Assembly: GCA_002729885.1 (NCBI GenBank)
Contig: PBUB01000004.1
Coordinates: 186,001-250,000 of the forward strand
DNA from: Spirochaetaceae bacterium
GTDB lineage: Bacteria; Spirochaetota; Leptospiria; Leptospirales; Leptonemataceae
Length of the DNA stretch: 64,000 nt
Direction of reading: 5' to 3'
The notes beneath the pieces are model-generated. The model was not told the DNA's origin. It ran no database searches and saw nothing but the letters and a program-made list of their open reading frames with translations. Positions 1 through 64,000 of this stretch are shown in pieces. The stretch's first letter is position 1. Every line of letters begins with the position of its first letter. A program made the translations under genes and the position numbers.

Positions 1-1173
1 GTCGGCGATATTGAATCCGTTCCTTTCTTAGAGGCCATTCGACAGATGCGAAGAGAGCGTGGCCGGGAAGGAGTCTGTTTTATTCATCTCACTCTGGTGC
101 CCACCATTACAGTCGCCGGCGAAGCAAAGACCAAGCCAACCCAGCACAGTGTTAAAGAACTATTAACCTTTGGTATTCAGCCGGATGTTCTGGTCTGTCG
201 AGTATCCAGCCCATTGAGTCAGGACCTGAAGGACAAGCTGGGCCTGTTCTGTAACGTTAAGGAAGAGAACATCATTTCCGCATCTGACATTAAAGGTAGC
301 ATCTACGAAATCCCGGAGATGTATAGAAACGAGCATCTGGATCTGCGAGTTCTGGAGCACTTCGAAATAGAGCCCAAAAAGCTTAACTTCAAAAAGTGGC
401 ATGAACTTCTGGATATCACACGCAGTCCTAAAAAGACAGTTCGCGTAGCCATCTGCGGAAAATACATCGCACTCCAGGATGCCTATCGCTCTATCTATGA
501 AGGTCTGATGCATGGCGGGATTGCGAATCAGGTGGAGGTAGAATTTGTTTCTGTGGATCCGGAAGAGCTGGAAAAGGAGACATCACCTGCAGAGGCCTTC
601 AAGGGAGTCCATGGAATTCTGGTTCCCGGAGGATTTGGCAACCGGGGTATCGAAGGTAAGTTAAGGGCCATCCAGTATGCCAGAACCAAAAAGATTCCGT
701 TTTTTGGAATTTGCCTGGGAATGCAATGCGCCGTGATAGAGTTTGCTCGCAACGAAGTGGGTCTGGAAGAAGCCAACAGTACAGAATTCGATCCCAAAAC
801 CGAGCATCCAGTGATTTCTCTACTGGAAGAACAGATGGGCCTGGAGCAAAAAGGCGGCACCATGCGGCTGGGCTCTTATCCCTGTGTGGTTTCCGAAGGA
901 ACCCTGGCTCATAAAGAGTATGGACAGAGCAAGATCAGAGAAAGACACCGTCATCGCTTCGAATTTACTCTAAAATACAAAGAGGAATTTGAAAAAGCAG
1001 GACTGACCTTTTCTGGCACAAGTCCGGATGGGCAGCTAATTGAAATTGTAGAGATCAAGAATCATCCCTGGTTCATTGGCTGCCAGTTTCATCCAGAATT
1101 CCAGACTCGTCCGGTGAAGCCCCATCCGCTGTTTTCCGGTTTTGTCAGGGCTTCCTCCAAATTGGCCAAATAG
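1..1173 (+). CDS. pyrG: CTP synthase, 5' end cut off by the window
   Basis: Converts UTP to CTP with ATP and glutamine in cytosolic pyrimidine synthesis. The reading frame is already open at base 1 (VGDIES, then PFLEAIRQ), so about 390 of the usual 535-540 residues are present and the first 140-150 are outside the window. The end of the synthetase domain shows the substrate-loop motif [12 protein letters not shown]. The C-terminal class I glutamine amidotransferase domain has the nucleophile motif GICLGMQ and the His-Glu pair in CQFHPEF. The end matches the family. A gap of about 100 bp separates it from kdsA. It looks intact apart from the window edge. Confidence 0.97.
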
Positions 1174-1274
1174 AACGATTTCGAAAGCTTGCGGGTAATT
1201 GCAGTGCATTTGTGCAGCGAATTCAGCCCTGAAAAAAGAATGGCCTGTCCATCCGCAGTGCTTAGCCTGTCCCT

Positions 1275-2126
1275 ATGCAGGCCAGCAAGCGCCCTTTTTT
1301 GAACAATTCTACCATTGGTGGGGATGAGCCATTCTTTCTCATCGCAGGCCCCTGCGTCATCGAAAGCAGGGATATGCTGAGCGAGGTATGCGAGACCATG
1401 CTGGAAATCACCGGCCGTCTGGGTATTCCCTACGTATTCAAATCCAGCTTCGATAAGGCCAACCGTAGCTCGGCGGACAGCAAGCGTGGACCGGGCATAG
1501 ACGAAGGCCTGCGAGATCTACAGTATATTAAAGAGACCTACGGTGTGCCCGTCCTCACCGATGTGCACGATGCCTCCCAGGTAGATGCGGTGGCCCAGGT
1601 AGTGGACATTCTACAGATCCCGGCATTTCTATGCAGACAAACGGATCTGGTTTTTGCCTGCGCAGATACCGGCCGCTGGGTAAACGTCAAGAAAGGTCAG
1701 TTCATGGCGCCGGCGGATGCAAACAGCATTACAGAGAAGATCAAATCCAGAGGTAATGATAAGTATCTGATCACCGAAAGAGGCGTTAGCTTTGGTTACA
1801 ACAACCTGGTGTTCGATCCCAGAAGCCCCGAAATCATGCACCAGAGCGACATCCCCGTTGTCTTTGATGGAACCCATTCTACTCAATTGCCCGGCGGAGG
1901 CAAACAGAGCGGAGGCGACCGGGCCATGGCTCCTGTGCTTATGCGAGCGGCCGCTGCAGTAGGCATTGAAGGCTTCTTTATGGAAGTACATCCGGATCCG
2001 GCCAATGCCTGGAGCGATTCCAGCAATCAGTACTGGCTGGATAAGACCGAAGAACTCTTGAAGCAGCTTTATGATATCGATCGCCTGGTAAAGACAGGTG
2101 GGGCTGTTCCTGCTGGAGGAGCATGA
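1275..2126 (+). CDS. kdsA: KDO-8-phosphate synthase
   Basis: Condenses phosphoenolpyruvate and arabinose-5-phosphate into KDO-8-phosphate, the first committed step to the KDO of LPS; its presence shows an LPS-bearing diderm. The 283-residue length is normal. The N-terminal AGPCVIES carries the cysteine that marks the metal-dependent class, where the E. coli enzyme has asparagine. KSSFDKANR, a PADAN segment and TERG also fit the family. The stop overlaps the start of the next Lpt gene by four bases (ATGA), so translation is probably coupled. The ATG at 1275 has no clear SD site, but no other start fits the family length as well. Confidence 0.95.
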   Translation: MQASKRPFLNNSTIGGDEPFFLIAGPCVIESRDMLSEVCETMLEITGRLGIPYVFKSSFDKANRSSADSKRGPGIDEGLRDLQYIKETYGVPVLTDVHDASQVDAVAQVVDILQIPAFLCRQTDLVFACADTGRWVNVKKGQFMAPADANSITEKIKSRGNDKYLITERGVSFGYNNLVFDPRSPEIMHQSDIPVVFDGTHSTQLPGGGKQSGGDRAMAPVLMRAAAAVGIEGFFMEVHPDPANAWSDSSNQYWLDKTEELLKQLYDIDRLVKTGGAVPAGGA

Positions 2127-2884
2127 GTTCCGGCACGGAGCTCCAACAGACTGAATGCCGTTCTGGACCCGGTCTGCTTTTCAGTATCTACCTCAAACTC
2201 AAAAAAGCTCTGTACTATGCCCGACGGCATCGTCTGCTTTTCAATCGATGGCAATTAGCCCGCGACAATCCAGCCAGGATGCCCGGGCGCCTTCTACTGA
2301 CCGTTACCCTGCTTGCCCTGTTCACCGCCGGATGCTCGGATGAAATCCCCGTTTTAAAAGAAGAAGGCACAGAAAGCGGCTCCACCATCCGTATTTCAAA
2401 TTTTCGCCGGGAGCAGTACAATGCCCTGGGAGCACCAGAAATGCGGGTGAAGGCCCGGGAAGCATACATCTATGAGTCCGGCGAAGGTGCGAACAAAACC
2501 CAGGAGCGATTGGTAGGATATGATTTCCAGTACACGGACATCGACGGAGCTGATACGACGATTTTAACCGCTCAGAAAGCTGAGATGAATCAGAAAACCG
2601 GGATTATGTATATGACCGGCAATGTGCATCTAAAGGGCCTGGACCGTGAAATTCGCGGAGAAGCGCTATACTACGATATGAAAAAGAAGATCGCCCGCAG
2701 TGATCAACCCGTCTACATAAAGGAAGGGGAGATTTCTACGCATTGTCGCGGTGGCGTGGTAATGTACATGAACGAAGAAAAGCAGATCTGCCGACTGCCT
2801 GCAGGCAAACGGGAAAAAAGAAAACCTGCGGTGCCGGGTACAGGAACGCCCCAGCCGGGCCAGGGGGACGATCTGTTTCAATAG
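2123..2884 (+). CDS. lptC: LptC-like lipoprotein (LPS export)
   Basis: Probable LptC/YrbK family protein, which hands LPS from the LptBFG transporter to the periplasmic bridge. The evidence is its place between kdsA and an OstA-like gene, and a beta-rich region after residue 85 of LptC type (NFRREQYNALG, then VKAREAYIYES). A lipobox ending TAGC puts the modified cysteine at residue 71 of the long form. The ATG at 2123 is coupled to kdsA but gives 52 extra basic residues before the signal peptide. A second in-frame ATG at 2279 (MPGRLLLTV) would give a textbook 18-residue lipoprotein signal. Which start is used is unsettled. E. coli LptC is membrane-anchored rather than lipidated. Confidence 0.75.
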   Translation: MSSGTELQQTECRSGPGLLFSIYLKLKKALYYARRHRLLFNRWQLARDNPARMPGRLLLTVTLLALFTAGCSDEIPVLKEEGTESGSTIRISNFRREQYNALGAPEMRVKAREAYIYESGEGANKTQERLVGYDFQYTDIDGADTTILTAQKAEMNQKTGIMYMTGNVHLKGLDREIRGEALYYDMKKKIARSDQPVYIKEGEISTHCRGGVVMYMNEEKQICRLPAGKREKRKPAVPGTGTPQPGQGDDLFQ

Positions 2885-2927
2885 ATGGGACCCGGGAAGA
2901 ACCGGACTAAGCGGAATCGGAATCCAG

Positions 2928-4541
2928 ATGATTGTTCAAAAAGCGAAAACAGTTGAACGCGCCCAGGCCGGCCGGATTTACCTGCGCATTCCCGTTCTAC
3001 TACTCACCGGGCTGCTCACCACAAATGGCTGCCAGAGTATTCAAGATCTATTTCAGCCCACGGAAGAAACCGGGGACTATAACTTTCCCTGGGATGGTCC
3101 TCTAAACGAAGAGGGAGTGGAAGGTTCAGAGACCGGAGATCCCACAAACGTAACGGAAAACACCGATCCCGAGCCTTCTCCAGAATCCATCGATCCAGAA
3201 AAGGATTCCAGGCTTCAGATTGAAGATAAAACAAAGACAGACCGTGGCCGAGAGATAGTAACCCGCTTCTATGGAGCGGAACTCATTCGACAGAGGATCT
3301 ATATAAATGGAAAACCGGAATGGAGAATTCAGCTTCGCGGCAATGCAACAATTCGGCATGGGAATGTATTGATTCGCGCTCCTTCCATTACCATCGATGC
3401 CGGAAAATATGGAAAAATGACCGGTGGAGTGCAGATCTATGATTCCGACAATGGAATCTTCATTCGCGCAGCTCAGGGAGTCTACAACAGAGACAAAGAG
3501 ACCGTGCAATTATTGGGCTGGCCCTATATGCGCATCAAAAAGCCTGGTCAGGAAACCACTCACATCACCTGCGTTAAAATGGAACGAGATCTGGCAGAGA
3601 AAATCGCCTATCTAAAGGAAGATGTAAGGATTCATCATAGCGATTACAACATCCTGGCAGACAAAGCCAGCTATACCGATGCAAAAGAGATGATCGAGAT
3701 TCCCGACAATCCCAGGATTCTGGGAAAGGGAGAGTATCTAACCGGCGATCGCATTCTATACTACACCGGCGAAGAAAAGGCGATTCTGGAAGGTAAGACT
3801 CTCTATGCTACCTATGAGCCAGAAACCATCACTGTGCCCAACCTGGAAAACTATGCCCGATTGAATGGCCCTTTGCGAGAAAAAGCCATAGAAGAGGCCC
3901 GTAAGGAAGCGGAGAAGCGAGGAGAGACACTTCCTGATCCCGATGCAGAGCAAAAGAAGCCCACCGGTCCAGTGCTGCAGGTTCTATCGGCGGATCGCAT
4001 CGAGCATCTATTTGCGGACAAAAAGAATCCAGTAACAAAGATAACAGGTAATGTCATCTTTACAGATCCCACACGGGAGCTCCGATCCCCGGCTCTGGTA
4101 GGTACCGGTCCGTCCATGGCCGTTCTCAGCACAGACCAGGGTGTCGAGTTTATAGATAAAGAGGAAAACATCCGGGTAAAATCCAGGGAAATGGAATACA
4201 AAAGACAGGAACAATTCCTCACTCTTACCGGGGATCCGCTGGTGGAGTTTCTGGACGAGGAAACCGGCGAGGTAACCGGAACACTTACCGGTGCTTTTAT
4301 AGAAAGAGATTTCCAGGCCGAGGTTACCCTGGCCCGAGGCAATGTGGAGTTGAATCGGGGTGAGGACCGAGCCCGGGGAGAAATCGCCCGGTACGAAGAA
4401 AAGGATGGTTATCTGGAATTCATCGGTAATCCCCGAATCTATAGGGATGGCTCCTGGATTCAGTGTAGCCTGGTTCGCATGTATCCCGATCAGGATCGAA
4501 TTGTGTTCGAAAAGAACATACAGGGCGCCATCGTAGAGTAA
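2928..4541 (+). CDS. OstA/LptA-like lipoprotein
   Basis: Large protein of 537 residues related to the OstA (LptA / LptD N-terminal) beta-jellyroll family that carries LPS across the periplasm. A signal peptide ends in TTNGC, placing a lipid-modified cysteine at residue 35. A Pro/Glu/Asp-rich linker follows to about residue 100. Repeated short beta motifs then recur, such as LRGNATIRHG, MTGGVQIYD and ITGNVIF, typical of stacked OstA strands. It is about three times longer than E. coli LptA (185 residues), and the strands seem to fill the protein in two or more blocks with a charged linker near residues 305-345. Family from motif pattern; exact role inferred from lptC and lptB neighbours. Confidence 0.75.
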   Translation: MIVQKAKTVERAQAGRIYLRIPVLLLTGLLTTNGCQSIQDLFQPTEETGDYNFPWDGPLNEEGVEGSETGDPTNVTENTDPEPSPESIDPEKDSRLQIEDKTKTDRGREIVTRFYGAELIRQRIYINGKPEWRIQLRGNATIRHGNVLIRAPSITIDAGKYGKMTGGVQIYDSDNGIFIRAAQGVYNRDKETVQLLGWPYMRIKKPGQETTHITCVKMERDLAEKIAYLKEDVRIHHSDYNILADKASYTDAKEMIEIPDNPRILGKGEYLTGDRILYYTGEEKAILEGKTLYATYEPETITVPNLENYARLNGPLREKAIEEARKEAEKRGETLPDPDAEQKKPTGPVLQVLSADRIEHLFADKKNPVTKITGNVIFTDPTRELRSPALVGTGPSMAVLSTDQGVEFIDKEENIRVKSREMEYKRQEQFLTLTGDPLVEFLDEETGEVTGTLTGAFIERDFQAEVTLARGNVELNRGEDRARGEIARYEEKDGYLEFIGNPRIYRDGSWIQCSLVRMYPDQDRIVFEKNIQGAIVE

Positions 4542-4841
4542 CGAAGATTCAGCAAGCCCCTGAAATTCCGGGTATCCGGAATCACCCTGTAGCTTTAAAT
4601 CAGCGACTCATCCCGAAATTTATTCTCCGGGTTCCTTGCCTGTTCCTTGCTTGCATCCAGAACCGGCTTGCAAAACTCGGGCCAGATCCTATGAAAAAGG
4701 CCAAAGAAGGTTTGCCTTCCGAATTGCCCCTTGCATTCTGGATTTGTGGCTCGAGCCAAAAAATCCAGAAGTGCCGTCTCCTCCGTTCAAAGAGAGGAAA
4801 CCAGAGATCTTCACTCAGGTGGATTTGATCCGGATTTCCGG
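4542..4841 (+). other. 300-bp gap before lptB with a small hairpin
   Basis: No convincing gene. A perfect 7-bp inverted repeat with a 4-base loop (ATTCCGG / CCGGAAT) lies at 4565-4582, 24 bp after the OstA-like stop. It lacks a T-run, so it is at best a weak terminator or RNA-processing site. An open frame at 4636-4845 shows no family features and runs into the lptB start, so I do not call it. Confidence 0.4.
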
Positions 4842-5564
4842 ATGAGGACCCTGCGAATGGAGGGTCTGGTAAAGATCTATAACAGAAAACGCGTGGTGGA
4901 CGGGGTTTCCTTTGAAATCGCTCGAAGAGAGATCGTTGGCCTTCTGGGGCCCAATGGAGCAGGCAAAACCACTTCCTTTTATATGGCTGTGGGCCTGGTC
5001 CAGCCGGATGAAGGCCGGGCATTTATCGGAGAAGAGGAAGTAACCAGACTGCCCATGTTCAAGCGAGCAAGGCTGGGTGTGGGATATCTGGCTCAAGAAG
5101 CCTCGGTTTTTCGCAAACTGAGCGTAAGAGAAAACATCGAAGGCGTTTTGCAGATGCATTTCAAGGATCCAAAAGAGATCCGTCGTCGATCCGATGCATT
5201 GATCGATGAGCTTCATTTAAACAAGGTAACGGACCAGAAGGGATTCACCCTGTCCGGGGGGGAACGAAGACGATGCGAGATTGCCCGTGCTCTGGCCACA
5301 GAACCGGATTTTATTTTGCTGGATGAACCATTTGCGGGCGTAGATCCCATCGCTGTGCGGGATATCCAGGATCTGATCTCGCAGCTAAGAGAGCGGGGGC
5401 TGGGAATTCTTATTACAGACCATAATGTGCGAGAGACTTTGAAAATCACCGATCGAGCCTATATTATGTATGCAGGTCAGATCCTGAAATCCGGCACTGC
5501 CCAGGAGCTGGTCCAGGATCAAAGAATCAAAGAAATCTATCTGGGAGAGGACTTCACTCTGTAA
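4842..5564 (+). CDS. lptB: LPS export ABC transporter ATP-binding protein
   Basis: Cytoplasmic ATPase that drives LPS extraction by LptFG. The start is placed at the ATG at 4842 (MRTLRMEGL), giving 240 residues as in other LptB proteins; the open frame extends 37 codons further upstream but that part has no similarity. Visible motifs: Walker [10 protein letters not shown] (36-44), Q-loop YLAQEASVF, signature LSGGERRR (137-144), Walker [13 protein letters not shown] and switch histidine in LITDHNV. This combination, with LAQEAS and the wording of the signature region, is typical of LptB rather than other ABC ATPases. Six bases separate its stop from rpoN, the same adjacency as in proteobacteria. 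LptF and LptG are not in the window. Confidence 0.95.
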
Positions 5565-5570
5565 ATCATT

Positions 5571-6974
5571 ATGGCGCTTTCCCAGCAACTGGTACAGAAG
5601 CAAACGCAGCGCCTGGTGATGACCCAGGATCTGAGGCAATCTATTGAGCTATTGCCTCTGTCCAATCTGGAACTCTCCGAAAGGATTCAAACCGAACTCC
5701 TGGAGAATCCTCTTCTGGAACTGAAGGAAGAGGAAGAGAACCGGGAGACTCCGGAAAGACCGGAGCGCTCCAGCACAGAAGAGGACAACTCGGAATCCGA
5801 ATCCAGATCCAGAGAAGAATATAGCGATTACGGACAGATTGATTACGAAGGCGCAGATCGAAAGAATCAGTTCTTACAGAATGCAGTAACCTCCCACAGT
5901 TCGCTGCAGGAGTATCTCACCGAGCAATTGAGGCTGACGAACCTGGGAGCCCGGGAATTCGAAGCGGCTACCATTATTGTTTCTGCCATTGATCAAAAAG
6001 GATTTCTTACTGAATCTCCGGAAATCTTGCTGGAAGATCAGAATCTTCCTCCCGGGGCCATCAATCGCATCCTGTCCACCATCCGTGAGCTGGATCCTCC
6101 AGGCTGCGGAGTTAGCGGAGTTCAAGAAGCGTTATTGGTCCAGGCCGCACTCCTGAATGCGGAGCCTTTTGTACTGAAATTGCTGGAACGGCATTTTGAA
6201 GATCTGGAGCGCCTGGATTATAAGAAGATTGAAAAGGAAACCGGCTGCAACGAAAGCAGAATCCATTCCGCTCTGCAATTCATTCGAACCCTGGAGCCAT
6301 TTCCAGGCACTCTCTATTCCACCCGGGAGCCGGACTATGTTGTGCCGGACCTGATCGTAGTAGAGATGGAAGAACGAATTAACGTAATCATAAACGATGA
6401 CTGGATTCCTGCTCTTCAAGTGAATGAATCCTATAAGAATCTGCTTTCCGGCGGTAAAGAAGCGGATGCTGAGTATCTAGAAAGCAAGCTTTCCAGCGCC
6501 ACCTGGCTACTTCGAGGAATCAAGCAGCGCAGACAGACCCTCTACCGGACAATGCAAACCATTGTGGAGCATCAGGAAGAATTCTTTCGCCAGGGGCATG
6601 GACATCTGGTACCCCTCACACTGCGAGAAGTAGCAGACGATCTGGAAATGCATGAATCCACCATATCCAGGATTACCACAAACAAATATGTCCAGACAAG
6701 ATGGGGAATCTTTGAACTGAAATACTTTTTCACCAGCGCACTGAAAAAGGCAGATGGAGGACGAGGAGAATCGTCCACAAACATTAAAGAGAGAGTTCAA
6801 AAACTGGTGGATGCCGAAGATCCATCCACGCCATTATCGGATCAGGAAATTGCAGATAAGATCGCGGCCGAAGGTGTCAGTATTGCAAGACGAACAGTGG
6901 CCAAGTACAGAAAGATATTGAACATTCCATCGGCAGAGAGAAGAAGAATTTTAAAAGGCATGGGTCGAGGATAA
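5571..6974 (+). CDS. rpoN: RNA polymerase sigma-54 factor
   Basis: Sigma-54, which recognises -24/-12 promoters and needs AAA+ activators to open them. 467 residues, normal size. Region I has the Gln/Leu-rich activator-binding segment (QKQTQRLVMTQDLRQSIELL). An acidic region II follows (about 50-95), then the core-binding domain and the C-terminal DNA-binding part with the RpoN box ARRTVAKYR near residue 440. It sits in one run with hpf, hprK and ptsH and shortly before ntrY-ntrX, whose product carries the sigma-54 contact loop, so factor and activator are genetically linked. Confidence 0.97.
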   Translation: MALSQQLVQKQTQRLVMTQDLRQSIELLPLSNLELSERIQTELLENPLLELKEEEENRETPERPERSSTEEDNSESESRSREEYSDYGQIDYEGADRKNQFLQNAVTSHSSLQEYLTEQLRLTNLGAREFEAATIIVSAIDQKGFLTESPEILLEDQNLPPGAINRILSTIRELDPPGCGVSGVQEALLVQAALLNAEPFVLKLLERHFEDLERLDYKKIEKETGCNESRIHSALQFIRTLEPFPGTLYSTREPDYVVPDLIVVEMEERINVIINDDWIPALQVNESYKNLLSGGKEADAEYLESKLSSATWLLRGIKQRRQTLYRTMQTIVEHQEEFFRQGHGHLVPLTLREVADDLEMHESTISRITTNKYVQTRWGIFELKYFFTSALKKADGGRGESSTNIKERVQKLVDAEDPSTPLSDQEIADKIAAEGVSIARRTVAKYRKILNIPSAERRRILKGMGRG

Positions 6975-7004
6975 AAGAAGAAAGCCAGGGAAAAGGAGGG
7001 GTCA

Positions 7005-7304
7005 ATGGAAACCAGCTACCACTTTCAAAATATAGATTCGTCAGATGCTCTGAAGGAATACGCAGACAAGGTCGTGGACAAACTGTCCTCGCACTTCAGC
7101 AACCTTCAGAATGCAACAGTGCATTTTAAGGTGGAAAAGATCCATCAGATTGCTGAAATTACTATCAATGGGGATAGCGGTCAGTTTGTGGCCGAAGAAA
7201 AGGCAGAGGATATGTACGCTGCCCTGGACCTGGTGGAAAAGAAACTGGAAAAGCAGATTCGAAAGCACAAGGAAAAGCACCTGGGTAAGAATCAAAGGGG
7301 ATAG
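7005..7304 (+). CDS. hpf: Ribosome hibernation promoting factor, short form
   Basis: Binds the 30S decoding region in resting cells and stabilises inactive ribosomes. 99 residues match the short HPF/YfiA class without the C-terminal dimerisation domain of long HPF. The sequence has the family pattern (YADKVVDKLSSHF, then VHFKVEKIH and VAEEKAEDMYAALDLVEKKLEKQIRKHKEK). A strong SD AAAGGAGGGG lies just before the ATG. In proteobacteria hpf also follows rpoN directly, supporting the call. Confidence 0.93.
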   Translation: METSYHFQNIDSSDALKEYADKVVDKLSSHFSNLQNATVHFKVEKIHQIAEITINGDSGQFVAEEKAEDMYAALDLVEKKLEKQIRKHKEKHLGKNQRG

Positions 7305-7305
7305 A

Positions 7306-8313
7306 GTGAGTCTGATGGAACCTGGCAAGCTACTGGAAAACTCGGAGCTGGGTCTCAGGATCCTGGCCGGCGAGAATGGATTAAACCGGAAGATTCGCAA
7401 TGAGGATGTGAATAGACCGGGTCTGGCGCTGGCCGGGTTTTACCGTAATTTTGCTCATGACAGACTTCAGGTCTTTGGCCAGGGTGAGTTCGCATATCTA
7501 CTGGATTGCGGAGGAGAGGTAGAAGGAAGGATAAAGGATGAATTCTTTAGCTATGAGTATCCTGCTCTGGTGTTTACCCATGGAAATCAGCCTCCTTCCT
7601 GCTTTATAAAAAAATCGAATGAGACCGACACTCCGTTGCTACAAACCACGCTTTCAACACACGATTTTATTCTAAACTTCAATCGAATCATTACCCGGGC
7701 TCTGGCTCCGCAAACATCCATTCATGGAGTCTTGATTGAGGTATTTGGCCTGGGAGTATTGCTGCTGGGACCTTCTGGCATCGGAAAATCCGAAACAGCT
7801 CTGGAATTGATTGAGCGAGGCCACCGGCTGGTGGCCGATGATATGGTGCATATTCGTCACATGGGCAAAGGTGAGCTCATTGGAGAATCGGATCCCATGA
7901 TCGAGCACCATATGGAACTGCGTGGAATCGGTATCGTCAATATCAAGGATCTGTTCGGAGTTGGAGCCATCCGCAAGAAGGTTCAGGTGGACCTGGTAGT
8001 ATTTCTGGAAGATTGGAAGGAAGACAAAGAATACGATCGTCTGGGTATCGATGAACAGACCATGGAAATCCTGGATGTATCCATTCCCAGCATTACCCTG
8101 CCGCTCAGACCGGGTAGGAACATTCCCATTCTGGTAGAAACGGCATCCATGAACCATCGATCCAGAAGGATGGGCTTTCATGCGGCACGCTCTCTTTCCG
8201 AGCGAATTCACTCGAGGATATCGCAACAGATTACGGAGGATGCAGAAAGAGAGAATCCGCCAAAGAAGGAGCGAAAAAAAGCATCCCCTAAACCTCTGAT
8301 GGGACCCGTTTAA
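7306..8313 (+). CDS. hprK: HPr kinase/phosphorylase
   Basis: Bifunctional enzyme that phosphorylates and dephosphorylates Ser46 of HPr. The start is taken as the GTG at 7306, one base after the hpf stop and five bases after GGGG, giving 335 residues; an ATG at 7315 is possible. The open frame continues upstream through hpf but that part is only the other frame of hpf. Walker A GPSGIGKS is at about 155-162, VADDMVHIR follows, and the K/P signature is seen as MELRGIGIVNIKDLFGVGAIR-type sequence near residue 205. The C-terminus ends in a basic tail. Its stop overlaps the ptsH start (TAATG), so the kinase and its substrate are coupled. Confidence 0.95.
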   Translation: MSLMEPGKLLENSELGLRILAGENGLNRKIRNEDVNRPGLALAGFYRNFAHDRLQVFGQGEFAYLLDCGGEVEGRIKDEFFSYEYPALVFTHGNQPPSCFIKKSNETDTPLLQTTLSTHDFILNFNRIITRALAPQTSIHGVLIEVFGLGVLLLGPSGIGKSETALELIERGHRLVADDMVHIRHMGKGELIGESDPMIEHHMELRGIGIVNIKDLFGVGAIRKKVQVDLVVFLEDWKEDKEYDRLGIDEQTMEILDVSIPSITLPLRPGRNIPILVETASMNHRSRRMGFHAARSLSERIHSRISQQITEDAERENPPKKERKKASPKPLMGPV

Positions 8314-8573
8314 TGGAAACTATTGATGTAACCATTGAATTGCAGGAAGGGCTTCATGCAAGACCCGCCAGCATATTCGTGCGCGAAGCAGCCAAATTCA
8401 AGTCCGAGATATTTCTAACCGCCAACGGAGTAACTGTAAACGGAAAGAGCATCATGGGAATTCTGATGCTGGCTTTAAGTCCAGGAACTAAAGTTACACT
8501 GGAAATCCGGGGAGACGATGAGAAGCAGGCCATTGCAAAATTGCCAGATCTTCTGAACGGAGCCGAGAGTTGA
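8313..8573 (+). CDS. ptsH: Phosphocarrier protein HPr
   Basis: Small PTS phosphocarrier, 86 residues. Both sites of phosphorylation are visible: His15 in GLHARPAS (target of enzyme I) and Ser46 in GKSIMGILML (target of HPrK). It follows hprK with a one-base overlap and overlaps the TTG of ntrY by four bases. No enzyme I or sugar EII gene lies in the window, so here HPr may serve mainly as a regulator linked to sigma-54 functions, which is inference from context. Confidence 0.96.
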   Translation: METIDVTIELQEGLHARPASIFVREAAKFKSEIFLTANGVTVNGKSIMGILMLALSPGTKVTLEIRGDDEKQAIAKLPDLLNGAES

Positions 8574-10390
8574 GACGAACAGAGCCCTGGAAAAGAGAAG
8601 AATCCAAGATTCTTCTCCGGGATGCTCTATTTCTAATCTTGATCCTATGGATCTCAGTATTTCTCGCAGAAGCCTATTTTGTAAGAGAGGATACTTCCCC
8701 TGTAGATCGAATCTTTATCTATCTGGTTCTCTTCATTCCACTGGGCACTCTGAACTTCCTGATTCTGTACTACTACAGGAATAAGAGGATTCGTCGCACA
8801 GGAAACCTGCGATCATCCCTGCGTTATCGACTGATGATTGCCTTTATGGTGGTTTCCATCTTTCCATCCATTCCAATCTTTCTGGTAAGTTCGGACAGGG
8901 TAGAAACCGTCATTGGAGTTCTGTTTTCCCTGGATTTTCGCGGAGGTTTGCTGGCTTCCGAAGATCTGTTGAAGCAACATGAGCTGGAAGAGACCAGAAG
9001 GTTCTCTGAATACGTGGCAGCCCGTCAGGGGTATCTGCCTTCTGTGGGCAACTGGCCGGGCACACTGGAAAAGGGTTTTGATGCGGAATCAGAAAGCATC
9101 TTCCTGATTGAAGGCTCCAGCGTACTGAAACGATTTGGAGAGCAACCGCTAAATCCGCTGGAATGGAGTTCCGTTCGCCGGGGCAACGACAAAGGTGCTC
9201 CCATATTTGCAGGCGTTTCTTCCAGTCGCAGGTATGCAGTTGTTACGGTCCCTACCGCCTCACCGGATCGCTACTATCTTATTACACGTCACCTCTACGC
9301 GGGCAACTCCAGATCTGAAGCCAGATTCCAGGACATAGTTAACCTGGTGGCTTCGGAAAAGGAAGAATGGGAGGAAAAGATACCCTACAATCTTCGTCTG
9401 GGTCTGGCCATCGCCTACGCAATGATGATTACGATAGCTCTGGGAGTAGCCATTGTACTGGCGCGTCAGATTTCGCATCCCATTGTTTCTCTGGCTGCGG
9501 CAACTCGCTCTGTAACCCAGGGAAAGCTGGACACCCGACTGGATATCAAGGCCGAAGGAGAAATCGGAATACTCATCGATAGCTTCAATCAGATGACCGA
9601 AGAGCTGCAAACCCTGAGAGGGCGATTGTTGCATTCTCAGAGGGTGGCTGCCTGGCAGGAAGTGGCTCGCAGACTGGCCCATGAAATCAAGAATCCTCTG
9701 ACTCCTATCCAGCTATCGGCAGAGCGAATGCTAAGGCGTCTCGATCGACCGGATAAAGGCAATCTGGAAGAAATCGTTCGATCCGGCGGAAGCACCATTC
9801 TGGAACAGGTGAATGTACTCAAGCATCTGGTGGAAGAATTCTCTAACTTTGCCCGCATGCCGGCACCAAGGCTGGAATACCATTCGCTTATGGAACTTCT
9901 TCAAGAGTCCACCCAGGCCTATGCCAATCTTCCGGATATTGATTTTGATCTAAAAGTCTCTCCTGATCTGCCGGAGCTGGCTCTGGACAGAAACCTGGTC
10001 ATCGGAATGATCAATAACCTGGTGCAGAATGCCATCGATGCCATTCGTTCCATGGAATGGGAAAGCGATGATACTCCGGAAAGACCCCTGATTCGTGTGG
10101 CAGCAGCACCGCATCTTCAGGCAGGCAAGCGATATGTACAGCTCACTATAGAAGACTCCGGGCCAGGAATAGAGGAAAATCAGAGGGAGCAGATATTTGA
10201 GCCATATTATACAACTAAAGGCGAAAAAGGGAATGGTCTGGGATTGGCCCTTGTAGAAAGAGCTGTGCTGGATCACAATGCCCGAATCTATGTCACTGGT
10301 TCCAGTCTGGGCGGAGCCGCATTTCGCGTGTTTTTCCCTGTGCCCGAGGACAGCCAGGGCGAAAGAGATATAATGGTATTTCCTGTATGA
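8570..10390 (+). CDS. ntrY: NtrY-type membrane sensor histidine kinase
   Basis: Membrane kinase pairing with the NtrX-type regulator just downstream. The start is a TTG overlapping the ptsH stop (TTGA). Three hydrophobic segments (about 15-36, 44-66, 89-107), an extracytoplasmic region, a fourth segment (about 281-299), and HAMP define the membrane part. The dimerisation box LAHEIKNPLTP puts the phospho-His at 371. The ATPase domain shows NLVQNAID, EDSGPGIEEN and KGNGLGLALV. Length 606, shorter than typical NtrY (about 730), and no clear PAS domain is visible between HAMP and HisKA. The signal sensed is unknown. Confidence 0.88.
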   Translation: MRRTEPWKREESKILLRDALFLILILWISVFLAEAYFVREDTSPVDRIFIYLVLFIPLGTLNFLILYYYRNKRIRRTGNLRSSLRYRLMIAFMVVSIFPSIPIFLVSSDRVETVIGVLFSLDFRGGLLASEDLLKQHELEETRRFSEYVAARQGYLPSVGNWPGTLEKGFDAESESIFLIEGSSVLKRFGEQPLNPLEWSSVRRGNDKGAPIFAGVSSSRRYAVVTVPTASPDRYYLITRHLYAGNSRSEARFQDIVNLVASEKEEWEEKIPYNLRLGLAIAYAMMITIALGVAIVLARQISHPIVSLAAATRSVTQGKLDTRLDIKAEGEIGILIDSFNQMTEELQTLRGRLLHSQRVAAWQEVARRLAHEIKNPLTPIQLSAERMLRRLDRPDKGNLEEIVRSGGSTILEQVNVLKHLVEEFSNFARMPAPRLEYHSLMELLQESTQAYANLPDIDFDLKVSPDLPELALDRNLVIGMINNLVQNAIDAIRSMEWESDDTPERPLIRVAAAPHLQAGKRYVQLTIEDSGPGIEENQREQIFEPYYTTKGEKGNGLGLALVERAVLDHNARIYVTGSSLGGAAFRVFFPVPEDSQGERDIMVFPV

Positions 10391-11742
10391 CAATTTACAT
10401 AGTGGACGACGATCAAAGCATTCGCTCCTCATTGCGGGCCATTCTGGAAGACGAAGACTTCTCCGTTGAAGATTTTGCCACCGGACGTGCCATGCTCAAG
10501 AATCTGAAAACCCAGAGACCGGATATGATCCTTCTGGATGTCTGGATGGGCAAAGAAGACGGTCTGGAAATCCTGGATAAGATTCGCGCAGAGTATCCGG
10601 CTTTACCTGTATTGATGATCAGCGGGCATGGAACCATCGAACAGGCAGTAACCGCCACCAAGAAGGGTGCCATAGATTTTCTGGAAAAGCCTTTGAGTCT
10701 GGACATTGTATTGGAGAGAATCAATTCCATTCTTCAGATTCCAGCCACCAACGGGGCGAAAAAGACAGAAATCAAGCTGGGGTTCGATGAAATCATCGGT
10801 CAATCCGAACAGATTCAAAAAGTGAAGCAATCCATATCCCAGGCAGCCCGCACCAACGCCCGGGTCTTTATCTATGGCGAAAACGGTACTGGAAAGGAAC
10901 TTGTAGCCCGGGCTATATATCGCAATTCCAAACGAGCAGAAAACCCTTTCGTGGATGTAAACTGCGCTGCCATTCCCGGAGAACTTATCGAAAGCGAGCT
11001 GTTCGGGCATGAAAAGGGTGCCTTTACCGGCGCATCAGAGAGGCGAATTGGCAAATTCGAGCAGGCCAACGGTGGGACACTCTTTCTGGATGAGATCTGC
11101 GATATGTCGCTGGCCACCCAGGCTAGAGTGCTTCGCGTCCTTGAAGAACAACGATTCAGTCGCGTAGGATCCACAGAAACCATTGAAGTGGATGTTCGTA
11201 TTATCGCAGCCACAAACATCGATCCACTCCAGGCTATTAAAGAAGGAAAGTTTCGCGAGGATCTTTACTTTCGCTTGAATGTAATTCCCATTGTAATGCC
11301 AGCTCTTCGCGAAAGACCCGGAGACATTTCTCTACTTCTGGATCATTTCCTGCGACAATCCCTGAAGGAAAATCAGATCGATCCAAGAACATTTACCCAG
11401 GGGGCTCTGGAAGCTCTCACTCATTATCCCTGGCCTGGAAATGTGAGAGAACTAAAGAACGTTGTGGAGCGGATCGCCATACTTTCAGAGGGCCCGGAAA
11501 TCACAGAAACAGAAGTGCAACTGCATTTGCGACAGTTTCCTGTGGAAGGCGAGGGTAACGATGGTCCTCTGTCCTCGGATCTTAAAACGGCACGCAAGGA
11601 ATTCGAAAAGGATTATATTATGCGCGCTCTCAAGCAGAATGATAAAAATATTAGCCAGACAGCACGATTTTTGGGTCTGGAAAGAACCCACTTGCATAGA
11701 AAGATCAAATCCTTGAAAATCGACCTGGACCAGATTCAATGA
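10387..11742 (+). CDS. ntrX: NtrX-type sigma-54-dependent response regulator
   Basis: Receiver (1-120, phospho-Asp51 in ILLDVW) plus AAA+ domain plus C-terminal Fis-type helix-turn-helix. Walker A is GENGTGKE, and the sigma-54 contact loop GAFTGA is intact, so it should activate RpoN promoters. The HTH (ISQTARFLGLERTHLHRKIKSL-type) ends the protein at residue 451. ATG overlaps the ntrY stop by four bases, indicating coupled expression. Being in the same run as rpoN suggests the cell keeps sigma-54 and one activator together. Target genes cannot be told from this window. Confidence 0.93.
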   Translation: MTIYIVDDDQSIRSSLRAILEDEDFSVEDFATGRAMLKNLKTQRPDMILLDVWMGKEDGLEILDKIRAEYPALPVLMISGHGTIEQAVTATKKGAIDFLEKPLSLDIVLERINSILQIPATNGAKKTEIKLGFDEIIGQSEQIQKVKQSISQAARTNARVFIYGENGTGKELVARAIYRNSKRAENPFVDVNCAAIPGELIESELFGHEKGAFTGASERRIGKFEQANGGTLFLDEICDMSLATQARVLRVLEEQRFSRVGSTETIEVDVRIIAATNIDPLQAIKEGKFREDLYFRLNVIPIVMPALRERPGDISLLLDHFLRQSLKENQIDPRTFTQGALEALTHYPWPGNVRELKNVVERIAILSEGPEITETEVQLHLRQFPVEGEGNDGPLSSDLKTARKEFEKDYIMRALKQNDKNISQTARFLGLERTHLHRKIKSLKIDLDQIQ

Positions 11743-11752
11743 TAGGCGTTCA

Positions 11753-12700
11753 ATGATAGGTGAGGAAAAAAAAGACAGGAATCTTCCACAACCCCTGGAT
11801 GAGATGGAAGATATCCTCCAGGATCTGGGTCAGGTGCTGGAAAATGAGAATCTGATCTGGACCACGGAAGGTCAGACCAGACCGGAACATTTCGATTTCT
11901 CTGGAATGGCCGATCTTCTTCGTTCAGCTTTTCACAATGCATCCACAGACTATTCTGAGTCATCCACCGTCAGCTCTGCCGGAGGAAGGACAGATTCAGC
12001 TTCCGAAGATCGCCAGAAGAACCTATCAGCAGGCAGGAAGCCAGGGCCTCCGGCGAATCTGCAACTGGCAGCCAATCAAAAATGCACTTTATGCAGCGAT
12101 CGTATCTATGCCACGAGACGATTCTATATCCAGGGGCGAAAACCTGTACTGGTAGTTCATTTCGAAGGTCCCTTTGGAAAGCAAACGGAAGCCCGGGATC
12201 GCAGCCAGAAGCTCTATTTTGCCAGTGAGCAGGAGGACGATCTGTTTCGCCGGATGGTGGAACGCATGGGCCTTTCTATGGAAGATCTGCATTTCCAGCA
12301 ATTACCGGCCTGCCATTTCGTATCCGAAACCAGCACCGCGGATGACTGGAACGAAAGGACCCTGAACTGCCTTACCCATCTGGAAGATACAATCAAACGA
12401 GAATCAATAAAACTTGCTCTGATTACCGGTCCAGCAGCGGTACTGCTTTTTGGGGAAGAAGGGGCCAAGCAATTCTCAGAATCCGGCGAAGTGATTCAGA
12501 TGCCTGTTCTTTCCCAGCAGATTGGTGCTGTAGTAGTGCGAAGTCCGGCTGCACTGCTTTCCCTGGAAGGTAGAACCAGAAAGGCCCAGGCCAGCGGTGA
12601 CGATGCCTCCTACAAGACAGCCAGAGAGCAAGAAATCAAAGTGAAAAAGCAAATACTTTCCAGTCTGGAAAAGGCCTTTTCATTGCCAGAACTGACATAA
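11753..12700 (+). CDS. UDG-superfamily-like Fe-S protein with degraded active site
   Basis: 315 residues; no plain family match by eye, but the layout follows family 4 uracil-DNA glycosylases. An acidic, low-complexity N-terminus (1-105) precedes CTLC (111, 114), a beta strand VLVVHFEGP, a helix with MVERMGL, LPACHF (Cys187), LNCLTHLEDTI (Cys206), strand LALITGPAAVLLFG and finally RSPAALLS. The four cysteines are the only ones in the protein and have the order and rough spacing of the UDG 4Fe-4S site. In active enzymes the strand motif reads GE(G/A)PG and the last one HP(A/S); here both key residues are lost (His to Ser at the second). It is probably a non-catalytic DNA- or nucleotide-binding relative. 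It lies 10 bp after ntrX and 11 bp before priA. Confidence 0.55.
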   Translation: MIGEEKKDRNLPQPLDEMEDILQDLGQVLENENLIWTTEGQTRPEHFDFSGMADLLRSAFHNASTDYSESSTVSSAGGRTDSASEDRQKNLSAGRKPGPPANLQLAANQKCTLCSDRIYATRRFYIQGRKPVLVVHFEGPFGKQTEARDRSQKLYFASEQEDDLFRRMVERMGLSMEDLHFQQLPACHFVSETSTADDWNERTLNCLTHLEDTIKRESIKLALITGPAAVLLFGEEGAKQFSESGEVIQMPVLSQQIGAVVVRSPAALLSLEGRTRKAQASGDDASYKTAREQEIKVKKQILSSLEKAFSLPELT

Positions 12701-12711
12701 TCCTGCCATCT

Positions 12712-14697
12712 GTGTTCGATCGCTTCGCACGAGTTCTATTCCGATTACCCCTGGACCGTGCCCTGGACTACCGCATTGCTCCGGATATGGAGCCAGAGAT
12801 TGGAAGCCGGGTTCAGGTAAAACTGAACAATCGAGAAGAAATCGGTATCGTATGCGAAATGACAGATACCGCAGAATCAGATCGGGTGCTGGACATTGAA
12901 GCTGTACTGGACCCGTTGCCGGTGGTGACAAAAGATCAGATTGAACTGGCAGACAGACTTGCGGACTACTACATTTGCGGACCTGGAGAAGGGCTCTTCA
13001 AGATGTTTCCTTCCCCCCCGGTTTCCTTTCAGACCACCTCATCACGAAATTTCAAGATACCGGACATAGAGGCTGCTCCCGCACCCAGCCCCAGACATAC
13101 CCTCAACCAGGAACAGTCTGCCATCTATCAGGAAATTAAGAAAAACCATAAGGCCGGCCGGATGCATCTATTGCATGGAATCACCGGCTCGGGAAAAACA
13201 GAAGTCTATATTCATTTGATGCGCGATGCTCTTCTTGAAGGGAGGGGCGCCCTGCTGCTGGTTCCGGAGATTGCACTTACGGTTCAGATGATCCAGAGGC
13301 TTCAGGAAGTGTTTGGTTCTGCCATCGCACTTTTGCATTCAGGGCTGCCCGCAAAAGAGCGATTCTTGAATTATCTGTCTGTCATCCAGAAGAAGCGAAG
13401 ACTTGTGGTGGGCACAAGATCCGCAATATTTGCACCGGTGGATGCGCTGAAATACATCATCATCGATGAAGAACATGATAGCTCCTACCGGGAAAATAGC
13501 GCTCCCAGATACGATGCCCGGTTACTGGCTCGCTGGATCGCAAACTCCAGGGATGCCATGATTATCGCGGGATCCGCCACTCCCAGACTGGAAAGTCGGC
13601 GTGCCTGCCAGACTCATCCAGAACTATTTCATTACCATTCCATTTCCGGTCGAGCAGCCGGCAGCCTGCCGCAGGTGCAGGTTCTTCAGGCTCCCACAAA
13701 TCAAAATCCCATTTCCGGACAATTGATCACAGAGATAGAGAAGAATCTAAAAAATGGACAGCAAACCATTCTGCTTTTGAATCGGAGAGGATATCAGCCA
13801 TTCATTTACTGCGATAACTGCGCCAGTACCATCAAATGCCCCCGCTGTTCTGTTACTCTTCACTTTCACAAACCAGACATCCTTCTATGTCATTATTGCG
13901 CCTACAATGCGCGAAACGATGGAACCTGTCCGCAGTGTGGCGGAAAGACAAAAGCCACTGGCACAGGCGTTCAGCGATTGGAGGAGTTCCTGGCATCTCG
14001 TTTCCTGGATGCAAGAATTGAACGAGTGGATACAGATACATCCAAGGGAGGCAAGAATCTACAGGATTCATTGCACCGATTCTTTCGCAAGGAACTTGAT
14101 ATACTCATGGGGACTCAGATGATTGCCAAAGGCCTGGATGCTCCGGATGTTACCCTGGTAGGCGTCCTGCAGGCCGACCAGGGTCTTATGCTTTCCGACT
14201 ATCGCGCCCAGGAACGAACGTTTTCTCTTCTAATGCAGGTGGCGGGGCGAGCAGGCAGAGGGCAGTTCCAGGGCCGGGTTATCATTGAAGCCTTGAATCC
14301 GGAGCATTCTGTAATTCATATGGCTGCAGCCCAGGACTATGCAAGGTTCTATGACGCAGAATTAAGACTAAGGAGTGCCACAAATTATCCGCCGTTTTGC
14401 AGACTTCTTAGATTCTTGATTCGATCACCGGATCAGGAATATGCAGAACAGAAGATCGATGAACTGGCGGAACTTCTGGAAAGCACCCTGGCGTCCGAAA
14501 GCGATGCACTGGAAATCCTGGGTCCGGCTCCTGCTCCGATTGAAAGAATCCATGATCAGTACAGAATGCATATCCTGGTGAAAACTCGTAGCTATGAAAG
14601 AATTCGACCGGCACTGAGAGCCATGCTGGAATCATTTCGTCCTGGACTGCGAAAGGGGCATCTGGAGTTTGAACCGGATCCCCAGGATGTGGTTTAG
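12712..14697 (+). CDS. priA: Primosomal replication helicase PriA
   Basis: Restarts replication at stalled forks by loading the primosome. GTG start, 661 residues. After the N-terminal DNA-binding domain comes Walker A GITGSGKTEVY (about 158), DEEH box motif IIDEEHDSSY, then the zinc-binding insert with eight cysteines in four CxxC pairs (CDNC, CPRC, CHYC, CPQC), and helicase motifs V-VI (GTQMIAKGLD, QVAGRAGRG). All parts are intact. The preceding UDG-like gene may be co-transcribed with it. Confidence 0.96.
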   Translation: MFDRFARVLFRLPLDRALDYRIAPDMEPEIGSRVQVKLNNREEIGIVCEMTDTAESDRVLDIEAVLDPLPVVTKDQIELADRLADYYICGPGEGLFKMFPSPPVSFQTTSSRNFKIPDIEAAPAPSPRHTLNQEQSAIYQEIKKNHKAGRMHLLHGITGSGKTEVYIHLMRDALLEGRGALLLVPEIALTVQMIQRLQEVFGSAIALLHSGLPAKERFLNYLSVIQKKRRLVVGTRSAIFAPVDALKYIIIDEEHDSSYRENSAPRYDARLLARWIANSRDAMIIAGSATPRLESRRACQTHPELFHYHSISGRAAGSLPQVQVLQAPTNQNPISGQLITEIEKNLKNGQQTILLLNRRGYQPFIYCDNCASTIKCPRCSVTLHFHKPDILLCHYCAYNARNDGTCPQCGGKTKATGTGVQRLEEFLASRFLDARIERVDTDTSKGGKNLQDSLHRFFRKELDILMGTQMIAKGLDAPDVTLVGVLQADQGLMLSDYRAQERTFSLLMQVAGRAGRGQFQGRVIIEALNPEHSVIHMAAAQDYARFYDAELRLRSATNYPPFCRLLRFLIRSPDQEYAEQKIDELAELLESTLASESDALEILGPAPAPIERIHDQYRMHILVKTRSYERIRPALRAMLESFRPGLRKGHLEFEPDPQDVV

Positions 14698-14737
14698 ATT
14701 CTGCCTTATCCGGGTATCTACTCCGGGAAGTTGACAT

Positions 14738-15721
14738 ATGAAATTAGGATATATGGGCACTCCAGAAATCAGCGCCGAGTTACTCAAGGCCCTACTTGAG
14801 GCTGGCCATAAATTGGAGTTCGTAGTTTCGAATCCGGATCGCCCAAAAGGTCGGTCCGGCACTCCGCTACCCTCGGCCGTAAGTGAGGTGGCCCTGGAAA
14901 ACCAATTGAATCTCCTTCGACCGGAAAAGCCTGGAGAAATTCTGGATCAGGTAAACTCAATCCCGGTGGATGCAGTCATCGTATTCGCCTATGGTTCCAT
15001 CCTGCCAGCGGGGTTTCTGAATCTTGGCCGCCTGGGAATTTTCAATCTCCATGGATCGCTGCTTCCCGAGCTTCGGGGGGCCAGCCCCATTCAAAGCGCC
15101 CTTTTACAGGGACTGAACCGTACCGGCTGGTCCTTTCAGTTTGTTTCGCAGAAAATGGACTGCGGCGATGTGGTGGCCGAAGCTTCTCTGGAAATCCTGC
15201 CGGATGAAACCGCCGATGAGCTCACAGAAAGAATGGTGCCTGCGGGAATCGCTCTGGTACTCAATACTTTAAAGGACCTTGAGAACCTGGCATCCAGAGC
15301 CAGAAAGCAGGATGAATCCAGAGCCACATACTGTAGAAAGATCCTTCCGGAGCATAGCTACATTGACTGGAGTCGACCGGCCCAGGAGATCCATAACCAA
15401 ATCCGGGGAATGAATCCCAGACCGGTAGCCCGAACCGAACTGGAGGGCCGGCTGTTCAAGATCTACAGAAGCCGAATTCTGGATTCTGCTGAGCTTGCAG
15501 CCCTTGAGAATGAAAAGCAATTGATGGCAAGGGCCCCTGGAGATCTGCTGTCTTTTAGACTGGATGGCAGGCCTGCTTTGCTCGTAACTACCGGGCAAAA
15601 TCAGATCCTGCAGATTCTATCGCTACAGCCGCAAAACAAAAAGCAGATGGATGCGGCTTCATTTCTGAACGGGCATAAGATTCAACCCGGTCAGCGATTT
15701 GTCATTCCAGCGGAGATCTGA
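14738..15721 (+). CDS. fmt: Methionyl-tRNA formyltransferase
   Basis: Formylates initiator Met-tRNA using 10-formyl-tetrahydrofolate. 327 residues with N-terminal Rossmann-like part (KLGYMGTPEISA), catalytic motif FNLHGSLLPELRGASPI and the conserved Asp in KMDCGDVV; the C-terminal beta-barrel begins near residue 210 (IRGMNPRPVA). Usually fmt is paired with def, but here it follows priA, the same order often seen as priA-def-fmt with def missing. The downstream PASTA gene starts two bases after its stop. Confidence 0.95.
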   Translation: MKLGYMGTPEISAELLKALLEAGHKLEFVVSNPDRPKGRSGTPLPSAVSEVALENQLNLLRPEKPGEILDQVNSIPVDAVIVFAYGSILPAGFLNLGRLGIFNLHGSLLPELRGASPIQSALLQGLNRTGWSFQFVSQKMDCGDVVAEASLEILPDETADELTERMVPAGIALVLNTLKDLENLASRARKQDESRATYCRKILPEHSYIDWSRPAQEIHNQIRGMNPRPVARTELEGRLFKIYRSRILDSAELAALENEKQLMARAPGDLLSFRLDGRPALLVTTGQNQILQILSLQPQNKKQMDAASFLNGHKIQPGQRFVIPAEI

Positions 15722-15722
15722 A

Positions 15723-16712
15723 GTGCAATACTTAAAGACCCTTTTACAGACCCTATTTCCCGTAATCGTAGCAGCCGCCGTTTTCGTACTGATCACGGTC
15801 ACAATTTTCCTGATACGGTCCGAAGATCCAGGAAGCTTTGCCCTCCAGGATTACCGGGGACAGTACTATATCAATGTCCATAACGATCTGCATCGCCGCA
15901 GGTTGAGAGTAGAAATCGAGAAGAGAAACTTTCCGGATCGGCCGGAAGGGATCATTCTGGATCAGAACATCAGCCCGGGCACCATTGTAGAACCGCGACA
16001 GAACCTGCGACTGGTAGTGAATCAGCATCAGCCATTACTTACCGTTCCGGATCTTGTGGGCACAGGACAGGCTGGCATCAGTGCAGCGCTGGAACGAATC
16101 GTAATAGGCGATCAGGTCTATTCCCTTTCCCGGGGTAGCACTTCGCTGGTCTTCGATGATGGGGTTCCTGAAGGGACCATCCTGGCCCAGTCGCCGCTGC
16201 CCGGTCAGAAAGTGGATCCGGATTTCCCGGTGGATTTCCTGGTGGCCACATCCCATCCCTATCGCGGAAAGCAGGTTACCCCTGCGGAACTGAAGGAACT
16301 GCCGGTGGATCTGGCCTATGAGTTTCTGCTTCGAACAGGGACATCCTTTACCATAAAAGAAATACTCCGCCCGGAACGCCCCTTCGAGCAGGGACGAGTG
16401 GCTGAAGCCCGCCAGACAGGAAAGGACCTGTTTGAACTGGATGTATATTTTCAAAAGCCTTCCGCTGCCTTTGCCTCTGGCTATGAGCAGGAAACTGTGG
16501 AAATTCCTCAGGAGTACCGCGGCGAAAAGATGTGTTCCCTGTATCATTATCCGGAAAGTGACCCTCAGAGCAGAAAGGCAATCTTCCGTCAGAAACTATC
16601 GTCGGAGTCAGCTACTGTAGTTTTCTTTCGAAGGAACACAGAAGTGCTCGAATTAAGATGCGATAACAAGGTGGTGAGCCGAAAGACATTGAGTCCCGAT
16701 TTTTCAGGATAA
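15723..16712 (+). CDS. Membrane-anchored PASTA-domain protein
   Basis: One N-terminal transmembrane helix (about residues 10-29) followed by extracytoplasmic PASTA-like repeats: RRLRVEIEKRNFPDRPEG-type, then LTVPDLVGTGQAGISAALE, and VPEGTILAQSPLPGQKVDPD. PASTA domains usually bind muropeptides or cell-wall precursors. No kinase or transpeptidase domain is attached, so it is a stand-alone PASTA protein, a class I recall beside fmt in Leptospira. The start is set at GTG 15723, eight bases after GGAG; a TTG at 15699 inside fmt is less likely. Length 329. Confidence 0.75.
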   Translation: MQYLKTLLQTLFPVIVAAAVFVLITVTIFLIRSEDPGSFALQDYRGQYYINVHNDLHRRRLRVEIEKRNFPDRPEGIILDQNISPGTIVEPRQNLRLVVNQHQPLLTVPDLVGTGQAGISAALERIVIGDQVYSLSRGSTSLVFDDGVPEGTILAQSPLPGQKVDPDFPVDFLVATSHPYRGKQVTPAELKELPVDLAYEFLLRTGTSFTIKEILRPERPFEQGRVAEARQTGKDLFELDVYFQKPSAAFASGYEQETVEIPQEYRGEKMCSLYHYPESDPQSRKAIFRQKLSSESATVVFFRRNTEVLELRCDNKVVSRKTLSPDFSG

Positions 16713-16745
16713 GCATTAGATAAGATTTAGGAGAAAGTAGACACT

Positions 16746-17414
16746 ATGGATTTGTCCCCATCAATTCTGGCTGCAGATCTCACAGATCTAAAGGGTAGCC
16801 TAAAGGATCTGGAAGGTAGAGTAGAATACCTTCATATGGATGTAATGGATGGACACTTTGTTCCTACACTTTCTTTCGGGGAGCTCTACACCAAACTTCT
16901 GAAACAGCATACGGACATCCCGCTGGATGTACATCTGATGGTCTCTCAGCCAGAGAAAGAGGTGCCCAAGTATTTCCCTCTGAATCCCGCCAACATTACA
17001 TTTCACGTAGAGGCCACTGATTTTGGTGTCCGCCTGGCCCGAGAAATTCGCAAGAATGGAATAAAGGCCGGGGTCTCTTTGAATCCAGCCACACCGCTCT
17101 CCAGTCTGGATTATCTCCTGGATGAGATCGACCTGGTGCTCATAATGAGTGTGGAACCAGGTTTTTACGGCCAGAGCTTCATCGATTCCAGCCTGGGCAA
17201 AATCGAAAAACTGAAGGATATGATTGGGGACCGAGACATCACCATCGAGGTGGATGGCGGAATCGATGCCAGTAATGTAGGTCAGATTCTTCAGGCCGGG
17301 GCCAGAAGGATTGTAGCCGGTTCGGCCTGCTTCAAAGGAGGGGACATTCCAGGCAACATTGCACGATTGAGGGATGCCGCTTCAGTTTCTGTTGACACCA
17401 AACATGCGTCATAA
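16746..17414 (+). CDS. rpe: Ribulose-phosphate 3-epimerase
   Basis: Interconverts ribulose-5-phosphate and xylulose-5-phosphate in the pentose phosphate pathway. 222 residues, standard length. TIM-barrel motifs with the metal ligands and catalytic acids are visible: [39 protein letters not shown] and EVDGGID. SD AGGAGA precedes the ATG. It leads directly into rpsP after 11 bp. Confidence 0.96.
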
Positions 17415-17425
17415 TTTCTCGGTTT

Positions 17426-17668
17426 GTGGTTAAAATTCGTTTACAGAGATACGGAACCAAGAAGAAACCCTTCTACAGAATCGTAGCGGCAGATTCCCGC
17501 TATCCTCGAGATGGCCGGTTCATCGAGCAGATTGGTTATTACAACCCCATCGCTTTTGATGCATCCTGCGTTCTTAAAGAGGAGCGAGTGAAGCACTGGT
17601 TGCAATCCGGCGCCCAGCCCACCGATTCCGTTCGATCTTTGCTGAAGAAACAAGGTCTTCTCAGCTAA
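17426..17668 (+). CDS. rpsP: 30S ribosomal protein S16
   Basis: Ribosomal protein S16, 80 residues, with the family opening [19 protein letters not shown] and [23 protein letters not shown] start, 11 bp after rpe. First gene of the common rpsP-khpA-rimM-trmD-rplS translation cluster. Confidence 0.97.
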
Positions 17669-17688
17669 GATATTTTCAGGAGTTTCCT

Positions 17689-17928
17689 ATGTCCCAGGCT
17701 ACCGTCTTCATTGAATATGTACTGGAAAACATTGTTTCCAGCCCCGAGCAACTCAAACTGACCGAGATTGAGGGGCCCGAGGAGTCCATCATTGAAGTGC
17801 GCGTGGCCGATGAGGATGTGGGCAAGGTCATTGGCAAAGCAGGAAGCGTGGCCCGAGCGCTACGCAACGTGGTTAACGCTGTAGGCCTGAAAGATGACGC
17901 TAACTACAGCGTAGAAATCATCGATTGA
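17689..17928 (+). CDS. khpA: KH-domain RNA-binding protein KhpA
   Basis: Small single-KH-domain protein (79 residues) that in other bacteria pairs with KhpB and binds many RNAs. The KH signature GKVIGKAGSVARALRNVV is clear near residues 46-63. SD AGGAG lies ahead of the ATG. Position between rpsP and rimM is the classic one for this gene. Confidence 0.92.
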   Translation: MSQATVFIEYVLENIVSSPEQLKLTEIEGPEESIIEVRVADEDVGKVIGKAGSVARALRNVVNAVGLKDDANYSVEIID

Positions 17929-18513
17929 GTGTCCTTTCTTTCCATCGCCCGGCTCAAGAAGCTAATCCATTCCCATCGATCTGTCTATATCTGCACATGT
18001 CCAGGTGATGGACTGGCCGGCTTACCCTCGCAATTTTCAGCGTATTTAATTCCTGGATCCGGAAGTCCGGATCGCCCGCCCATGAATGGCATTTGTGAAG
18101 CGCTGCCTCCCGGGGCCATTTCAGTAGAAGTTCATAAGGAAGGAAAAGCCGGGCAGGCCGATCGCGGGCACATTCGTATCGAAAGCCAGAGTGAGCCCCC
18201 GTCCATGCAGGAAGGATTTCGCGACTTCTGGGTATTTGTAGATGCTGAGACGCTGCAGAGATCCAGCAAGGATCTGTATGCCTTCCAGTTGCTGCACTTT
18301 GAATGCCTGGATAGAGCCACCGGTTCGCGAGAAGCGAAGATTACAGGCTACCAGGAAACCGGAGCTCATGGAATCCTGGAAGTGGAGTTACCAGAAGGCA
18401 GGGAGATTCTAGTGCCTCTGGTCCCTCCCCATGCCACCGTTGATCTGGAAAAGGGAATCATAGAATTCAACGATTTACATTCCCTGGATCCCGATTCCGG
18501 AGACCGCAACTGA
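17929..18513 (+). CDS. rimM: Ribosome maturation factor RimM, divergent
   Basis: 30S assembly factor that binds S19. GTG start right after the khpA stop. The C-terminal PRC-barrel half is recognisable (DLYAFQLLHFECLD, then REAKITGYQETGAHGILEVE and LVPLVPPHATVDLEKGIIEF). The N-terminal RimM domain (about 1-95) is poorly conserved and rich in Ser/Pro; the usual VGRI-GIRG opening is not seen. Length 194 against the usual 165-185. Call rests on the PRC half and on operon position. Confidence 0.8.
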   Translation: MSFLSIARLKKLIHSHRSVYICTCPGDGLAGLPSQFSAYLIPGSGSPDRPPMNGICEALPPGAISVEVHKEGKAGQADRGHIRIESQSEPPSMQEGFRDFWVFVDAETLQRSSKDLYAFQLLHFECLDRATGSREAKITGYQETGAHGILEVELPEGREILVPLVPPHATVDLEKGIIEFNDLHSLDPDSGDRN

Positions 18514-18656
18514 TGGGACTGTATAGAATCGCAACACAATCGGGCGATCTCTCCGATGGATCCCATGGACTCGATGGATCCGAAACCTCGGAGTGGTGCC
18601 CGAGCCCTGGGGTGGATGCCCTCTCAAGGGAGAGCCGCTGAAACATTACCCGATTT

Positions 18657-19310
18657 ATGGTCTTTCAGATACTGACACTTTTTCCGGAGCGTTACCGCTA
18701 CTTCCTTGAAAGTGGCTTGCCTTCAAGAGGGCTTAAAAAAGCCTTGCTGGAACTGCGGTTCAGGCAACTTCGGCATTTTGCTGATCCTCGCAGACCCGGT
18801 CGGGTGGACGATCTGCCGTACGGTGGAGGTCCGGGAATGGTGCTGGAAGTTGGTCCCATTCACAGAGCCCTGAACAGTCTGCCAGATACCTATCCCGTGG
18901 TGTTTTTCACTCCGAGAGGGAAGCGCCTGAACCAGCAGATGGTTCGCTCTTTCGCCAGCCTTCCAGGATTGACTCTGCTATCCGGATATTTTGAAGGAGT
19001 GGATGAGAGAGTTGCTCAGAACCTGGTGGACTATGAGGTTTCTCTGGGAGACTTCGTTCTGGGGTCTGGAGACTCGGCGGCTATTTGCTTTCTAGAAAGC
19101 GTGAGCCGGCTGATTCCAGGATTTATGGGCTCGGATCAGAGCCATGTGGAAGAAAGCCATGAGGCTGAGGGAACCCTGGAGTATCCGCAGTATACGCGGC
19201 CGCCAAAATATATGGATTGGGAGGTTCCACCCATCCTGCTTTCCGGGGATCACGGAAAGATTGCGAAGTGGAGAAAGGAACAGAGCGAGCTTAAGAGCCG
19301 CAACATGTAA
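18657..19310 (+). CDS. trmD: tRNA (guanine-N1)-methyltransferase
   Basis: Methylates G37 of tRNAs with SAM, preventing +1 frameshifts. 217 residues, slightly short. Family features: FQILTLFPERY start, DDLPYGGGPGMVL, SGYFEGVDERV and the trefoil-knot SAM site SLGDFVLGSGDSAA, though most TrmD proteins read (T)GGE where this one has SGD. No strong SD near the ATG. A 143-bp spacer from rimM contains a 42-codon frame coupled to rimM (see findings). Confidence 0.93.
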   Translation: MVFQILTLFPERYRYFLESGLPSRGLKKALLELRFRQLRHFADPRRPGRVDDLPYGGGPGMVLEVGPIHRALNSLPDTYPVVFFTPRGKRLNQQMVRSFASLPGLTLLSGYFEGVDERVAQNLVDYEVSLGDFVLGSGDSAAICFLESVSRLIPGFMGSDQSHVEESHEAEGTLEYPQYTRPPKYMDWEVPPILLSGDHGKIAKWRKEQSELKSRNM

Positions 19311-19318
19311 TTATAATA

Positions 19319-19356
19319 CCGATAGCATTGCATCGGAATGCCGAGCGACAGTCGGC
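19319..19356 (+). promoter_or_regulatory. Two small hairpins in the rplS leader
   Basis: In the 111-bp trmD-rplS spacer, two 5-bp perfect inverted repeats follow each other: CCGAT/ATCGG at 19319-19336 and GCCGA/TCGGC at 19340-19356. They could form adjacent stem-loops in the rplS leader, possibly for processing or autoregulation. Stems of this size are common by chance, so support is weak. Confidence 0.25.
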
Positions 19357-19421
19357 CATACATATAAAGAGGCATAAGTCTCAGGGATGATGGTTTGCCA
19401 GATTGAACCGGGAGTATTGAG

Positions 19422-19988
19422 ATGAGTACTGAAGAAACGAATAATGAGAATCCAACCGCAGAAGGGACAGAAGAAGCTCAACAGGCAGCTCCTGCTGAAA
19501 TGATTGAGATTACCCTGAACGGCGGAAAAGCAACCATCGCCAAAGGGGACCATATCCAGTTCAAAGATTGGCCTTCGTTCAATGTAGGAGATACCGTAAA
19601 GGTTCACTACAGAATTACAGAAGGTGACAAGGAACGAATTCAGGTCTACGAAGGCGCTGTTATCAGTATCCGTGGCGAAGGTCTTTCTCGCACTTTCATC
19701 GTTCGTCGAGTTTCACATGATGTGGGAGTAGAGAGGATTTTCCCCTACCATTCCCCCAGCATCGCCAAAATCGAGGTTAGCCGTCGCGGTAAGGTTAGAA
19801 GAGCCAAGCTATTCTATCTAAGACAGCGTTCCGGAAAATCCGCTCGAATCAAGGAAGCTTTCGACGCTAACGCAGCCGCGGCTGCCAAAGCCAAGAAGTC
19901 CGGCGGAAAGAAAAAGAAAGCTACCAAGAAGAAGGAAGCTAAAGAGACCGCAGCTACTGCACCGGCAGCTTCCGAAACCGCCGAATAA
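19422..19988 (+). CDS. rplS: 50S ribosomal protein L19 with long tails
   Basis: The L19 core lies at about residues 50-145 ([68 protein letters not shown]). The protein is 188 residues, far more than the usual 115-120. It has an acidic N-terminal extension (about 48 residues) and a C-terminal tail of about 40 residues rich in Lys and Ala ([12 protein letters not shown], then Ala/Thr/Glu). The ATG at 19422 has GGGAG nearby. Such tails may add rRNA contacts or be disordered. Confidence 0.95.
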
Positions 19989-20051
19989 GCATTTCGAACG
20001 GGGTCCTCACGGGGCCCTCCTTCCTTCGACAAGACTGCGTAGTTCTACAGT

Positions 20052-20087
20052 TGGCCGGTAAGATACACCGGCCAGATTGTTATTTAG
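20052..20087 (+). terminator. Probable Rho-independent terminator after rplS
   Basis: A perfect 8-bp stem (TGGCCGGT at 20052-20059, ACCGGCCA at 20067-20074) with a 7-base loop is followed by a T-rich tract (GATTGTTATTTAG). A weaker stem (GGGTCC/GGGCCC, one G-U pair) lies some 50 bp earlier, just after rplS. The pair probably ends the rpsP-rplS transcript. Oddly, the tail runs into the start region of rnhB. Confidence 0.6.
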
Positions 20088-20091
20088 ATTC

Positions 20092-20739
20092 GTGAAATCC
20101 AAGCTGAAGCCGGTATCCTTTGAACCACTGGAAAGCCAGTCGACGAAGCCTGTTGTTGGTCTGGATGAAGCCGGCAGAGGTTGCCTGGCAGGACCGGTAG
20201 CTATCGGTTTTGCATTGTTTCCATCCCAACTATTCCAGTCAGAACTACCCGAAGAACTCAGGCTCGTTCGAGACTCCAAACTACTGTCCAGCGATCACAG
20301 GGAAAGCCTGGTGGCTCCCATTAGACGCCACAGCCTCATCTGCGGCGTAGTGATGGCCTCTTCCCGGACCATAGATAGAATGGGCATCAACCCGGCAATC
20401 GAGCACTGTATGATTCTGGCTCTCAAACGAGTCAAAAGACAGATTGAACCGGGGCAGGCTTTGATAGATGGAAATTATCGTCTGAGCAAACTCAGGGATT
20501 CTTTCCCGGACCTGGAAGTAGAATGTCTGGTGGGCGGCGATAATCGAGTGTTTTCCATCGCGGCCGCCTCCATACTGGCCAAGGTCTACCGGGACCGTCG
20601 GATGGCCCGATTTGATCGCTATATTCCGGGCTACGACTTTGGTCGCCATGCCGGATATGGCACAGCCCATCACCGAAACAAAATCCATGAACTTGGCCTC
20701 AGCCCGCTGCATCGAACTTCCTATAAACTGAAGTTCTGA
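20092..20739 (+). CDS. rnhB: Ribonuclease HII
   Basis: Removes ribonucleotides from DNA and RNA-DNA hybrids. Catalytic residues are visible in GLDEAGRGCLAGP, RDSKLLS and LIDGNYRL; the end has GRHAGYGTAHH, as in the family. The start is uncertain: a TTG at 20077 sits in the tail of the hairpin before it, so the GTG at 20092 (215 residues) is preferred. Neither has an SD, so it may be poorly translated or leaderless. rnhB after rplS is a standard order. Confidence 0.93.
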   Translation: MKSKLKPVSFEPLESQSTKPVVGLDEAGRGCLAGPVAIGFALFPSQLFQSELPEELRLVRDSKLLSSDHRESLVAPIRRHSLICGVVMASSRTIDRMGINPAIEHCMILALKRVKRQIEPGQALIDGNYRLSKLRDSFPDLEVECLVGGDNRVFSIAAASILAKVYRDRRMARFDRYIPGYDFGRHAGYGTAHHRNKIHELGLSPLHRTSYKLKF

Positions 20740-20846
20740 GATTCCCTTTGTTGGCCGAAGAGGACTTGCTTTTCACGGTCCCGGGCATTTGTATATGCTC
20801 ATGGGAATCCTGACTTACAGAGGAAGGGGCAGACCTTAAAGATAAA

Positions 20847-21614
20847 ATGAAAGTTGAGCTCAACAGTCTGCCGGCACGATTGCGACTGCCTCTAATGGAC
20901 ATGCTGCAGTCCATGGTAGGTCGCGAAATGCAGGGACGTGCTCTGGACTCAGGCATTCCCGGGCAGGTTGTTCGTCTGCACCTGGGAGGCCAGACTATCC
21001 GGGCTCTTCTTCAGGGTAGAGGAGTGCAGGAAGGCCAGAATCTGTTTTTCCGGATAGAGAAAGAAGGCGGACAGTTCTTCTTGAAATTGCTGGGCAAAGC
21101 AGAGATGGATTCAGCTGCGGACAACCCGGCCCTCCGGGAATTCATAATGAGACTGGGCACCGAAAAGCTTCAGTTCTTTCATTCCCTCACAGACCTCTTC
21201 AAATACTGGAAGCATCGCTCCCAGAGCAAGGAATCTTCCGAAACAGGACTGAAGGAAGCGGATGCAGAAGGCAGAGCTTTGACAGGCGAAACTGGAGAAA
21301 AAGTGACCGGAGCCATCCAGGAAAATGGCGATTCCCGAGAATTTACGGCCCTGGCCTCTATGAAAGACTCCCCGGCATTCTGGGCCATGACGGCGGCCAT
21401 GCCCGGCGAAACTCACTCACTCTTTGTATTCTATGCGGACTCTCCCGAGTTCAACGCCATTCGATTGCTGGTAGTACAACCGGAAGACTCTGCCCGGGAG
21501 CAACTTTCAGAGTGGCTGGCTGGATATCAGGAGCCAACCATACAATCCATTACTGTGCTTTCCCGTTTTCCCGATCCATCCTTCTTTCAGGTAGGCCAAT
21601 TGTGGGAAGCCTGA
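20847..21614 (+). CDS. FliK/YlqG-like protein
   Basis: 255 residues with no signal peptide. The N-terminal part (about 25-85) has the small beta-domain pattern seen in YlqG/FliK-like proteins: GQVVRLHLGGQTIRALLQG, GVQEGQNLFFRIEKEGGQFFLKLL. A charged linker (about 125-160) leads to a C-terminal alpha/beta part (HSLFVFYAD, IRLLVVQPED). The gene is followed by an FlhB-C-like gene, exactly as ylqG-ylqH follow rnhB in Bacillus subtilis. True FliK sets hook length through FlhB; this orphan version lies outside any visible flagellar operon. Function is unknown; the family call rests on pattern and synteny. Confidence 0.5.
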   Translation: MKVELNSLPARLRLPLMDMLQSMVGREMQGRALDSGIPGQVVRLHLGGQTIRALLQGRGVQEGQNLFFRIEKEGGQFFLKLLGKAEMDSAADNPALREFIMRLGTEKLQFFHSLTDLFKYWKHRSQSKESSETGLKEADAEGRALTGETGEKVTGAIQENGDSREFTALASMKDSPAFWAMTAAMPGETHSLFVFYADSPEFNAIRLLVVQPEDSAREQLSEWLAGYQEPTIQSITVLSRFPDPSFFQVGQLWEA

Positions 21615-21682
21615 TGCGCCGATTCCTGCGGTTCTGCCCGCAGAGTCCACGGATTTTGCGAGCGATTGATTGAGGTAGCGCT

Positions 21683-21949
21683 ATCAAAGATTTCAGGAAA
21701 GAAAGAGCTGCAGCACTGTCATTTGATGAGGCAAAGGATATGGCCCCCCGATTAATGGCCCGAGGGGAAGGGGAGCTGGCGCAGAAGATGGTGCAGGTTG
21801 CAAGAGATCACGGTATAACGGTTGTTCAGGATCCAGGGCTTACCGATTTTTTGCAGGGAGTTCGCATCGGTGAAGAGATCCCGGAGAATCTGTACCGAGC
21901 TGTATCCAGGATATTTGCCTACCTATACAATCAAAAGGAGCAGAAATAA
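21683..21949 (+). CDS. FlhB C-terminal-domain-like protein (YlqH/EscU-like)
   Basis: Small homologue of the cytoplasmic C-terminal domain of FlhB, without the membrane part: AALSFDEAKDMAPRLMARG, ELAQKMVQVARDHGI, VVQDPGL and GEEIPENLYRAVSRIFAYLY. The autocleavage NPTH motif of FlhB is absent, as in YlqH. The first ATG (21740) would cut off the conserved AALSFDEAKD segment. No ATG, GTG or TTG lies between the in-frame stop at 21671 and that ATG. An ATC at 21683, with GAGG about seven bases before it, would give 88 residues close to YlqH length, so I give that as the likely start. If ATG 21740 is used the product is 69 residues. Confidence 0.75.
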   Translation: MKDFRKERAAALSFDEAKDMAPRLMARGEGELAQKMVQVARDHGITVVQDPGLTDFLQGVRIGEEIPENLYRAVSRIFAYLYNQKEQK

Positions 21950-22016
21950 AAGCGGAATCAATAAAGGTATTGCATTTTGAAGGTGCTGATATCCGAAAAC
22001 AATAAAGGAAACCGGA

Positions 22017-22037
22017 GCAATCCGAGGTTGCGTTTTT
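22017..22037 (+). terminator. Weak candidate terminator
   Basis: A 5-bp stem with one G-U pair (GCAAT/GTTGC, loop CCGAG) is followed by GTTTTT. It lies 67 bp after the FlhB-like gene and 60 bp before the HD-GYP-like gene. The stem is short, so this is tentative. Confidence 0.35.
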
Positions 22038-22097
22038 ATTGTATTCCTCACAATATGCTCCAGGTTCATTGGTGTCCTGGCCTGCCAGGTAGCTTCT

Positions 22098-23300
22098 ATG
22101 CGCAAACTGAAGGTAGCACAACTAAAACCGGGAATGGTCTTTGATGCCCCCGTATATATCGATCCGAACAATATTCTGGTTCAGGCCAAACAGGAACTGA
22201 CACAGAAAGATATCGATCGATTGAAGAAATGGGGCATCGAGGATGTAGAAACCTCCGGCCAGCTGGTGCAGGAATCAAAGGCGGCACCGGTCAGCGAATT
22301 CGATACAAAAGAAGAGCCGACTCCGGTTTCTGCCAGTTTTTCCGCCGAAGCATTGCGTTTGCACAGCGAATACGAGCAGCTTCGAAAAACCAGAAATCAA
22401 TTCAGAAATCGCCTGGCCGAATATGGCAAGACTCTGGAACAAAACTGGAAACTACTGAACGAAAAGAAGCAATTTGATAATCAATCTGTTCTAAAGATTT
22501 CTCAGTCACTTGTTGAGGATATCTTTTCAGTACCATTGATCATCATAGCCGCCCGGTATAATTACGTATCATCCAATCCAATAATAGCCCATGCTGTGCA
22601 TGCAGCCTGTTACGGTGTTCATCTGGGCAAGGCCCTTAATTTCTCCCGGCCCAGATTACAGGAAGTGTGTCTTTCATTGCTTCTAATGGATTCCGGGATG
22701 ACCAGGCTACCCATGGATCTGTACACCAGCAAAACAGACCTGGAAGACCATGAAAAGAATGCCATTCGCACGCATCCTCTCATTGGTTATAAAATGCTTT
22801 TGAACGATGCTCGCGTAAAGGCCTCTCTTGCCGTTGTTGCCCTTCAACATCAGGAATCATTCAACGGAAAGGGGTATCCTCAGGGACTGTCCGGCGGCCA
22901 GATAGATGTAATGGCGCGCATGGCCCGCATAGTAGATACTTATTCGGCCCAGCTGGAAGAGCGGCCCTATCGAGAAGCCAAATTGCCCTACGAAGCGATG
23001 AAGAATTTGCTGAGCCTGGGCACAGAGCAGTATGATCCAAAATTGCTGCGAGCATTCCTGGGATGTATGGGAATGTATCCGCTGGGCTCCTTGATTGAAC
23101 TCAGTACCGGTCAGATTGGCCTGGTGGTGGGGGCCAATGCAGAGAAACCTCTTAGACCGGTGCTGCGATTGATGCGAGATGAAAAGAATCTTCCCTATTC
23201 CGGTCTTTCCTTTCTGGATTTGATGGAATACACTCAGGTCTACATTGTGAGAGCAATATCTGAAAAGGAATCTGGCGTGGATCTGGAACAGGAGATGTAA
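22098..23300 (+). CDS. HD-GYP-family protein with missing catalytic residues
   Basis: 400 residues. The N-terminus (1-55, LKPGMVFDAPVYI) resembles the domain that often precedes HD-GYP phosphodiesterases of cyclic di-GMP. The core at about 160-330 follows HD-GYP order, keeping THPLIGYKML and NGKGYPQGL. However the HD dyad reads MD (197-198), the following Lys is Met201, and the HHE triad reads HQE (251-253). These residues bind the metals, so hydrolysis is doubtful; it may bind cyclic di-GMP or act as a scaffold. SD AGG sits 8 bases before the ATG inside a tight CCTGGC/GCCAGG palindrome at 22076-22089. No GGDEF or EAL gene is near. Confidence 0.75.
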   Translation: MRKLKVAQLKPGMVFDAPVYIDPNNILVQAKQELTQKDIDRLKKWGIEDVETSGQLVQESKAAPVSEFDTKEEPTPVSASFSAEALRLHSEYEQLRKTRNQFRNRLAEYGKTLEQNWKLLNEKKQFDNQSVLKISQSLVEDIFSVPLIIIAARYNYVSSNPIIAHAVHAACYGVHLGKALNFSRPRLQEVCLSLLLMDSGMTRLPMDLYTSKTDLEDHEKNAIRTHPLIGYKMLLNDARVKASLAVVALQHQESFNGKGYPQGLSGGQIDVMARMARIVDTYSAQLEERPYREAKLPYEAMKNLLSLGTEQYDPKLLRAFLGCMGMYPLGSLIELSTGQIGLVVGANAEKPLRPVLRLMRDEKNLPYSGLSFLDLMEYTQVYIVRAISEKESGVDLEQEM

Positions 23301-23461
23301 GTCTTATTTCTGGTCTTATCAGTTAATCTCCTGGCTTTCTCCGCACAATGCTTGCACTTTCGCAAACGCATTTCTGATGATTCATTGAACTTTCCATCTA
23401 AAATTGTCGCATCGCTCAAAAAAAAAGCGAAACGTTCCAGCACTAAAGAACATCCGGTGGT

Positions 23462-23896
23462 ATGGGTATTCAAACCTGGAGTGCCTTTGCAAAATTTCGA
23501 AGCACCCATTCGAACCGAATGAGAAATGCTGGCGAATGGAAAGCCTGCCTTTTTCTGCGAAAACTGGGACATATAATCCTGGCTCATAACTTTCGCACAG
23601 AGCGCACTGAACTCGATATAATCTCACTTGATCTCGCATCAGAAAGATGCCTGCATTTTACGGAGGTAAAAGCCCATAATGGGCCCTGGAAACATCCGCT
23701 ATCTTCACAGACGGCTTTACGAAGACATAAAACCCGAAAAGCAGCACAGACCTTTCTTTTTGAATATGTCGCCTATCTACGGGCTGGTGGACATAAAGCT
23801 CCGGGGATGGAACTCAATACGCTTGACTGCTGTATTTGCTTTGACTTAATCTGGGTGAAAAGGGATGGCCTGGAGTACTTCCCGTCTATTTTTTAA
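23462..23896 (+). CDS. YraN/UPF0102 family putative endonuclease
   Basis: Small PD-(D/E)XK-fold protein linked with DNA processing and often found near rnhB and comM, as here. Conserved landmarks: NAGEWKACLFLRKLGH, NFRTERTELDIISLD and the nuclease signature FTEVKAHNG, then a C-terminal FDLIWV strand. From 23462 the product has 144 residues; a second ATG at 23519 would give 125, closer to the family length. Biochemical role of the family is not settled. Confidence 0.85.
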   Translation: MGIQTWSAFAKFRSTHSNRMRNAGEWKACLFLRKLGHIILAHNFRTERTELDIISLDLASERCLHFTEVKAHNGPWKHPLSSQTALRRHKTRKAAQTFLFEYVAYLRAGGHKAPGMELNTLDCCICFDLIWVKRDGLEYFPSIF

Positions 23897-23982
23897 AGTC
23901 GGGCGGGAAAGTTCTCAGCCATTTTTGCCGGCGGGTCGAATGTACTCTTGTCGGCCACGGAAATATATAAAGAGTAAGGTCG

Positions 23983-24020
23983 ATTTCCACGGATGGAAAT
24001 ACACGTTACAGGGAAGTAAC
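23983..24020 (+). promoter_or_regulatory. Structured leader: two hairpins before a 65-codon gene
   Basis: A perfect 7-bp stem with a 4-base loop (ATTTCCA/TGGAAAT, 23983-24000) is followed by a 5-bp stem (GTTAC/GTAAC, 24005-24020) whose 6-base loop holds the SD core GGGA. The ATG follows one base after the second stem. This could present or regulate the ribosome site of the small gene at 24022. Confidence 0.4.
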
Positions 24021-24021
24021 A

Positions 24022-24219
24022 ATGAAAATACTCCTCGAACCGGACAGGGATGTCCAGCGGGAGAAGTACGGACCGGATCCAGTTCTGCTGCGCAAGCAGG
24101 GAGTGGATATGGCTACCCGTGACATCTCCACATACAAAGAAAAGATCGTAAACGATGACTACATGGAGCATGCGATTAATCGGATCGCGATGGAACTTTC
24201 GCATTTTCTTGCGAAGTAA
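24022..24219 (+). CDS. Small hypothetical protein (65 residues)
   Basis: Not recognised. Soluble, charged, mainly helical 65-residue protein starting MKILLEPDRDVQREKYG with a helix at the end (HAINRIAMELSHFLAK). No cysteines, signal peptide or membrane segment. A good SD (AGGGA, seven bases from ATG) and a structured leader support expression. Its last 44 bases overlap the end of comM on the opposite strand. It follows yraN by 125 bp. Confidence 0.6.
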   Translation: MKILLEPDRDVQREKYGPDPVLLRKQGVDMATRDISTYKEKIVNDDYMEHAINRIAMELSHFLAK

Positions 24220-25693
24220 GATTCCAGGCGGACGTATAGCGCAACGCTTCAAGTAAATGTTCCATCTGGATCCAGGCGGCCCCGGACATATCTGCGATAC
24301 TCCGGGCAAGCCGCCGGATTCGATGCTTTTTTCTGTTACTTAATCCAGCCGTAATTCTGTCAAACTCCCCATCTGTATGGGAATCCTCAAAGAGAAAGGA
24401 TTCCACATCCAGGACCTCCGCATTATATCTGAACCCATCTTCCCATCGATCTTTCTGAGACTGCATTAGATTCTCATACCATACCTGCACAACATTCATG
24501 GAAACTACGCTTTCGCTGTTTTCCAGAAATAGCTCCATATCCATTCTATCTTGAAGTGCTCCCAGCATCCTTGCCTGATACTGTCGCACTGCACCTGCAC
24601 TGCATTTGCAGATTTCTGCAGATCCAAACATTCCACATGGACAGGCATTCGCAGTAGCCACAAACCAGAGAGAGCAGGGCAGCACTTCTCGGTCGCTTCC
24701 ACGAGAAATATGTACTATCTGACTATCCAGTGGCTCCCGCAAAGACTGAAGTACATCCCGTCTAAATTCCCCCAGTTCATCCAGTAGCAACAAGCCATTA
24801 TGAGCTTCGGTGACTTCGCCAGCGCGAATAGGACTGCCCCCTCCAATCATCGCAACCCTGGTCACACTATGATGGGGCCTGCGAAATGGTCGGCGAATCG
24901 CTTCCCCTCCAGATTCAGGAAGGCGCAGATAGATTTCCCGGCATTCCCGGGCATTCGCTACGGGAAGCAAATCGTAGATTACATGTGCCAGGGTTGTTTT
25001 GCCCGATCCAGGTGGCCCCAGACATAGAAGGCTATGCCGACCGGCGGAAGCGGCCACTGCTGCTCGCATGGCCTTCCAGCTAAAGCGAAACCTGGATGAA
25101 TTCGCAGCAGCGTCCAGCGCACTGCTGCGGGTCTTGCCTGATTCCAGCTCACGAACGGAAATGCTTTCACGCTGCGGGCTGAACAGCGCATTCAATGATA
25201 CAATCTGCCCGGGGCAGGAGCTGTGCGCAATACCTGGCACTGTTTTCGGAAAATGGGACAGGACCGAATGAAACCCCAGAAGATCCGCCATTGCCAGGAT
25301 TCTGCCCGGCATTTGAAGAAGACGCACCTGACCATCCAGCGCAAGCTTACCAATGAATGCAGTTCTAGCTCCGGGCAAACCCGGTAGTGGATAGCCCAGA
25401 GCCTGTAACAGTGCAACGGCAACTGGCAGATCAAGTAAATCCTGAAATCGAGGGTCTGACTCTCCTTCTACATTCAGGGTTACCGTGCGATGATTCAGGC
25501 GAATACCTGTCATCTGTAAGGCACAGGTGACTCTGTCCAGGATGCTACGGGCCCTGGATGGAGCCAGCCCGGTAAGATGAAAATCGGGAATACCAATTTT
25601 CATGGCCACTTCAATATGTATTACCCTGGGCAGGCCGGAACTGCCAGGCAGAGCAGACTCTACGGATGCGTAATGCATACCCGCTAATGTCAT
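24176..25693 (-). CDS. comM: ComM/YifB family Mg-chelatase-like AAA+ ATPase
   Basis: Hexameric helicase of the ComM/TifB class that helps branch migration during natural transformation. About 505 residues from the ATG at 25693; a TTG at 25714 adds seven. N-terminal Lon-S5-like domain (PDFHLTGLAP), Walker A GPPGSGKTTLAH, family motif RRPFRRPHHSVT, Walker B LLLLDELGEF, and CPCG plus a CKCS cysteine pair. Convergent with the small gene at 24022 and divergent from the secretion-linked lipoprotein. Sits near yraN and rnhB as in many genomes; dprA is not in the window. Confidence 0.92.
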   Translation of the reverse strand: MTLAGMHYASVESALPGSSGLPRVIHIEVAMKIGIPDFHLTGLAPSRARSILDRVTCALQMTGIRLNHRTVTLNVEGESDPRFQDLLDLPVAVALLQALGYPLPGLPGARTAFIGKLALDGQVRLLQMPGRILAMADLLGFHSVLSHFPKTVPGIAHSSCPGQIVSLNALFSPQRESISVRELESGKTRSSALDAAANSSRFRFSWKAMRAAVAASAGRHSLLCLGPPGSGKTTLAHVIYDLLPVANARECREIYLRLPESGGEAIRRPFRRPHHSVTRVAMIGGGSPIRAGEVTEAHNGLLLLDELGEFRRDVLQSLREPLDSQIVHISRGSDREVLPCSLWFVATANACPCGMFGSAEICKCSAGAVRQYQARMLGALQDRMDMELFLENSESVVSMNVVQVWYENLMQSQKDRWEDGFRYNAEVLDVESFLFEDSHTDGEFDRITAGLSNRKKHRIRRLARSIADMSGAAWIQMEHLLEALRYTSAWNLTSQENAKVPSRSD

Positions 25694-25744
25694 AAAACAA
25701 AGAAACGTTGCCAAAAAAAGGCCAGATCGAGAACCTGTTTGGGC

Positions 25745-26137
25745 ATGCTGAATCGAGTTGCAGTCCTGGTCTTTTCTGTTCTTACAATTCTATTGCTCCA
25801 TTGTTCCTCTCCCATACTCAAATCGGCGCAAGCCACGGAATGGAACCAGGAACTGAAGGATAAGGTCTTTCGAGCAAAAACGGATATTTTTCCAGAATTT
25901 GCCAATCAATCGGATAAGGACAGGCCTCTATTCACTCGAGGGACCCTGGTCAAGCTTCAGATTGAAAGCTCGGCGGACTGGGTGAAGGTTCGAGCCCGAG
26001 ATGCCAGAAAGGATAGAGAGAACACTCCCGGGCATGTAATTCTATATCTTTTCGCGGACGATGTGGATACAGAACAGGGAAATGGTCGACAGCTGATTCA
26101 GGAAAGGCTAGACCAGATTCTGAGTCCTGCGAATTAA
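25745..26137 (+). CDS. Small lipoprotein upstream of type II secretion genes
   Basis: 130 residues from ATG 25745 (a TTG at 25739 is possible). Signal peptide with lipobox LLLHC, then a short mixed domain (FTRGTLVKLQIESSADWVKVRARD, GHVILYLFADDV). I do not recognise the domain, but Leptospira has a lipoprotein in this place that I recall as annotated type II secretion-associated. Here it lies 80 bp before the LysM/M23 gene and divergent from comM. It could be a pilotin-like or assembly lipoprotein; this is inference. Confidence 0.65.
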   Translation: MLNRVAVLVFSVLTILLLHCSSPILKSAQATEWNQELKDKVFRAKTDIFPEFANQSDKDRPLFTRGTLVKLQIESSADWVKVRARDARKDRENTPGHVILYLFADDVDTEQGNGRQLIQERLDQILSPAN

Positions 26138-26216
26138 GCTTCGGTGCACCGCACCGGAATCGGCAGTGTGGATCTGCATGGGTCCAGCCGGAGGAAACAC
26201 TCAGGAATCATTGAAT

Positions 26217-27299
26217 ATGGTGAATGAACTGGTCGATAAAGCATTTATGAGGTCTGCTGCGAAATGGATTCTGGGTATCTTCCTGGTCAGCGGTGCTCTG
26301 CAAGGGCATCCCGGGGCAGAGGAAGGGCAGGATCTGATTGATGATGCCATTGAGAAGTATTTTGAGGGCATTGAGTCCAAAAACTCGGTGGATCTGGATC
26401 AGCGAAAACTGGACCAGGCATTTGGAAAGAGAACTCCTGCCATTTTGATTCCTGAATCCATTGCCAAAGAAGAGGACCTGAGCACCAGCGATGAATCCTT
26501 CTCCTTTGCCAACTCATCTGATCTGGATACGGAAACCTACAGGGTGCAGAAAGGGGATACCTACTATTCCATCAGCCAGAAGCTGGGTATTTCTGTAGCA
26601 CAGATCAAGACTCTCAATCCGAAAGTAGATGAAAACGATCTCAGCGTGGGTCAGGAACTGAAGGTGAAGGGCAGCCCGGCACCTGTGGACAAGCGAGAAA
26701 CCTACGTAGTGAAAAAGGGTGATACTCTTTATGAAATCGCCAGAGGTCAGGGAGTCTCTGTGGCATCCATCGCAGAATGGAACAAGATCCGCATCAATGA
26801 CCCTCTTAAAGTGGGGCAGAAACTTACCATTATCAAAAAAGGCCTGCCTGCAGGTTATACCTATCGTCCGGTCTTCATAAAACCCATTGAAGGTCGGCTG
26901 ACATCCGGATACGGAAATCGTCGAAATCCATTTTCTGGCTCCTATCACTTTCATAAAGGTCTGGACTTTGGCGCTCCCATGGGTGCAGAGATCAAAGCTT
27001 CCAGGGATGGCCTGGTCATCTACTCCGGTAGAATGAATGGATACGGAAATGTGGTGTTCCTACGCCATGCGGATGGTTACATCTCTGTATATGCCCATGC
27101 ACGTCTGAACCGAGTAAAAAAGGGCGATATAGTGCGCCAGGGACAGATTATCGCTGAAGTAGGACGCACCGGTGCTGCCACGGGACCTCATCTGCATTTC
27201 GAAGTGCGCAAGCTCAAAAAGCCTATGAATCCCTGGGTGGCGCTTAAAATGAAAGAAGCTGTACCTGCTGGAACCAAAGAAGCCGCCTACAAAGACTGA
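26217..27299 (+). CDS. LysM-M23 peptidoglycan endopeptidase
   Basis: Secreted protein with two LysM repeats (YRVQKGDTYYSISQKLGI and YVVKKGDTLYEIARGQGV) followed by an M23 metallopeptidase domain. The zinc ligands are present in HKGLDFG (His and Asp) and HLHFEV, so it should be an active endopeptidase rather than an EnvC/NlpD-type activator. The start is uncertain: ATG 26217 is given; GTG 26166 and ATG 26247 are alternatives, the last giving the cleanest signal peptide. Stop overlaps gspC start (TGATG). Cutting peptidoglycan here would make room for the secretin. Confidence 0.88.
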   Translation: MVNELVDKAFMRSAAKWILGIFLVSGALQGHPGAEEGQDLIDDAIEKYFEGIESKNSVDLDQRKLDQAFGKRTPAILIPESIAKEEDLSTSDESFSFANSSDLDTETYRVQKGDTYYSISQKLGISVAQIKTLNPKVDENDLSVGQELKVKGSPAPVDKRETYVVKKGDTLYEIARGQGVSVASIAEWNKIRINDPLKVGQKLTIIKKGLPAGYTYRPVFIKPIEGRLTSGYGNRRNPFSGSYHFHKGLDFGAPMGAEIKASRDGLVIYSGRMNGYGNVVFLRHADGYISVYAHARLNRVKKGDIVRQGQIIAEVGRTGAATGPHLHFEVRKLKKPMNPWVALKMKEAVPAGTKEAAYKD

Positions 27300-28165
27300 T
27301 GTCCTATTTTCTTGCCAGACTGCAGAAGAACATCTTTCTTCTCTCTGTTGGCGCAGGAGCATTTCTGGGTGCGGCTCTTGCTTATCTAATTATTGTATTG
27401 ATTACATTTCAGTTTGGAGGAGCCAGCGGCAATCCTCAGGCAGGCCAGGGCAACCGTAACAATCCGGGGCCCATCATTACTCCTCCTCCATCTCGCCCTT
27501 TTGAGGATTATCAGGAAATCATTTCCGGGAACTTCTTCCGGGATTCCCCGGTAGTACAGGGCGAAGAAGGAATCGAAATCGCAGAAATCAAACAGTTCAC
27601 GCTGATGGGAGTTCTGGCCGGCTCTCCGGAGTTCGCAAATGCAGCCATACAGCTCGAAGGAGAATCGGAGCCCAACGAATACTATTTAGGCGAAGAAGTG
27701 GGTGGATCCAAAATTATTAGCATTTTCGCAGAGGGCATTGTTATTCAAAGGGGCGATTCAAAGCTTACGATTCGCGTAGGAGAATCTACCGGTACAGCCA
27801 TAGAAAAGCAAAAGGCTCAGAATGAGCCCGATTCAGATCCCAATGCAACAAAGGTCAGCATACAGCGTTCCAAGATCCTGGAGCTGGCCAACAATCAAGA
27901 AATTCTATATCAGAACAAATTCGCTCCTATTACGAAAGACGGCAAGATCCTGGGTTTGCGACTAATCATGGTGCCTCAAACCAATATTCTCTATGAAATG
28001 GGAGCCCGCAGCGGCGATATATTAAAGCGAGTGAATGGACAGCCTCTGGAAAACCAGGAAAAGATGTTTCAGATATGGCAATCCGTGAAGACCCAGGATA
28101 AGTTTACCGTGGATCTGGAACGGGGCGGCAAAAACATCGCCTACGAAATCCTGATTCAGAATTAG
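27299..28165 (+). CDS. gspC: Type II secretion protein GspC
   Basis: Inner-membrane clamp linking the secretin to the platform. One N-terminal transmembrane helix (about 12-36), a Gly/Pro linker, the HR domain (FTLMGVLAGSPEFANAAIQ, YYLGEEVGGSKIISIF) and a C-terminal PDZ-like domain (LGLRLIMVPQTN, GARSGDILKRVNGQPL). 288 residues, normal. ATG overlaps the M23 peptidase stop. Followed by a 427-bp gap before gspD. Confidence 0.88.
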   Translation: MSYFLARLQKNIFLLSVGAGAFLGAALAYLIIVLITFQFGGASGNPQAGQGNRNNPGPIITPPPSRPFEDYQEIISGNFFRDSPVVQGEEGIEIAEIKQFTLMGVLAGSPEFANAAIQLEGESEPNEYYLGEEVGGSKIISIFAEGIVIQRGDSKLTIRVGESTGTAIEKQKAQNEPDSDPNATKVSIQRSKILELANNQEILYQNKFAPITKDGKILGLRLIMVPQTNILYEMGARSGDILKRVNGQPLENQEKMFQIWQSVKTQDKFTVDLERGGKNIAYEILIQN

Positions 28166-28592
28166 CCTTTTTATCCAAGAATTCGAAAATCCTCTCTCCT
28201 GAAGAAATTCTTCTGGAGGGATCCCTCTATTCTGTCACGTAAATTCTTTTGTATCATGAATGGGTCTGGCAATTCTCTCGGGAATGCTTTTCCGGGCAGG
28301 GTAGGAGTCCATTCGTTGATCCGAAAAATCTTCTGTCGCATGGAACGATCTGACATTGAGCAACCAATTCCCGGAGGTCTTCAGATTCTTGGCCTCCCTT
28401 CCTGAAGCCAATGGCGGACATTCATGCTCTCCGACCAACCGTGCTTGGATTGCCGGTCCTTACGCAAATGCAATGTAGATCTGGCCTGTTTGACATGGAA
28501 TTAACATCTCTGGCTGCAAAGATTTACTCCTCTACCGATTCAGAATTGGTGCAGCGCCTTCCGATAGATAGAAAAAGTCATCGGACAATCAA
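28166..28592 (+). other. 427-bp gap between gspC and gspD
   Basis: No supported gene on either strand. Two short minus-strand frames (28171-28356, 28235-28438) and a plus-strand frame from 28411 into gspD show no family features or good SD. The gap may hold a gspD promoter or a decayed gene; I see no clear terminator. Confidence 0.5.
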
Positions 28593-30536
28593 ATGCGGCG
28601 ATCGTTATATACAAAGAGTGTTGCTCTGCTACTGGGCTTTTTTCTGGTTACAGGTCCCATTCTGGCAGAACGTCCTCCTCAGAGGGCGCCCCGGGGAACG
28701 TTCATACCCAATTTCCGGGATATGGAAATCAAAGATTTTCTGGAGAACATGGCACGTGTAACCAGAAAGAATATCCTGGTTGATGACTCTGTAAAAGGCA
28801 AAATCAATATCATCTATTATAAGCCCATTCCTATCTCCCGGGCCATGGACTTTCTGCGAAGCGTTCTCGAGGTTCGAGGATATGCCATTGTAGAAGAAGG
28901 TAACATCATCAAGGTCATTCCGGCGGAGAAGGCTCAGAGCGTTTCGCCTGCCACCGATGGGGAGATCGAAGATACCGCCACAGAGACATTGAGCAAGGTG
29001 TTCAAGGTGCCTCCCCGAGTGAACCTGCAGGAGTACGCGCAACTGCTGAAGAGTCTGGCAGGCAAGGGTGCCCAGGTGGAAACCTATCGCTCTGGAAACG
29101 CTGTTATCGTTACAGGGTATGCACCGGTTATCAAGCGCTTGATGGACATTACGAAATCCATTATGCCCGACGGTCTGGATAAGGATGGATCCCAGGGCAA
29201 CGAAGGTGTGCACATCTATCAGGTTAAGAACCTTCAGGCAGAAAGTCTGGCCCAGGTTCTGGTTCGCCTGGACAATCCTGCAGCCGGACAGGAAAAAGGC
29301 GAAGATGGTAAGCCCGCGGCTGTAACCACGGGAAAGATTAAAGCTGTGGCCCATAAAGAGTCCAACTCTGTAATCGTAACTGCGAATTCCCAGGAATGGG
29401 AAGAAATTAAAAACATCATCGATCAGTTGGATCAGCCCCGGCAACAGATTCTCCTGGAAGTATTGATCGTAGAAGTGCGCGGAAGCAATACCAATGATTT
29501 TGGTATTGACTGGCGATATCAGGGCGTTAACTCCGCGCATACCCAGTTCAACTCAGGCTACGCCGTTGAAGGAAACCTGGTGGATCCCGAAACCGGGCGA
29601 ATCACCGGAAACAATACATTGTCTGGATTCTCTCTGGGCTTTCTGGAACGAGGCGGAGAGCTGCTGGGAATCTTCAACGCAAACATCGATAACCAGAACT
29701 TTAATGTACTTTCTGCTCCCCAGGTACTGACTCTGGATAATCAGGAAGCGGAAATCAATGTTGGCCAGGATGTTCCGGTGCGAACCCAGGAAAGGACATC
29801 CGGCGGTGGCACTTCCGAGGCCACCGTGAACAGCTTCGAATACCGTCCGGCCGGGATTAAGCTAAAATTCACTCCTCATATCAATAAAGAAGGCAACATT
29901 TCGCTGGATGTATTTGCAGAGGTGACGAACATCGAAGGAGGGGTTTCTTCCATCAGTAACCCTACCTTTAACAAGAGAAATGTTAAGACCTATATCACTG
30001 TGGATAATCAGCAAACCATTGTAATCGGTGGACTGGTATCCAATGAACGACTTCAGGCCATCAAAAAGATTCCACTTCTGGGAGACATTCCTCTGCTGGG
30101 ATTTCTGTTTCGCAGGACTACCATGACCACACAGAGAACCAATCTGATGGTTTTTATTACTCCGCATATCCTGGATGATCGGGAAGCTGCGGATCGAATC
30201 ACAAACTACAAGCGAGAGACCCAGATCAACGAAAGCCGTAAACGAGTGGAAGATCTTAACCTGTGGCCTCAGCCAGATCCTCCAGGCGGGCGAGAAGAGA
30301 TCCTGGAAGATAACGTAGAAGAGCATCCGGTGAAGCCCTATAAAAGGCCAAACTTTGAGGAGCTCAGCAAACCAAAGCCTTCCAGAAATGAAGACAGTTC
30401 CTCCGATCTGCAGTCAGACGATGACATCAATTCCGGGCCGGATTCCAGTTCCTACGGCCCGGGACCGGCACCCTCCAATGAGGATAAGCCTGATGGAGCA
30501 GAGGATGCAGAGCCGGAAATGGAAGAGAAGCCCTGA
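28593..30536 (+). CDS. gspD: Type II secretion secretin GspD
   Basis: Outer-membrane channel of the T2SS, 647 residues. Signal peptide (about 1-25), N0 domain (FIPNFRDMEIKDFLENM), N1-N3 repeats (PPRVNLQEYAQLLKSLAG; VKNLQAESLAQVLVRL) and the secretin core (VEVRGSNTNDFGIDW, VLSAPQVLTLDNQEAEI, VGQDVPVRT, TIVIGGL and GDIPLLGFLFR). The last 90 residues form a Pro/Ser/Asp/Glu-rich tail that replaces a defined S-domain, so recognition of a pilotin, if any, would differ from E. coli. Starts the run gspD-E-F-G. Confidence 0.96.
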   Translation: MRRSLYTKSVALLLGFFLVTGPILAERPPQRAPRGTFIPNFRDMEIKDFLENMARVTRKNILVDDSVKGKINIIYYKPIPISRAMDFLRSVLEVRGYAIVEEGNIIKVIPAEKAQSVSPATDGEIEDTATETLSKVFKVPPRVNLQEYAQLLKSLAGKGAQVETYRSGNAVIVTGYAPVIKRLMDITKSIMPDGLDKDGSQGNEGVHIYQVKNLQAESLAQVLVRLDNPAAGQEKGEDGKPAAVTTGKIKAVAHKESNSVIVTANSQEWEEIKNIIDQLDQPRQQILLEVLIVEVRGSNTNDFGIDWRYQGVNSAHTQFNSGYAVEGNLVDPETGRITGNNTLSGFSLGFLERGGELLGIFNANIDNQNFNVLSAPQVLTLDNQEAEINVGQDVPVRTQERTSGGGTSEATVNSFEYRPAGIKLKFTPHINKEGNISLDVFAEVTNIEGGVSSISNPTFNKRNVKTYITVDNQQTIVIGGLVSNERLQAIKKIPLLGDIPLLGFLFRRTTMTTQRTNLMVFITPHILDDREAADRITNYKRETQINESRKRVEDLNLWPQPDPPGGREEILEDNVEEHPVKPYKRPNFEELSKPKPSRNEDSSSDLQSDDDINSGPDSSSYGPGPAPSNEDKPDGAEDAEPEMEEKP

Positions 30537-30586
30537 AAGAGCTGTGAAATGGTTGCTTTCGAAACCTGCCTGGATGCAATGAAGCC

Positions 30587-32260
30587 ATGAGAAAGCCCTT
30601 TGGCGAAATCCTGCTGGAAGAGGGTGTCATCAACCGCGAAGAGCTGGATGAAGTCCTCAAGATAAAGGAAAAATCCCCTTTAAGGATCGGTCAGATCATC
30701 CAGAAAAAGGGGATGGCCGAGGAGGCGGATGTCCTCAAGGCTCTGGCCAACCAGTACGGCTATAAATTCGAGAACAAGCTCAACTATCAGTCCGATCCAA
30801 TTTTCAATAAGATTCCTCGAGAACTCATAGAACGCAATCGAGTCATTCCCATCGCAAAGAAGGGCAAAACCGTAACGGTTGCTGTGGCCAATCCTGCCGA
30901 AATCCATCCCATGGACGATATTCGTCAGTACCTCAAAGGGTACCGGGTGAACTTTGTCATGTCTTCGGATACGGAGATCATGCGCATCATCCATGCGAAT
31001 TTCCAGCAGGCCAGCGCCACAGCCGAAGAGGTGATGGAAGGCCTGGACGGCGATGAATATGCCGACCTGGACAGCCTTTCTGAAGATACCATGGATATGG
31101 CCAATGAGGCCCCCATTATCCGAATGGTAAATGCCATCCTCTCCCAGGGAGTACAGGAACGAGCTTCGGACATCCATATCGAGCCCTACGAAAAGACTCT
31201 GGAGATTCGTTATCGCATCGATGGTATTTTGCATCCTCGTTTGAGTCCTCCCAGAATGATCCATGCTGGAGTGGTTTCCAGAATCAAGATCATGGCGAAT
31301 ATGAATATCGCCGAAAACCGACTTCCTCAGGACGGCAGAATCAAGATCAAGCTTTCTGGCAAGGAAGTGGATATCCGGGTTTCTACCATTCCCACTCGCT
31401 ACGGCGAACGAGTGGTGATGCGACTTCTGAACAAAACGGATGTAAAATTCAGCCTGGAAACCCTGGGCTTCTACAAGGATGTAGAATCCAGCATTCGCAA
31501 TGTAATTTCAGAACCCAACGGCATCATCCTGGTAACCGGTCCCACAGGTTCCGGTAAATCCACTACTCTCTATGCGGTGCTCAGCGAGCTCAATCAAACC
31601 GAGCGAAATATAATGACTGCTGAAGATCCGGTAGAATATGAAATCTCCGGAGTTTCGCAAACGCAGGTTCAAGAAAAGATAGGTCTTACATTCGCACACT
31701 GTCTGCGCACTATGCTTCGTCAGGACCCGGACATCATTATGGTGGGTGAGATTCGAGACCAGGACACGGCACGAATCGCCATTCAGGCAGCTCTTACAGG
31801 TCACCTGGTGCTTTCTACGTTGCATACCAATGATGCTCCTTCCGCCGTGACTCGTTTGATCGATATGGGAATTGAGCCCTACCTTATTACATCCACAGTG
31901 CGAGCTGTCATCGCCCAGCGCCTGGTGCGAGTCATCTGTCCCCATTGCAAAACCACCTATAAGCCGCCAGCCGGAGAGCTCAAGGATCTGGGTATTACTC
32001 CTGCGCAGCTCAAAAAGGGTGTGCTCTATAAGGGAGCTGGTTGTGATCAATGCGTGGGCACTGGCTATCAGGGTCGAAACGGGCTCTACGAATTCATGGA
32101 AGTGGATAACCTGGTTCAGAGAGCCATTCTCCAGGGTAAGGATGCCGAACAGATTCGAGAAGTGGCAGATGCCCAGGGAATGATCACCCTGCTGGAATAC
32201 GGACGCAGAAAGGTGATAGACGGACTCACAACACCGGAAGAAGTGTTACGTGTCAGCTAA
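30587..32260 (+). CDS. gspE: Type II secretion ATPase GspE
   Basis: Cytoplasmic hexameric ATPase powering pseudopilus assembly. 557 residues. N1E domain ([20 protein letters not shown]), Walker [12 protein letters not shown] near 320, Asp box and Walker B ([14 protein letters not shown]), His box ([12 protein letters not shown]) and the zinc-binding tetracysteine (CPHC, CDQC) that marks GspE/PilB rather than PilT. Its stop overlaps the gspF ATG (TAATG). Confidence 0.97.
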
Positions 32261-33486
32261 TGCCCATCTATCGATACACAGCCCTCAACCGAAAAGGAAA
32301 AGAAGAAAAAGGCATCCTGGATGCAGGGAATGCAGTGCTTGCTCGAAAGATGCTTCGAGCGAAAGGACTGTACGTTCGCACCATAGCCCAGGATGAAGAA
32401 AAGCGCGAACGAGAACTATTTCCCTTTCTTACCAAACTGGTATATCGAGTACCTCGTCGAGACGTAGCCCTGTTTGCCCGGCAGCTGGGAACTCTTCTGG
32501 ATGCCGGTCTTCCTCTGGACCGGTCAATGAATAACATCATCGATCAAACAGAGAATGAATTCCTCAAGAAAGCCCTGATCGAAGTCAAGTCCGATGTAGT
32601 GGAAGGTGATGCTCTATCCACAGCGCTGACCAAGCACCCGGCAATATTTCCTTCGATCTATGGTAATCTGATTAGCGTAGGCGAGAAAACCGGTACCTAC
32701 GAAAAGGCCCTGCTTCGACTGGCGGATCTGGAAGATGCCAACCTTACGATGAAGAGTAAGGTGCAGGCCGCCCTTTTCTATCCAGTGATCATGCTGGCTC
32801 TCCTGGGGGCCATTATGGCCTTCCTGATGGGTGTTGTGGTCCCTCAAATCGAACGACTTTTCGATGAAATGGACATGGATTTGCCTTTGATTACAAAGGT
32901 GGTCCTGGCCTTTTCGCATATCATGAGCTCTGGCTGGATTCTGGTCGTAATCGGCCTTTTTGCTGGCGGGGCCTACGCTCTTCAGAGGTACTATGCCACA
33001 GCGGAAGGTCGCCGGCGGATTGAAGAGTTGCTTCTGAAGATTCCTCTGGTAGGCAGCCTTCTTCAGAAATCCATTCTGGCCCGGTTTTCGCGCAACCTGG
33101 GTGTTATGCTGGAAAACAGGGTTCCGTTGATCACCTCTCTCCAGGTGGTCTCGAAAGTGGTGAACCACTCAATTTTCAATGCAGAGATAGAAAGAGCCAT
33201 CGATAAAATCAAAGAAGGTAGCCGAATTACGGATGCCTTCCGGGATTCCGTCATCGTCAATCAGATGATTCTGGGTATGCTCAGCGCCGGAGAGGCTTCG
33301 GATAACATTCCGGGGATGGTGAACAAAATCGCAGACATTCTGGACGAAGACGTGAATGCTGCGATACAGAAATTTTCCACTTTACTGGAACCCATCATGA
33401 TTATACTGATGGGGGGACTGATCGCACTGATCATGATGGCAATTCTGTTGCCAATCAGCGATCTGCAAAAGCAGATGCAATTCTAG
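32260..33486 (+). CDS. gspF: Type II secretion platform protein GspF
   Basis: Polytopic inner-membrane platform protein, 408 residues, two GspF domains. Typical start (YRYTALNRKGKEEKGILDA), ARQLGTLLDAGLPLDRSM in the first cytoplasmic domain and FSRNLGVMLENRVPLITSLQ in the second. Three membrane helices at about 165-190, 215-240 and 375-400. Coupled to gspE; gspG follows after 44 bp. Confidence 0.96.
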   Translation: MPIYRYTALNRKGKEEKGILDAGNAVLARKMLRAKGLYVRTIAQDEEKRERELFPFLTKLVYRVPRRDVALFARQLGTLLDAGLPLDRSMNNIIDQTENEFLKKALIEVKSDVVEGDALSTALTKHPAIFPSIYGNLISVGEKTGTYEKALLRLADLEDANLTMKSKVQAALFYPVIMLALLGAIMAFLMGVVVPQIERLFDEMDMDLPLITKVVLAFSHIMSSGWILVVIGLFAGGAYALQRYYATAEGRRRIEELLLKIPLVGSLLQKSILARFSRNLGVMLENRVPLITSLQVVSKVVNHSIFNAEIERAIDKIKEGSRITDAFRDSVIVNQMILGMLSAGEASDNIPGMVNKIADILDEDVNAAIQKFSTLLEPIMIILMGGLIALIMMAILLPISDLQKQMQF

Positions 33487-33530
33487 AGAGGACTGCAATA
33501 GTAGCCTCAGACAGTGACAGGAGAGAAGAA

Positions 33531-34028
33531 ATGACAGAGGTTTTGGAAGCTCAACGGCCGCAAAAAGGCCTGAAAAAAGCTCTTCAACGATTGAGAAACA
33601 GAAAATCCCGCAGGGGTTTGACCCTGGTGGAGCTGGCCATTGTACTTCTGGTTCTGGGAGTGATCATCGGAATCGTATATGCGAACCTGGACACCGGAGC
33701 CGTGGACAATGCAAAGATTACCATGTTTCCCGCACAGGCCGCCCAGCTGGAAATGCAATGGAAGCAATATGAAAACCGTGTAGGACAGGTACCGGAAGGC
33801 AATTCGCTGCAGGTACTGGCCCAGAATGATCGTGAAAACGGATGGGAAGCCATCGATGAGAAAACCGTAACAGATATGTGGGGAAATCCCTATTTTATCT
33901 GCATGAGCCAGCAAGGCTACAGAGAGATCTGCACCTATGGTGCCGATGGTCAGCCCGGCGGAGAAGGCGAGAATGCCGACTTCTACGTAAGCGACAAGAC
34001 CAGCTGGCCAGCCTGGCTCAAAAGATAG
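33531..34028 (+). CDS. gspG: Major pseudopilin GspG
   Basis: Prepilin of 165 residues. The cleavage motif is RRG / LTLVELA with Glu at +5, then a hydrophobic helix. After it come regions typical of GspG (ITMFPAQAAQLEMQWKQYE, MWGNPYFI, ICTYGADGQPGGEGENADF). The latter acidic loop fits the calcium site of GspG. Leu instead of Phe at +1 is unusual but also seen in the other three prepilins here. The leader is 29 residues, longer than the common 6-10. SD AGGAG precedes the ATG. Confidence 0.94.
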   Translation: MTEVLEAQRPQKGLKKALQRLRNRKSRRGLTLVELAIVLLVLGVIIGIVYANLDTGAVDNAKITMFPAQAAQLEMQWKQYENRVGQVPEGNSLQVLAQNDRENGWEAIDEKTVTDMWGNPYFICMSQQGYREICTYGADGQPGGEGENADFYVSDKTSWPAWLKR

Positions 34029-34082
34029 GTCTTTTATTCGGGGCAGGCTCCTGGCCTGCTCCGTCAGAGGCCGGGAAAGTGA

Positions 34083-34742
34083 ATGCGACTCATGGCCCAA
34101 CCCAGATCCCCGCATAGAAACCGCAATTACCTGGAGACAACACCGGGTAATGCTCCAGCTGGAGGCTTTCTCTGGCGACTCAGCAGAATTCCATTCAAAG
34201 TAAAAGGCCAGAAGTCCCGGCGAGGACTTACTCTGGTAGAAATGGCCATCGTCCTGCTGGTTATGGGAGTGGTGCTGGCCGTAATCACATCCATGATATC
34301 CTCCATTCCCAACCTTCGCAGTACAGAAACCGAGGCAGAAACCCTGCAGGGGAACTTTCGCAGGGCTCGAAATACAGCACTCTTCACAAACAGTACATTC
34401 TATCTGGAATTCGACCTGGATGAGAATAAATATAGAGGTTATCTAATCGAACGAGTGGATGAACAATCCGAGGAAAAGGAGAAGTTCAAACATAGTCTCG
34501 CCGCATCCAATGGCCTGGTGGCTGTTTCTGTGGGGCTCAGTGGCCGGGTGCAAACAGGAAAGGTTACCGTAACCTTTCAGCCGGATGGGACTGCCGAGCA
34601 AGTTGCCGTTTATCTCGGAGAGGCACCCCTTGCGTCCCAGACTGTGATCTTGAATCGATACGGCGGGGGCACCACGGTGGTGGAAGGGGAACAACCCCTG
34701 GAACTGGATCGACAGTGGTCCCAGAACCTGGAGGAATTCTGA
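34083..34742 (+). CDS. gspH: Minor pseudopilin, GspH-like
   Basis: 219 residues with prepilin motif RRG / LTLVEMA and helix. It keeps the GspH-like pattern LQGNFRRARNTALFTNSTFYLEFD. The leader of 48 residues is very long; an internal start cannot be excluded but no ATG with SD lies nearer. Its stop overlaps the next ATG (TGATG). Assignment as H is from order and the N-terminal helix-strand pattern. Confidence 0.75.
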   Translation: MRLMAQPRSPHRNRNYLETTPGNAPAGGFLWRLSRIPFKVKGQKSRRGLTLVEMAIVLLVMGVVLAVITSMISSIPNLRSTETEAETLQGNFRRARNTALFTNSTFYLEFDLDENKYRGYLIERVDEQSEEKEKFKHSLAASNGLVAVSVGLSGRVQTGKVTVTFQPDGTAEQVAVYLGEAPLASQTVILNRYGGGTTVVEGEQPLELDRQWSQNLEEF

Positions 34743-35422
34743 TGCGCCTTCTTCCAGGAAAAAGGAGCGGAACCCTGTCTCAGGGCAACCGTGCATCCGA
34801 ATCGCACTACCGGGTTATAGACCACGGCAACCAGCACTTCGGTGGAATCGTTCGAGCATTTAGAAAAATCAATCACAGGGTGCGAAGCAGAACCGGATTG
34901 ACCCTGGTTGAAATGGCACTGGCCACCGTTGTTGCCACTACGTTCTCTCTATATGTAACACTATTTATTTCCGGAGGCATCCAGGCCCAGGTGGAAGCAG
35001 AAAGGATGTCCATTGCGGCCAGTCTTGCTCAGACCAAGATGAGCCAGTTACTGAGCGCCCCCACCCTGGAGCCTACTGCAAGTGAGCCACAGCCGCATAA
35101 GTTTGGTCGGGACGCAGGCATCTATGAGGGTTATGAGGTCACTGTAATTGTAAGGCAGGACAAGATTAATCTGCAGGATACTCTTTCCTCCGGAGAAGTA
35201 AAAAGCATTCCTGTAGACGATAAGCTTCCTGCCGGGGTGCAGAATCAAGAGCAAACCATTGAAAAAGCGGGCTCCTCCGAAGCCTCGGTTACAGGAGGCG
35301 ATGTGAATGTTCACCGAATCGTGATCGATATAAAGGTCCCTCTGGGACCCAATTCCTTTCGTATGTACCGTGTAGAGACCCTTCGCTCGGCAGATAAACC
35401 AACAGAGATGGGCACCCCATGA
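34742..35422 (+). CDS. gspI: Minor pseudopilin, GspI-like
   Basis: 226 residues from the ATG at 34742, which overlaps the previous stop by one base. Prepilin motif RTG / LTLVEMALATVVATT; then the helix has SIAASLAQTKMSQLL, as in GspI-type or PulI-type pilins. The leader is about 52 residues. The C-terminal part has beta strands (GYEVTVIVRQ, HRIVIDIKVPLG, FRMYRVETLR). Position between H and J supports I. Confidence 0.7.
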   Translation: MRLLPGKRSGTLSQGNRASESHYRVIDHGNQHFGGIVRAFRKINHRVRSRTGLTLVEMALATVVATTFSLYVTLFISGGIQAQVEAERMSIAASLAQTKMSQLLSAPTLEPTASEPQPHKFGRDAGIYEGYEVTVIVRQDKINLQDTLSSGEVKSIPVDDKLPAGVQNQEQTIEKAGSSEASVTGGDVNVHRIVIDIKVPLGPNSFRMYRVETLRSADKPTEMGTP

Positions 35423-36171
35423 GACTAATAGCGAAAATGCCGGTTCGCAGCAGGGGTATTTTCCGGAGTACTCAAGGTGAACCTGGCGGAGGCCTCAGCC
35501 GACAAGATAGCCGATGTCTCAGGGGCCGACGCAGTCGAAGCCGGGCCGGGCTAACTCTTGTGGAGCTGGCCATGGTAATTCTAATTATGGGAGTGCTGTT
35601 TGCAATGATGTTCGGTGTTTTCTTTCGCGCCTCGGAGATCGCCCGGGAAGGTTCCCCGCCCGCAGAAGCCAGGCAGAGAGCCATGCTGGCTCTGGAGAAC
35701 ATGCGCACCGCCATCAACAATACTTATTACATGGCAGATATTGAACGCCTGGTTTTCTATGGAAACAGCAAGCGAACCGGCACTGGCTCCATGGATGAAC
35801 TCACATTTGCATCTGTAGTGCCTGGAGCTGAGGAAAGTGGCACTCCGGAAGTAAGGGAGGTTTCCTTCTATCTGGCGGCTCCGGATGAGGGATCAGCGGC
35901 CCAGGACGGATACATTCTGTATCGCAGGGAAGATCAACATGTGGATGAGTATCCAGGAAAAGGAGGAGCTCATTATCCCATGGCCGAAGGGATCCTGTCA
36001 CTGAACTTCAAGTACAGCTACAATGCAAAGACCTGGTATGACGATGAGGGTTGGAACACAAAAAAGAATGCTGCTCTACCCAGACTTGTTCAGATCGAAA
36101 TGATTGTTAAGGTGGGCAATGCAAAAGAACGACTGGAAACCCTGGCATCTCCTGGTCTTTATATAAATTAA
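35419..36171 (+). CDS. gspJ: Minor pseudopilin, GspJ-like
   Basis: 250 residues, ATG overlaps the previous stop by four bases. Prepilin motif RAG / LTLVELAMVIL, with RQRAMLALENMRTAINNTYYM following and a large beta domain (EVREVSFYLA, LSLNFKYSYNAKTWYDDEGWN, RLVQIEMIV), as in GspJ. Leader about 44 residues, rich in Arg. Last gene of the run; no gspK, L, M, N or O follows. Confidence 0.75.
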   Translation: MRLIAKMPVRSRGIFRSTQGEPGGGLSRQDSRCLRGRRSRSRAGLTLVELAMVILIMGVLFAMMFGVFFRASEIAREGSPPAEARQRAMLALENMRTAINNTYYMADIERLVFYGNSKRTGTGSMDELTFASVVPGAEESGTPEVREVSFYLAAPDEGSAAQDGYILYRREDQHVDEYPGKGGAHYPMAEGILSLNFKYSYNAKTWYDDEGWNTKKNAALPRLVQIEMIVKVGNAKERLETLASPGLYIN

Positions 36172-36412
36172 GGAATAATCGCTGCACGGTGTGGTATTTC
36201 CAACAGGGCATCGGGACCAGACATCCGCCAGAGGAATCCGACATCCAGGCTGTCGCATTATATGATCGGCATCCCGCAAGACAATACCCGGCCCGTTACG
36301 ATCTCCAAACCCCAGATTCAAAGCTTTCGCACTAATTTCAGTGGCATCCCGACTATTGGCCTGGCCATCAAGCAAGCTCACCTCATCAGCACATTTGGTT
36401 CAGCCCGTTCTT

Positions 36413-37324
36413 TCAGGGCACGGAGACAGGCTGCACTGTGGTTCGATCCACCTGAATTTTCAGGCGTTTGTATTGGTAGGAATCCTTACCGAATTTTAGC
36501 TCTGCATACTTCAGGATGTTCTGGTTCTTACGAGCTTGCATCTCGCGATAGATTTCTTCTCGGCCGCTCTCTTTGGCGGACGCTTCCTGGGTTCTGTAGG
36601 CTATGGCCAGAAGTCGATAGGGTTCGGGTTCCGTGGAATGTTCCTTTTTGAGCTGCAGATACTCTTCCAGCACGGATATAGTCATGCCCGCATTCCCGTT
36701 CTGGAACTGTAATTTGACATACTCTCGAATGGCGGCACCTTTCAGATTCAGATAGGGTTCGCTCTTCTGAATCTCCGGGTTCTGCACCTTTTCCAGCTGT
36801 TTCATAGACTCAATGAGATAGCTCACGGCTTTGTTACGATACCTGGAATAGATCTGCCGCTTTTCTCTTTCCAGACGGTCCTTCTTTTCCTGCTCCTGCC
36901 ATTCATACTGGGCCGGCAGTCGGTCGATTTTCTTCTTTGCTTCTTCGAATTCTTTACCGGCGTCACGCATCAAGTCTCCAGCGGTCTTATAGAGACTTCT
37001 GGCTTTTTTCATACGTTCCAGGGACTTTTTCTGGCTCAGTTCATCCAGGATTTGAAGCTCCGGAAAAGAGGAGGGAATCTCAGGATCTTCCCATTGTCCT
37101 GGTTCGTGTACCGGTTCATCGGGGTCCTGGAATGGCTTTTCCAGCACCGGGCTGTCTGGCTCCGGGGCGTCCTCGGAGAAAAAGAAATTCTCTTCGGAAC
37201 TGGGCTCCGCTGCGGCCGGATCCTCGGTGGAGCTCTCGGCAAGAACGGGACTGTGAATCCAGATCAGCAGGCTCAGAGAAGCTGCAAGTGACAATACAGG
37301 GAGAGATTTTCCAGAGTACATCAT
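36413..37324 (-). CDS. Secreted helical repeat protein, possibly FcpA-like
   Basis: About 303 residues from ATG 37324 (TTG 37333 and ATG 37321 possible). Signal peptide with PVLA cleavage site, then a Pro/Asp/Glu-rich segment (about 30-95) and an all-helical, TPR-like body (KKSLERMKKARSLYKTAGDL, YRNKAVSYLIESMKQLEKV, PEPYRLLAIAYRTQE, KNQNILKYAELKFGKDS). No lipobox. Size, signal peptide and helical fold fit FcpA, the leptospiral flagellar coiling protein, but I cannot align it from memory, so this is a hypothesis. Divergent from lysA. Confidence 0.6.
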   Translation of the reverse strand: MMYSGKSLPVLSLAASLSLLIWIHSPVLAESSTEDPAAAEPSSEENFFFSEDAPEPDSPVLEKPFQDPDEPVHEPGQWEDPEIPSSFPELQILDELSQKKSLERMKKARSLYKTAGDLMRDAGKEFEEAKKKIDRLPAQYEWQEQEKKDRLEREKRQIYSRYRNKAVSYLIESMKQLEKVQNPEIQKSEPYLNLKGAAIREYVKLQFQNGNAGMTISVLEEYLQLKKEHSTEPEPYRLLAIAYRTQEASAKESGREEIYREMQARKNQNILKYAELKFGKDSYQYKRLKIQVDRTTVQPVSVP

Positions 37325-37421
37325 AACTACCAAATTCTACTGGCAAAGGCCAGAGGCGGAACTTTTCTATCCTACCATCGGCAAAAACCGAGAAAACTGT
37401 AACAGGACACATTCCATATTA

Positions 37422-38720
37422 ATGAAAGAAAACCTGCCCGTCACTTATAGAGATAGTCACCTGCATATAGAAGACGTATCTGTTTCCGATCTGGTTCAAA
37501 CATACGGCACCCCGCTGTATCTATACTCGGCCAGCTATTTCGAATCCAGACTGGATCTCTATAATCGGGGCCGCGCAAAAATGCAGGACATGGTAGAGTT
37601 CTGCTATGGAATGAAGGCTAGCTCCAACCTGGAGCTTCTCAAGCTGGTGGCAAGCAAGGGATGGGGAGCAGATATCGTCAGCGGCGGAGAACTCTATCGC
37701 TGCCTCAAGGCTGGCATCGACCCGGACAAAATCGTGTTTTCCGGTGTAGGTAAGACCGAAGAGGAGATCTCCTACGCCCTGGATTCAAAAATACATCTAT
37801 TCAGCGTTGAAAGCGAATCCGAGTTAAGAACCATATCTCGAATTGCCGCTGCCAGAGGGCTGAAGGCACCTATCGGAATTCGCATCAATCCAGATGTAGA
37901 TCCCAGAACCCATCCATATATATCCACCGGTTTAAAAGAAAACAAGTTCGGGATCGCACACGACCAGGCGCTGAGAGTCTATAAAGAGGCAGCAAGTCTT
38001 CCCGGGATTGAGATTCGCGCTGCCGGGTTTCACATTGGTTCGCAGCTACTGGATTTTTCCTCATACGAAGAAGCGGCCCGGCGACTGCTGGGTATTGTGC
38101 ATCAGATAGAAGAAGCTGGCATTCCAATCAACGAAATAGATGTAGGCGGAGGTCTGGGTATTGACTATCTGGAAAACCACAACATCGATGAGCCTCTGGA
38201 TACTCCCGATCCAGCAGAATTTGTAAATCAAATCTGGAAATGGATCAACGAAAGCGATGCAAACACTTCCGGAAAGATGCGTAAAATCACATTTGAACCC
38301 GGCAGAAGCGTGGCCGGCAATTCCGGATTTCTTGTGACCAGGGTGCTTTATCTAAAAGAGAATGAGCAAAGAAAGTTCTTTGTCTGCGATGCAGCCATGA
38401 ACGACCTGCTCAGACCTTCTCTCTACCAGGCCTATCACAGGGTACTTCCCGAAAATAGAGATCGAGGCACAGCCTTTGGAGACCTGGTGGGTCCTGTATG
38501 CGAAAGCGGAGATTTCCTGGCCCGCGGACGAGAATTGCCAGGTTTCCAGGAGGGGGACCTGGCGGTGCTTGCATCTGCCGGCGCCTATGGATTTATCATG
38601 TCCTCCAACTACAATACCCGGCCCAGGGCTGCTGAAGTGCTGGTTCGAGGAAACACCCATCGACTGATTCGAAAGCGCGAAACCCTGGAGCAGTTGCTGG
38701 AAAACGAAATCATCCAGTGA
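37422..38720 (+). CDS. lysA: Diaminopimelate decarboxylase
   Basis: PLP enzyme making lysine from meso-diaminopimelate. 432 residues. PLP lysine in CYGMKASSNLELLK, phosphate-binding GGGLGIDY, IRINPDVDPRTHPYISTGL, FEPGRSVAGNSG and the catalytic Cys in GPVCESGDFLA. The C-terminal residues (RETLEQLLENEIIQ) are copied in decayed form beyond the stop (see repeat). The gene is otherwise normal. Confidence 0.96.
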   Translation: MKENLPVTYRDSHLHIEDVSVSDLVQTYGTPLYLYSASYFESRLDLYNRGRAKMQDMVEFCYGMKASSNLELLKLVASKGWGADIVSGGELYRCLKAGIDPDKIVFSGVGKTEEEISYALDSKIHLFSVESESELRTISRIAAARGLKAPIGIRINPDVDPRTHPYISTGLKENKFGIAHDQALRVYKEAASLPGIEIRAAGFHIGSQLLDFSSYEEAARRLLGIVHQIEEAGIPINEIDVGGGLGIDYLENHNIDEPLDTPDPAEFVNQIWKWINESDANTSGKMRKITFEPGRSVAGNSGFLVTRVLYLKENEQRKFFVCDAAMNDLLRPSLYQAYHRVLPENRDRGTAFGDLVGPVCESGDFLARGRELPGFQEGDLAVLASAGAYGFIMSSNYNTRPRAAEVLVRGNTHRLIRKRETLEQLLENEIIQ

Positions 38721-38842
38721 GAAATTCCGGAACCATTGCTGCAAAAGGCATTTGGATAGCTGGAGAACCAACGGCACTTGCTGGTCAACGAAATCATCCA
38801 GCGCGAAACCCTGGATAAGATTCCAGGGAAGTCCTGGCATCA
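38675..38842 (+). repeat. Decayed 42-bp tandem repeat at the lysA 3' end
   Basis: Four units of 42 bp can be laid out from 38675, 38717, 38759 and 38801. Unit 1 is the last 14 codons of lysA; units 2-4 lie beyond its stop. Segment TTGCTGGNNAACGAAATCATCCAG recurs at 38694-38717 and 38778-38801 (22 of 24 bases), exactly 84 bp (two units) apart. GCGCGAAACCCTGGA recurs at 38675 and 38801 (126 bp, three units). Unit 2 keeps the frame but contains stops. Confidence 0.75.
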
Positions 38843-41365
38843 CTCCTGGATGCGAAACAACGTTTGCTCGGAAGGCCGAGCGGGACATTCCAGAGTCACT
38901 GAATACCGACCGGGCTTCGGATCCAGGTGTCGTCGCACATGACCATCCGCAGGCATCGATCTTTTCTCTCCGTTTACGCCGTATTGACAGCCAGGTTCTG
39001 CGCGAATCTCCAGAAGGATGGCCTGACTGTCCGCCGGTCGATGAGGATCCAGTACAAAGATCTGATCATCCAGAGGATGGATGATTCCCCGGGCCATGCT
39101 CTGATTGTGCTGTCCGGAGCAGGGAGGCGGCAGCACATCTTCCGGAAGGAAGGGCTCCGTAAAATGAGGACAATTGGGCCCTGCCAGATCACCGGTCTTC
39201 TTACATATATCTGCATATTTCCAGCGTTTCGGATACTGAAACGTGGAATCGCTATTTTCGTGTAGCATCCGCATGACCTGATGCATGATTCTACCTGCTC
39301 CGCGGGCACCGGACACTCCGAGGGTGGGCTCGCTCTGAAAGTTACCAACCCAGACTCCTACCACATAGCGATCTGTATAACCTACGGCCCAGGAATCCCG
39401 AAAGTCCTTGGAGGTTCCGGTTTTCGCAGCGACATCGAAAGGAAAATCCAGAAAACTCCTGGGGCCAAAGGAGCCTTTGCGAGCATTTCTGTCGGAAAGG
39501 ATGTGTCGAATGAGCAGTGCTGTGTCCTGGCGAAATAGCTGCCTGGAGTCGCCAAATCGCACCTGCGGTTTGTGTGCGATTTGCACAGGTAGCAATTCCC
39601 CACCGGCCGCCAGCGCTCCGTAGAGTAAAGTGACTTCAAAAAGTGTTGCTCCGCCGGTTCCCAGAGCCAGCGAAGGGCCATAATCCCGGGCCGGTTCTTT
39701 CATATGCTCGAATCCTGCATCCTTGAGCAGATTGTAGAATCGCTCGGTGCCCATACGCTCAATGAGCCTCACTGCAGGAATATTTCGAGAACCGGCCAGG
39801 GCTTCCCGCACTGTAATCAATCCGCTGAATCTCAGGTCGTGGTTTCGCGGGGCATAGGTTTCTTTACGTATTCTGTCTGTGACCACATATTCGCTGTCAT
39901 CGATTAAGTGGCCCGGCCGCAATCCCAGTTCTTCAATAGCAAGAGCATACAGAAATGGCTTGAGCACGCTACCTGCATCGTGAATGGCCAGAGCCCCATT
40001 TACCTGACCATCGGCTCCAGAGAAATCCGATGAGCCGATCATTGCTCGGAGCATCCATCCAGCTCTTTGCTCTTCGTCTTCAGGAATTCCTCCAGGGATG
40101 CCAATGTCTTTTCTGGATTCATTTCTTTCCAGGACAATGACCGCAGCCTGATTAGCACCTTTGCCTTCCAGGACCTCCAATTCTCCCTGAATGATACTTT
40201 GAATATGGGTCTGCAAACCCTCGTCCATTTCTGTATATACTTCTCCGCGAACATTCAGCCTGTGAAAGAGATACACCCCCAGATGAGGAGCGCTATGGGG
40301 ATAGCCCCGGGTTACTGCGAGCTGGCTTTTTTCTTCCAGGCTTTCTTTTGAATCTTCCGGTTGGATGTCGGTTCCGGATACGTCCGCGCCAGACTCGGAA
40401 GAATTCGGTTCGGTTTTGGTGGACACTTCGGAGTTCCCCGGCTTAGAATCCCCATCCTCATGGGTAAAATCCCCCGTTTCGCTGGTTGCAATGGGTTGAA
40501 AACGAAATGATTCAGGAAAGGCCAGCTTCTCAATGTTTCTCCAGCCGCAAGCTTCTGCGATATCCGGTCGCTCTTTTCTGGTTCGCGCAAACAGATGATC
40601 CATCCTGCTGCGAATGGCATCCAGACCCATGGAGGTCCGTCTAAGAAGCACTATAAGCAGAATTTGCTCATCGCATCCCAGAAGCGATAGATCTTTGCCA
40701 AAGTAATATTTTGAGGCTGCATAGAATCCTTTTCGATTTCGTCCCAGAGGAACCTCTTCGAGATAGTGATTCAGTATTTGTTTCTTGTCCCACTTTCCGC
40801 TCAATTTCAGAGCATATAGAGCTTCCACCGGTTTTCTCAGATAGGCGCTGTCCGGCATCCGGTGAGCGAAAGCGATTCGCACGTACTGCTGCGGTATGGT
40901 GGAGGCACCGCTAACAATTCTTCCGGCCATCAAATTGGATACGAATGCGCGCGCGATGGCAGAAAGATCCAGGCCTCCATGATGATAATAACTCTGATCT
41001 TCTGCCAGAAGAAGTAGTGGTTCCAGAGTATCCGGTCTTGCGCCCGGGGCTTTCTGTATGCCCTGGTCCGGATCACTGTATTCGAAGATCAATTCCTGAT
41101 TTCTTGAAAGAAGATAGATATCGCTATTTCTGGCCAGGGGCAGGGGACTGAGAAAGAAAATCAGCGCGCTACAAAAGTAGAGGAGGAGAAAGGCAGTAAA
41201 ATACAGGTTGGCCCAGGGCCATCCGTTCCAGGCTTCGGCCTTCCAGTGATTGCGAAAAGCCGCCGCTGCTGTTGAAAGTGCGCCCAGCCCGAATCTTGCT
41301 CTTTGTTTCAGTTGCTCCAGGAAAAAACGCAGCCTGGAATTAATTCCGGTATTGGATTCAGACAT
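38840..41365 (-). CDS. pbpC: Penicillin-binding protein 1C
   Basis: Bifunctional peptidoglycan synthase of 841 residues. Membrane helix at about 53-72, GT51 glycosyltransferase domain (Glu122 in LLAEDQSYYHHGG, GASTIPQQYVRIAF), a variable linker with acidic/Ser-rich insert (about 300-350), transpeptidase domain with SVLK (Ser466), SRN and KTGTS (about 648), and the C-terminal PBP1C domain (CQYGVNGE, LDPKPGRYSVTL). It lies downstream of a giant alpha-2-macroglobulin on the same strand, the pairing known in E. coli. Confidence 0.94.
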   Translation of the reverse strand: MSESNTGINSRLRFFLEQLKQRARFGLGALSTAAAAFRNHWKAEAWNGWPWANLYFTAFLLLYFCSALIFFLSPLPLARNSDIYLLSRNQELIFEYSDPDQGIQKAPGARPDTLEPLLLLAEDQSYYHHGGLDLSAIARAFVSNLMAGRIVSGASTIPQQYVRIAFAHRMPDSAYLRKPVEALYALKLSGKWDKKQILNHYLEEVPLGRNRKGFYAASKYYFGKDLSLLGCDEQILLIVLLRRTSMGLDAIRSRMDHLFARTRKERPDIAEACGWRNIEKLAFPESFRFQPIATSETGDFTHEDGDSKPGNSEVSTKTEPNSSESGADVSGTDIQPEDSKESLEEKSQLAVTRGYPHSAPHLGVYLFHRLNVRGEVYTEMDEGLQTHIQSIIQGELEVLEGKGANQAAVIVLERNESRKDIGIPGGIPEDEEQRAGWMLRAMIGSSDFSGADGQVNGALAIHDAGSVLKPFLYALAIEELGLRPGHLIDDSEYVVTDRIRKETYAPRNHDLRFSGLITVREALAGSRNIPAVRLIERMGTERFYNLLKDAGFEHMKEPARDYGPSLALGTGGATLFEVTLLYGALAAGGELLPVQIAHKPQVRFGDSRQLFRQDTALLIRHILSDRNARKGSFGPRSFLDFPFDVAAKTGTSKDFRDSWAVGYTDRYVVGVWVGNFQSEPTLGVSGARGAGRIMHQVMRMLHENSDSTFQYPKRWKYADICKKTGDLAGPNCPHFTEPFLPEDVLPPPCSGQHNQSMARGIIHPLDDQIFVLDPHRPADSQAILLEIRAEPGCQYGVNGEKRSMPADGHVRRHLDPKPGRYSVTLECPARPSEQTLFRIQE

Positions 41366-41448
41366 GTAGAATTGTTGGCATGGTCACGCTTATTCTTTTC
41401 TTCTTTACGCTTGCTCCATGCAGCCTTGCGTCCGGAAACCCAATGGTT

Positions 41449-41478
41449 CGCGGAAGACCGCAGCGCGGAAGACCGCAG
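41449..41478 (+). repeat. Perfect 15-bp tandem duplication
   Basis: CGCGGAAGACCGCAG occurs twice in a row in the gap between the alpha-2-macroglobulin gene and pbpC. Each copy contains a GCGG/CCGC mini-hairpin. It probably arose by slippage; no function is suggested. Confidence 0.8.
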
Positions 41479-41522
41479 CTCAGAAGCTTCACAGCAGAAA
41501 GGCGGGGTAGCTCCTGGAGAAA

Positions 41523-44500
41523 TTATTCCACCACCTGTATTGCATCGGCGCTTCGACCAAAGATTTCCGGCTCATACATTGAGTAAGCGCTGGCCGCCGG
41601 GTACAGCGCTTTTCCGCGAAACAGAGGTCGAATCAAATATACATACTGGTGTGCACCCGCAGGCAGATAGGTCTGCACAACCTCGAATGCATCGTCTCGA
41701 TAATCGGTCATGGCAGGACTGGCCCACCAGTATCCATCCGGAGAACTGTGTCCTGTAAGCCCGCTTCCAGCGAATGATTCGGTGGCGAATCCGGTGTTTA
41801 CAATTTCGCTATGGGATGGCAATGGGTCCCGAAGTATGAAGTGACTCAGAGGTCTGGCCGTGGTAACCGTAATTCGCACCAGATAGATCTGACCTCTTTT
41901 CATCTCATCTTCGCCCGCGGCAAATGGCTTTGTACTTCCTCGACCCAGTACCTGATCCAGGGGCTGTATGGTCCTCTGGACTTCAATTCCTTCATCTGCT
42001 GGCTCCGGCCGCAAAGGAGGCAGAGAGTACTGCATCCAGGTAGTGTAATACAGCTGGCCCGGTCCTTTTGAGACGAAATCCAGGCTTTTCATGGATCCAG
42101 TATAGAACTTCTTCAGTTCTTCCGCAGAAAGTTTGTGCAGGGACTCTGATTTCTTATCCGTAAGTTCTCCATCGAAAACAGATTTATCGCCAATGCGAAT
42201 GCTGAATTCTGTATCTGCGCTCTTTTCCACTTTTTCATGATATGTAGCCAGACTCAGGGCCATTAATGCTTCGGAGTGGCTGGAAGATGTATGGGGATTT
42301 CGCACAATGACAGACTGCACAAGCCTGGGCACCAGCGGATGCTGAGGCTTCCAGTAGGTCAAAACACGGAGCCACAGAGCGATGGTGCCCTCGTCGCTGT
42401 AGAAGGCTCTGGAGTAGGAAAAGGAAGTTCTTTCCTGCAATTCAGCTCTTCTTGCATTCCATCGGACCTGGTTTTGAAAACGAGTCAGAAGCTTTTCCGA
42501 AACAGCCGCATCCAGAGTGATGGCACCGGACTCCAGATCCGAAAGTAACAGATAGGCACTGGCTCGCAGCGAAAGTTCATCGCTATGCTTCACCAGATAA
42601 TCCGCAACGCCAGCCACGGGACGATCTCGAAGCACATAGTTGATCAATGCCAGGGTTTCCAGCAGGTAGGCCCGAAAATCCCGATCCGGATTCTTTGCAT
42701 AGTTTCGCAGATAGGCCTCTGCCTGAGCCATGGTTCTGGCAGATATGGGACGACCGCGTTTCTGGGCTTCCTGCAGAACCAGAAAAACATAAGCTGTGGT
42801 GTAGGGAGAGGAGCGAGCGGTACTGTTATCCTTCCACAACCGGAACCCGCCATCACTGTTCTGGAATTCTGGCAGAGATTTCAGTACCAGATCTTCCAGC
42901 TGGGATTTGCTGTACTGTCCCATGAAATTGTCCGGTAGGAATCGATCCGGGGTTACGAGCGATACCAGGTAGGCGCTGCTTCGCTGTTCCAGACAGAGAT
43001 AGGGATAATTCTCAAAATAATAAAAGGCCCCTTCCATGGCCTGCAAGACCGTGGAGCTCAGCTGCATACTGACTTCCGCCGGATACTTATCGGGATCCGG
43101 AATGGAGATAAACTCTTCGCCTTTCTGATCCTTTGTGGCCATGCCTGTGGTGGCAAAAGCTTCGCGGTACCGTTCTATGAGCACCGGAAAAGAAAACTCC
43201 ATGGCATCCAGCCTCTGCTGCCCATCCAGGGCACTAAAACTACCTTTTAGCTCTGTGCCAGATGCAGGAAGCTTTTCCTTTTTCTGTGGCGTAGGCAACC
43301 AGCAGGTTTCCGTGGCTTCGGCGGTTTCACCTGCAGCAATTGTTAAGTTTCTATTTAGCGGATTTTCGCACTGCAGTCCAGGAAGCTTCATTTCCACTCT
43401 CAGATCTTTCTTTATCCCGGTGGAATTAATAACCAGAGAACCCAGCTCCAGGCGATCCCCTGGACGAATAAATCTGGGGACAAGCTTTTGAATCACTACA
43501 TCTCTGCGGACCTGTATTTCGTAGTCCGATTTCCCGTAGCCTCCATCCCGGGCCGCCATGGCCATAAAGCGAAACGTAGTCAGATTATCCGGTAGGCGAA
43601 AGGTAAACTGGATCTCTCCTTTGTTGTTCGCTTTGAGCTTTGGATTCCAGTAGGCTGTGTATTTGAAGTTTCTGCGACTGGCCTGATCGCCATCCAGTCC
43701 AAATCCTCCAGAATCGTCCTCATCGCCGCCACCGCCGGGGCTATCTCCTTTGGTGGCGAGCAGCAGTTGCTCGATAATGGAGCCCCGGTTTTCCAGAACT
43801 CGAACTCCCAGCGGCCAGCCAGAATACATCGCTTCCACCGGATCTGAGAAATGATAGTTCAATAGATCCAGTACAGCACGGTCCGCCACAGAAAGAGCCA
43901 CTTCTGCATTCGGTGCAGTGCGAATTGTGGTCGTTACTTCCATGCCAGGCTTGCACGGATCGCAACTGGTTTTGATGACCAGAGGTATTCGCTTCTGTTC
44001 GCTGGAAACGTTCAAACGCACCATACCCATCTTGAACTGCGGTTTGCCCGGATCTTCGGTTCTGGTGGGCTTCGCATCCGTTCTTGGGCGAATTAGCATT
44101 ACACCTACATGAATCTCAGGTAAATATTCCCCTTTGATGGGAATCTCAATACTCTGCGCTGACGATGTAATTTTTACGGTTCTTTGCTCAAAAACCTTTT
44201 CCCTTTCTACAGTAACTATGGCTGTTGCATCTTTGTACGGGGACTGAATCAAGATCCTGGCCGTATCTCCTGGCTTGTAGTCAGTCTGTTCTGGTATCAG
44301 TTCAATTCGATCATCCTGGGAAAGACTCCAGTACCCGTAGCCGGCGCCGCCAACATAAAAGGGCACTCTGGCGAAGGCACCGGAGGAAGTGCGAGCTACG
44401 ATGAAATAAACTCCGGCTTCTTCTGGAACAAAGCTGAATTCTACCGGAGTCTTGCCCGTACTTAGACTTTCTTTTTTCACTCTCTGCAGTGTTTCGGTGG

Positions 44501-47276
44501 TTTCATTTCTTTCTGAGCCACCAGGCCCTCTGGTTTCAGAAGTTCTATAAACCCGGCGAAATACCTCGATGGTGAGATTGGTGCTTTCGACGCGCTGATT
44601 TTTATTCAGTGCTATAAGCTCAAACCTGGCAGGCTTTCCCGCGGTGGTAAAATATTGCTTTCGTTTGATTCCCGGAAAAACATCATCTGCGAAGATGGTT
44701 GCGGTCTTTGTACTGGTAACTGTGCGATCCCCAAGATCACGCACCTGGTTTTCTACGGTCAAAGTCAGGTGGGGCTTCAGCTCAATTCGGCCTGCATTTT
44801 CAGTATCCAGCACCACCATCTTTTTATGGGCCAGATTGGTCTGAAAGGCATGCTTCATTTCTCCTCTGGAATCCAGAGTACCGTCCAGGCGAGCCACCAG
44901 AGAAGCCGAGGTGGATTCATAGTCGTCATAAACCCAGTCCCCGAATGCAAAGCCCTGAAATCTGGAATCCCGGATATCCATACTCTGTGCATAGATACTG
45001 AGCGTAGATTTTGCACCGGCCATGGGAGCGCCAAACAGATAGACCCCCCTGGCCACCAGATCCAGAGTAGTTCCGCTGGAAACATCGCGAATACCATCGG
45101 TGGAGGCTGAAAACGTGGCCGGTCTGAATTCTTCTACTTGAAACGTAGCCGAAAGATCTCGGTCCGGAAACCCACTGATGGAAGACACCGCCCGGCCCTG
45201 GATTTCCAGAAGCTCGATTCGCACGGTATAATGACCTGTGGGGGCATCTTTTTCGGTTTGCAGGCTCAGATCCACACCCCCTTCCTCTGTTCCTGTAAGG
45301 GTGACATCTTTGATGATCTTACCCCTGGAGTTTCGCACGGTGGCCCGGACTTTTCCCTGCTTCGCATCCAGAGCTTTCAGCTGTCCATGATGTAGAAGGG
45401 AAAGAAATGCTTTAACATGGATCTCTTCACCTGGCCTATACAGTCTGCGGTCAAATTCGATAATACCTTTAAGATCCGGATAGCCTGCCGTGTAATCAAA
45501 GTAGGATGATACGCTCCAGGTGTATCTATAGTGATCCCTGGAGGTAAGGAAAGCCCGGTCTTCTTTTGTGGTGGCCACCACCAGTGTACCTGATGTAAGC
45601 CGATCCTGTTTTCGACCTACCTTGCAGTATCCCTGAGCATCGGTTTCGCAGGCGCCATGCTTGCGATTCAATGTATAGGCATCCACTTTTGCTCCCTTCA
45701 CAGGTTCATTGTCGCTTAACTTATGGACCCATACATGGATACCCATGGGGCTTTCTTTTACGATCATCCCCAGATCTGTGGATTGCAATATGCGATAGGA
45801 GCTTTCTCTGGTCTTTTTATTCTGCCAGTTCAAGGTGTCGGCAGCAACATACACAGCCACCCAGCCTCGATGCTTCTTGTCCAGGTACGGAGAAAAGTCC
45901 ACACCGAAAGTTGCCGCATCCACCGGCTTCAACTTCGTGGGAATCTGCTTTGTCTCATAACTCAGGTTCTTCAAATAAGAACTGGAACTGCTGCTGGCCA
46001 GATATTGCTGGATGTCAGATAGATTCAGAGTACGATGACCCACCGTAAATTCAGGAATGGCTGCCATACTGGCCGGCACCTGCTGTTTCATTTCAGATTC
46101 AATTACTTCGGATGTACCATATCGCATGGAAAAATCCGGACGATAGGCGGGTAGGGTAACCTCAAATTTATGATTCCCGGAGAGCCTGTTACCCATCACA
46201 TCCGTGAGCCCTTCGGAAACATAGATGGTAACCTTCTGCCCCGCTTCTACGGGCCATTCCCGAACAGACATGAATGTAGTTTCATCGCTGTCTGGAGTGC
46301 TTCTGTCCAGAGGAGGTTCGATGCGAATAAATTGCAATGCTTTCGCAGGATCCACTGGATTGTTGAACTGGATTCCTGTAGACCAGGCATCCTGGAAATA
46401 ACCACCTTTCTTTGCAAAGCTCACATGCAGAGGACCGTAGGTCTGATATGTGATGACCGAGTCCTGCTCCAGACCATCGTTTCCACCTTCCGGAGGCAGA
46501 CCCTTCTTCAGGATCACCTGGATCTTAGCATTTCGGGGCAGCTCATCTTCGGGAATGAGACGAACGCTGGATTTATCCGATTCTGAATCATCGTCATCGT
46601 CCATTTTGTAGGTTGCTTTGAAGTCAACTTCGCGCCCGTTGGCCAGAATTCGGCCCATCCTCTGGATATCTCGAAGAGAGACAGGATAGTTGAAATAGAG
46701 CTTGAAATCCTCCTCATAGCGAATTCGATTTCCAGAGTAAGGATAGGAGTAATGAAGCTTCAGAGGAGGGGTGCGAAACCGAAAGGTATAGGCGGCCTTC
46801 ATCTTCTTTCCGTTCAGCGCTTCCTGGACTGGCACGGTTACTTTGTAGGAGGAACCCGGTTTCAGGGGCTCATCCGGAATGAAAGCAGCTACCCGGGTGC
46901 CATACCATCGAATATCGCCTTTGATGGCAGGTTCAATCGTGAAGCACTCTCGTTTGGTTTCCTGGACTCGCCCCAGGGGAACCATGGGATGATTGAATAC
47001 AACTACTATCTCTTGATCCAGCTGCGCTGTTTCCAGGAGTCCATCCGGACTTGCTTGAATAACCTGAAGAATCTCTGGATTGGGTGGCTCCGGCTCCTGA
47101 AGTGGATTCGAAATGGCCGCAGGCAGTGCCTGAAGCGGAGAATCCACAGCTTTCCACAGTCCCAGCAGGAGAATGCAGAAAAAGCCAGATAGAAATACAA
47201 AAAGAACGGCGGGCACGATTCCCGCTTTTCCATAGGTTTTAAAGTAGGCTCGGATAGGAGCAATGGGTTTGAGCAT
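41523..47276 (-). CDS. yfhM: Bacterial alpha-2-macroglobulin
   Basis: Giant periplasmic protease trap of 1917 residues. ATG at 47276 has AGGA six bases ahead; the frame continues 103 codons upstream through the divergent gene, but that part is antisense overlap. One N-terminal membrane helix (about 20-45) anchors it, in place of the lipobox of E. coli YfhM. It has MG-type beta domains throughout, A2M motif FRLPDNLTTFRFMAMA, and the thioester CLEQ at about residue 1428 in PYLCLEQRSSAYL, so the covalent trap seems intact. Tandem with pbpC fits guarding peptidoglycan repair when the envelope is breached. Confidence 0.93.
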   Translation of the reverse strand: MLKPIAPIRAYFKTYGKAGIVPAVLFVFLSGFFCILLLGLWKAVDSPLQALPAAISNPLQEPEPPNPEILQVIQASPDGLLETAQLDQEIVVVFNHPMVPLGRVQETKRECFTIEPAIKGDIRWYGTRVAAFIPDEPLKPGSSYKVTVPVQEALNGKKMKAAYTFRFRTPPLKLHYSYPYSGNRIRYEEDFKLYFNYPVSLRDIQRMGRILANGREVDFKATYKMDDDDDSESDKSSVRLIPEDELPRNAKIQVILKKGLPPEGGNDGLEQDSVITYQTYGPLHVSFAKKGGYFQDAWSTGIQFNNPVDPAKALQFIRIEPPLDRSTPDSDETTFMSVREWPVEAGQKVTIYVSEGLTDVMGNRLSGNHKFEVTLPAYRPDFSMRYGTSEVIESEMKQQVPASMAAIPEFTVGHRTLNLSDIQQYLASSSSSSYLKNLSYETKQIPTKLKPVDAATFGVDFSPYLDKKHRGWVAVYVAADTLNWQNKKTRESSYRILQSTDLGMIVKESPMGIHVWVHKLSDNEPVKGAKVDAYTLNRKHGACETDAQGYCKVGRKQDRLTSGTLVVATTKEDRAFLTSRDHYRYTWSVSSYFDYTAGYPDLKGIIEFDRRLYRPGEEIHVKAFLSLLHHGQLKALDAKQGKVRATVRNSRGKIIKDVTLTGTEEGGVDLSLQTEKDAPTGHYTVRIELLEIQGRAVSSISGFPDRDLSATFQVEEFRPATFSASTDGIRDVSSGTTLDLVARGVYLFGAPMAGAKSTLSIYAQSMDIRDSRFQGFAFGDWVYDDYESTSASLVARLDGTLDSRGEMKHAFQTNLAHKKMVVLDTENAGRIELKPHLTLTVENQVRDLGDRTVTSTKTATIFADDVFPGIKRKQYFTTAGKPARFELIALNKNQRVESTNLTIEVFRRVYRTSETRGPGGSERNETTETLQRVKKESLSTGKTPVEFSFVPEEAGVYFIVARTSSGAFARVPFYVGGAGYGYWSLSQDDRIELIPEQTDYKPGDTARILIQSPYKDATAIVTVEREKVFEQRTVKITSSAQSIEIPIKGEYLPEIHVGVMLIRPRTDAKPTRTEDPGKPQFKMGMVRLNVSSEQKRIPLVIKTSCDPCKPGMEVTTTIRTAPNAEVALSVADRAVLDLLNYHFSDPVEAMYSGWPLGVRVLENRGSIIEQLLLATKGDSPGGGGDEDDSGGFGLDGDQASRRNFKYTAYWNPKLKANNKGEIQFTFRLPDNLTTFRFMAMAARDGGYGKSDYEIQVRRDVVIQKLVPRFIRPGDRLELGSLVINSTGIKKDLRVEMKLPGLQCENPLNRNLTIAAGETAEATETCWLPTPQKKEKLPASGTELKGSFSALDGQQRLDAMEFSFPVLIERYREAFATTGMATKDQKGEEFISIPDPDKYPAEVSMQLSSTVLQAMEGAFYYFENYPYLCLEQRSSAYLVSLVTPDRFLPDNFMGQYSKSQLEDLVLKSLPEFQNSDGGFRLWKDNSTARSSPYTTAYVFLVLQEAQKRGRPISARTMAQAEAYLRNYAKNPDRDFRAYLLETLALINYVLRDRPVAGVADYLVKHSDELSLRASAYLLLSDLESGAITLDAAVSEKLLTRFQNQVRWNARRAELQERTSFSYSRAFYSDEGTIALWLRVLTYWKPQHPLVPRLVQSVIVRNPHTSSSHSEALMALSLATYHEKVEKSADTEFSIRIGDKSVFDGELTDKKSESLHKLSAEELKKFYTGSMKSLDFVSKGPGQLYYTTWMQYSLPPLRPEPADEGIEVQRTIQPLDQVLGRGSTKPFAAGEDEMKRGQIYLVRITVTTARPLSHFILRDPLPSHSEIVNTGFATESFAGSGLTGHSSPDGYWWASPAMTDYRDDAFEVVQTYLPAGAHQYVYLIRPLFRGKALYPAASAYSMYEPEIFGRSADAIQVVE

Positions 47277-47379
47277 AATTTTTCCTGTAATTGCAGGATT
47301 GGGCCGATATTTAGACTGTATGCAACCGTATTCGGGGAAATTCTTTTTTGCACTGGCCAGCCATTTTTCAAGGAAATCT

Positions 47380-48348
47380 TTGTTCTCTCGGGTCGCAGTC
47401 ATGTGCCTGGGTGCCGGTCTTCTGGTATCTCTTCCTTTCCCGGCTCCATTTTCCGGAAGCTCGTCCGCTGTTCGCGCTGAATCTCCGGATTTCTCCAACA
47501 TGGGAGACCTCCTGGAGACCAACCGCGCAGACATGGAGTTTATCAATATTGCACTTAGCAATCTGCCGGTGACTCCGGAAAACAATCAACAGCCTTCCGA
47601 AGGAATGCAAACCGGTCTGGATCTAAAGGAGAAGCTCAGCGAAAAAATGAAAATGGCGGTGGAGCATGATTTCTTCGCCGGCATCTACTATCTTCAGGGA
47701 AAATACGGACATACCTATCGAGAGCTGAGCACATCCAGAAACCTGCTACAGCAGATTTATCGTGAAATACTGGAATATTATATCGATGGCACCTGGGTTC
47801 TGCTGGAGTCCGCTGCACCCATCATTCTGCGAACTCAGGATGCCAAATCCAAGCACTTCCTGCAACTGGGTTTTCGAGACCTGGAATCATCCCGATTGTT
47901 TCATCAGAGAGGAAGCAACATCGGAAAGAAGCTGTACACGAATCAGATCAACTTCTACAAGCAGGGCATAAAGCGGGTCCGGCGCGCACGAAAATACGGT
48001 GTACTGGCCATTCTGGAATCCAGGACCCCGGTGGAAGAAAAGAAAGAATACCAGTACGTAAGCTACGATGAAGTGCGAAATCCTTCCATCACGGAAGATG
48101 TTAAGGAATACGATCGAGTTTTGAACAAGATGATTGGTTTGATCAGTCGTCAGCTGGTGGATGCTACGATCCAATCTTCCACTCGGGGTTATCCTCTGGA
48201 GCTGGATCTAATTGAAATGCACCAGGATAATTTTGGAGCCATCATTCCGGACCATCCGCATCTTCTAAATCGATTTCTTTCGGAAGTGGAAACCGCCAAA
48301 TTTCATGAGCGGCAGAAACTACCGGATCGGAGTCGCCCGTCTCGCTAA
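47380..48348 (+). CDS. Secreted helical protein of unknown function
   Basis: Not recognised. The open frame starts earlier (47263) but would overlap the divergent alpha-2-macroglobulin start. A TTG at 47380 has AAGGA five bases ahead and gives a good signal peptide (FSRVAVMCLGAGLLVSL, then SAVRA / ESPD), so I choose it: 322 residues. The mature part is mostly helical and charged, with many Tyr and Arg (KYGHTYRELSTSRNLLQQIY, REILEYYIDGTWVLLES, IKRVRRARKYGVLAILESR). No lipobox or membrane anchor. Head-to-head with the macroglobulin gene about 100 bp apart, so promoters may be shared. Confidence 0.75.
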   Translation: MFSRVAVMCLGAGLLVSLPFPAPFSGSSSAVRAESPDFSNMGDLLETNRADMEFINIALSNLPVTPENNQQPSEGMQTGLDLKEKLSEKMKMAVEHDFFAGIYYLQGKYGHTYRELSTSRNLLQQIYREILEYYIDGTWVLLESAAPIILRTQDAKSKHFLQLGFRDLESSRLFHQRGSNIGKKLYTNQINFYKQGIKRVRRARKYGVLAILESRTPVEEKKEYQYVSYDEVRNPSITEDVKEYDRVLNKMIGLISRQLVDATIQSSTRGYPLELDLIEMHQDNFGAIIPDHPHLLNRFLSEVETAKFHERQKLPDRSRPSR

Positions 48349-48487
48349 CATATAGGCGCCAGACAGCGCTGGCCGGCTGGCCGATAGGGAACGAAGGCAG
48401 CAATGCGTACTCAGCACTGGCCTGGGTCCGTCCGGTTATCTAGAAAGAATATTTGCATGCCTGCCGTTTGTCAGGCACAGTTGCGTT

Positions 48488-48709
48488 ATGGGCAAAACCT
48501 TGATGATTGCAGGAGCCATCCTTTTTGGTATGGGGTTATTGTTCTATCTGGGTGCTCGCTTCGAGGGTCCCTTTAGCTGGCTGGGCCGATTGCCTGGCGA
48601 CATTCGGATAGAGAAAGAAAACTTTTCCTTTTATTTACCTATTACCACCAGCATACTCATCAGTCTGATTCTTTCCGGTCTGTTTTATCTGATTTCGCGG
48701 ATGCGCTAA
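48488..48709 (+). CDS. DUF2905 small membrane protein
   Basis: 73 residues with two membrane helices and the conserved loop WLGRLPGDIRIEKENFSFY followed by LPITTSILISLILS, which define DUF2905. Function unknown in all bacteria. It is convergent with the membrane protein/helicase pair and probably a single-gene unit. Confidence 0.88.
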   Translation: MGKTLMIAGAILFGMGLLFYLGARFEGPFSWLGRLPGDIRIEKENFSFYLPITTSILISLILSGLFYLISRMR

Positions 48710-48754
48710 TGCAATGCGCTTTTCGGAGGGAAACGGGTAAATAGCAATCGCGGA

Positions 48755-49165
48755 CTATTCAGATCCGGCACCGGGTCCGCCGGATCCGGGTCTACCTTCC
48801 GAATCACGCCGGCCCAGAAGCAGATTCAAGCTGGATTCAACAATGGTGGTGCCGGATTTTGTCATGGCCCGCACGGTATCTTCCACCATCTGGCCCGAAA
48901 GTGCATCGGTAATTGCTTCTTTGAAGCCTGATCGCACCTCTTCTTTGAATCTGGGAAGCATGGTTTCGCCGGCTTCTTCTACGCCTTCTTTCAAACGAGT
49001 CTTTACAATCTCTGCGTATTCATCCAGTTCTTCTTCCAGCTTGGCCGCCACCCTGGATCTGTAATAGTAATAGAATGCCAGTCCAGTGAGTATGGCACTT
49101 AGAACAGCTGTAAATACACAGGCAGCAAATAAAACCAGATAGAATTCCAGGCCCAGAGCGCTCAT
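48755..49165 (-). CDS. Single-pass membrane protein with long helix
   Basis: 136 residues: one N-terminal membrane helix (about 8-35), a long amphipathic charged helix (VAAKLEEELDEYAEIVKTRL, MLPRFKEEVRSGFKEAITDA) and a Gly/Pro/Ser tail (GRPGSGGPGAGSE). No family recognised; coiled-coil-like membrane anchor. ATG overlaps the helicase stop by four bases, so it is coupled to it. A 7-bp inverted repeat (GATCCGG/CCGGATC, 48762-48786) lies over its last codons. Confidence 0.7.
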   Translation of the reverse strand: MSALGLEFYLVLFAACVFTAVLSAILTGLAFYYYYRSRVAAKLEEELDEYAEIVKTRLKEGVEEAGETMLPRFKEEVRSGFKEAITDALSGQMVEDTVRAMTKSGTTIVESSLNLLLGRRDSEGRPGSGGPGAGSE

Positions 49166-51246
49166 AGACTTACTTTGAGATTATTTCGAAGATCGGTCAA
49201 CCATTCTTCCATCTCATCTCTTTTCCTCTCCGCCACCTGAGTTACGCTGTGATCTTCCCGATCCAGAAGCTCTTCCGGGATTTCATCCAGAAATCGCGAT
49301 GGCTCCTTTTCTTCGGTTTCTCCAAATCTTCGCCGGGTGCGACTGGCAGTCAAAAAAAGCTTTTTCATGGCTCTCGTAATGCCCACATAGCAGAGCCTTC
49401 GTTCTTCTTCCAGGGCGGCCTCGGGATTGTCGGATTCGGAAATGGATCGTTCCCCGGGAAAGATCCCTTCCATCATTCCCGTAAGAAATACCGTGGGGAA
49501 CTCCAGACCTTTGGAAAGATGCAAAGTGAGCAATTGGACTCGGCCCCGTGGATTATCATCGTCCTCATCGCTGGCCTGCAGGCTTATTCGAGCCAGAAAA
49601 TCAAACAATCCGGGAGGAGTGGAATCCTCCCAGTTACTTTCAAAAAAGGCCAGCATGTTGGTTAGCTCAGAAAGATTGAGCATTCTTGCCCGAACCGCAT
49701 TCTCATCGGAGCCTTCTCGCATGAATTCATGTTCCCAGTTCAATTCCTGGATCATGGTAGATAGCACTGGCGCCAGCTTTCTGGCCCTGGAGAATTCCTT
49801 TTTATATTTCTCTATAAACTCCACGAATTCGTAGATTGCGCTTACCTGTTTGGAAGGAATGCCCTGAATCAACCCGGGCGTGGAGCCAATGCGCTCCAGG
49901 GCATGAAAGAAATCCGGCCGCTTCATACCGCTGGCATCCGCTTCCTCTGCCATACTCTGCAAAAATGCACCGATCTTCTGTACGCTTCCCTCGCCAATCC
50001 CCCGGCGGGGCCGATTCAGTATGCGAAGCAACGAGATTTCATCACTGCGATTTGCAATTACACGCAGATAGGCAAGGAGATCCTTAACTTCCTTTCGATC
50101 AAAGAATTTATAGCCGCCCACAACATGATGTGGGATCTGAAGCTTGCGCAATTCCTGTTCGAAGGCCCTGGATTGAAAGTTTGTGCGATATAGAATGGCA
50201 AAGTCTCCAGGGTTCTGGGCGGCATGAATGATTCGATTCTGGATGATGTCGGCCACCATCATGGCTTCCTGCTCTTCGTCTTCGGCCATGATTACAGAAA
50301 TCTGCTCTCCTTCTTCGCCGGTGGCTCGCAGGGTTTTTTGCACACGCTTGGAATTATTGGCAATTACGGCATTGGCCGCAGAGAGGATTCTGGAGGAGGA
50401 TCTATAGTTGTGTTCCAGTCTTACAATTTTTGCATCCGGAAAATCGGTCTGAAAGTTCTGGATAATACCTACATCTGCGCCGCGCCATCCATAGATGGAC
50501 TGATCATCGTCGCCCACAACGCAAAGATTCTTTTCATCGCCCACCAGCGATAAAAGCAATTCGTACTGAGTAGGGTTTGTATCCTGGAACTCATCGATCA
50601 TGAAATATCTGAATCTGCGTCGGTATTTATCCAGGATTTCCGGATACTCTTTAAAAATGCGCGAAGGTAGTAGAATCAAATCATCGAAGTCCACTGCATT
50701 CAGGGATTTCAGACTTGCGTGATAGCGTTCGTAGACATCGCAGAAAAAACCGGCGGATACTGGCAAGCTGCGGCTCCCGGCCCAGTCCTCATGATGCATG
50801 TTGGAATTCTTGCACAGAGATACCATGAAAGGCATGGAGTCTTCTTTAACCTGATCCGGATCCAGCTTCAAATCACGATAGATGCTGGCATAGAGCTGCA
50901 GCCCATCATCGGAATCCAGGATAGAAAAAGGATCCCGATAACCCAGAACCCGAATCTCCTTTTGAAGTATTCGATTTCCCAGAGCATGAAACGTGGACAG
51001 AACCATTCCGCGCAAAGCTTTACTACCCACCATCTTCTGTAGACGATGCTTCATTTCTCGAGCGCTCTTGTTGGTAAACGAAACAGCAACAATGCAGGAT
51101 GAGGCGATTCCCTGACCCAGCATATGTTGAATCCGATGCGTAATGACGCGGGTTTTCCCGCTGCCGGCCCCGGCAAAAATAAGCAGGGGTCCGCGGATAT
51201 GATTTACAGCTTCCGCCTGGTGGGGATTAAGCCGGGGACCGGACAC
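49162..51246 (-). CDS. pcrA: UvrD/Rep/PcrA family DNA helicase
   Basis: Superfamily 1A 3'-5' helicase, 694 residues. Motifs: Q-motif LNPHQAEAV, Walker A AGAGSGKTR (25-33), Walker B IDEFQDTNPTQYELL, motif III VGDDDQSIYGWRGAD, motif IV LEHNYRSS, motif V VQLLTLHLSKGLEFPTVFL, motif VI EERRLCYVGITRAM. All core motifs are present. By length it could be Rep, PcrA or UvrD; symbol is provisional. Downstream it is fused in translation to a small membrane protein. Confidence 0.93.
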   Translation of the reverse strand: MSGPRLNPHQAEAVNHIRGPLLIFAGAGSGKTRVITHRIQHMLGQGIASSCIVAVSFTNKSAREMKHRLQKMVGSKALRGMVLSTFHALGNRILQKEIRVLGYRDPFSILDSDDGLQLYASIYRDLKLDPDQVKEDSMPFMVSLCKNSNMHHEDWAGSRSLPVSAGFFCDVYERYHASLKSLNAVDFDDLILLPSRIFKEYPEILDKYRRRFRYFMIDEFQDTNPTQYELLLSLVGDEKNLCVVGDDDQSIYGWRGADVGIIQNFQTDFPDAKIVRLEHNYRSSSRILSAANAVIANNSKRVQKTLRATGEEGEQISVIMAEDEEQEAMMVADIIQNRIIHAAQNPGDFAILYRTNFQSRAFEQELRKLQIPHHVVGGYKFFDRKEVKDLLAYLRVIANRSDEISLLRILNRPRRGIGEGSVQKIGAFLQSMAEEADASGMKRPDFFHALERIGSTPGLIQGIPSKQVSAIYEFVEFIEKYKKEFSRARKLAPVLSTMIQELNWEHEFMREGSDENAVRARMLNLSELTNMLAFFESNWEDSTPPGLFDFLARISLQASDEDDDNPRGRVQLLTLHLSKGLEFPTVFLTGMMEGIFPGERSISESDNPEAALEEERRLCYVGITRAMKKLFLTASRTRRRFGETEEKEPSRFLDEIPEELLDREDHSVTQVAERKRDEMEEWLTDLRNNLKVSL

Positions 51247-51389
51247 AAATATCAGGTGACATAATGCAAGCCTACTCAGTCAATAGAGAAATCCTGAATC
51301 CACAGAAAAGAGTGAGATGACAGCGGGCCTGCACTTCGTATTTCCGGGCAGGCGAATCCGTCTCACAAACCCCATCATCCAGATCTAGA

Positions 51390-52763
51390 ATGAAATCCTA
51401 TCTATCTCAATTCCTGGCCAGAGAAGGATCCCCGCGTCTGGGGCTTCTGGCCAATCAGACAGCATACAGCCTGGCAGAGCAGGCCTATAGCTTCCAGATC
51501 ATGGCTTCCAGAGCCCGGTTTTTGCGCGTATTTCTTCCGGAGCATGGCCTCTTCGCCGAGCTTCAGGATCAGGTGGGCCTGGAAGAAACCCGGGCCTATG
51601 AGGCCTATCTCAGGGTCGAGGAGCGCAAGCGGACCGAGTTTCTATCTCTATATGGATTTCAGGAAAACAGCCTCAGACCAGATCCTCAAAAGCTTTCCGA
51701 TCTGGACTGGCTGGTTGTGGATCTTCAGGATGTAGGCAGTCGCTACTATACATTTCTAACAACTCTCTATTACTGTCTGCAGGTGATCCATGAGCTTCGT
51801 CAGCAGGGGGCCGGAATTCGATGCCTGGTTCTGGATCGCCCCAACCCCATTGGCCGTCTGGTGGAAGGAACGGTGCTGGAAGCGGACTATGAAAGCTTTG
51901 TGGGTCTTCCAGGTGTGATTCATCGCCATGGGCTCAGTACAGGGGAAATGGCCAGGCTATTTGCCTCATGGCTCAACCTGGATGCGGATGCTCTGGAAAT
52001 TGGTATAGAAGAGCATAATTCCCGCGCTACATCCGCTGCATCTGCAACATCCGCCGGGCCAGAAAGCATGTTGAAATCAGGATCAGCCTCGGAAAGTCTG
52101 GATGACCATCCAGAGACCTCCAGCGCGAACTTCAGGAATATCCCCGGGACTTCCCGCGATCTCTATTCCGGTTTTTCTATCTATCCTTCGCCGAATATGC
52201 CCACGGTCGATACAGCTCTTGTATACCCGGGACAATGCCTTCTGGAAGGAACCAATCTGAGCGAAGGCCGGGGCTCCACCCGTCCTTTTGAAATCTTTGG
52301 AGCACCTTTCCTGGGCCCTTTAATGGAAAATGCGAATCTTTTTCTGCCCGGCGCTGTTCTCAGACCCCTGCGCTTTCTGCCTACCTTTCACAAACATGGA
52401 GGCGAAATCTGCGAAGGGTTTCAGATCCATGTTCTGTCGGATGAGTATGCGCCCCTGTTTTGCTCTCTTCGGATTCTTCGCTGGATTCGTAGCAGGATTC
52501 CGGAGTTCGAATGGAAGACCGGTGTATATGAGTTTCGCTCGGATCGTCCGGCCATTGAGTTACTGGCCGGAGATCCACTCTTACTTGACTATCTGCGAAG
52601 CAGTGCGGAGCCAGCCATGGACCAACTGGACGAACCGGACCTGGCCATTCTGGAGTATATGTCTGTGGCGGAGTCCAGATGGATGGAACACACCGCCTTC
52701 CTCTGGGGAGGCGATAGCTGTTTGCATTCCAGTTCTGCCAGACTGCTCAGGAAGTATGCATGA
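51390..52763 (+). CDS. NamZ-family (DUF1343, GH171) muramidase-like protein
   Basis: 457 residues. The DUF1343/YbbC family contains NamZ, an exo-beta-N-acetylmuramidase used in peptidoglycan recycling. Motifs: LGLLANQTA, FLPEHGLF, VVDLQDVGSRYYTF, LDRPNPIG, HRHGLSTGEMA, SPNMPTVDTALVYPG and GTNLSEGRGSTRPFE. No signal peptide is seen, so it acts in the cytosol or is exported by another route. A Ser/Ala/Glu low-complexity stretch of some 35 residues (about 212-250) interrupts the region where the family usually has a short loop. Confidence 0.88.
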   Translation: MKSYLSQFLAREGSPRLGLLANQTAYSLAEQAYSFQIMASRARFLRVFLPEHGLFAELQDQVGLEETRAYEAYLRVEERKRTEFLSLYGFQENSLRPDPQKLSDLDWLVVDLQDVGSRYYTFLTTLYYCLQVIHELRQQGAGIRCLVLDRPNPIGRLVEGTVLEADYESFVGLPGVIHRHGLSTGEMARLFASWLNLDADALEIGIEEHNSRATSAASATSAGPESMLKSGSASESLDDHPETSSANFRNIPGTSRDLYSGFSIYPSPNMPTVDTALVYPGQCLLEGTNLSEGRGSTRPFEIFGAPFLGPLMENANLFLPGAVLRPLRFLPTFHKHGGEICEGFQIHVLSDEYAPLFCSLRILRWIRSRIPEFEWKTGVYEFRSDRPAIELLAGDPLLLDYLRSSAEPAMDQLDEPDLAILEYMSVAESRWMEHTAFLWGGDSCLHSSSARLLRKYA

Positions 52764-52978
52764 ACCCGATGAGCCTTGCGAGATTCAATAGAGAGCTCAG
52801 CCCTGGCTTTCCCTGGATTGTAAGGGTGCCTGCAGCGACCTTTCTTTTTGAAGCCTCGGGCCGGGGAGATTACCATCACCTCTCCAGGAAATATCTGGAG
52901 ATCTCTCCCACAGAGAAAACACCGATTCTCAGTTACTCGAAGCCTGAATCAAACCAGCGAAACCAGAAGGAATCCTGA
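52760..52978 (+). CDS. Possible small coupled protein (72 residues)
   Basis: ATG overlaps the NamZ-family stop by four bases, like other true gene pairs here. The product (MNPMSLARFNRELSPGF, then VRVPAATFLFEASGRGDYH) is not recognised. Its last 46 bp overlap the convergent lipoprotein gene. It may be a real small gene, the remnant of a longer one, or chance. Confidence 0.35.
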   Translation: MNPMSLARFNRELSPGFPWIVRVPAATFLFEASGRGDYHHLSRKYLEISPTEKTPILSYSKPESNQRNQKES

Positions 52979-54111
52979 CAGTAGGAGAATCCGCTGTTTT
53001 TGGATTCGGAATCAGAAAGCTCCTTGCAGAACTCCTTTCGGCGCTGGATGTGTTTTTTTTGAAGCTCGTCCTTTCGCACAGACTGATCCTGAAGCAGCAT
53101 CTGTCTTTCATTTAGATACCGGACCGGCCCTGGTTGGCTCTCCAGCTTCTTTCGATGAGCCTTCCATTCTTCGGATTCCATTCGAACCTTGCTGAAGCGA
53201 AACTTCTGGATGTCACCCGCCGGCATCTTTATGGAAAGAATACACTGGCATTCATCCGGCAAACGTTCAAATGGCAGAATTATGTTTACGGAGTCGGCGG
53301 AATCCAGTACCACCGGCTTGCGTAACTGTTTTAGAAAGTCCAATCTACGATTCTCAAGAAAGGCCTTTTTTGCTTCGGACATCAGATATTCATCTTCCAG
53401 GATATAGTCTTCTGGATCCGGACGATAGAAGAATGCAGAGTTTCGGGGAACCATATGCCAGCCGTAGGACAACCATACGTTGGAATAGGTTGCATAGTCT
53501 TTCCAGTACCGCGCCGGTTCCAGCGGCAGGAACCTGGAACCATTGCATTCTACAGTAGTAGAATACGGGTCGAACCTAACGGACGTTTCATCCTGATTTG
53601 AAATCTGCAACTCCAGCAAGAACAGATCTGGCATCCGTCCTCCGTCTCTGGGGCCCCGACTGTTTCTGTAGATATTTCGGGCAATGGTCGGATCTACAAT
53701 GGTAGCATAGATTTCGACTTTCTTTTGACCGCTGGTGCTGGCTGAATCGCTGGCTGCATAGAATCTGAGAGAATCCCCTCGACCACTGGAGATCGCCCTG
53801 GATTCCGGAATATAGAGCTCTCTTTCGAAGTTGATGGCCGGACCATCGGGCGAGCCCTCTTTTGAGGCGCCATTGATGGAAGCCCTGTCATTACCCGGAT
53901 CGGTTTCCCGATCAGCCGACTCTTCCGAAGCCCGCATGGATTCAGAGCCGGATGGTTCGGGCAACACATAGACATAGTGAAATTCATCGAATACCTGGCA
54001 GCCCGGACTACCAAGGATCCATGCCAGGAGCCATAGCCTGAAAAATGAACGCCCAATACGATTCACAGCCCGGGCCTGATTGTCATTGCTGATTGCATGG
54101 AATATCGCCAT
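52933..54111 (-). CDS. Lipoprotein of unknown function
   Basis: 392 residues from ATG 54111; a GTG at 54066 would give a tighter signal peptide (NRIGRSFFRLWLLAWIL, lipobox GSPGC). The mature part has a Ser/Glu/Asp-rich spacer (about 50-100), a beta-rich region (KVEIYATIVDPTIARNIY, FLLELQISNQDETSVRF, LPFERLPDECQCILSIKMP) and a helical, charged C-terminus rich in Lys/Glu (RKKLESQPG, KKHIQRRKEF). No family recognised. The structural pattern fits an outer-membrane or periplasmic surface lipoprotein. Confidence 0.75.
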   Translation of the reverse strand: MAIFHAISNDNQARAVNRIGRSFFRLWLLAWILGSPGCQVFDEFHYVYVLPEPSGSESMRASEESADRETDPGNDRASINGASKEGSPDGPAINFERELYIPESRAISSGRGDSLRFYAASDSASTSGQKKVEIYATIVDPTIARNIYRNSRGPRDGGRMPDLFLLELQISNQDETSVRFDPYSTTVECNGSRFLPLEPARYWKDYATYSNVWLSYGWHMVPRNSAFFYRPDPEDYILEDEYLMSEAKKAFLENRRLDFLKQLRKPVVLDSADSVNIILPFERLPDECQCILSIKMPAGDIQKFRFSKVRMESEEWKAHRKKLESQPGPVRYLNERQMLLQDQSVRKDELQKKHIQRRKEFCKELSDSESKNSGFSYCQDSFWFRWFDSGFE

Positions 54112-54126
54112 AGATTTCTACGCTAT

Positions 54127-54141
54127 TGTGATGGAATCACA
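54127..54141. promoter_or_regulatory. TGTGA-N5-TCACA palindrome upstream of the lipoprotein gene
   Basis: TGTGATGGAATCACA lies 16 bp before the lipoprotein ATG and 39 bp after the DUF4386 stop. It resembles a CRP site but with a 5-base instead of 6-base spacer. It could equally be a small hairpin between two same-strand genes. Weak. Confidence 0.25.
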
Positions 54142-54179
54142 GGACCGGGCTCTGGCACTAACTTCTGCAGAGCTAGCTA

Positions 54180-54887
54180 CTAACGGAAGCCGGGCTGTGC
54201 CGTCTTATTATCAGTGGTCCGAAATCCGCGCAAGAACAGATAGATGGCCATTGTGATTTCCAGCAGTGCCGTGGGCGCATTCAAAACAAAGTACATGGGA
54301 GTGACGATCTTTAGCAAACCCAGCATTAGAAGAAGAGTCGAAGCCAGGGTAAGGACTGAACTGCCCAGCCCCCACCAGGTGATCCAGGCCGGTAATAAAT
54401 TGCTACGCAATAGCCCTGAATATAGAAACAGACCGCCTATACTCCAGGGAAGTATCATGGCCAGATGATTGATCCAGTCCCGGCTCAAACGAGTCAATTC
54501 AGCTATTGTTTCCAGCTGCAGTTGCATAGCGGAAAGATCCGCATCGGTAGCCTGCAGATATTGCTCACTCATGGTCAACAGGACAAGCAACGGAACCAGT
54601 GCTAGAAACAGAAAGGCTGCGCCGATTATGCGAAAGCCAAAATAGAAAACGGCAATAGTTGGCTCTTGCGATCTCAAAACTGTGTAAAAGATGCAGGCAA
54701 GACCGACGTAGACACATGCAATCATGGCCTGAAAAAACACGGCGACATATACACCGACAGACATTTCCGCCAGTAAAGGGAGATATCCCGGGCTTTCCAG
54801 GACGGGCAGGGAGGAAAAAATTCCAGCGACGATTCCGCTTAAAAGAAGTGCTCCAGTAATTACAGATTTTAATCTCAATGATGACAT
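54180..54887 (-). CDS. DUF4386-type membrane protein
   Basis: 235 residues with about six membrane helices (SVITGALLLSGIVAGIF at the start, GVYVAVFFQAMIACVYVGLA, GAAFLFLALVPLLVLLT). FYFGFRIIGAAFL and the helix layout fit DUF4386, whose function is unknown. Same strand as lepA downstream-to-upstream order, and separated from it by 275 bp that hold no clear gene. Confidence 0.75.
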   Translation of the reverse strand: MSSLRLKSVITGALLLSGIVAGIFSSLPVLESPGYLPLLAEMSVGVYVAVFFQAMIACVYVGLACIFYTVLRSQEPTIAVFYFGFRIIGAAFLFLALVPLLVLLTMSEQYLQATDADLSAMQLQLETIAELTRLSRDWINHLAMILPWSIGGLFLYSGLLRSNLLPAWITWWGLGSSVLTLASTLLLMLGLLKIVTPMYFVLNAPTALLEITMAIYLFLRGFRTTDNKTAQPGFR

Positions 54888-55162
54888 TGATGGCTCCTGA
54901 TAGTATTGGTGCCATCATTCAAAGCAGAGCGGTACTCTCTAGCAGTTAATGATAATATTGGTCGCCATTCTTCAATATTCCGAATTAGTGAATGAGACGC
55001 TTCTTCGCAGGGAGAAGACCCTGGCCTGATAATACTCACACATCCAGATTCGTTCCATTGGACCTGATGTTCCTTCGCGCTACAAACGTAGCGGCGCGCC
55101 ACAGAGCGCTTGTCCCTGGAAGCAAGGGCAGAGAGATTTGTTAGAAAATACGAACCTGGAAT

Positions 55163-56968
55163 TTACTTTTCTGTTTTCAAAAGTGCCAGGAAGGCATCCT
55201 GAGGGATTTCCACAGAGCCGATCTGCTTCATCCTCTTCTTTCCTTCCTTTTGTTTCTCGAGAAGTTTTCTTTTCCTGGAGATATCGCCACCGTAGCATTT
55301 CGCAGTTACGTTTTTCTTCAATGCTGAGATATTCTCCCGGGCAATAACCTTGGCGCCAATAGCTGCCTGCAGTGGAATCTGAAACTGATGCCTTGGAATC
55401 AGCTCTTTAAGACGCTCCACGAATTGCCGGCCTCTGGCTTCTGCCACTGTCCTGTGCACTATCATGGCCAGGGCATCCACCGGTTCGCCATTAACCAGGA
55501 TATCCACCTTGACAAGATCCGATTCGCGGTAATCGGCAAGCTCATAGTCAAGAGAAGCGTAGCCCCGGGAAATGGATTTCAGTCTATCATAGAATTCATA
55601 GATTACTTCGGCCAGAGGAATGTCATAAAGAAGCTGAACCTTGCCATCTTCCAGATACAGAATGTTGTTCTGGATCCCCCGCTTTTCCTGCAGCAATCCA
55701 ATGAGATTGCCCATGTATTCCTGCGGAGTGAGGATGGTGGCCTTTACGTAAGGCTCTTCTTTCTTATCGTACTTAGTGGGGTCCGGCCAGTTACTGGGAT
55801 TATCGATGTAGACTACACGGCCTTTATGATCGGTAATTCTGTTCTTAACACTGGGAGCTGTGTTGATCAGGTCCAGACCAAACTCCCGCTCCAGACGCTC
55901 CTGCACGATTTCCATGTGAAGAAGTCCCAGATAGCCCACGCGGAATCCAAATCCCAGAGCCATGGAGTTTTCCTGTTCAAATATCAGGGCTGCATCGTTT
56001 AACTTGAGTTTGTGCAGAGCATCTTTCAGCTGCTCGAAATCATCTCCCATTACTGGAAACAGGCCCGAAAATACCATGGGTTTGGCTTCCTGGTAACCGG
56101 GCAATGGCTGGGTGGCTTTGCGCGAAGCCAGTGTAACGGTATCGCCTACACGTGTATCCTCTACCGATTTGATACCTGCAATGACATACCCCACTTCTCC
56201 AGCCTGGAGCTGCTTTCGTTGCACCGGTACAATTGTATTGATACCAAGATCCGTAACCGTGAATTCCTTGTCGGTGCCCATTATGTAGATCCGGTCAGCC
56301 TTCGAAAGCTTGCCGTCGAATACCCGAACCTTCATCACAGCTCCATTGTAGCTGTCATAGATGGAATCATGAATCAATGCTCGGAGCGGCGCCTCCAGGT
56401 CCGCTGCCGGTGCGGGAATGTATTTGACTATGGCTTCCAGAACACTTTGAACATTCTCACCGGTCTTCGCAGATACAGGTATAGCCCGGTCTTTGTCCAG
56501 ACCCAGACTCTTGTCGATGAGTTCCAGGCAGCGTTCAACATTGGCCGCCGGTAAATCAATCTTATTAATGACCGGGATAATTTCCAGATCATGCTCCATG
56601 GCCAGATAGAGATTCGCCAGGGTCTGGGCTTCCACTCCCTGAGTTGCATCCACCACAAGAAGTACTCCTTCGCAGGCAGCCAGAGACCTGGAAACCTCGT
56701 AGGAGAAGTCCACATGGCCTGGAGTGTCGATCAAATTCAGAGTGTAATTATTTCCATCCTCCGCCTTATACTCAAAAGTGGCCGAGTTGGATTTTATCGT
56801 AATTCCACGCTCCCGCTCAATGTCCATGGAATCCAGGATCTGTTCCTTTTTGGTCCGATCGTTGGTAATATGTCCTAGCTCCAGCAATCGATCTGCCAGA
56901 GTGGATTTTCCATGGTCAATATGTGCAATGATGGAAAAATTGCGAATGTAGCGGGCGTCCACAGCCAT
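55163..56968 (-). CDS. lepA: Elongation factor 4 (LepA)
   Basis: Ribosome-bound GTPase affecting translation elongation and initiation. The start at ATG 56968 ([20 protein letters not shown]) gives 601 residues, the family length; the frame extends 26 codons upstream with no similarity. G1 is AHIDHGKS (15-22), G3 DTPGH, G4 NKID, and the LepA C-terminal domain has [20 protein letters not shown]. No nearby partner gene is obvious. Confidence 0.97.
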
Positions 56969-57535
56969 TGCTGGCCACAATCCCGGAGGCCCTAAAAAAA
57001 GCAAATTCTTGTTTTCACCGTTGCCGGCCAGGTATCGGCCCTTCAAATACCTTAACTCGGTCTCTGCATCTTCTAGAATTAGACACTCACTTCATTCGCT
57101 CTTGAAAATGGGATGTTTTGTGCAGCCCTGGGGGAATCCTGGCCCGCCGTCCAGGGCCGTTCCTGAACCCATGAAATGCCAATGGCACTGAAATCTTTGG
57201 CCGTCAAGATTCTGTCCCAGGTTCGGACACAGTAACGTCCTTGAGTGAAGAGATTCTGCAGAGATGCGATATACTCTTGCTGCAATAGTGACACCGGATT
57301 ATTTTCAATCTATAGAGAATGGGATAATTGAATGTAAAAACGCTTTGCGTAATTTTTTCTGCAAATTGCAATCGATCATTTCTTTTTGCTCGTCAAATTG
57401 CCCCAGGTAGATAACTTCTTCGGAGAATGCAATGAGTGCCCCCGATGCATTCTGCGGAATTGGCCTGAGGCCGTTACAGAAAGATAAAGGGAATCCCTGA
57501 AAGGTCCCCGCTAAACGTGAGCGAAAGGACCTTGA
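56969..57535. other. 567-bp divergent gap between lepA and the chemotaxis hybrid
   Basis: No gene is supported: short frames at 57009-57191 (+) and 57079-57294 (-) lack SD sites and family features. It must hold promoters for lepA and the hybrid. An A/T-rich tract lies near 57300-57400. The last 35 bases form the hairpin described separately. Confidence 0.5.
57501..57533 (+). promoter_or_regulatory. Hairpin enclosing the ribosome-binding site of the hybrid kinase
   Basis: Outer stem AAGGTCC (57501-57507) with GGACCTT (57527-57533) and inner stem CGCT (57509-57512) with AGCG (57520-57523), loop AAACGTG. The SD AAGGA (57525-57529) is partly inside the right arm and the ATG is at 57536, two bases after the stem. 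Ribosome binding would require the stem to open, so translation may be conditional. Confidence 0.5.
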
Positions 57536-60500
57536 ATGAATGTCGTAACGACACCTACATTGGTGATTGTTGGATGCACCCCGTCCAGAGTCGCCATATT
57601 AACCGATTTCTTTCGCGGTTTGCCGAAAGATTTGCCCTGTTGCGTACTGCTGGTGGATCTGTCCAGTGAGCCAGACCCTTCCAGGCTTGGCAACATGGCC
57701 CGGGAACATTCTGCTGCTGCACCGTGCTTACTCTATGATGGGGCCCCTCTCAAAAAAGGAGAAATCTATGTTGCTCCGCTGAATCGCATCGCACGGCTGG
57801 AGGCAGATACGTTCCGACTGGCCAGCCATTCAGACATAGAATTGGCACCCGGCCATCGCCTGGGAATCGATCCATCCTCCCTGGGCGACGATACTGTTCT
57901 TGCTGTCCTAACTCAAATGCGACCGGAACTGCAGAGGGTTTTCTGCCATTTCAAAAGCGAAGGTGCACTTACTCTTCTGCACCTGGAGGAGATATATTTC
58001 AGCCTTTCTCTACATGACCTGGAACCTGGATGTCCCGACAGAGCTATCCCGGCGCGCAATATGGGATCCGAGATTCAGAAATGGACTGCACTGCGTGGCT
58101 CCGACCGGGCCAGCGAAGCAGATTGGCAAAGTGCGCTTCAGTCCTGTGTTGATGAGGTTAAACAATCCACAGGCGAAGATTTTTCGGATTATAGAGACCC
58201 AACATTGATCCGGAGAATCAGGCGCAGACTGGCTATCAGAAATCTGACACTGGAAAGCTATGTTGAACTTCTGAAAAAGGATCGAGATGAGATCCAATTC
58301 CTGGCAGAGGACTGGCTCATTAAAGTAACCCGCTTCTTTAGAGACAGGGAGGTCTTCGAAGCTCTCAAATCCAAGGTGCTTCCCGGTTTGGTTCGGGCTG
58401 GAAAGGGGCCTCTTCGAGTATGGATTCCTGGCTGCGCCACAGGAGAGGAAGCCTACTCAATAGCGATCTTGATTCTGGAACACATGCGAACCGAGGACAT
58501 CTCCAGAAATCTTCAGATATTTGCCACCGATGTGGATTCGAATTCTCTGAACATCGCAAGAGCCGGACATTATCCTGCATCCATCGCAAATGAGATTCCT
58601 TCTGAGCTGCTTCATCGGTTCTTTCGCAAGGAAAGCAACGCATATCGCATTCGGCCTTTCGTTCGCGAGCTATTTCTTTTCTCCAGGCATAATCTACTTT
58701 CGGACTCACCCTTTTCCCGCATGGATCTCATTAGCTGCAGAAATCTGCTAATCTATCTCAGCAAAGAGGGCCAGGACAAAGCCATGAGGTCTCTGACCTA
58801 TTCCTTGAAGGAAGGAGGCACCCTGATGCTGGGCAAATCCGAGGATCCAGGGCAAAGCAGAAAGAGGTTTACATCTGTTTTTCCCGGCCTGAGCATCTAC
58901 TTGCGGAATCCGGGTTCTCGCCGCAAAATCACTGAGGAAGTGCTATCCGGGCCTGCAACAACGCAAACGTTGCAGAATCAAAACCAGGAACTGGCACAAA
59001 TTGCTACTCGGGCCCTGGCCCGGAGATTTTCGCCACCGGCTGTACTCATCAATGAAAGAAATGAGATTCTTTATGTTCAGGGTAGTACCGGCGATTTTCT
59101 GGAGCTTCCCGCCGGCCAGAGCACCAATGAGCTTCTATCCATGGCCAGACCAGAAGTCAGACCTGCTCTTATCCGGACTCTCAATTCTGCACGAAGTTTG
59201 AATCTAGAGGTTTCCCATACAGAGAAAACTTCCGTAGGAACGCTTCAAATAATCGCCACTCCACTGGAAGGGGAATCGCAACCATTGGTCCTGGTTACTT
59301 TTCTGGTCCTGGATTTGGGTAAAAAAGCAGCCCCTGAGGCCGTCCCGGATCCGGATTCCAGAGAAGAGCAGGGGCTGCGCCAGGAGGTTCACCGAACAAG
59401 ATTGCAGCTGGACAATACGATTCTGGAACTTCAGCAGGCAAACGATGAACTCTCTGCGATAAATGAATCTGCAGAGCTCACCAATGAAGAACTTCAAAGT
59501 GCTAATGAAGAATTGATTCATTCTCGCTACGAATTACAATCCCTGAACGAAGAGCTGCAGACCACAAACCAGGAACTACAGTACAGACTGGAGGAGCTTT
59601 CGAGAGCAAACAACGATATCATAAACCTGATTCGCAGCACAGAAATCCCGGTAATCTTTCTGGATCAAGAGCTTAGCATTCGATGGTTCAGTCCCGATAT
59701 GGCCCGTTTGATGGGACTTGATCAGGCCGACATTGGACTGAGCGTACTACAGTTCTATCAGCCGTTTCCGGGATTGGACTGGGAAAAGGCAATGCATCAT
59801 ACACTGCAGTTTCATAATGTTCAAGAGTCTACCCTGGAAACAGAAGATGATCGTTTCTTTGCGCTTCGGATTCTCCCATACAGAACCGGCGATGATGTAG
59901 TGGAAGGAGCCGTCTTTACCTTTCAGGATATTACTGAGAAGCAGAAGCAGGACTCTGAACTAGCAGACTACCGTCACAATCTGGAAAGCATAGTGAAAGA
60001 ACGTTCCAGCGATCTCGAACGATCCCGAAGATTGCTGGAACAAACCGGACAGGTAGCGCGGGTAGGGGGATGGGAGATAGACGCTGTCAGCAAGAAACTG
60101 GAATGGACTTACGCAACCACAGATATTTTCGAAACCGCAGAGGACTTCGTACCGGATCTGGAATCAATGATGAGCTTTTTTCATGCCGATGATCAGGACC
60201 GGTTGCAGGATTTGATATCTCTGTCCCTTTCCCACGGGCAGCCCTTTGACCAGGAGCTTCGATTACTTACTTCAAAGGGAAATGAGAAGTGGATCGTTTT
60301 CTCCGGTCGCCCGATCATTGAGCACGAAGAGTGCGTTCGCATATTTGGTTCGATACAGGATATAACTGAAAGGAAGCGCTTTGAAGAACGACTCAAAAGA
60401 ACAACCAATATGCTTCTGAGAACGGAGCATGTGGCCAGTCTGGGAAGCTGGGAATGGAACCTGGAAACGGATCAAGTAACCTGGTCCGACGAATTGTTCA

Positions 60501-61954
60501 ATATCTTTGGATTGCCGGCAGAAGAAGGTCCGCCCCCGTTCTCCGAGCTATCCAGGTTTTACACCGAAGAAAGTCTGCAAAAGTTAAGAGAAGCCGTAAA
60601 CCGCTCCATCGAAAGAAAGATTCCATATTTTCTTGAACTGGAAGCCATTCGAAAAGATGGGAAGCGAATCTTTGGCGTGGCCAGCGGCCTGCCTATAAAA
60701 GATTTTTCTGGCCGGGTAACTAAATTCTATGGATCTTTCCAGGACATTACGGTCCGGGCACTGGCCGAACAGGAAGCAACTCGAGCCAGGGAAGAAGCGG
60801 AGAGAGCCAACCGTGCCAAAACATTGTTTCTGGGAAATCTCAGTCATGAACTCCGGACACCAATGAATGCCATTATTGGAATGACCGAACTTGCTCTGGA
60901 AGAAAGTCTCAATTCAGAGGTGCGCAATTATCTGGAAACGGTGAGAGATGCATCCGGACATCTGATGGAAATCATCTCGGATCTACTGGACTCGGCAGTA
61001 ATCGAGAAAGGGCAATTGGAATTATCAGAGGAGGTATTCTCGCTTCGAACCACAGTACAGAGGGCCAATTCAGTACTTTCTCGGGAATTTCAAGAGAAAG
61101 GGCTTCCCTTTAGCTACAGTATCGATCGCGACATTCCTGATTCTGTCATAGGCGATTCCAGAAGACTCGCTCAGATACTGATCAACCTGCTTGGAAATGC
61201 AGTTAAGTATACCAGCTCCGGACAGGTGCAGCTACAGCTTGGCCTTCTATCTCTGGATGAAGAAGCAGAAAGCATGGAACTGCAAATCAGAGTCAGCGAT
61301 ACGGGCACCGGTATTCATCCAGAGAACCTGGATTTGATCTTTGATAAATTTACTCAGGTCAGTACCCGAGATAACCGGCTGCTGAAGCATTCAAGCGGCA
61401 CTGGCATGGGCCTATACATCACTCGAAGCATTGTTTCGGCCATGCATGGATCCATCAATGTTGAAAGCGTTCCAGGAGAAGGCAGTAGTTTCAATGTGAT
61501 TCTTCCACTGCGTATCAGAACCAGGGATTCCAACATAGCTGATTCGAATCATGCCAGTCGGTTGCCAGCTATGACAATACTGATGGCAGAGGACAACGCC
61601 ATCAATGCCCTGGTGCAACGAACGGTACTGGAACAGGTGGGACATTCCGTGGTGTCGGTGAACAACGGAAGCGAAGCTATTGAGGCTCTGGCCGGAAACG
61701 ATTTCGATTTGATTCTCATGGATCTGGAGATGCCGGTACTGGATGGCTTTCAGACCACCCAGGCGATACGTGAAGGACAGGCAGGAAAGGAGAAATCCAA
61801 TGTGCCTATTGTAGCAATTACGGCTCATGTACTCTCCGACGTGGAAGAGCAGTGCATTCAATCTGGCATGAATGGTTTTATTACCAAGCCAATCGACATA
61901 AAGGCGCTGGGCGAGGATCTTGCGAGAATAATGAAAGGCAATGCAACAGCCTGA
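57536..61954 (+). CDS. CheB(degenerate)-CheR-PAS-histidine kinase-receiver hybrid
   Basis: 1472 residues. Domains: CheB-like methylesterase (about 1-185) lacking the Ser and His of the active site (GCTPSRV where CheB has GxSxGG); CheR methyltransferase (about 205-470) with intact SAM motif GCATGEEAYS (about 299); PAS-linked coiled coil with repeated NEELQ units (about 608-698); three PAS domains (700-1080); HisKA with His1104 (LSHELRTPMN); ATPase (NLLGNAVKYT, DTGTGI, TGMGLY); C-terminal receiver with Asp1396 (LILMDLEMP). No membrane helix. Such CheB/CheR-kinase proteins link methylation to phosphorelay signalling; no output partner is visible. Confidence 0.92.
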   Translation: MNVVTTPTLVIVGCTPSRVAILTDFFRGLPKDLPCCVLLVDLSSEPDPSRLGNMAREHSAAAPCLLYDGAPLKKGEIYVAPLNRIARLEADTFRLASHSDIELAPGHRLGIDPSSLGDDTVLAVLTQMRPELQRVFCHFKSEGALTLLHLEEIYFSLSLHDLEPGCPDRAIPARNMGSEIQKWTALRGSDRASEADWQSALQSCVDEVKQSTGEDFSDYRDPTLIRRIRRRLAIRNLTLESYVELLKKDRDEIQFLAEDWLIKVTRFFRDREVFEALKSKVLPGLVRAGKGPLRVWIPGCATGEEAYSIAILILEHMRTEDISRNLQIFATDVDSNSLNIARAGHYPASIANEIPSELLHRFFRKESNAYRIRPFVRELFLFSRHNLLSDSPFSRMDLISCRNLLIYLSKEGQDKAMRSLTYSLKEGGTLMLGKSEDPGQSRKRFTSVFPGLSIYLRNPGSRRKITEEVLSGPATTQTLQNQNQELAQIATRALARRFSPPAVLINERNEILYVQGSTGDFLELPAGQSTNELLSMARPEVRPALIRTLNSARSLNLEVSHTEKTSVGTLQIIATPLEGESQPLVLVTFLVLDLGKKAAPEAVPDPDSREEQGLRQEVHRTRLQLDNTILELQQANDELSAINESAELTNEELQSANEELIHSRYELQSLNEELQTTNQELQYRLEELSRANNDIINLIRSTEIPVIFLDQELSIRWFSPDMARLMGLDQADIGLSVLQFYQPFPGLDWEKAMHHTLQFHNVQESTLETEDDRFFALRILPYRTGDDVVEGAVFTFQDITEKQKQDSELADYRHNLESIVKERSSDLERSRRLLEQTGQVARVGGWEIDAVSKKLEWTYATTDIFETAEDFVPDLESMMSFFHADDQDRLQDLISLSLSHGQPFDQELRLLTSKGNEKWIVFSGRPIIEHEECVRIFGSIQDITERKRFEERLKRTTNMLLRTEHVASLGSWEWNLETDQVTWSDELFNIFGLPAEEGPPPFSELSRFYTEESLQKLREAVNRSIERKIPYFLELEAIRKDGKRIFGVASGLPIKDFSGRVTKFYGSFQDITVRALAEQEATRAREEAERANRAKTLFLGNLSHELRTPMNAIIGMTELALEESLNSEVRNYLETVRDASGHLMEIISDLLDSAVIEKGQLELSEEVFSLRTTVQRANSVLSREFQEKGLPFSYSIDRDIPDSVIGDSRRLAQILINLLGNAVKYTSSGQVQLQLGLLSLDEEAESMELQIRVSDTGTGIHPENLDLIFDKFTQVSTRDNRLLKHSSGTGMGLYITRSIVSAMHGSINVESVPGEGSSFNVILPLRIRTRDSNIADSNHASRLPAMTILMAEDNAINALVQRTVLEQVGHSVVSVNNGSEAIEALAGNDFDLILMDLEMPVLDGFQTTQAIREGQAGKEKSNVPIVAITAHVLSDVEEQCIQSGMNGFITKPIDIKALGEDLARIMKGNATA

Positions 61955-62053
61955 TAAGTTGAAAAGCCTTAGATGCCACCGGCTCAAAGATTTTTGGTGG
62001 TCGAACGACTCTTTCCGGGATTTCTTTTTAAAAATTTTCAGGATAAGACTAAC

Positions 62054-62671
62054 ATGAAAAATCGTTTGATGCTATTACTGGCAGGAACACTCTTCTTCGC
62101 TTATTGTGCGGAGGCCCCGGACGCGGAAATGGCCAGAACCGACGAAGCACAGAGCGAAAGCCCGGCTACCGGAGAGAAACAGGCCATCAATATTGAATCC
62201 AGTGTAATTCGCTGGGTGGGTACCAAGATCACAGGCCAGCACCATGGAACCATTAATTTAAAGAGCGGCCATATCTTCGTGGACGGAGACAGGATAACCG
62301 GTGGCGAATTTGTCATGGACATGAATTCCATTACTGTTCTCGACCTCACAGGAGAAAAGAAGCAAAAGCTGGAAAAGCACTTACGAACAACGGACTTTTT
62401 CGAGGTAGAAAAGTTTCCTGAAAGCCGCTTTGCCATTACAGGCATTGAGGATGTGGACGGCGGAGTACGCGTCAAAGGCAACCTCACCATGCGCGATACA
62501 ACACATTCCATTGAATTTACAGCACGGATAGAAAGCAAAGGAGGTAAGCCTTCTCGCGTCATCGCCGATTTTAATATAGATCGTCAAAAGTGGGGAGTAG
62601 TCTACAAGGGTAAACCGGACGATGCCATTCGAGACGAGGTGAATCTCCAGCCAGAAATTGTTCTGGATTAA
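62054..62671 (+). CDS. YceI-family lipocalin-like lipoprotein
   Basis: YceI domain binds isoprenoid chains in the periplasm. Start chosen at ATG 62054 (MKNRLMLLLAGTLFF) because the 27 upstream codons carry no signal-peptide logic; 205 residues. Signal ends AYC, a relaxed lipobox typical of spirochaetes. After a short linker the YceI fold appears (SSVIRWVGTKITGQHHGTI, TDFFEVEKFPESRFAITGI, VKGNLTMRDTTHSIEF). The end has the usual conserved Trp/Gly near DRQKWGVVYKGKPDD. A hairpin (GCAGGGG/CCCCTGC, 62700-62723) follows at 29 bp. Confidence 0.9.
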   Translation: MKNRLMLLLAGTLFFAYCAEAPDAEMARTDEAQSESPATGEKQAINIESSVIRWVGTKITGQHHGTINLKSGHIFVDGDRITGGEFVMDMNSITVLDLTGEKKQKLEKHLRTTDFFEVEKFPESRFAITGIEDVDGGVRVKGNLTMRDTTHSIEFTARIESKGGKPSRVIADFNIDRQKWGVVYKGKPDDAIRDEVNLQPEIVLD

Positions 62672-62699
62672 TCCCGGAGCAATAAGACCGGAAAAGAGA

Positions 62700-62723
62700 G
62701 CAGGGGTAGCTGTTCGCCCCTGC
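62700..62723 (+). terminator. Possible terminator hairpin after the YceI gene
   Basis: Perfect 7-bp stem (GCAGGGG/CCCCTGC) with a 10-base loop, but no T-run follows, so a Rho-independent role is doubtful. Confidence 0.3.
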
Positions 62724-62846
62724 CGAATATGTGTTACAGGACACATCGTTGCTCCCTAATATTGCTCGGTTAAAATCGGAATTTTCGGCCAATATGACAA
62801 TCCCGGGAGAACTCCCATGTATTAAGTTAACTCCCTGAAGGGAAGG

Positions 62847-62874
62847 TTACACACCGTCAGATTGTATGTATAAT
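62847..62874 (+). promoter_or_regulatory. Candidate sigma-70-type promoter for the STAS gene
   Basis: A perfect -10 hexamer TATAAT at 62869-62874 lies 70 bp before the STAS ATG, with a poor -35 (TTACAC, 62847) at 16 bp spacing. AT-rich context supports it; the -35 match is weak. Confidence 0.4.
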
Positions 62875-62944
62875 AATACACATAAAGATCGGGTAGAAGA
62901 GAAAATCAGCTTTTCTATACAGCGCGATTTTGCCTATTGGAGTC

Positions 62945-63328
62945 ATGTGGGCCGAAGTTGAACAACGAGAGCAAGGATGCTGCGTCGTTCTGCGCTTTCG
63001 TGGTCACTGGGAACTGGAACGACACTATGAATTGCGCGGCCTGTTCCAGGAGCTTCTGGACCTGGAGGAGCCCCGCATAATAATGAACCTCAGCGAAGTG
63101 GATCATTTTAGCTCCAGCATTATGGGAGCCATAATCGGATTTCAACAAGATCTAACCAGAATACATGGACAGATGATTCTGGTAGACCCATCGGAAACGG
63201 TTCAACTAACGATTCGTTTGCTCAGGCTGGAGAACTTCTTTGCTATAGCATCAACGGAAGCCATAGCCGGGGAGGAACTGAACTGCACTGCAGAAAAGGT
63301 GCCTTCCCGTGAAAGCATTAAGAATTAG
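62945..63328 (+). CDS. STAS-domain anti-sigma-factor antagonist-like protein
   Basis: 127 residues from ATG 62945 (a TTG at 62930 adds five). STAS fold similar to SpoIIAA: VVLRFRGHWELERHYELRG, then ELLDLEEPRIIMNLSEVD, HFSSSIMGAII with the serine expected for phosphorylation, and GQMILVDPSETVQLTIRLL. Such proteins switch partners with anti-sigma kinases; no RsbW-like gene is in the window. Its last 20 bases overlap the GTG start of the next gene. Confidence 0.82.
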   Translation: MWAEVEQREQGCCVVLRFRGHWELERHYELRGLFQELLDLEEPRIIMNLSEVDHFSSSIMGAIIGFQQDLTRIHGQMILVDPSETVQLTIRLLRLENFFAIASTEAIAGEELNCTAEKVPSRESIKN

Positions 63329-64000
63329 TTCCAGTAGGCCCGGCCAATCCCAGACCCTGGCCTTATTCTGGATTCTGAGCTTATGCCTTGTCTGCCTTAT
63401 CTGGTCTCCTTCGGTATATCCAGAAGAAATTCTTGATCCAACGATTCCGGATGGAATCGATTCGCCAGATTCCGGGAAAGGAAAGAATAGCGAATTCGTT
63501 TTTGTTCGTCCTGGAATTGGTGCCAGCCGATTGATTCTAACCATTCGTGACCAGGCCGGTCAAAAATCCAGGATTCAGACTCCTTCATTCGTTTCGCCTT
63601 TTCTGGATATTAGTTCCCGGGACCGGATCTTTGCAGACTGGTATGGATTCAAATTGGGCATGAACATCTGGGCTCATGCGGAACATTTTGAAATGCGGAA
63701 TCAGACTATTACTCTGTTCTCTTCCACAGAAGACACTGTCAGCAATGAGTTTCGATACAAGGCCACAAGACCCATCGAAGGAGAGTACTATTCCATTCAT
63801 CCTACAGCTTTTTTCGAAATTCCGTTAGTAAACATTCGATTTGGCTTTGGTGTTGGCGGTGCGCAGACCCGATTCTCAGGAGAAGTCGAATTCTATCGAT
63901 TTGGCATTCCTTTCTTTTTTCGAGACTCAACCCGAGCCGAGGCATTGAGTAACACAAGACTGATACTTCTTCAGTCCGGATCCATATTTCGCGGCGATGT
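63309..64000 (+). CDS. Secreted, probably outer-membrane protein, cut by the window end
   Basis: Frame opens at GTG 63309 inside the STAS gene and stays open to base 64000 with no stop (230 codons seen). Signal-peptide-like hydrophobic stretch (TLALFWILSLCLVCLIWS), then Pro/Asp-rich segment and alternating strands with aromatic ends (NEFVFVRPGIGAS-type, FADWYGFKLGMNIWAHAEHF, VNIRFGFGVGGAQTRFSGEV, EFYRFGIPFFF). The pattern suits a beta-barrel outer-membrane protein. The family cannot be told from this half; continuation lies beyond the window. Confidence 0.65.
   Translation, partial: MKALRISSSRPGQSQTLALFWILSLCLVCLIWSPSVYPEEILDPTIPDGIDSPDSGKGKNSEFVFVRPGIGASRLILTIRDQAGQKSRIQTPSFVSPFLDISSRDRIFADWYGFKLGMNIWAHAEHFEMRNQTITLFSSTEDTVSNEFRYKATRPIEGEYYSIHPTAFFEIPLVNIRFGFGVGGAQTRFSGEVEFYRFGIPFFFRDSTRAEALSNTRLILLQSGSIFRGD

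Follow-up and report, generated by a model that had tools for sequence, protein, structure and literature searches.

The window, that is the whole stretch of 64,000 nucleotides analysed here, carries a gene (11753..12700), in the following called Q, that encodes a protein of 315 amino acids with four cysteines, a predicted uracil-DNA glycosylase (UDG) fold and no catalytic motifs, as seen from its open reading frame, its orthologues, a structural model and a profile alignment. Q and all other features named for this locus lie on the + strand. It starts 10 bases downstream of ntrX (10387..11742), and priA (12712..14697), encoding the replication restart helicase, begins 11 bases beyond its end, confirming the position between these two genes that had been given in a preliminary description of this DNA. 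The operon containing Q also has ntrY, ntrX, hprK and ptsH, and the linkage of Q to its upstream neighbour ntrX is looser than that to priA directly downstream. An N-terminal helix (residues 13–31, 11789..11845) forms an extension that can be aligned with motif-altered UDGs encoded next to priA and that is mostly missing in a second UDG lineage of family 4 (UDG4), which is unlinked to priA. The UDG-like domain spans approximately residues 107–280 (12071..12592) as judged from the model, its PDB matches and the profile alignment. Its cysteines, the only ones in the protein, are C111-x2-C114 (12083..12094), C187 (12311..12313) and C206 (12368..12370), the last two being 19 residues apart, so that their number and their UDG4-like order had been described correctly. 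From the sequence and the alignment of orthologues they are the presumed ligands 1 and 2, 3 and 4, respectively, of a 4Fe-4S cluster, with ACHF standing in place of KCRP around C187. In the alignment the former motif A, HFEGPFG (12158..12178), has Phe137 at the position of the catalytic Glu. The former motif B reads RSPAALL (12539..12559) and, as the motif-B His of UDG4 aligns with Ser264, its RSP represents a His-to-Ser exchange with Pro265 retained. Both motif changes that had been noted before, HFEGP for GE(A/G)PG and RSPAALL for HP(A/S)xxL, are real, but HFEGPFG itself is variable and HYTGE, FFNGS and VHND are also found in this region of the orthologues.

An AlphaFold2 model of Q, calculated with 30 orthologues, showed a mean pLDDT of 82.5 and values above 90 across most of residues 110–300. 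The top 36 PDB matches of this model were all UdgX or family-4 UDGs and thus Fe-S UDGs (probability 1.00, E between 2e-7 and 3e-5); TDG ranked next, and the PDB UDG matches gave TM values of 0.56–0.68 on the target. Among viral structures it matched UDGs as well as the UDG domains found in phage polymerases. The UDG fold claimed in the preliminary description, for which structure prediction had been set as a test beforehand, was therefore borne out with UdgX and family 4 as best matches, and the profile comparison led to the same result, as hhalign aligned the Q family with UDG4 at E 2.8e-7 and paired each of the four cysteines of Q with its counterpart in true UDG4s. The corresponding values were 2.6e-8 and 6e-7 against the motif-altered priA-linked forms, 7.5e-6 against intact priA-linked UDG4 and 0.15 against the unlinked UDG4 lineage. 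A profile of the motif-altered priA-linked UDGs scored Q with 12.5 bits, whereas 300 shuffles of Q reached 5.8 bits at most, and as all of the top 36 PDB matches are Fe-S UDGs as well, the likeness between Q and UDGs exceeds chance. Q itself, with 17.9 bits, misses the gathering cut-off of the Pfam UDG family (PF03167, 24.3 bits), which is matched at E up to 1 by 13 of the 30 orthologues (best 1.8e-6). Phmmer searches of the PDB sequences with Q and with profile A1 gave no related match, the relation being visible only through fold or profile–profile comparison, and NCBIfam and PHROGs searches gave no useful one.

The four cysteines are invariant across all 30 aligned orthologues, and they are kept in 37 of 37 rows from the order of the window (some of these rows belonging to one genome) and in 14 of 14 rows from the other families of its class. 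Within one alignment, both catalytic residues, Glu in motif A and His in motif B, were present in 80/80 UDG4s; among the 20 sequences from the class of the window neither was found (0/20 each) and all 20 had the cysteines, so that conservation of the cysteines without the catalytic residues indeed extends to the orthologues. Comparison within the genus gave dN/dS values of about 0.09 over the full protein and about 0.03 in the core, at a dS near saturation, and this strong purifying selection argues against Q being a decaying pseudogene. With all ligands present Q would bind a 4Fe-4S cluster, and its sequence suggests that it has no glycosylase activity.

The Q family was found in 42 of the 48 genomes of the class, including all 30 of good quality, and among 393 genomes searched across the phylum just three weak matches lay beyond the class. 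In a narrower scan of contigs, six MAG contigs from Leptospiraceae/Leptospirales were found to carry close homologues of the Q members of family f2. In the order of the window Q is located directly upstream of priA and on the same strand in 23 of 23 loci, its end lying some 40 bases or less from where the priA match starts, and in three loci (L065, L066 and L134) insertions part ntrX from Q while Q stays with priA. The proximity to priA described for the window is thus kept throughout the order, which it predates by far. We had also considered ntrX as the meaningful partner of Q, which was set aside since its linkage is broken in several loci and that of priA is stricter. In families f3–f5 of the class, Q has a DksA-like neighbour gene at all 14 loci and priA is found elsewhere, so Q does not have to be physically linked to priA. 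This DksA-like gene precedes Q in L069–L072 and L121–L130, and where its product was read (L069–L072) most of the zinc-finger cysteines are lost.

As the three weak matches beyond the class all occupy an equivalent position, with hprK/ptsH or ntrX on one side and priA on the other, we extracted the open reading frame upstream of priA across the phylum as a wider test. At this position Spirochaetota usually have a UDG-like gene, which encodes an intact UDG4 in 43 sampled genomes from 15 families, a motif-altered UDG in 32 from 13 families and a protein of the window's type in 14. Family f14 has a DksA/TraR protein instead of a UDG at this position, and in f38, which its truA-x-priA gene order suggests to be Borrelia-like, and in f40 the UDG-like gene upstream of priA has lost the cluster cysteines. 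The gene order dksA-udg-priA was observed in 13 loci and dksA-priA in approximately 25, and since these two arrangements, dksA-Q of f3–f5 and Q-priA all follow from a single one, we propose dksA-udg-priA as the ancestral operon. In the phylogenetic tree the Q family is supported with an SH-aLRT value of 99 and groups with the motif-altered priA-linked forms (99, then 87). Motif A is already lost in the first altered group (f7, f20, f33), and the second (f12, f23, f31, f35, f39 and others) possesses an Asn at the position of the catalytic Glu in 19 of 20 sequences and keeps the motif-B His in 20 of 20. These altered forms (for example L201, L119 and L235) share with Q the operon position, the cysteines and the loss of motif A and represent its sister group, but they keep the motif-B His-Pro and the lysine-rich segment following it (HPITLIKNPELKK), which in the class of the window are both lost while the cysteines are kept. 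Profile, tree and operon position together support common descent of Q with UDG4, and we regard this ancestry, together with the loss of the catalytic residues, as very probable. As a UDG4 descendant that fails both catalytic motifs, Q is not counted here among the family-4 UDGs.

Compared to family 4 UDG (UDGa, PF03167), Q shows the same predicted fold, the same number and order of Cys ligands and a common ancestry, but it has lost motif A GE(A/G)PG as well as motif B HP(A/S)xxL, differs in the conserved Asn of motif 2, in KCRP and in the uracil-stacking loop, and carries the N-terminal extension. UdgX from Mycobacterium smegmatis, the best Foldseek match of Q and likewise of the Fe-S UDG fold, sets the precedent that a UDG4 derivative can cease to turn over. 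It keeps GEQPG and HPS and crosslinks via His109 of its KRRIH loop (PMC10359453), but all three elements are absent from Q, and neither GLAPA nor HPSPLN, the motifs A and B that define family 5 UDG (UDGb) (PMC10359453), occurs in the Q sequence. UDG4 and UdgX are already known (PMC10359453); for the Q family or a linkage of udg and priA we found no description in the open literature, which is weak evidence of absence.

The genome of the window carries a second UDG4 (L031) that is located beside a phoH-like gene and is unlinked to priA. Members of this lineage show 57–73% identity to L031 across families, always possess GEGPG and HP(S/A) and form one clade in the tree (SH-aLRT 98) apart from the priA-linked forms. 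The profile scores agree with the tree in placing the Q family closer to the priA-linked forms than to this lineage. The lineage is present in 27 of the 46 non-canonical genomes, which have the altered gene, versus 0 of the 43 canonical ones with the intact gene (Fisher 9e-11) or, counted by family, in 12 of 17 versus 0 of 15 (3e-5), with these statistics being inflated by shared ancestry and the association being phylogenetically confounded, so that it may reflect one or few events; some of the unlinked copies were assigned by score and not read. Additional UDG matches of at least 100 bits in two canonical genomes (G096, G108) were rejected as members of the second lineage as they are of the GLAPG type. 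Because the second lineage is confined, among these genomes, to those with an altered gene, the UDG of the priA operon apparently lost catalysis and was retained nevertheless. We rejected a strict dependence of the loss of catalysis on a backup UDG, since in at least four genomes with an altered priA-linked gene (G104, G123, G131 and G158) Pfam detects no further UDG.

The explanation we favour, although only by somewhat better than even chances, is that Q is a non-catalytic UDG4 descendant which binds DNA without excising bases and assists PriA-dependent replication restart; in this way a former repair enzyme would probably have become a non-cutting helper. For a role in PriA-dependent restart as such we see the balance as even. 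The ancestral spirochaete operon dksA-udg-priA would have encoded a family-4 uracil-DNA glycosylase as ancestor of Q. In the genome of the window the second UDG4 lineage would now supply uracil excision, and this second enzyme may have relaxed the selection on catalysis in the copy of the priA operon, which would then have lost its catalytic residues and been kept through a second role, either already held or newly gained. The UDG fold of Q, stabilised by a 4Fe-4S cluster that is probably structural, would bind DNA at stalled forks and leave the base uncut, with the helical extension at the N-terminus as a possible docking element for a partner; Q would thereby bind DNA and might interact with PriA. 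The idea of a PriA helper, already raised in the preliminary description, receives indirect support from the operon history and stays conditional. We know of no PriA partner in the spirochaete phylum. In E. coli, PriB, PriC and DnaT are the accessory proteins of the primosome, and as a PriA accessory Q might be a functional analogue of these proteins, to which its fold is unrelated. The DksA neighbourhood fits a PriA-restart role of Q, as oriC-independent replication in E. coli needs both DksA and PriA (PMC6488371). A bolder version, possible but rather doubtful, would make Q a UDG-derived, cluster-stabilised component of the spirochaete primosome that fills the place PriB/DnaT have in E. coli, base excision having given way to recruiting or loading at forks bound by PriA, and with a link through DksA to transcription–replication conflicts.

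The inheritance of long-lived operons does not require functional coupling, and Q might be a passenger whose role is unrelated to PriA (for example with DksA in transcription) and whose linkage to priA results from descent. We consider this unlikely: the position of Q beside dksA and not priA in f3–f5 and the presence of dksA in the triple operon agree with it, but in the order of the window the linkage to priA outlasts the insertions that separate ntrX and holds in every locus. As DksA and PriA share a process in E. coli (PMC6488371), this explanation overlaps with that of a PriA accessory. It appears quite improbable to us that Q is still an enzyme with its chemistry shifted to other residues, acting for example on another damaged base. 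UdgX is a precedent for such a shift within the UDG fold, its nucleophile having moved to a new loop (PMC10359453), H/Y136-137, RSP and C-x-F-N are conserved inside the order of the window, and the sister group with Asn in place of the catalytic Glu and a retained His would be in line with it. However, no residue apart from the start Met, the four cysteines and F189 is the same in all 30 orthologues, the near-invariant residues (N108, F165, W199, I219, G226 and P44) are mostly fold or cluster-side positions, the substitutes at the catalytic positions differ between the order of the window (Tyr/Phe and Ser) and its sister families (His and Gly), and the KRRIH loop of UdgX is missing. That Q is an iron or redox sensor, the cluster state of which regulates NtrX, HPr kinase or the helicase, is very unlikely, for even though the ligands are kept under strong selection with the active site gone, the clusters of repair glycosylases show redox activity (PMC9266487) and ntrY, ntrX, hprK and ptsH belong to the operon, the linkage to ntrX is broken in several loci where that to priA holds, and the loss of the cysteines in f38 and f40 means that the retained role needs no cluster there.

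If Q is indeed a non-excising accessory of PriA, the phylum would offer a natural series of a repair glycosylase that keeps its place in the operon as the catalytic residues disappear, and in which intact forms, altered forms and forms without any of the motifs still coexist. Q is a candidate PriA partner that ties dksA, a UDG relative and priA together. The analysis also marks the uncharacterised gene upstream of priA in the Borrelia-like lineage as a cysteine-less UDG relative. In f38 this gene encodes a protein of about 192 amino acids between truA and priA (L290:1288-1863, L324:1278-1853, L325:1278-1859 and L326:1308-1883), which matches BB0013 in position. The protein has a predicted UDG fold without CxxC and catalytic motifs and keeps a C-terminal NPxLKKxxWxDLK. 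Its model still matches family-4 UDGs best, a match that is partly biased because canonical UDG rows were contained in its alignment. The priA-linked UDG-like protein that has also lost the cluster cysteines in a genome of family f40 is found at L288:1222-1791.

Members of the second altered group (L118, L119, L161, L235 and others) have Asn at the catalytic Glu and keep the motif-B His, and they are possibly still active with an altered chemistry. The priA-linked UDG of L270 (genome G117) has intact GEAPG and HPSAII motifs and a broken CxxC, and may be an active UDG4 with an altered cluster site. The genome of the window also encodes a third protein of the UDG superfamily (L032:1306-2187, 293 amino acids) with GQAPG and HPSGLN, which follows a cyclic-nucleotide-binding protein. 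In genome G049 Pfam UDG matches lie within open frames of 771–1162 amino acids (contigs C123, C16, C72 and C342), which are possible fusions.
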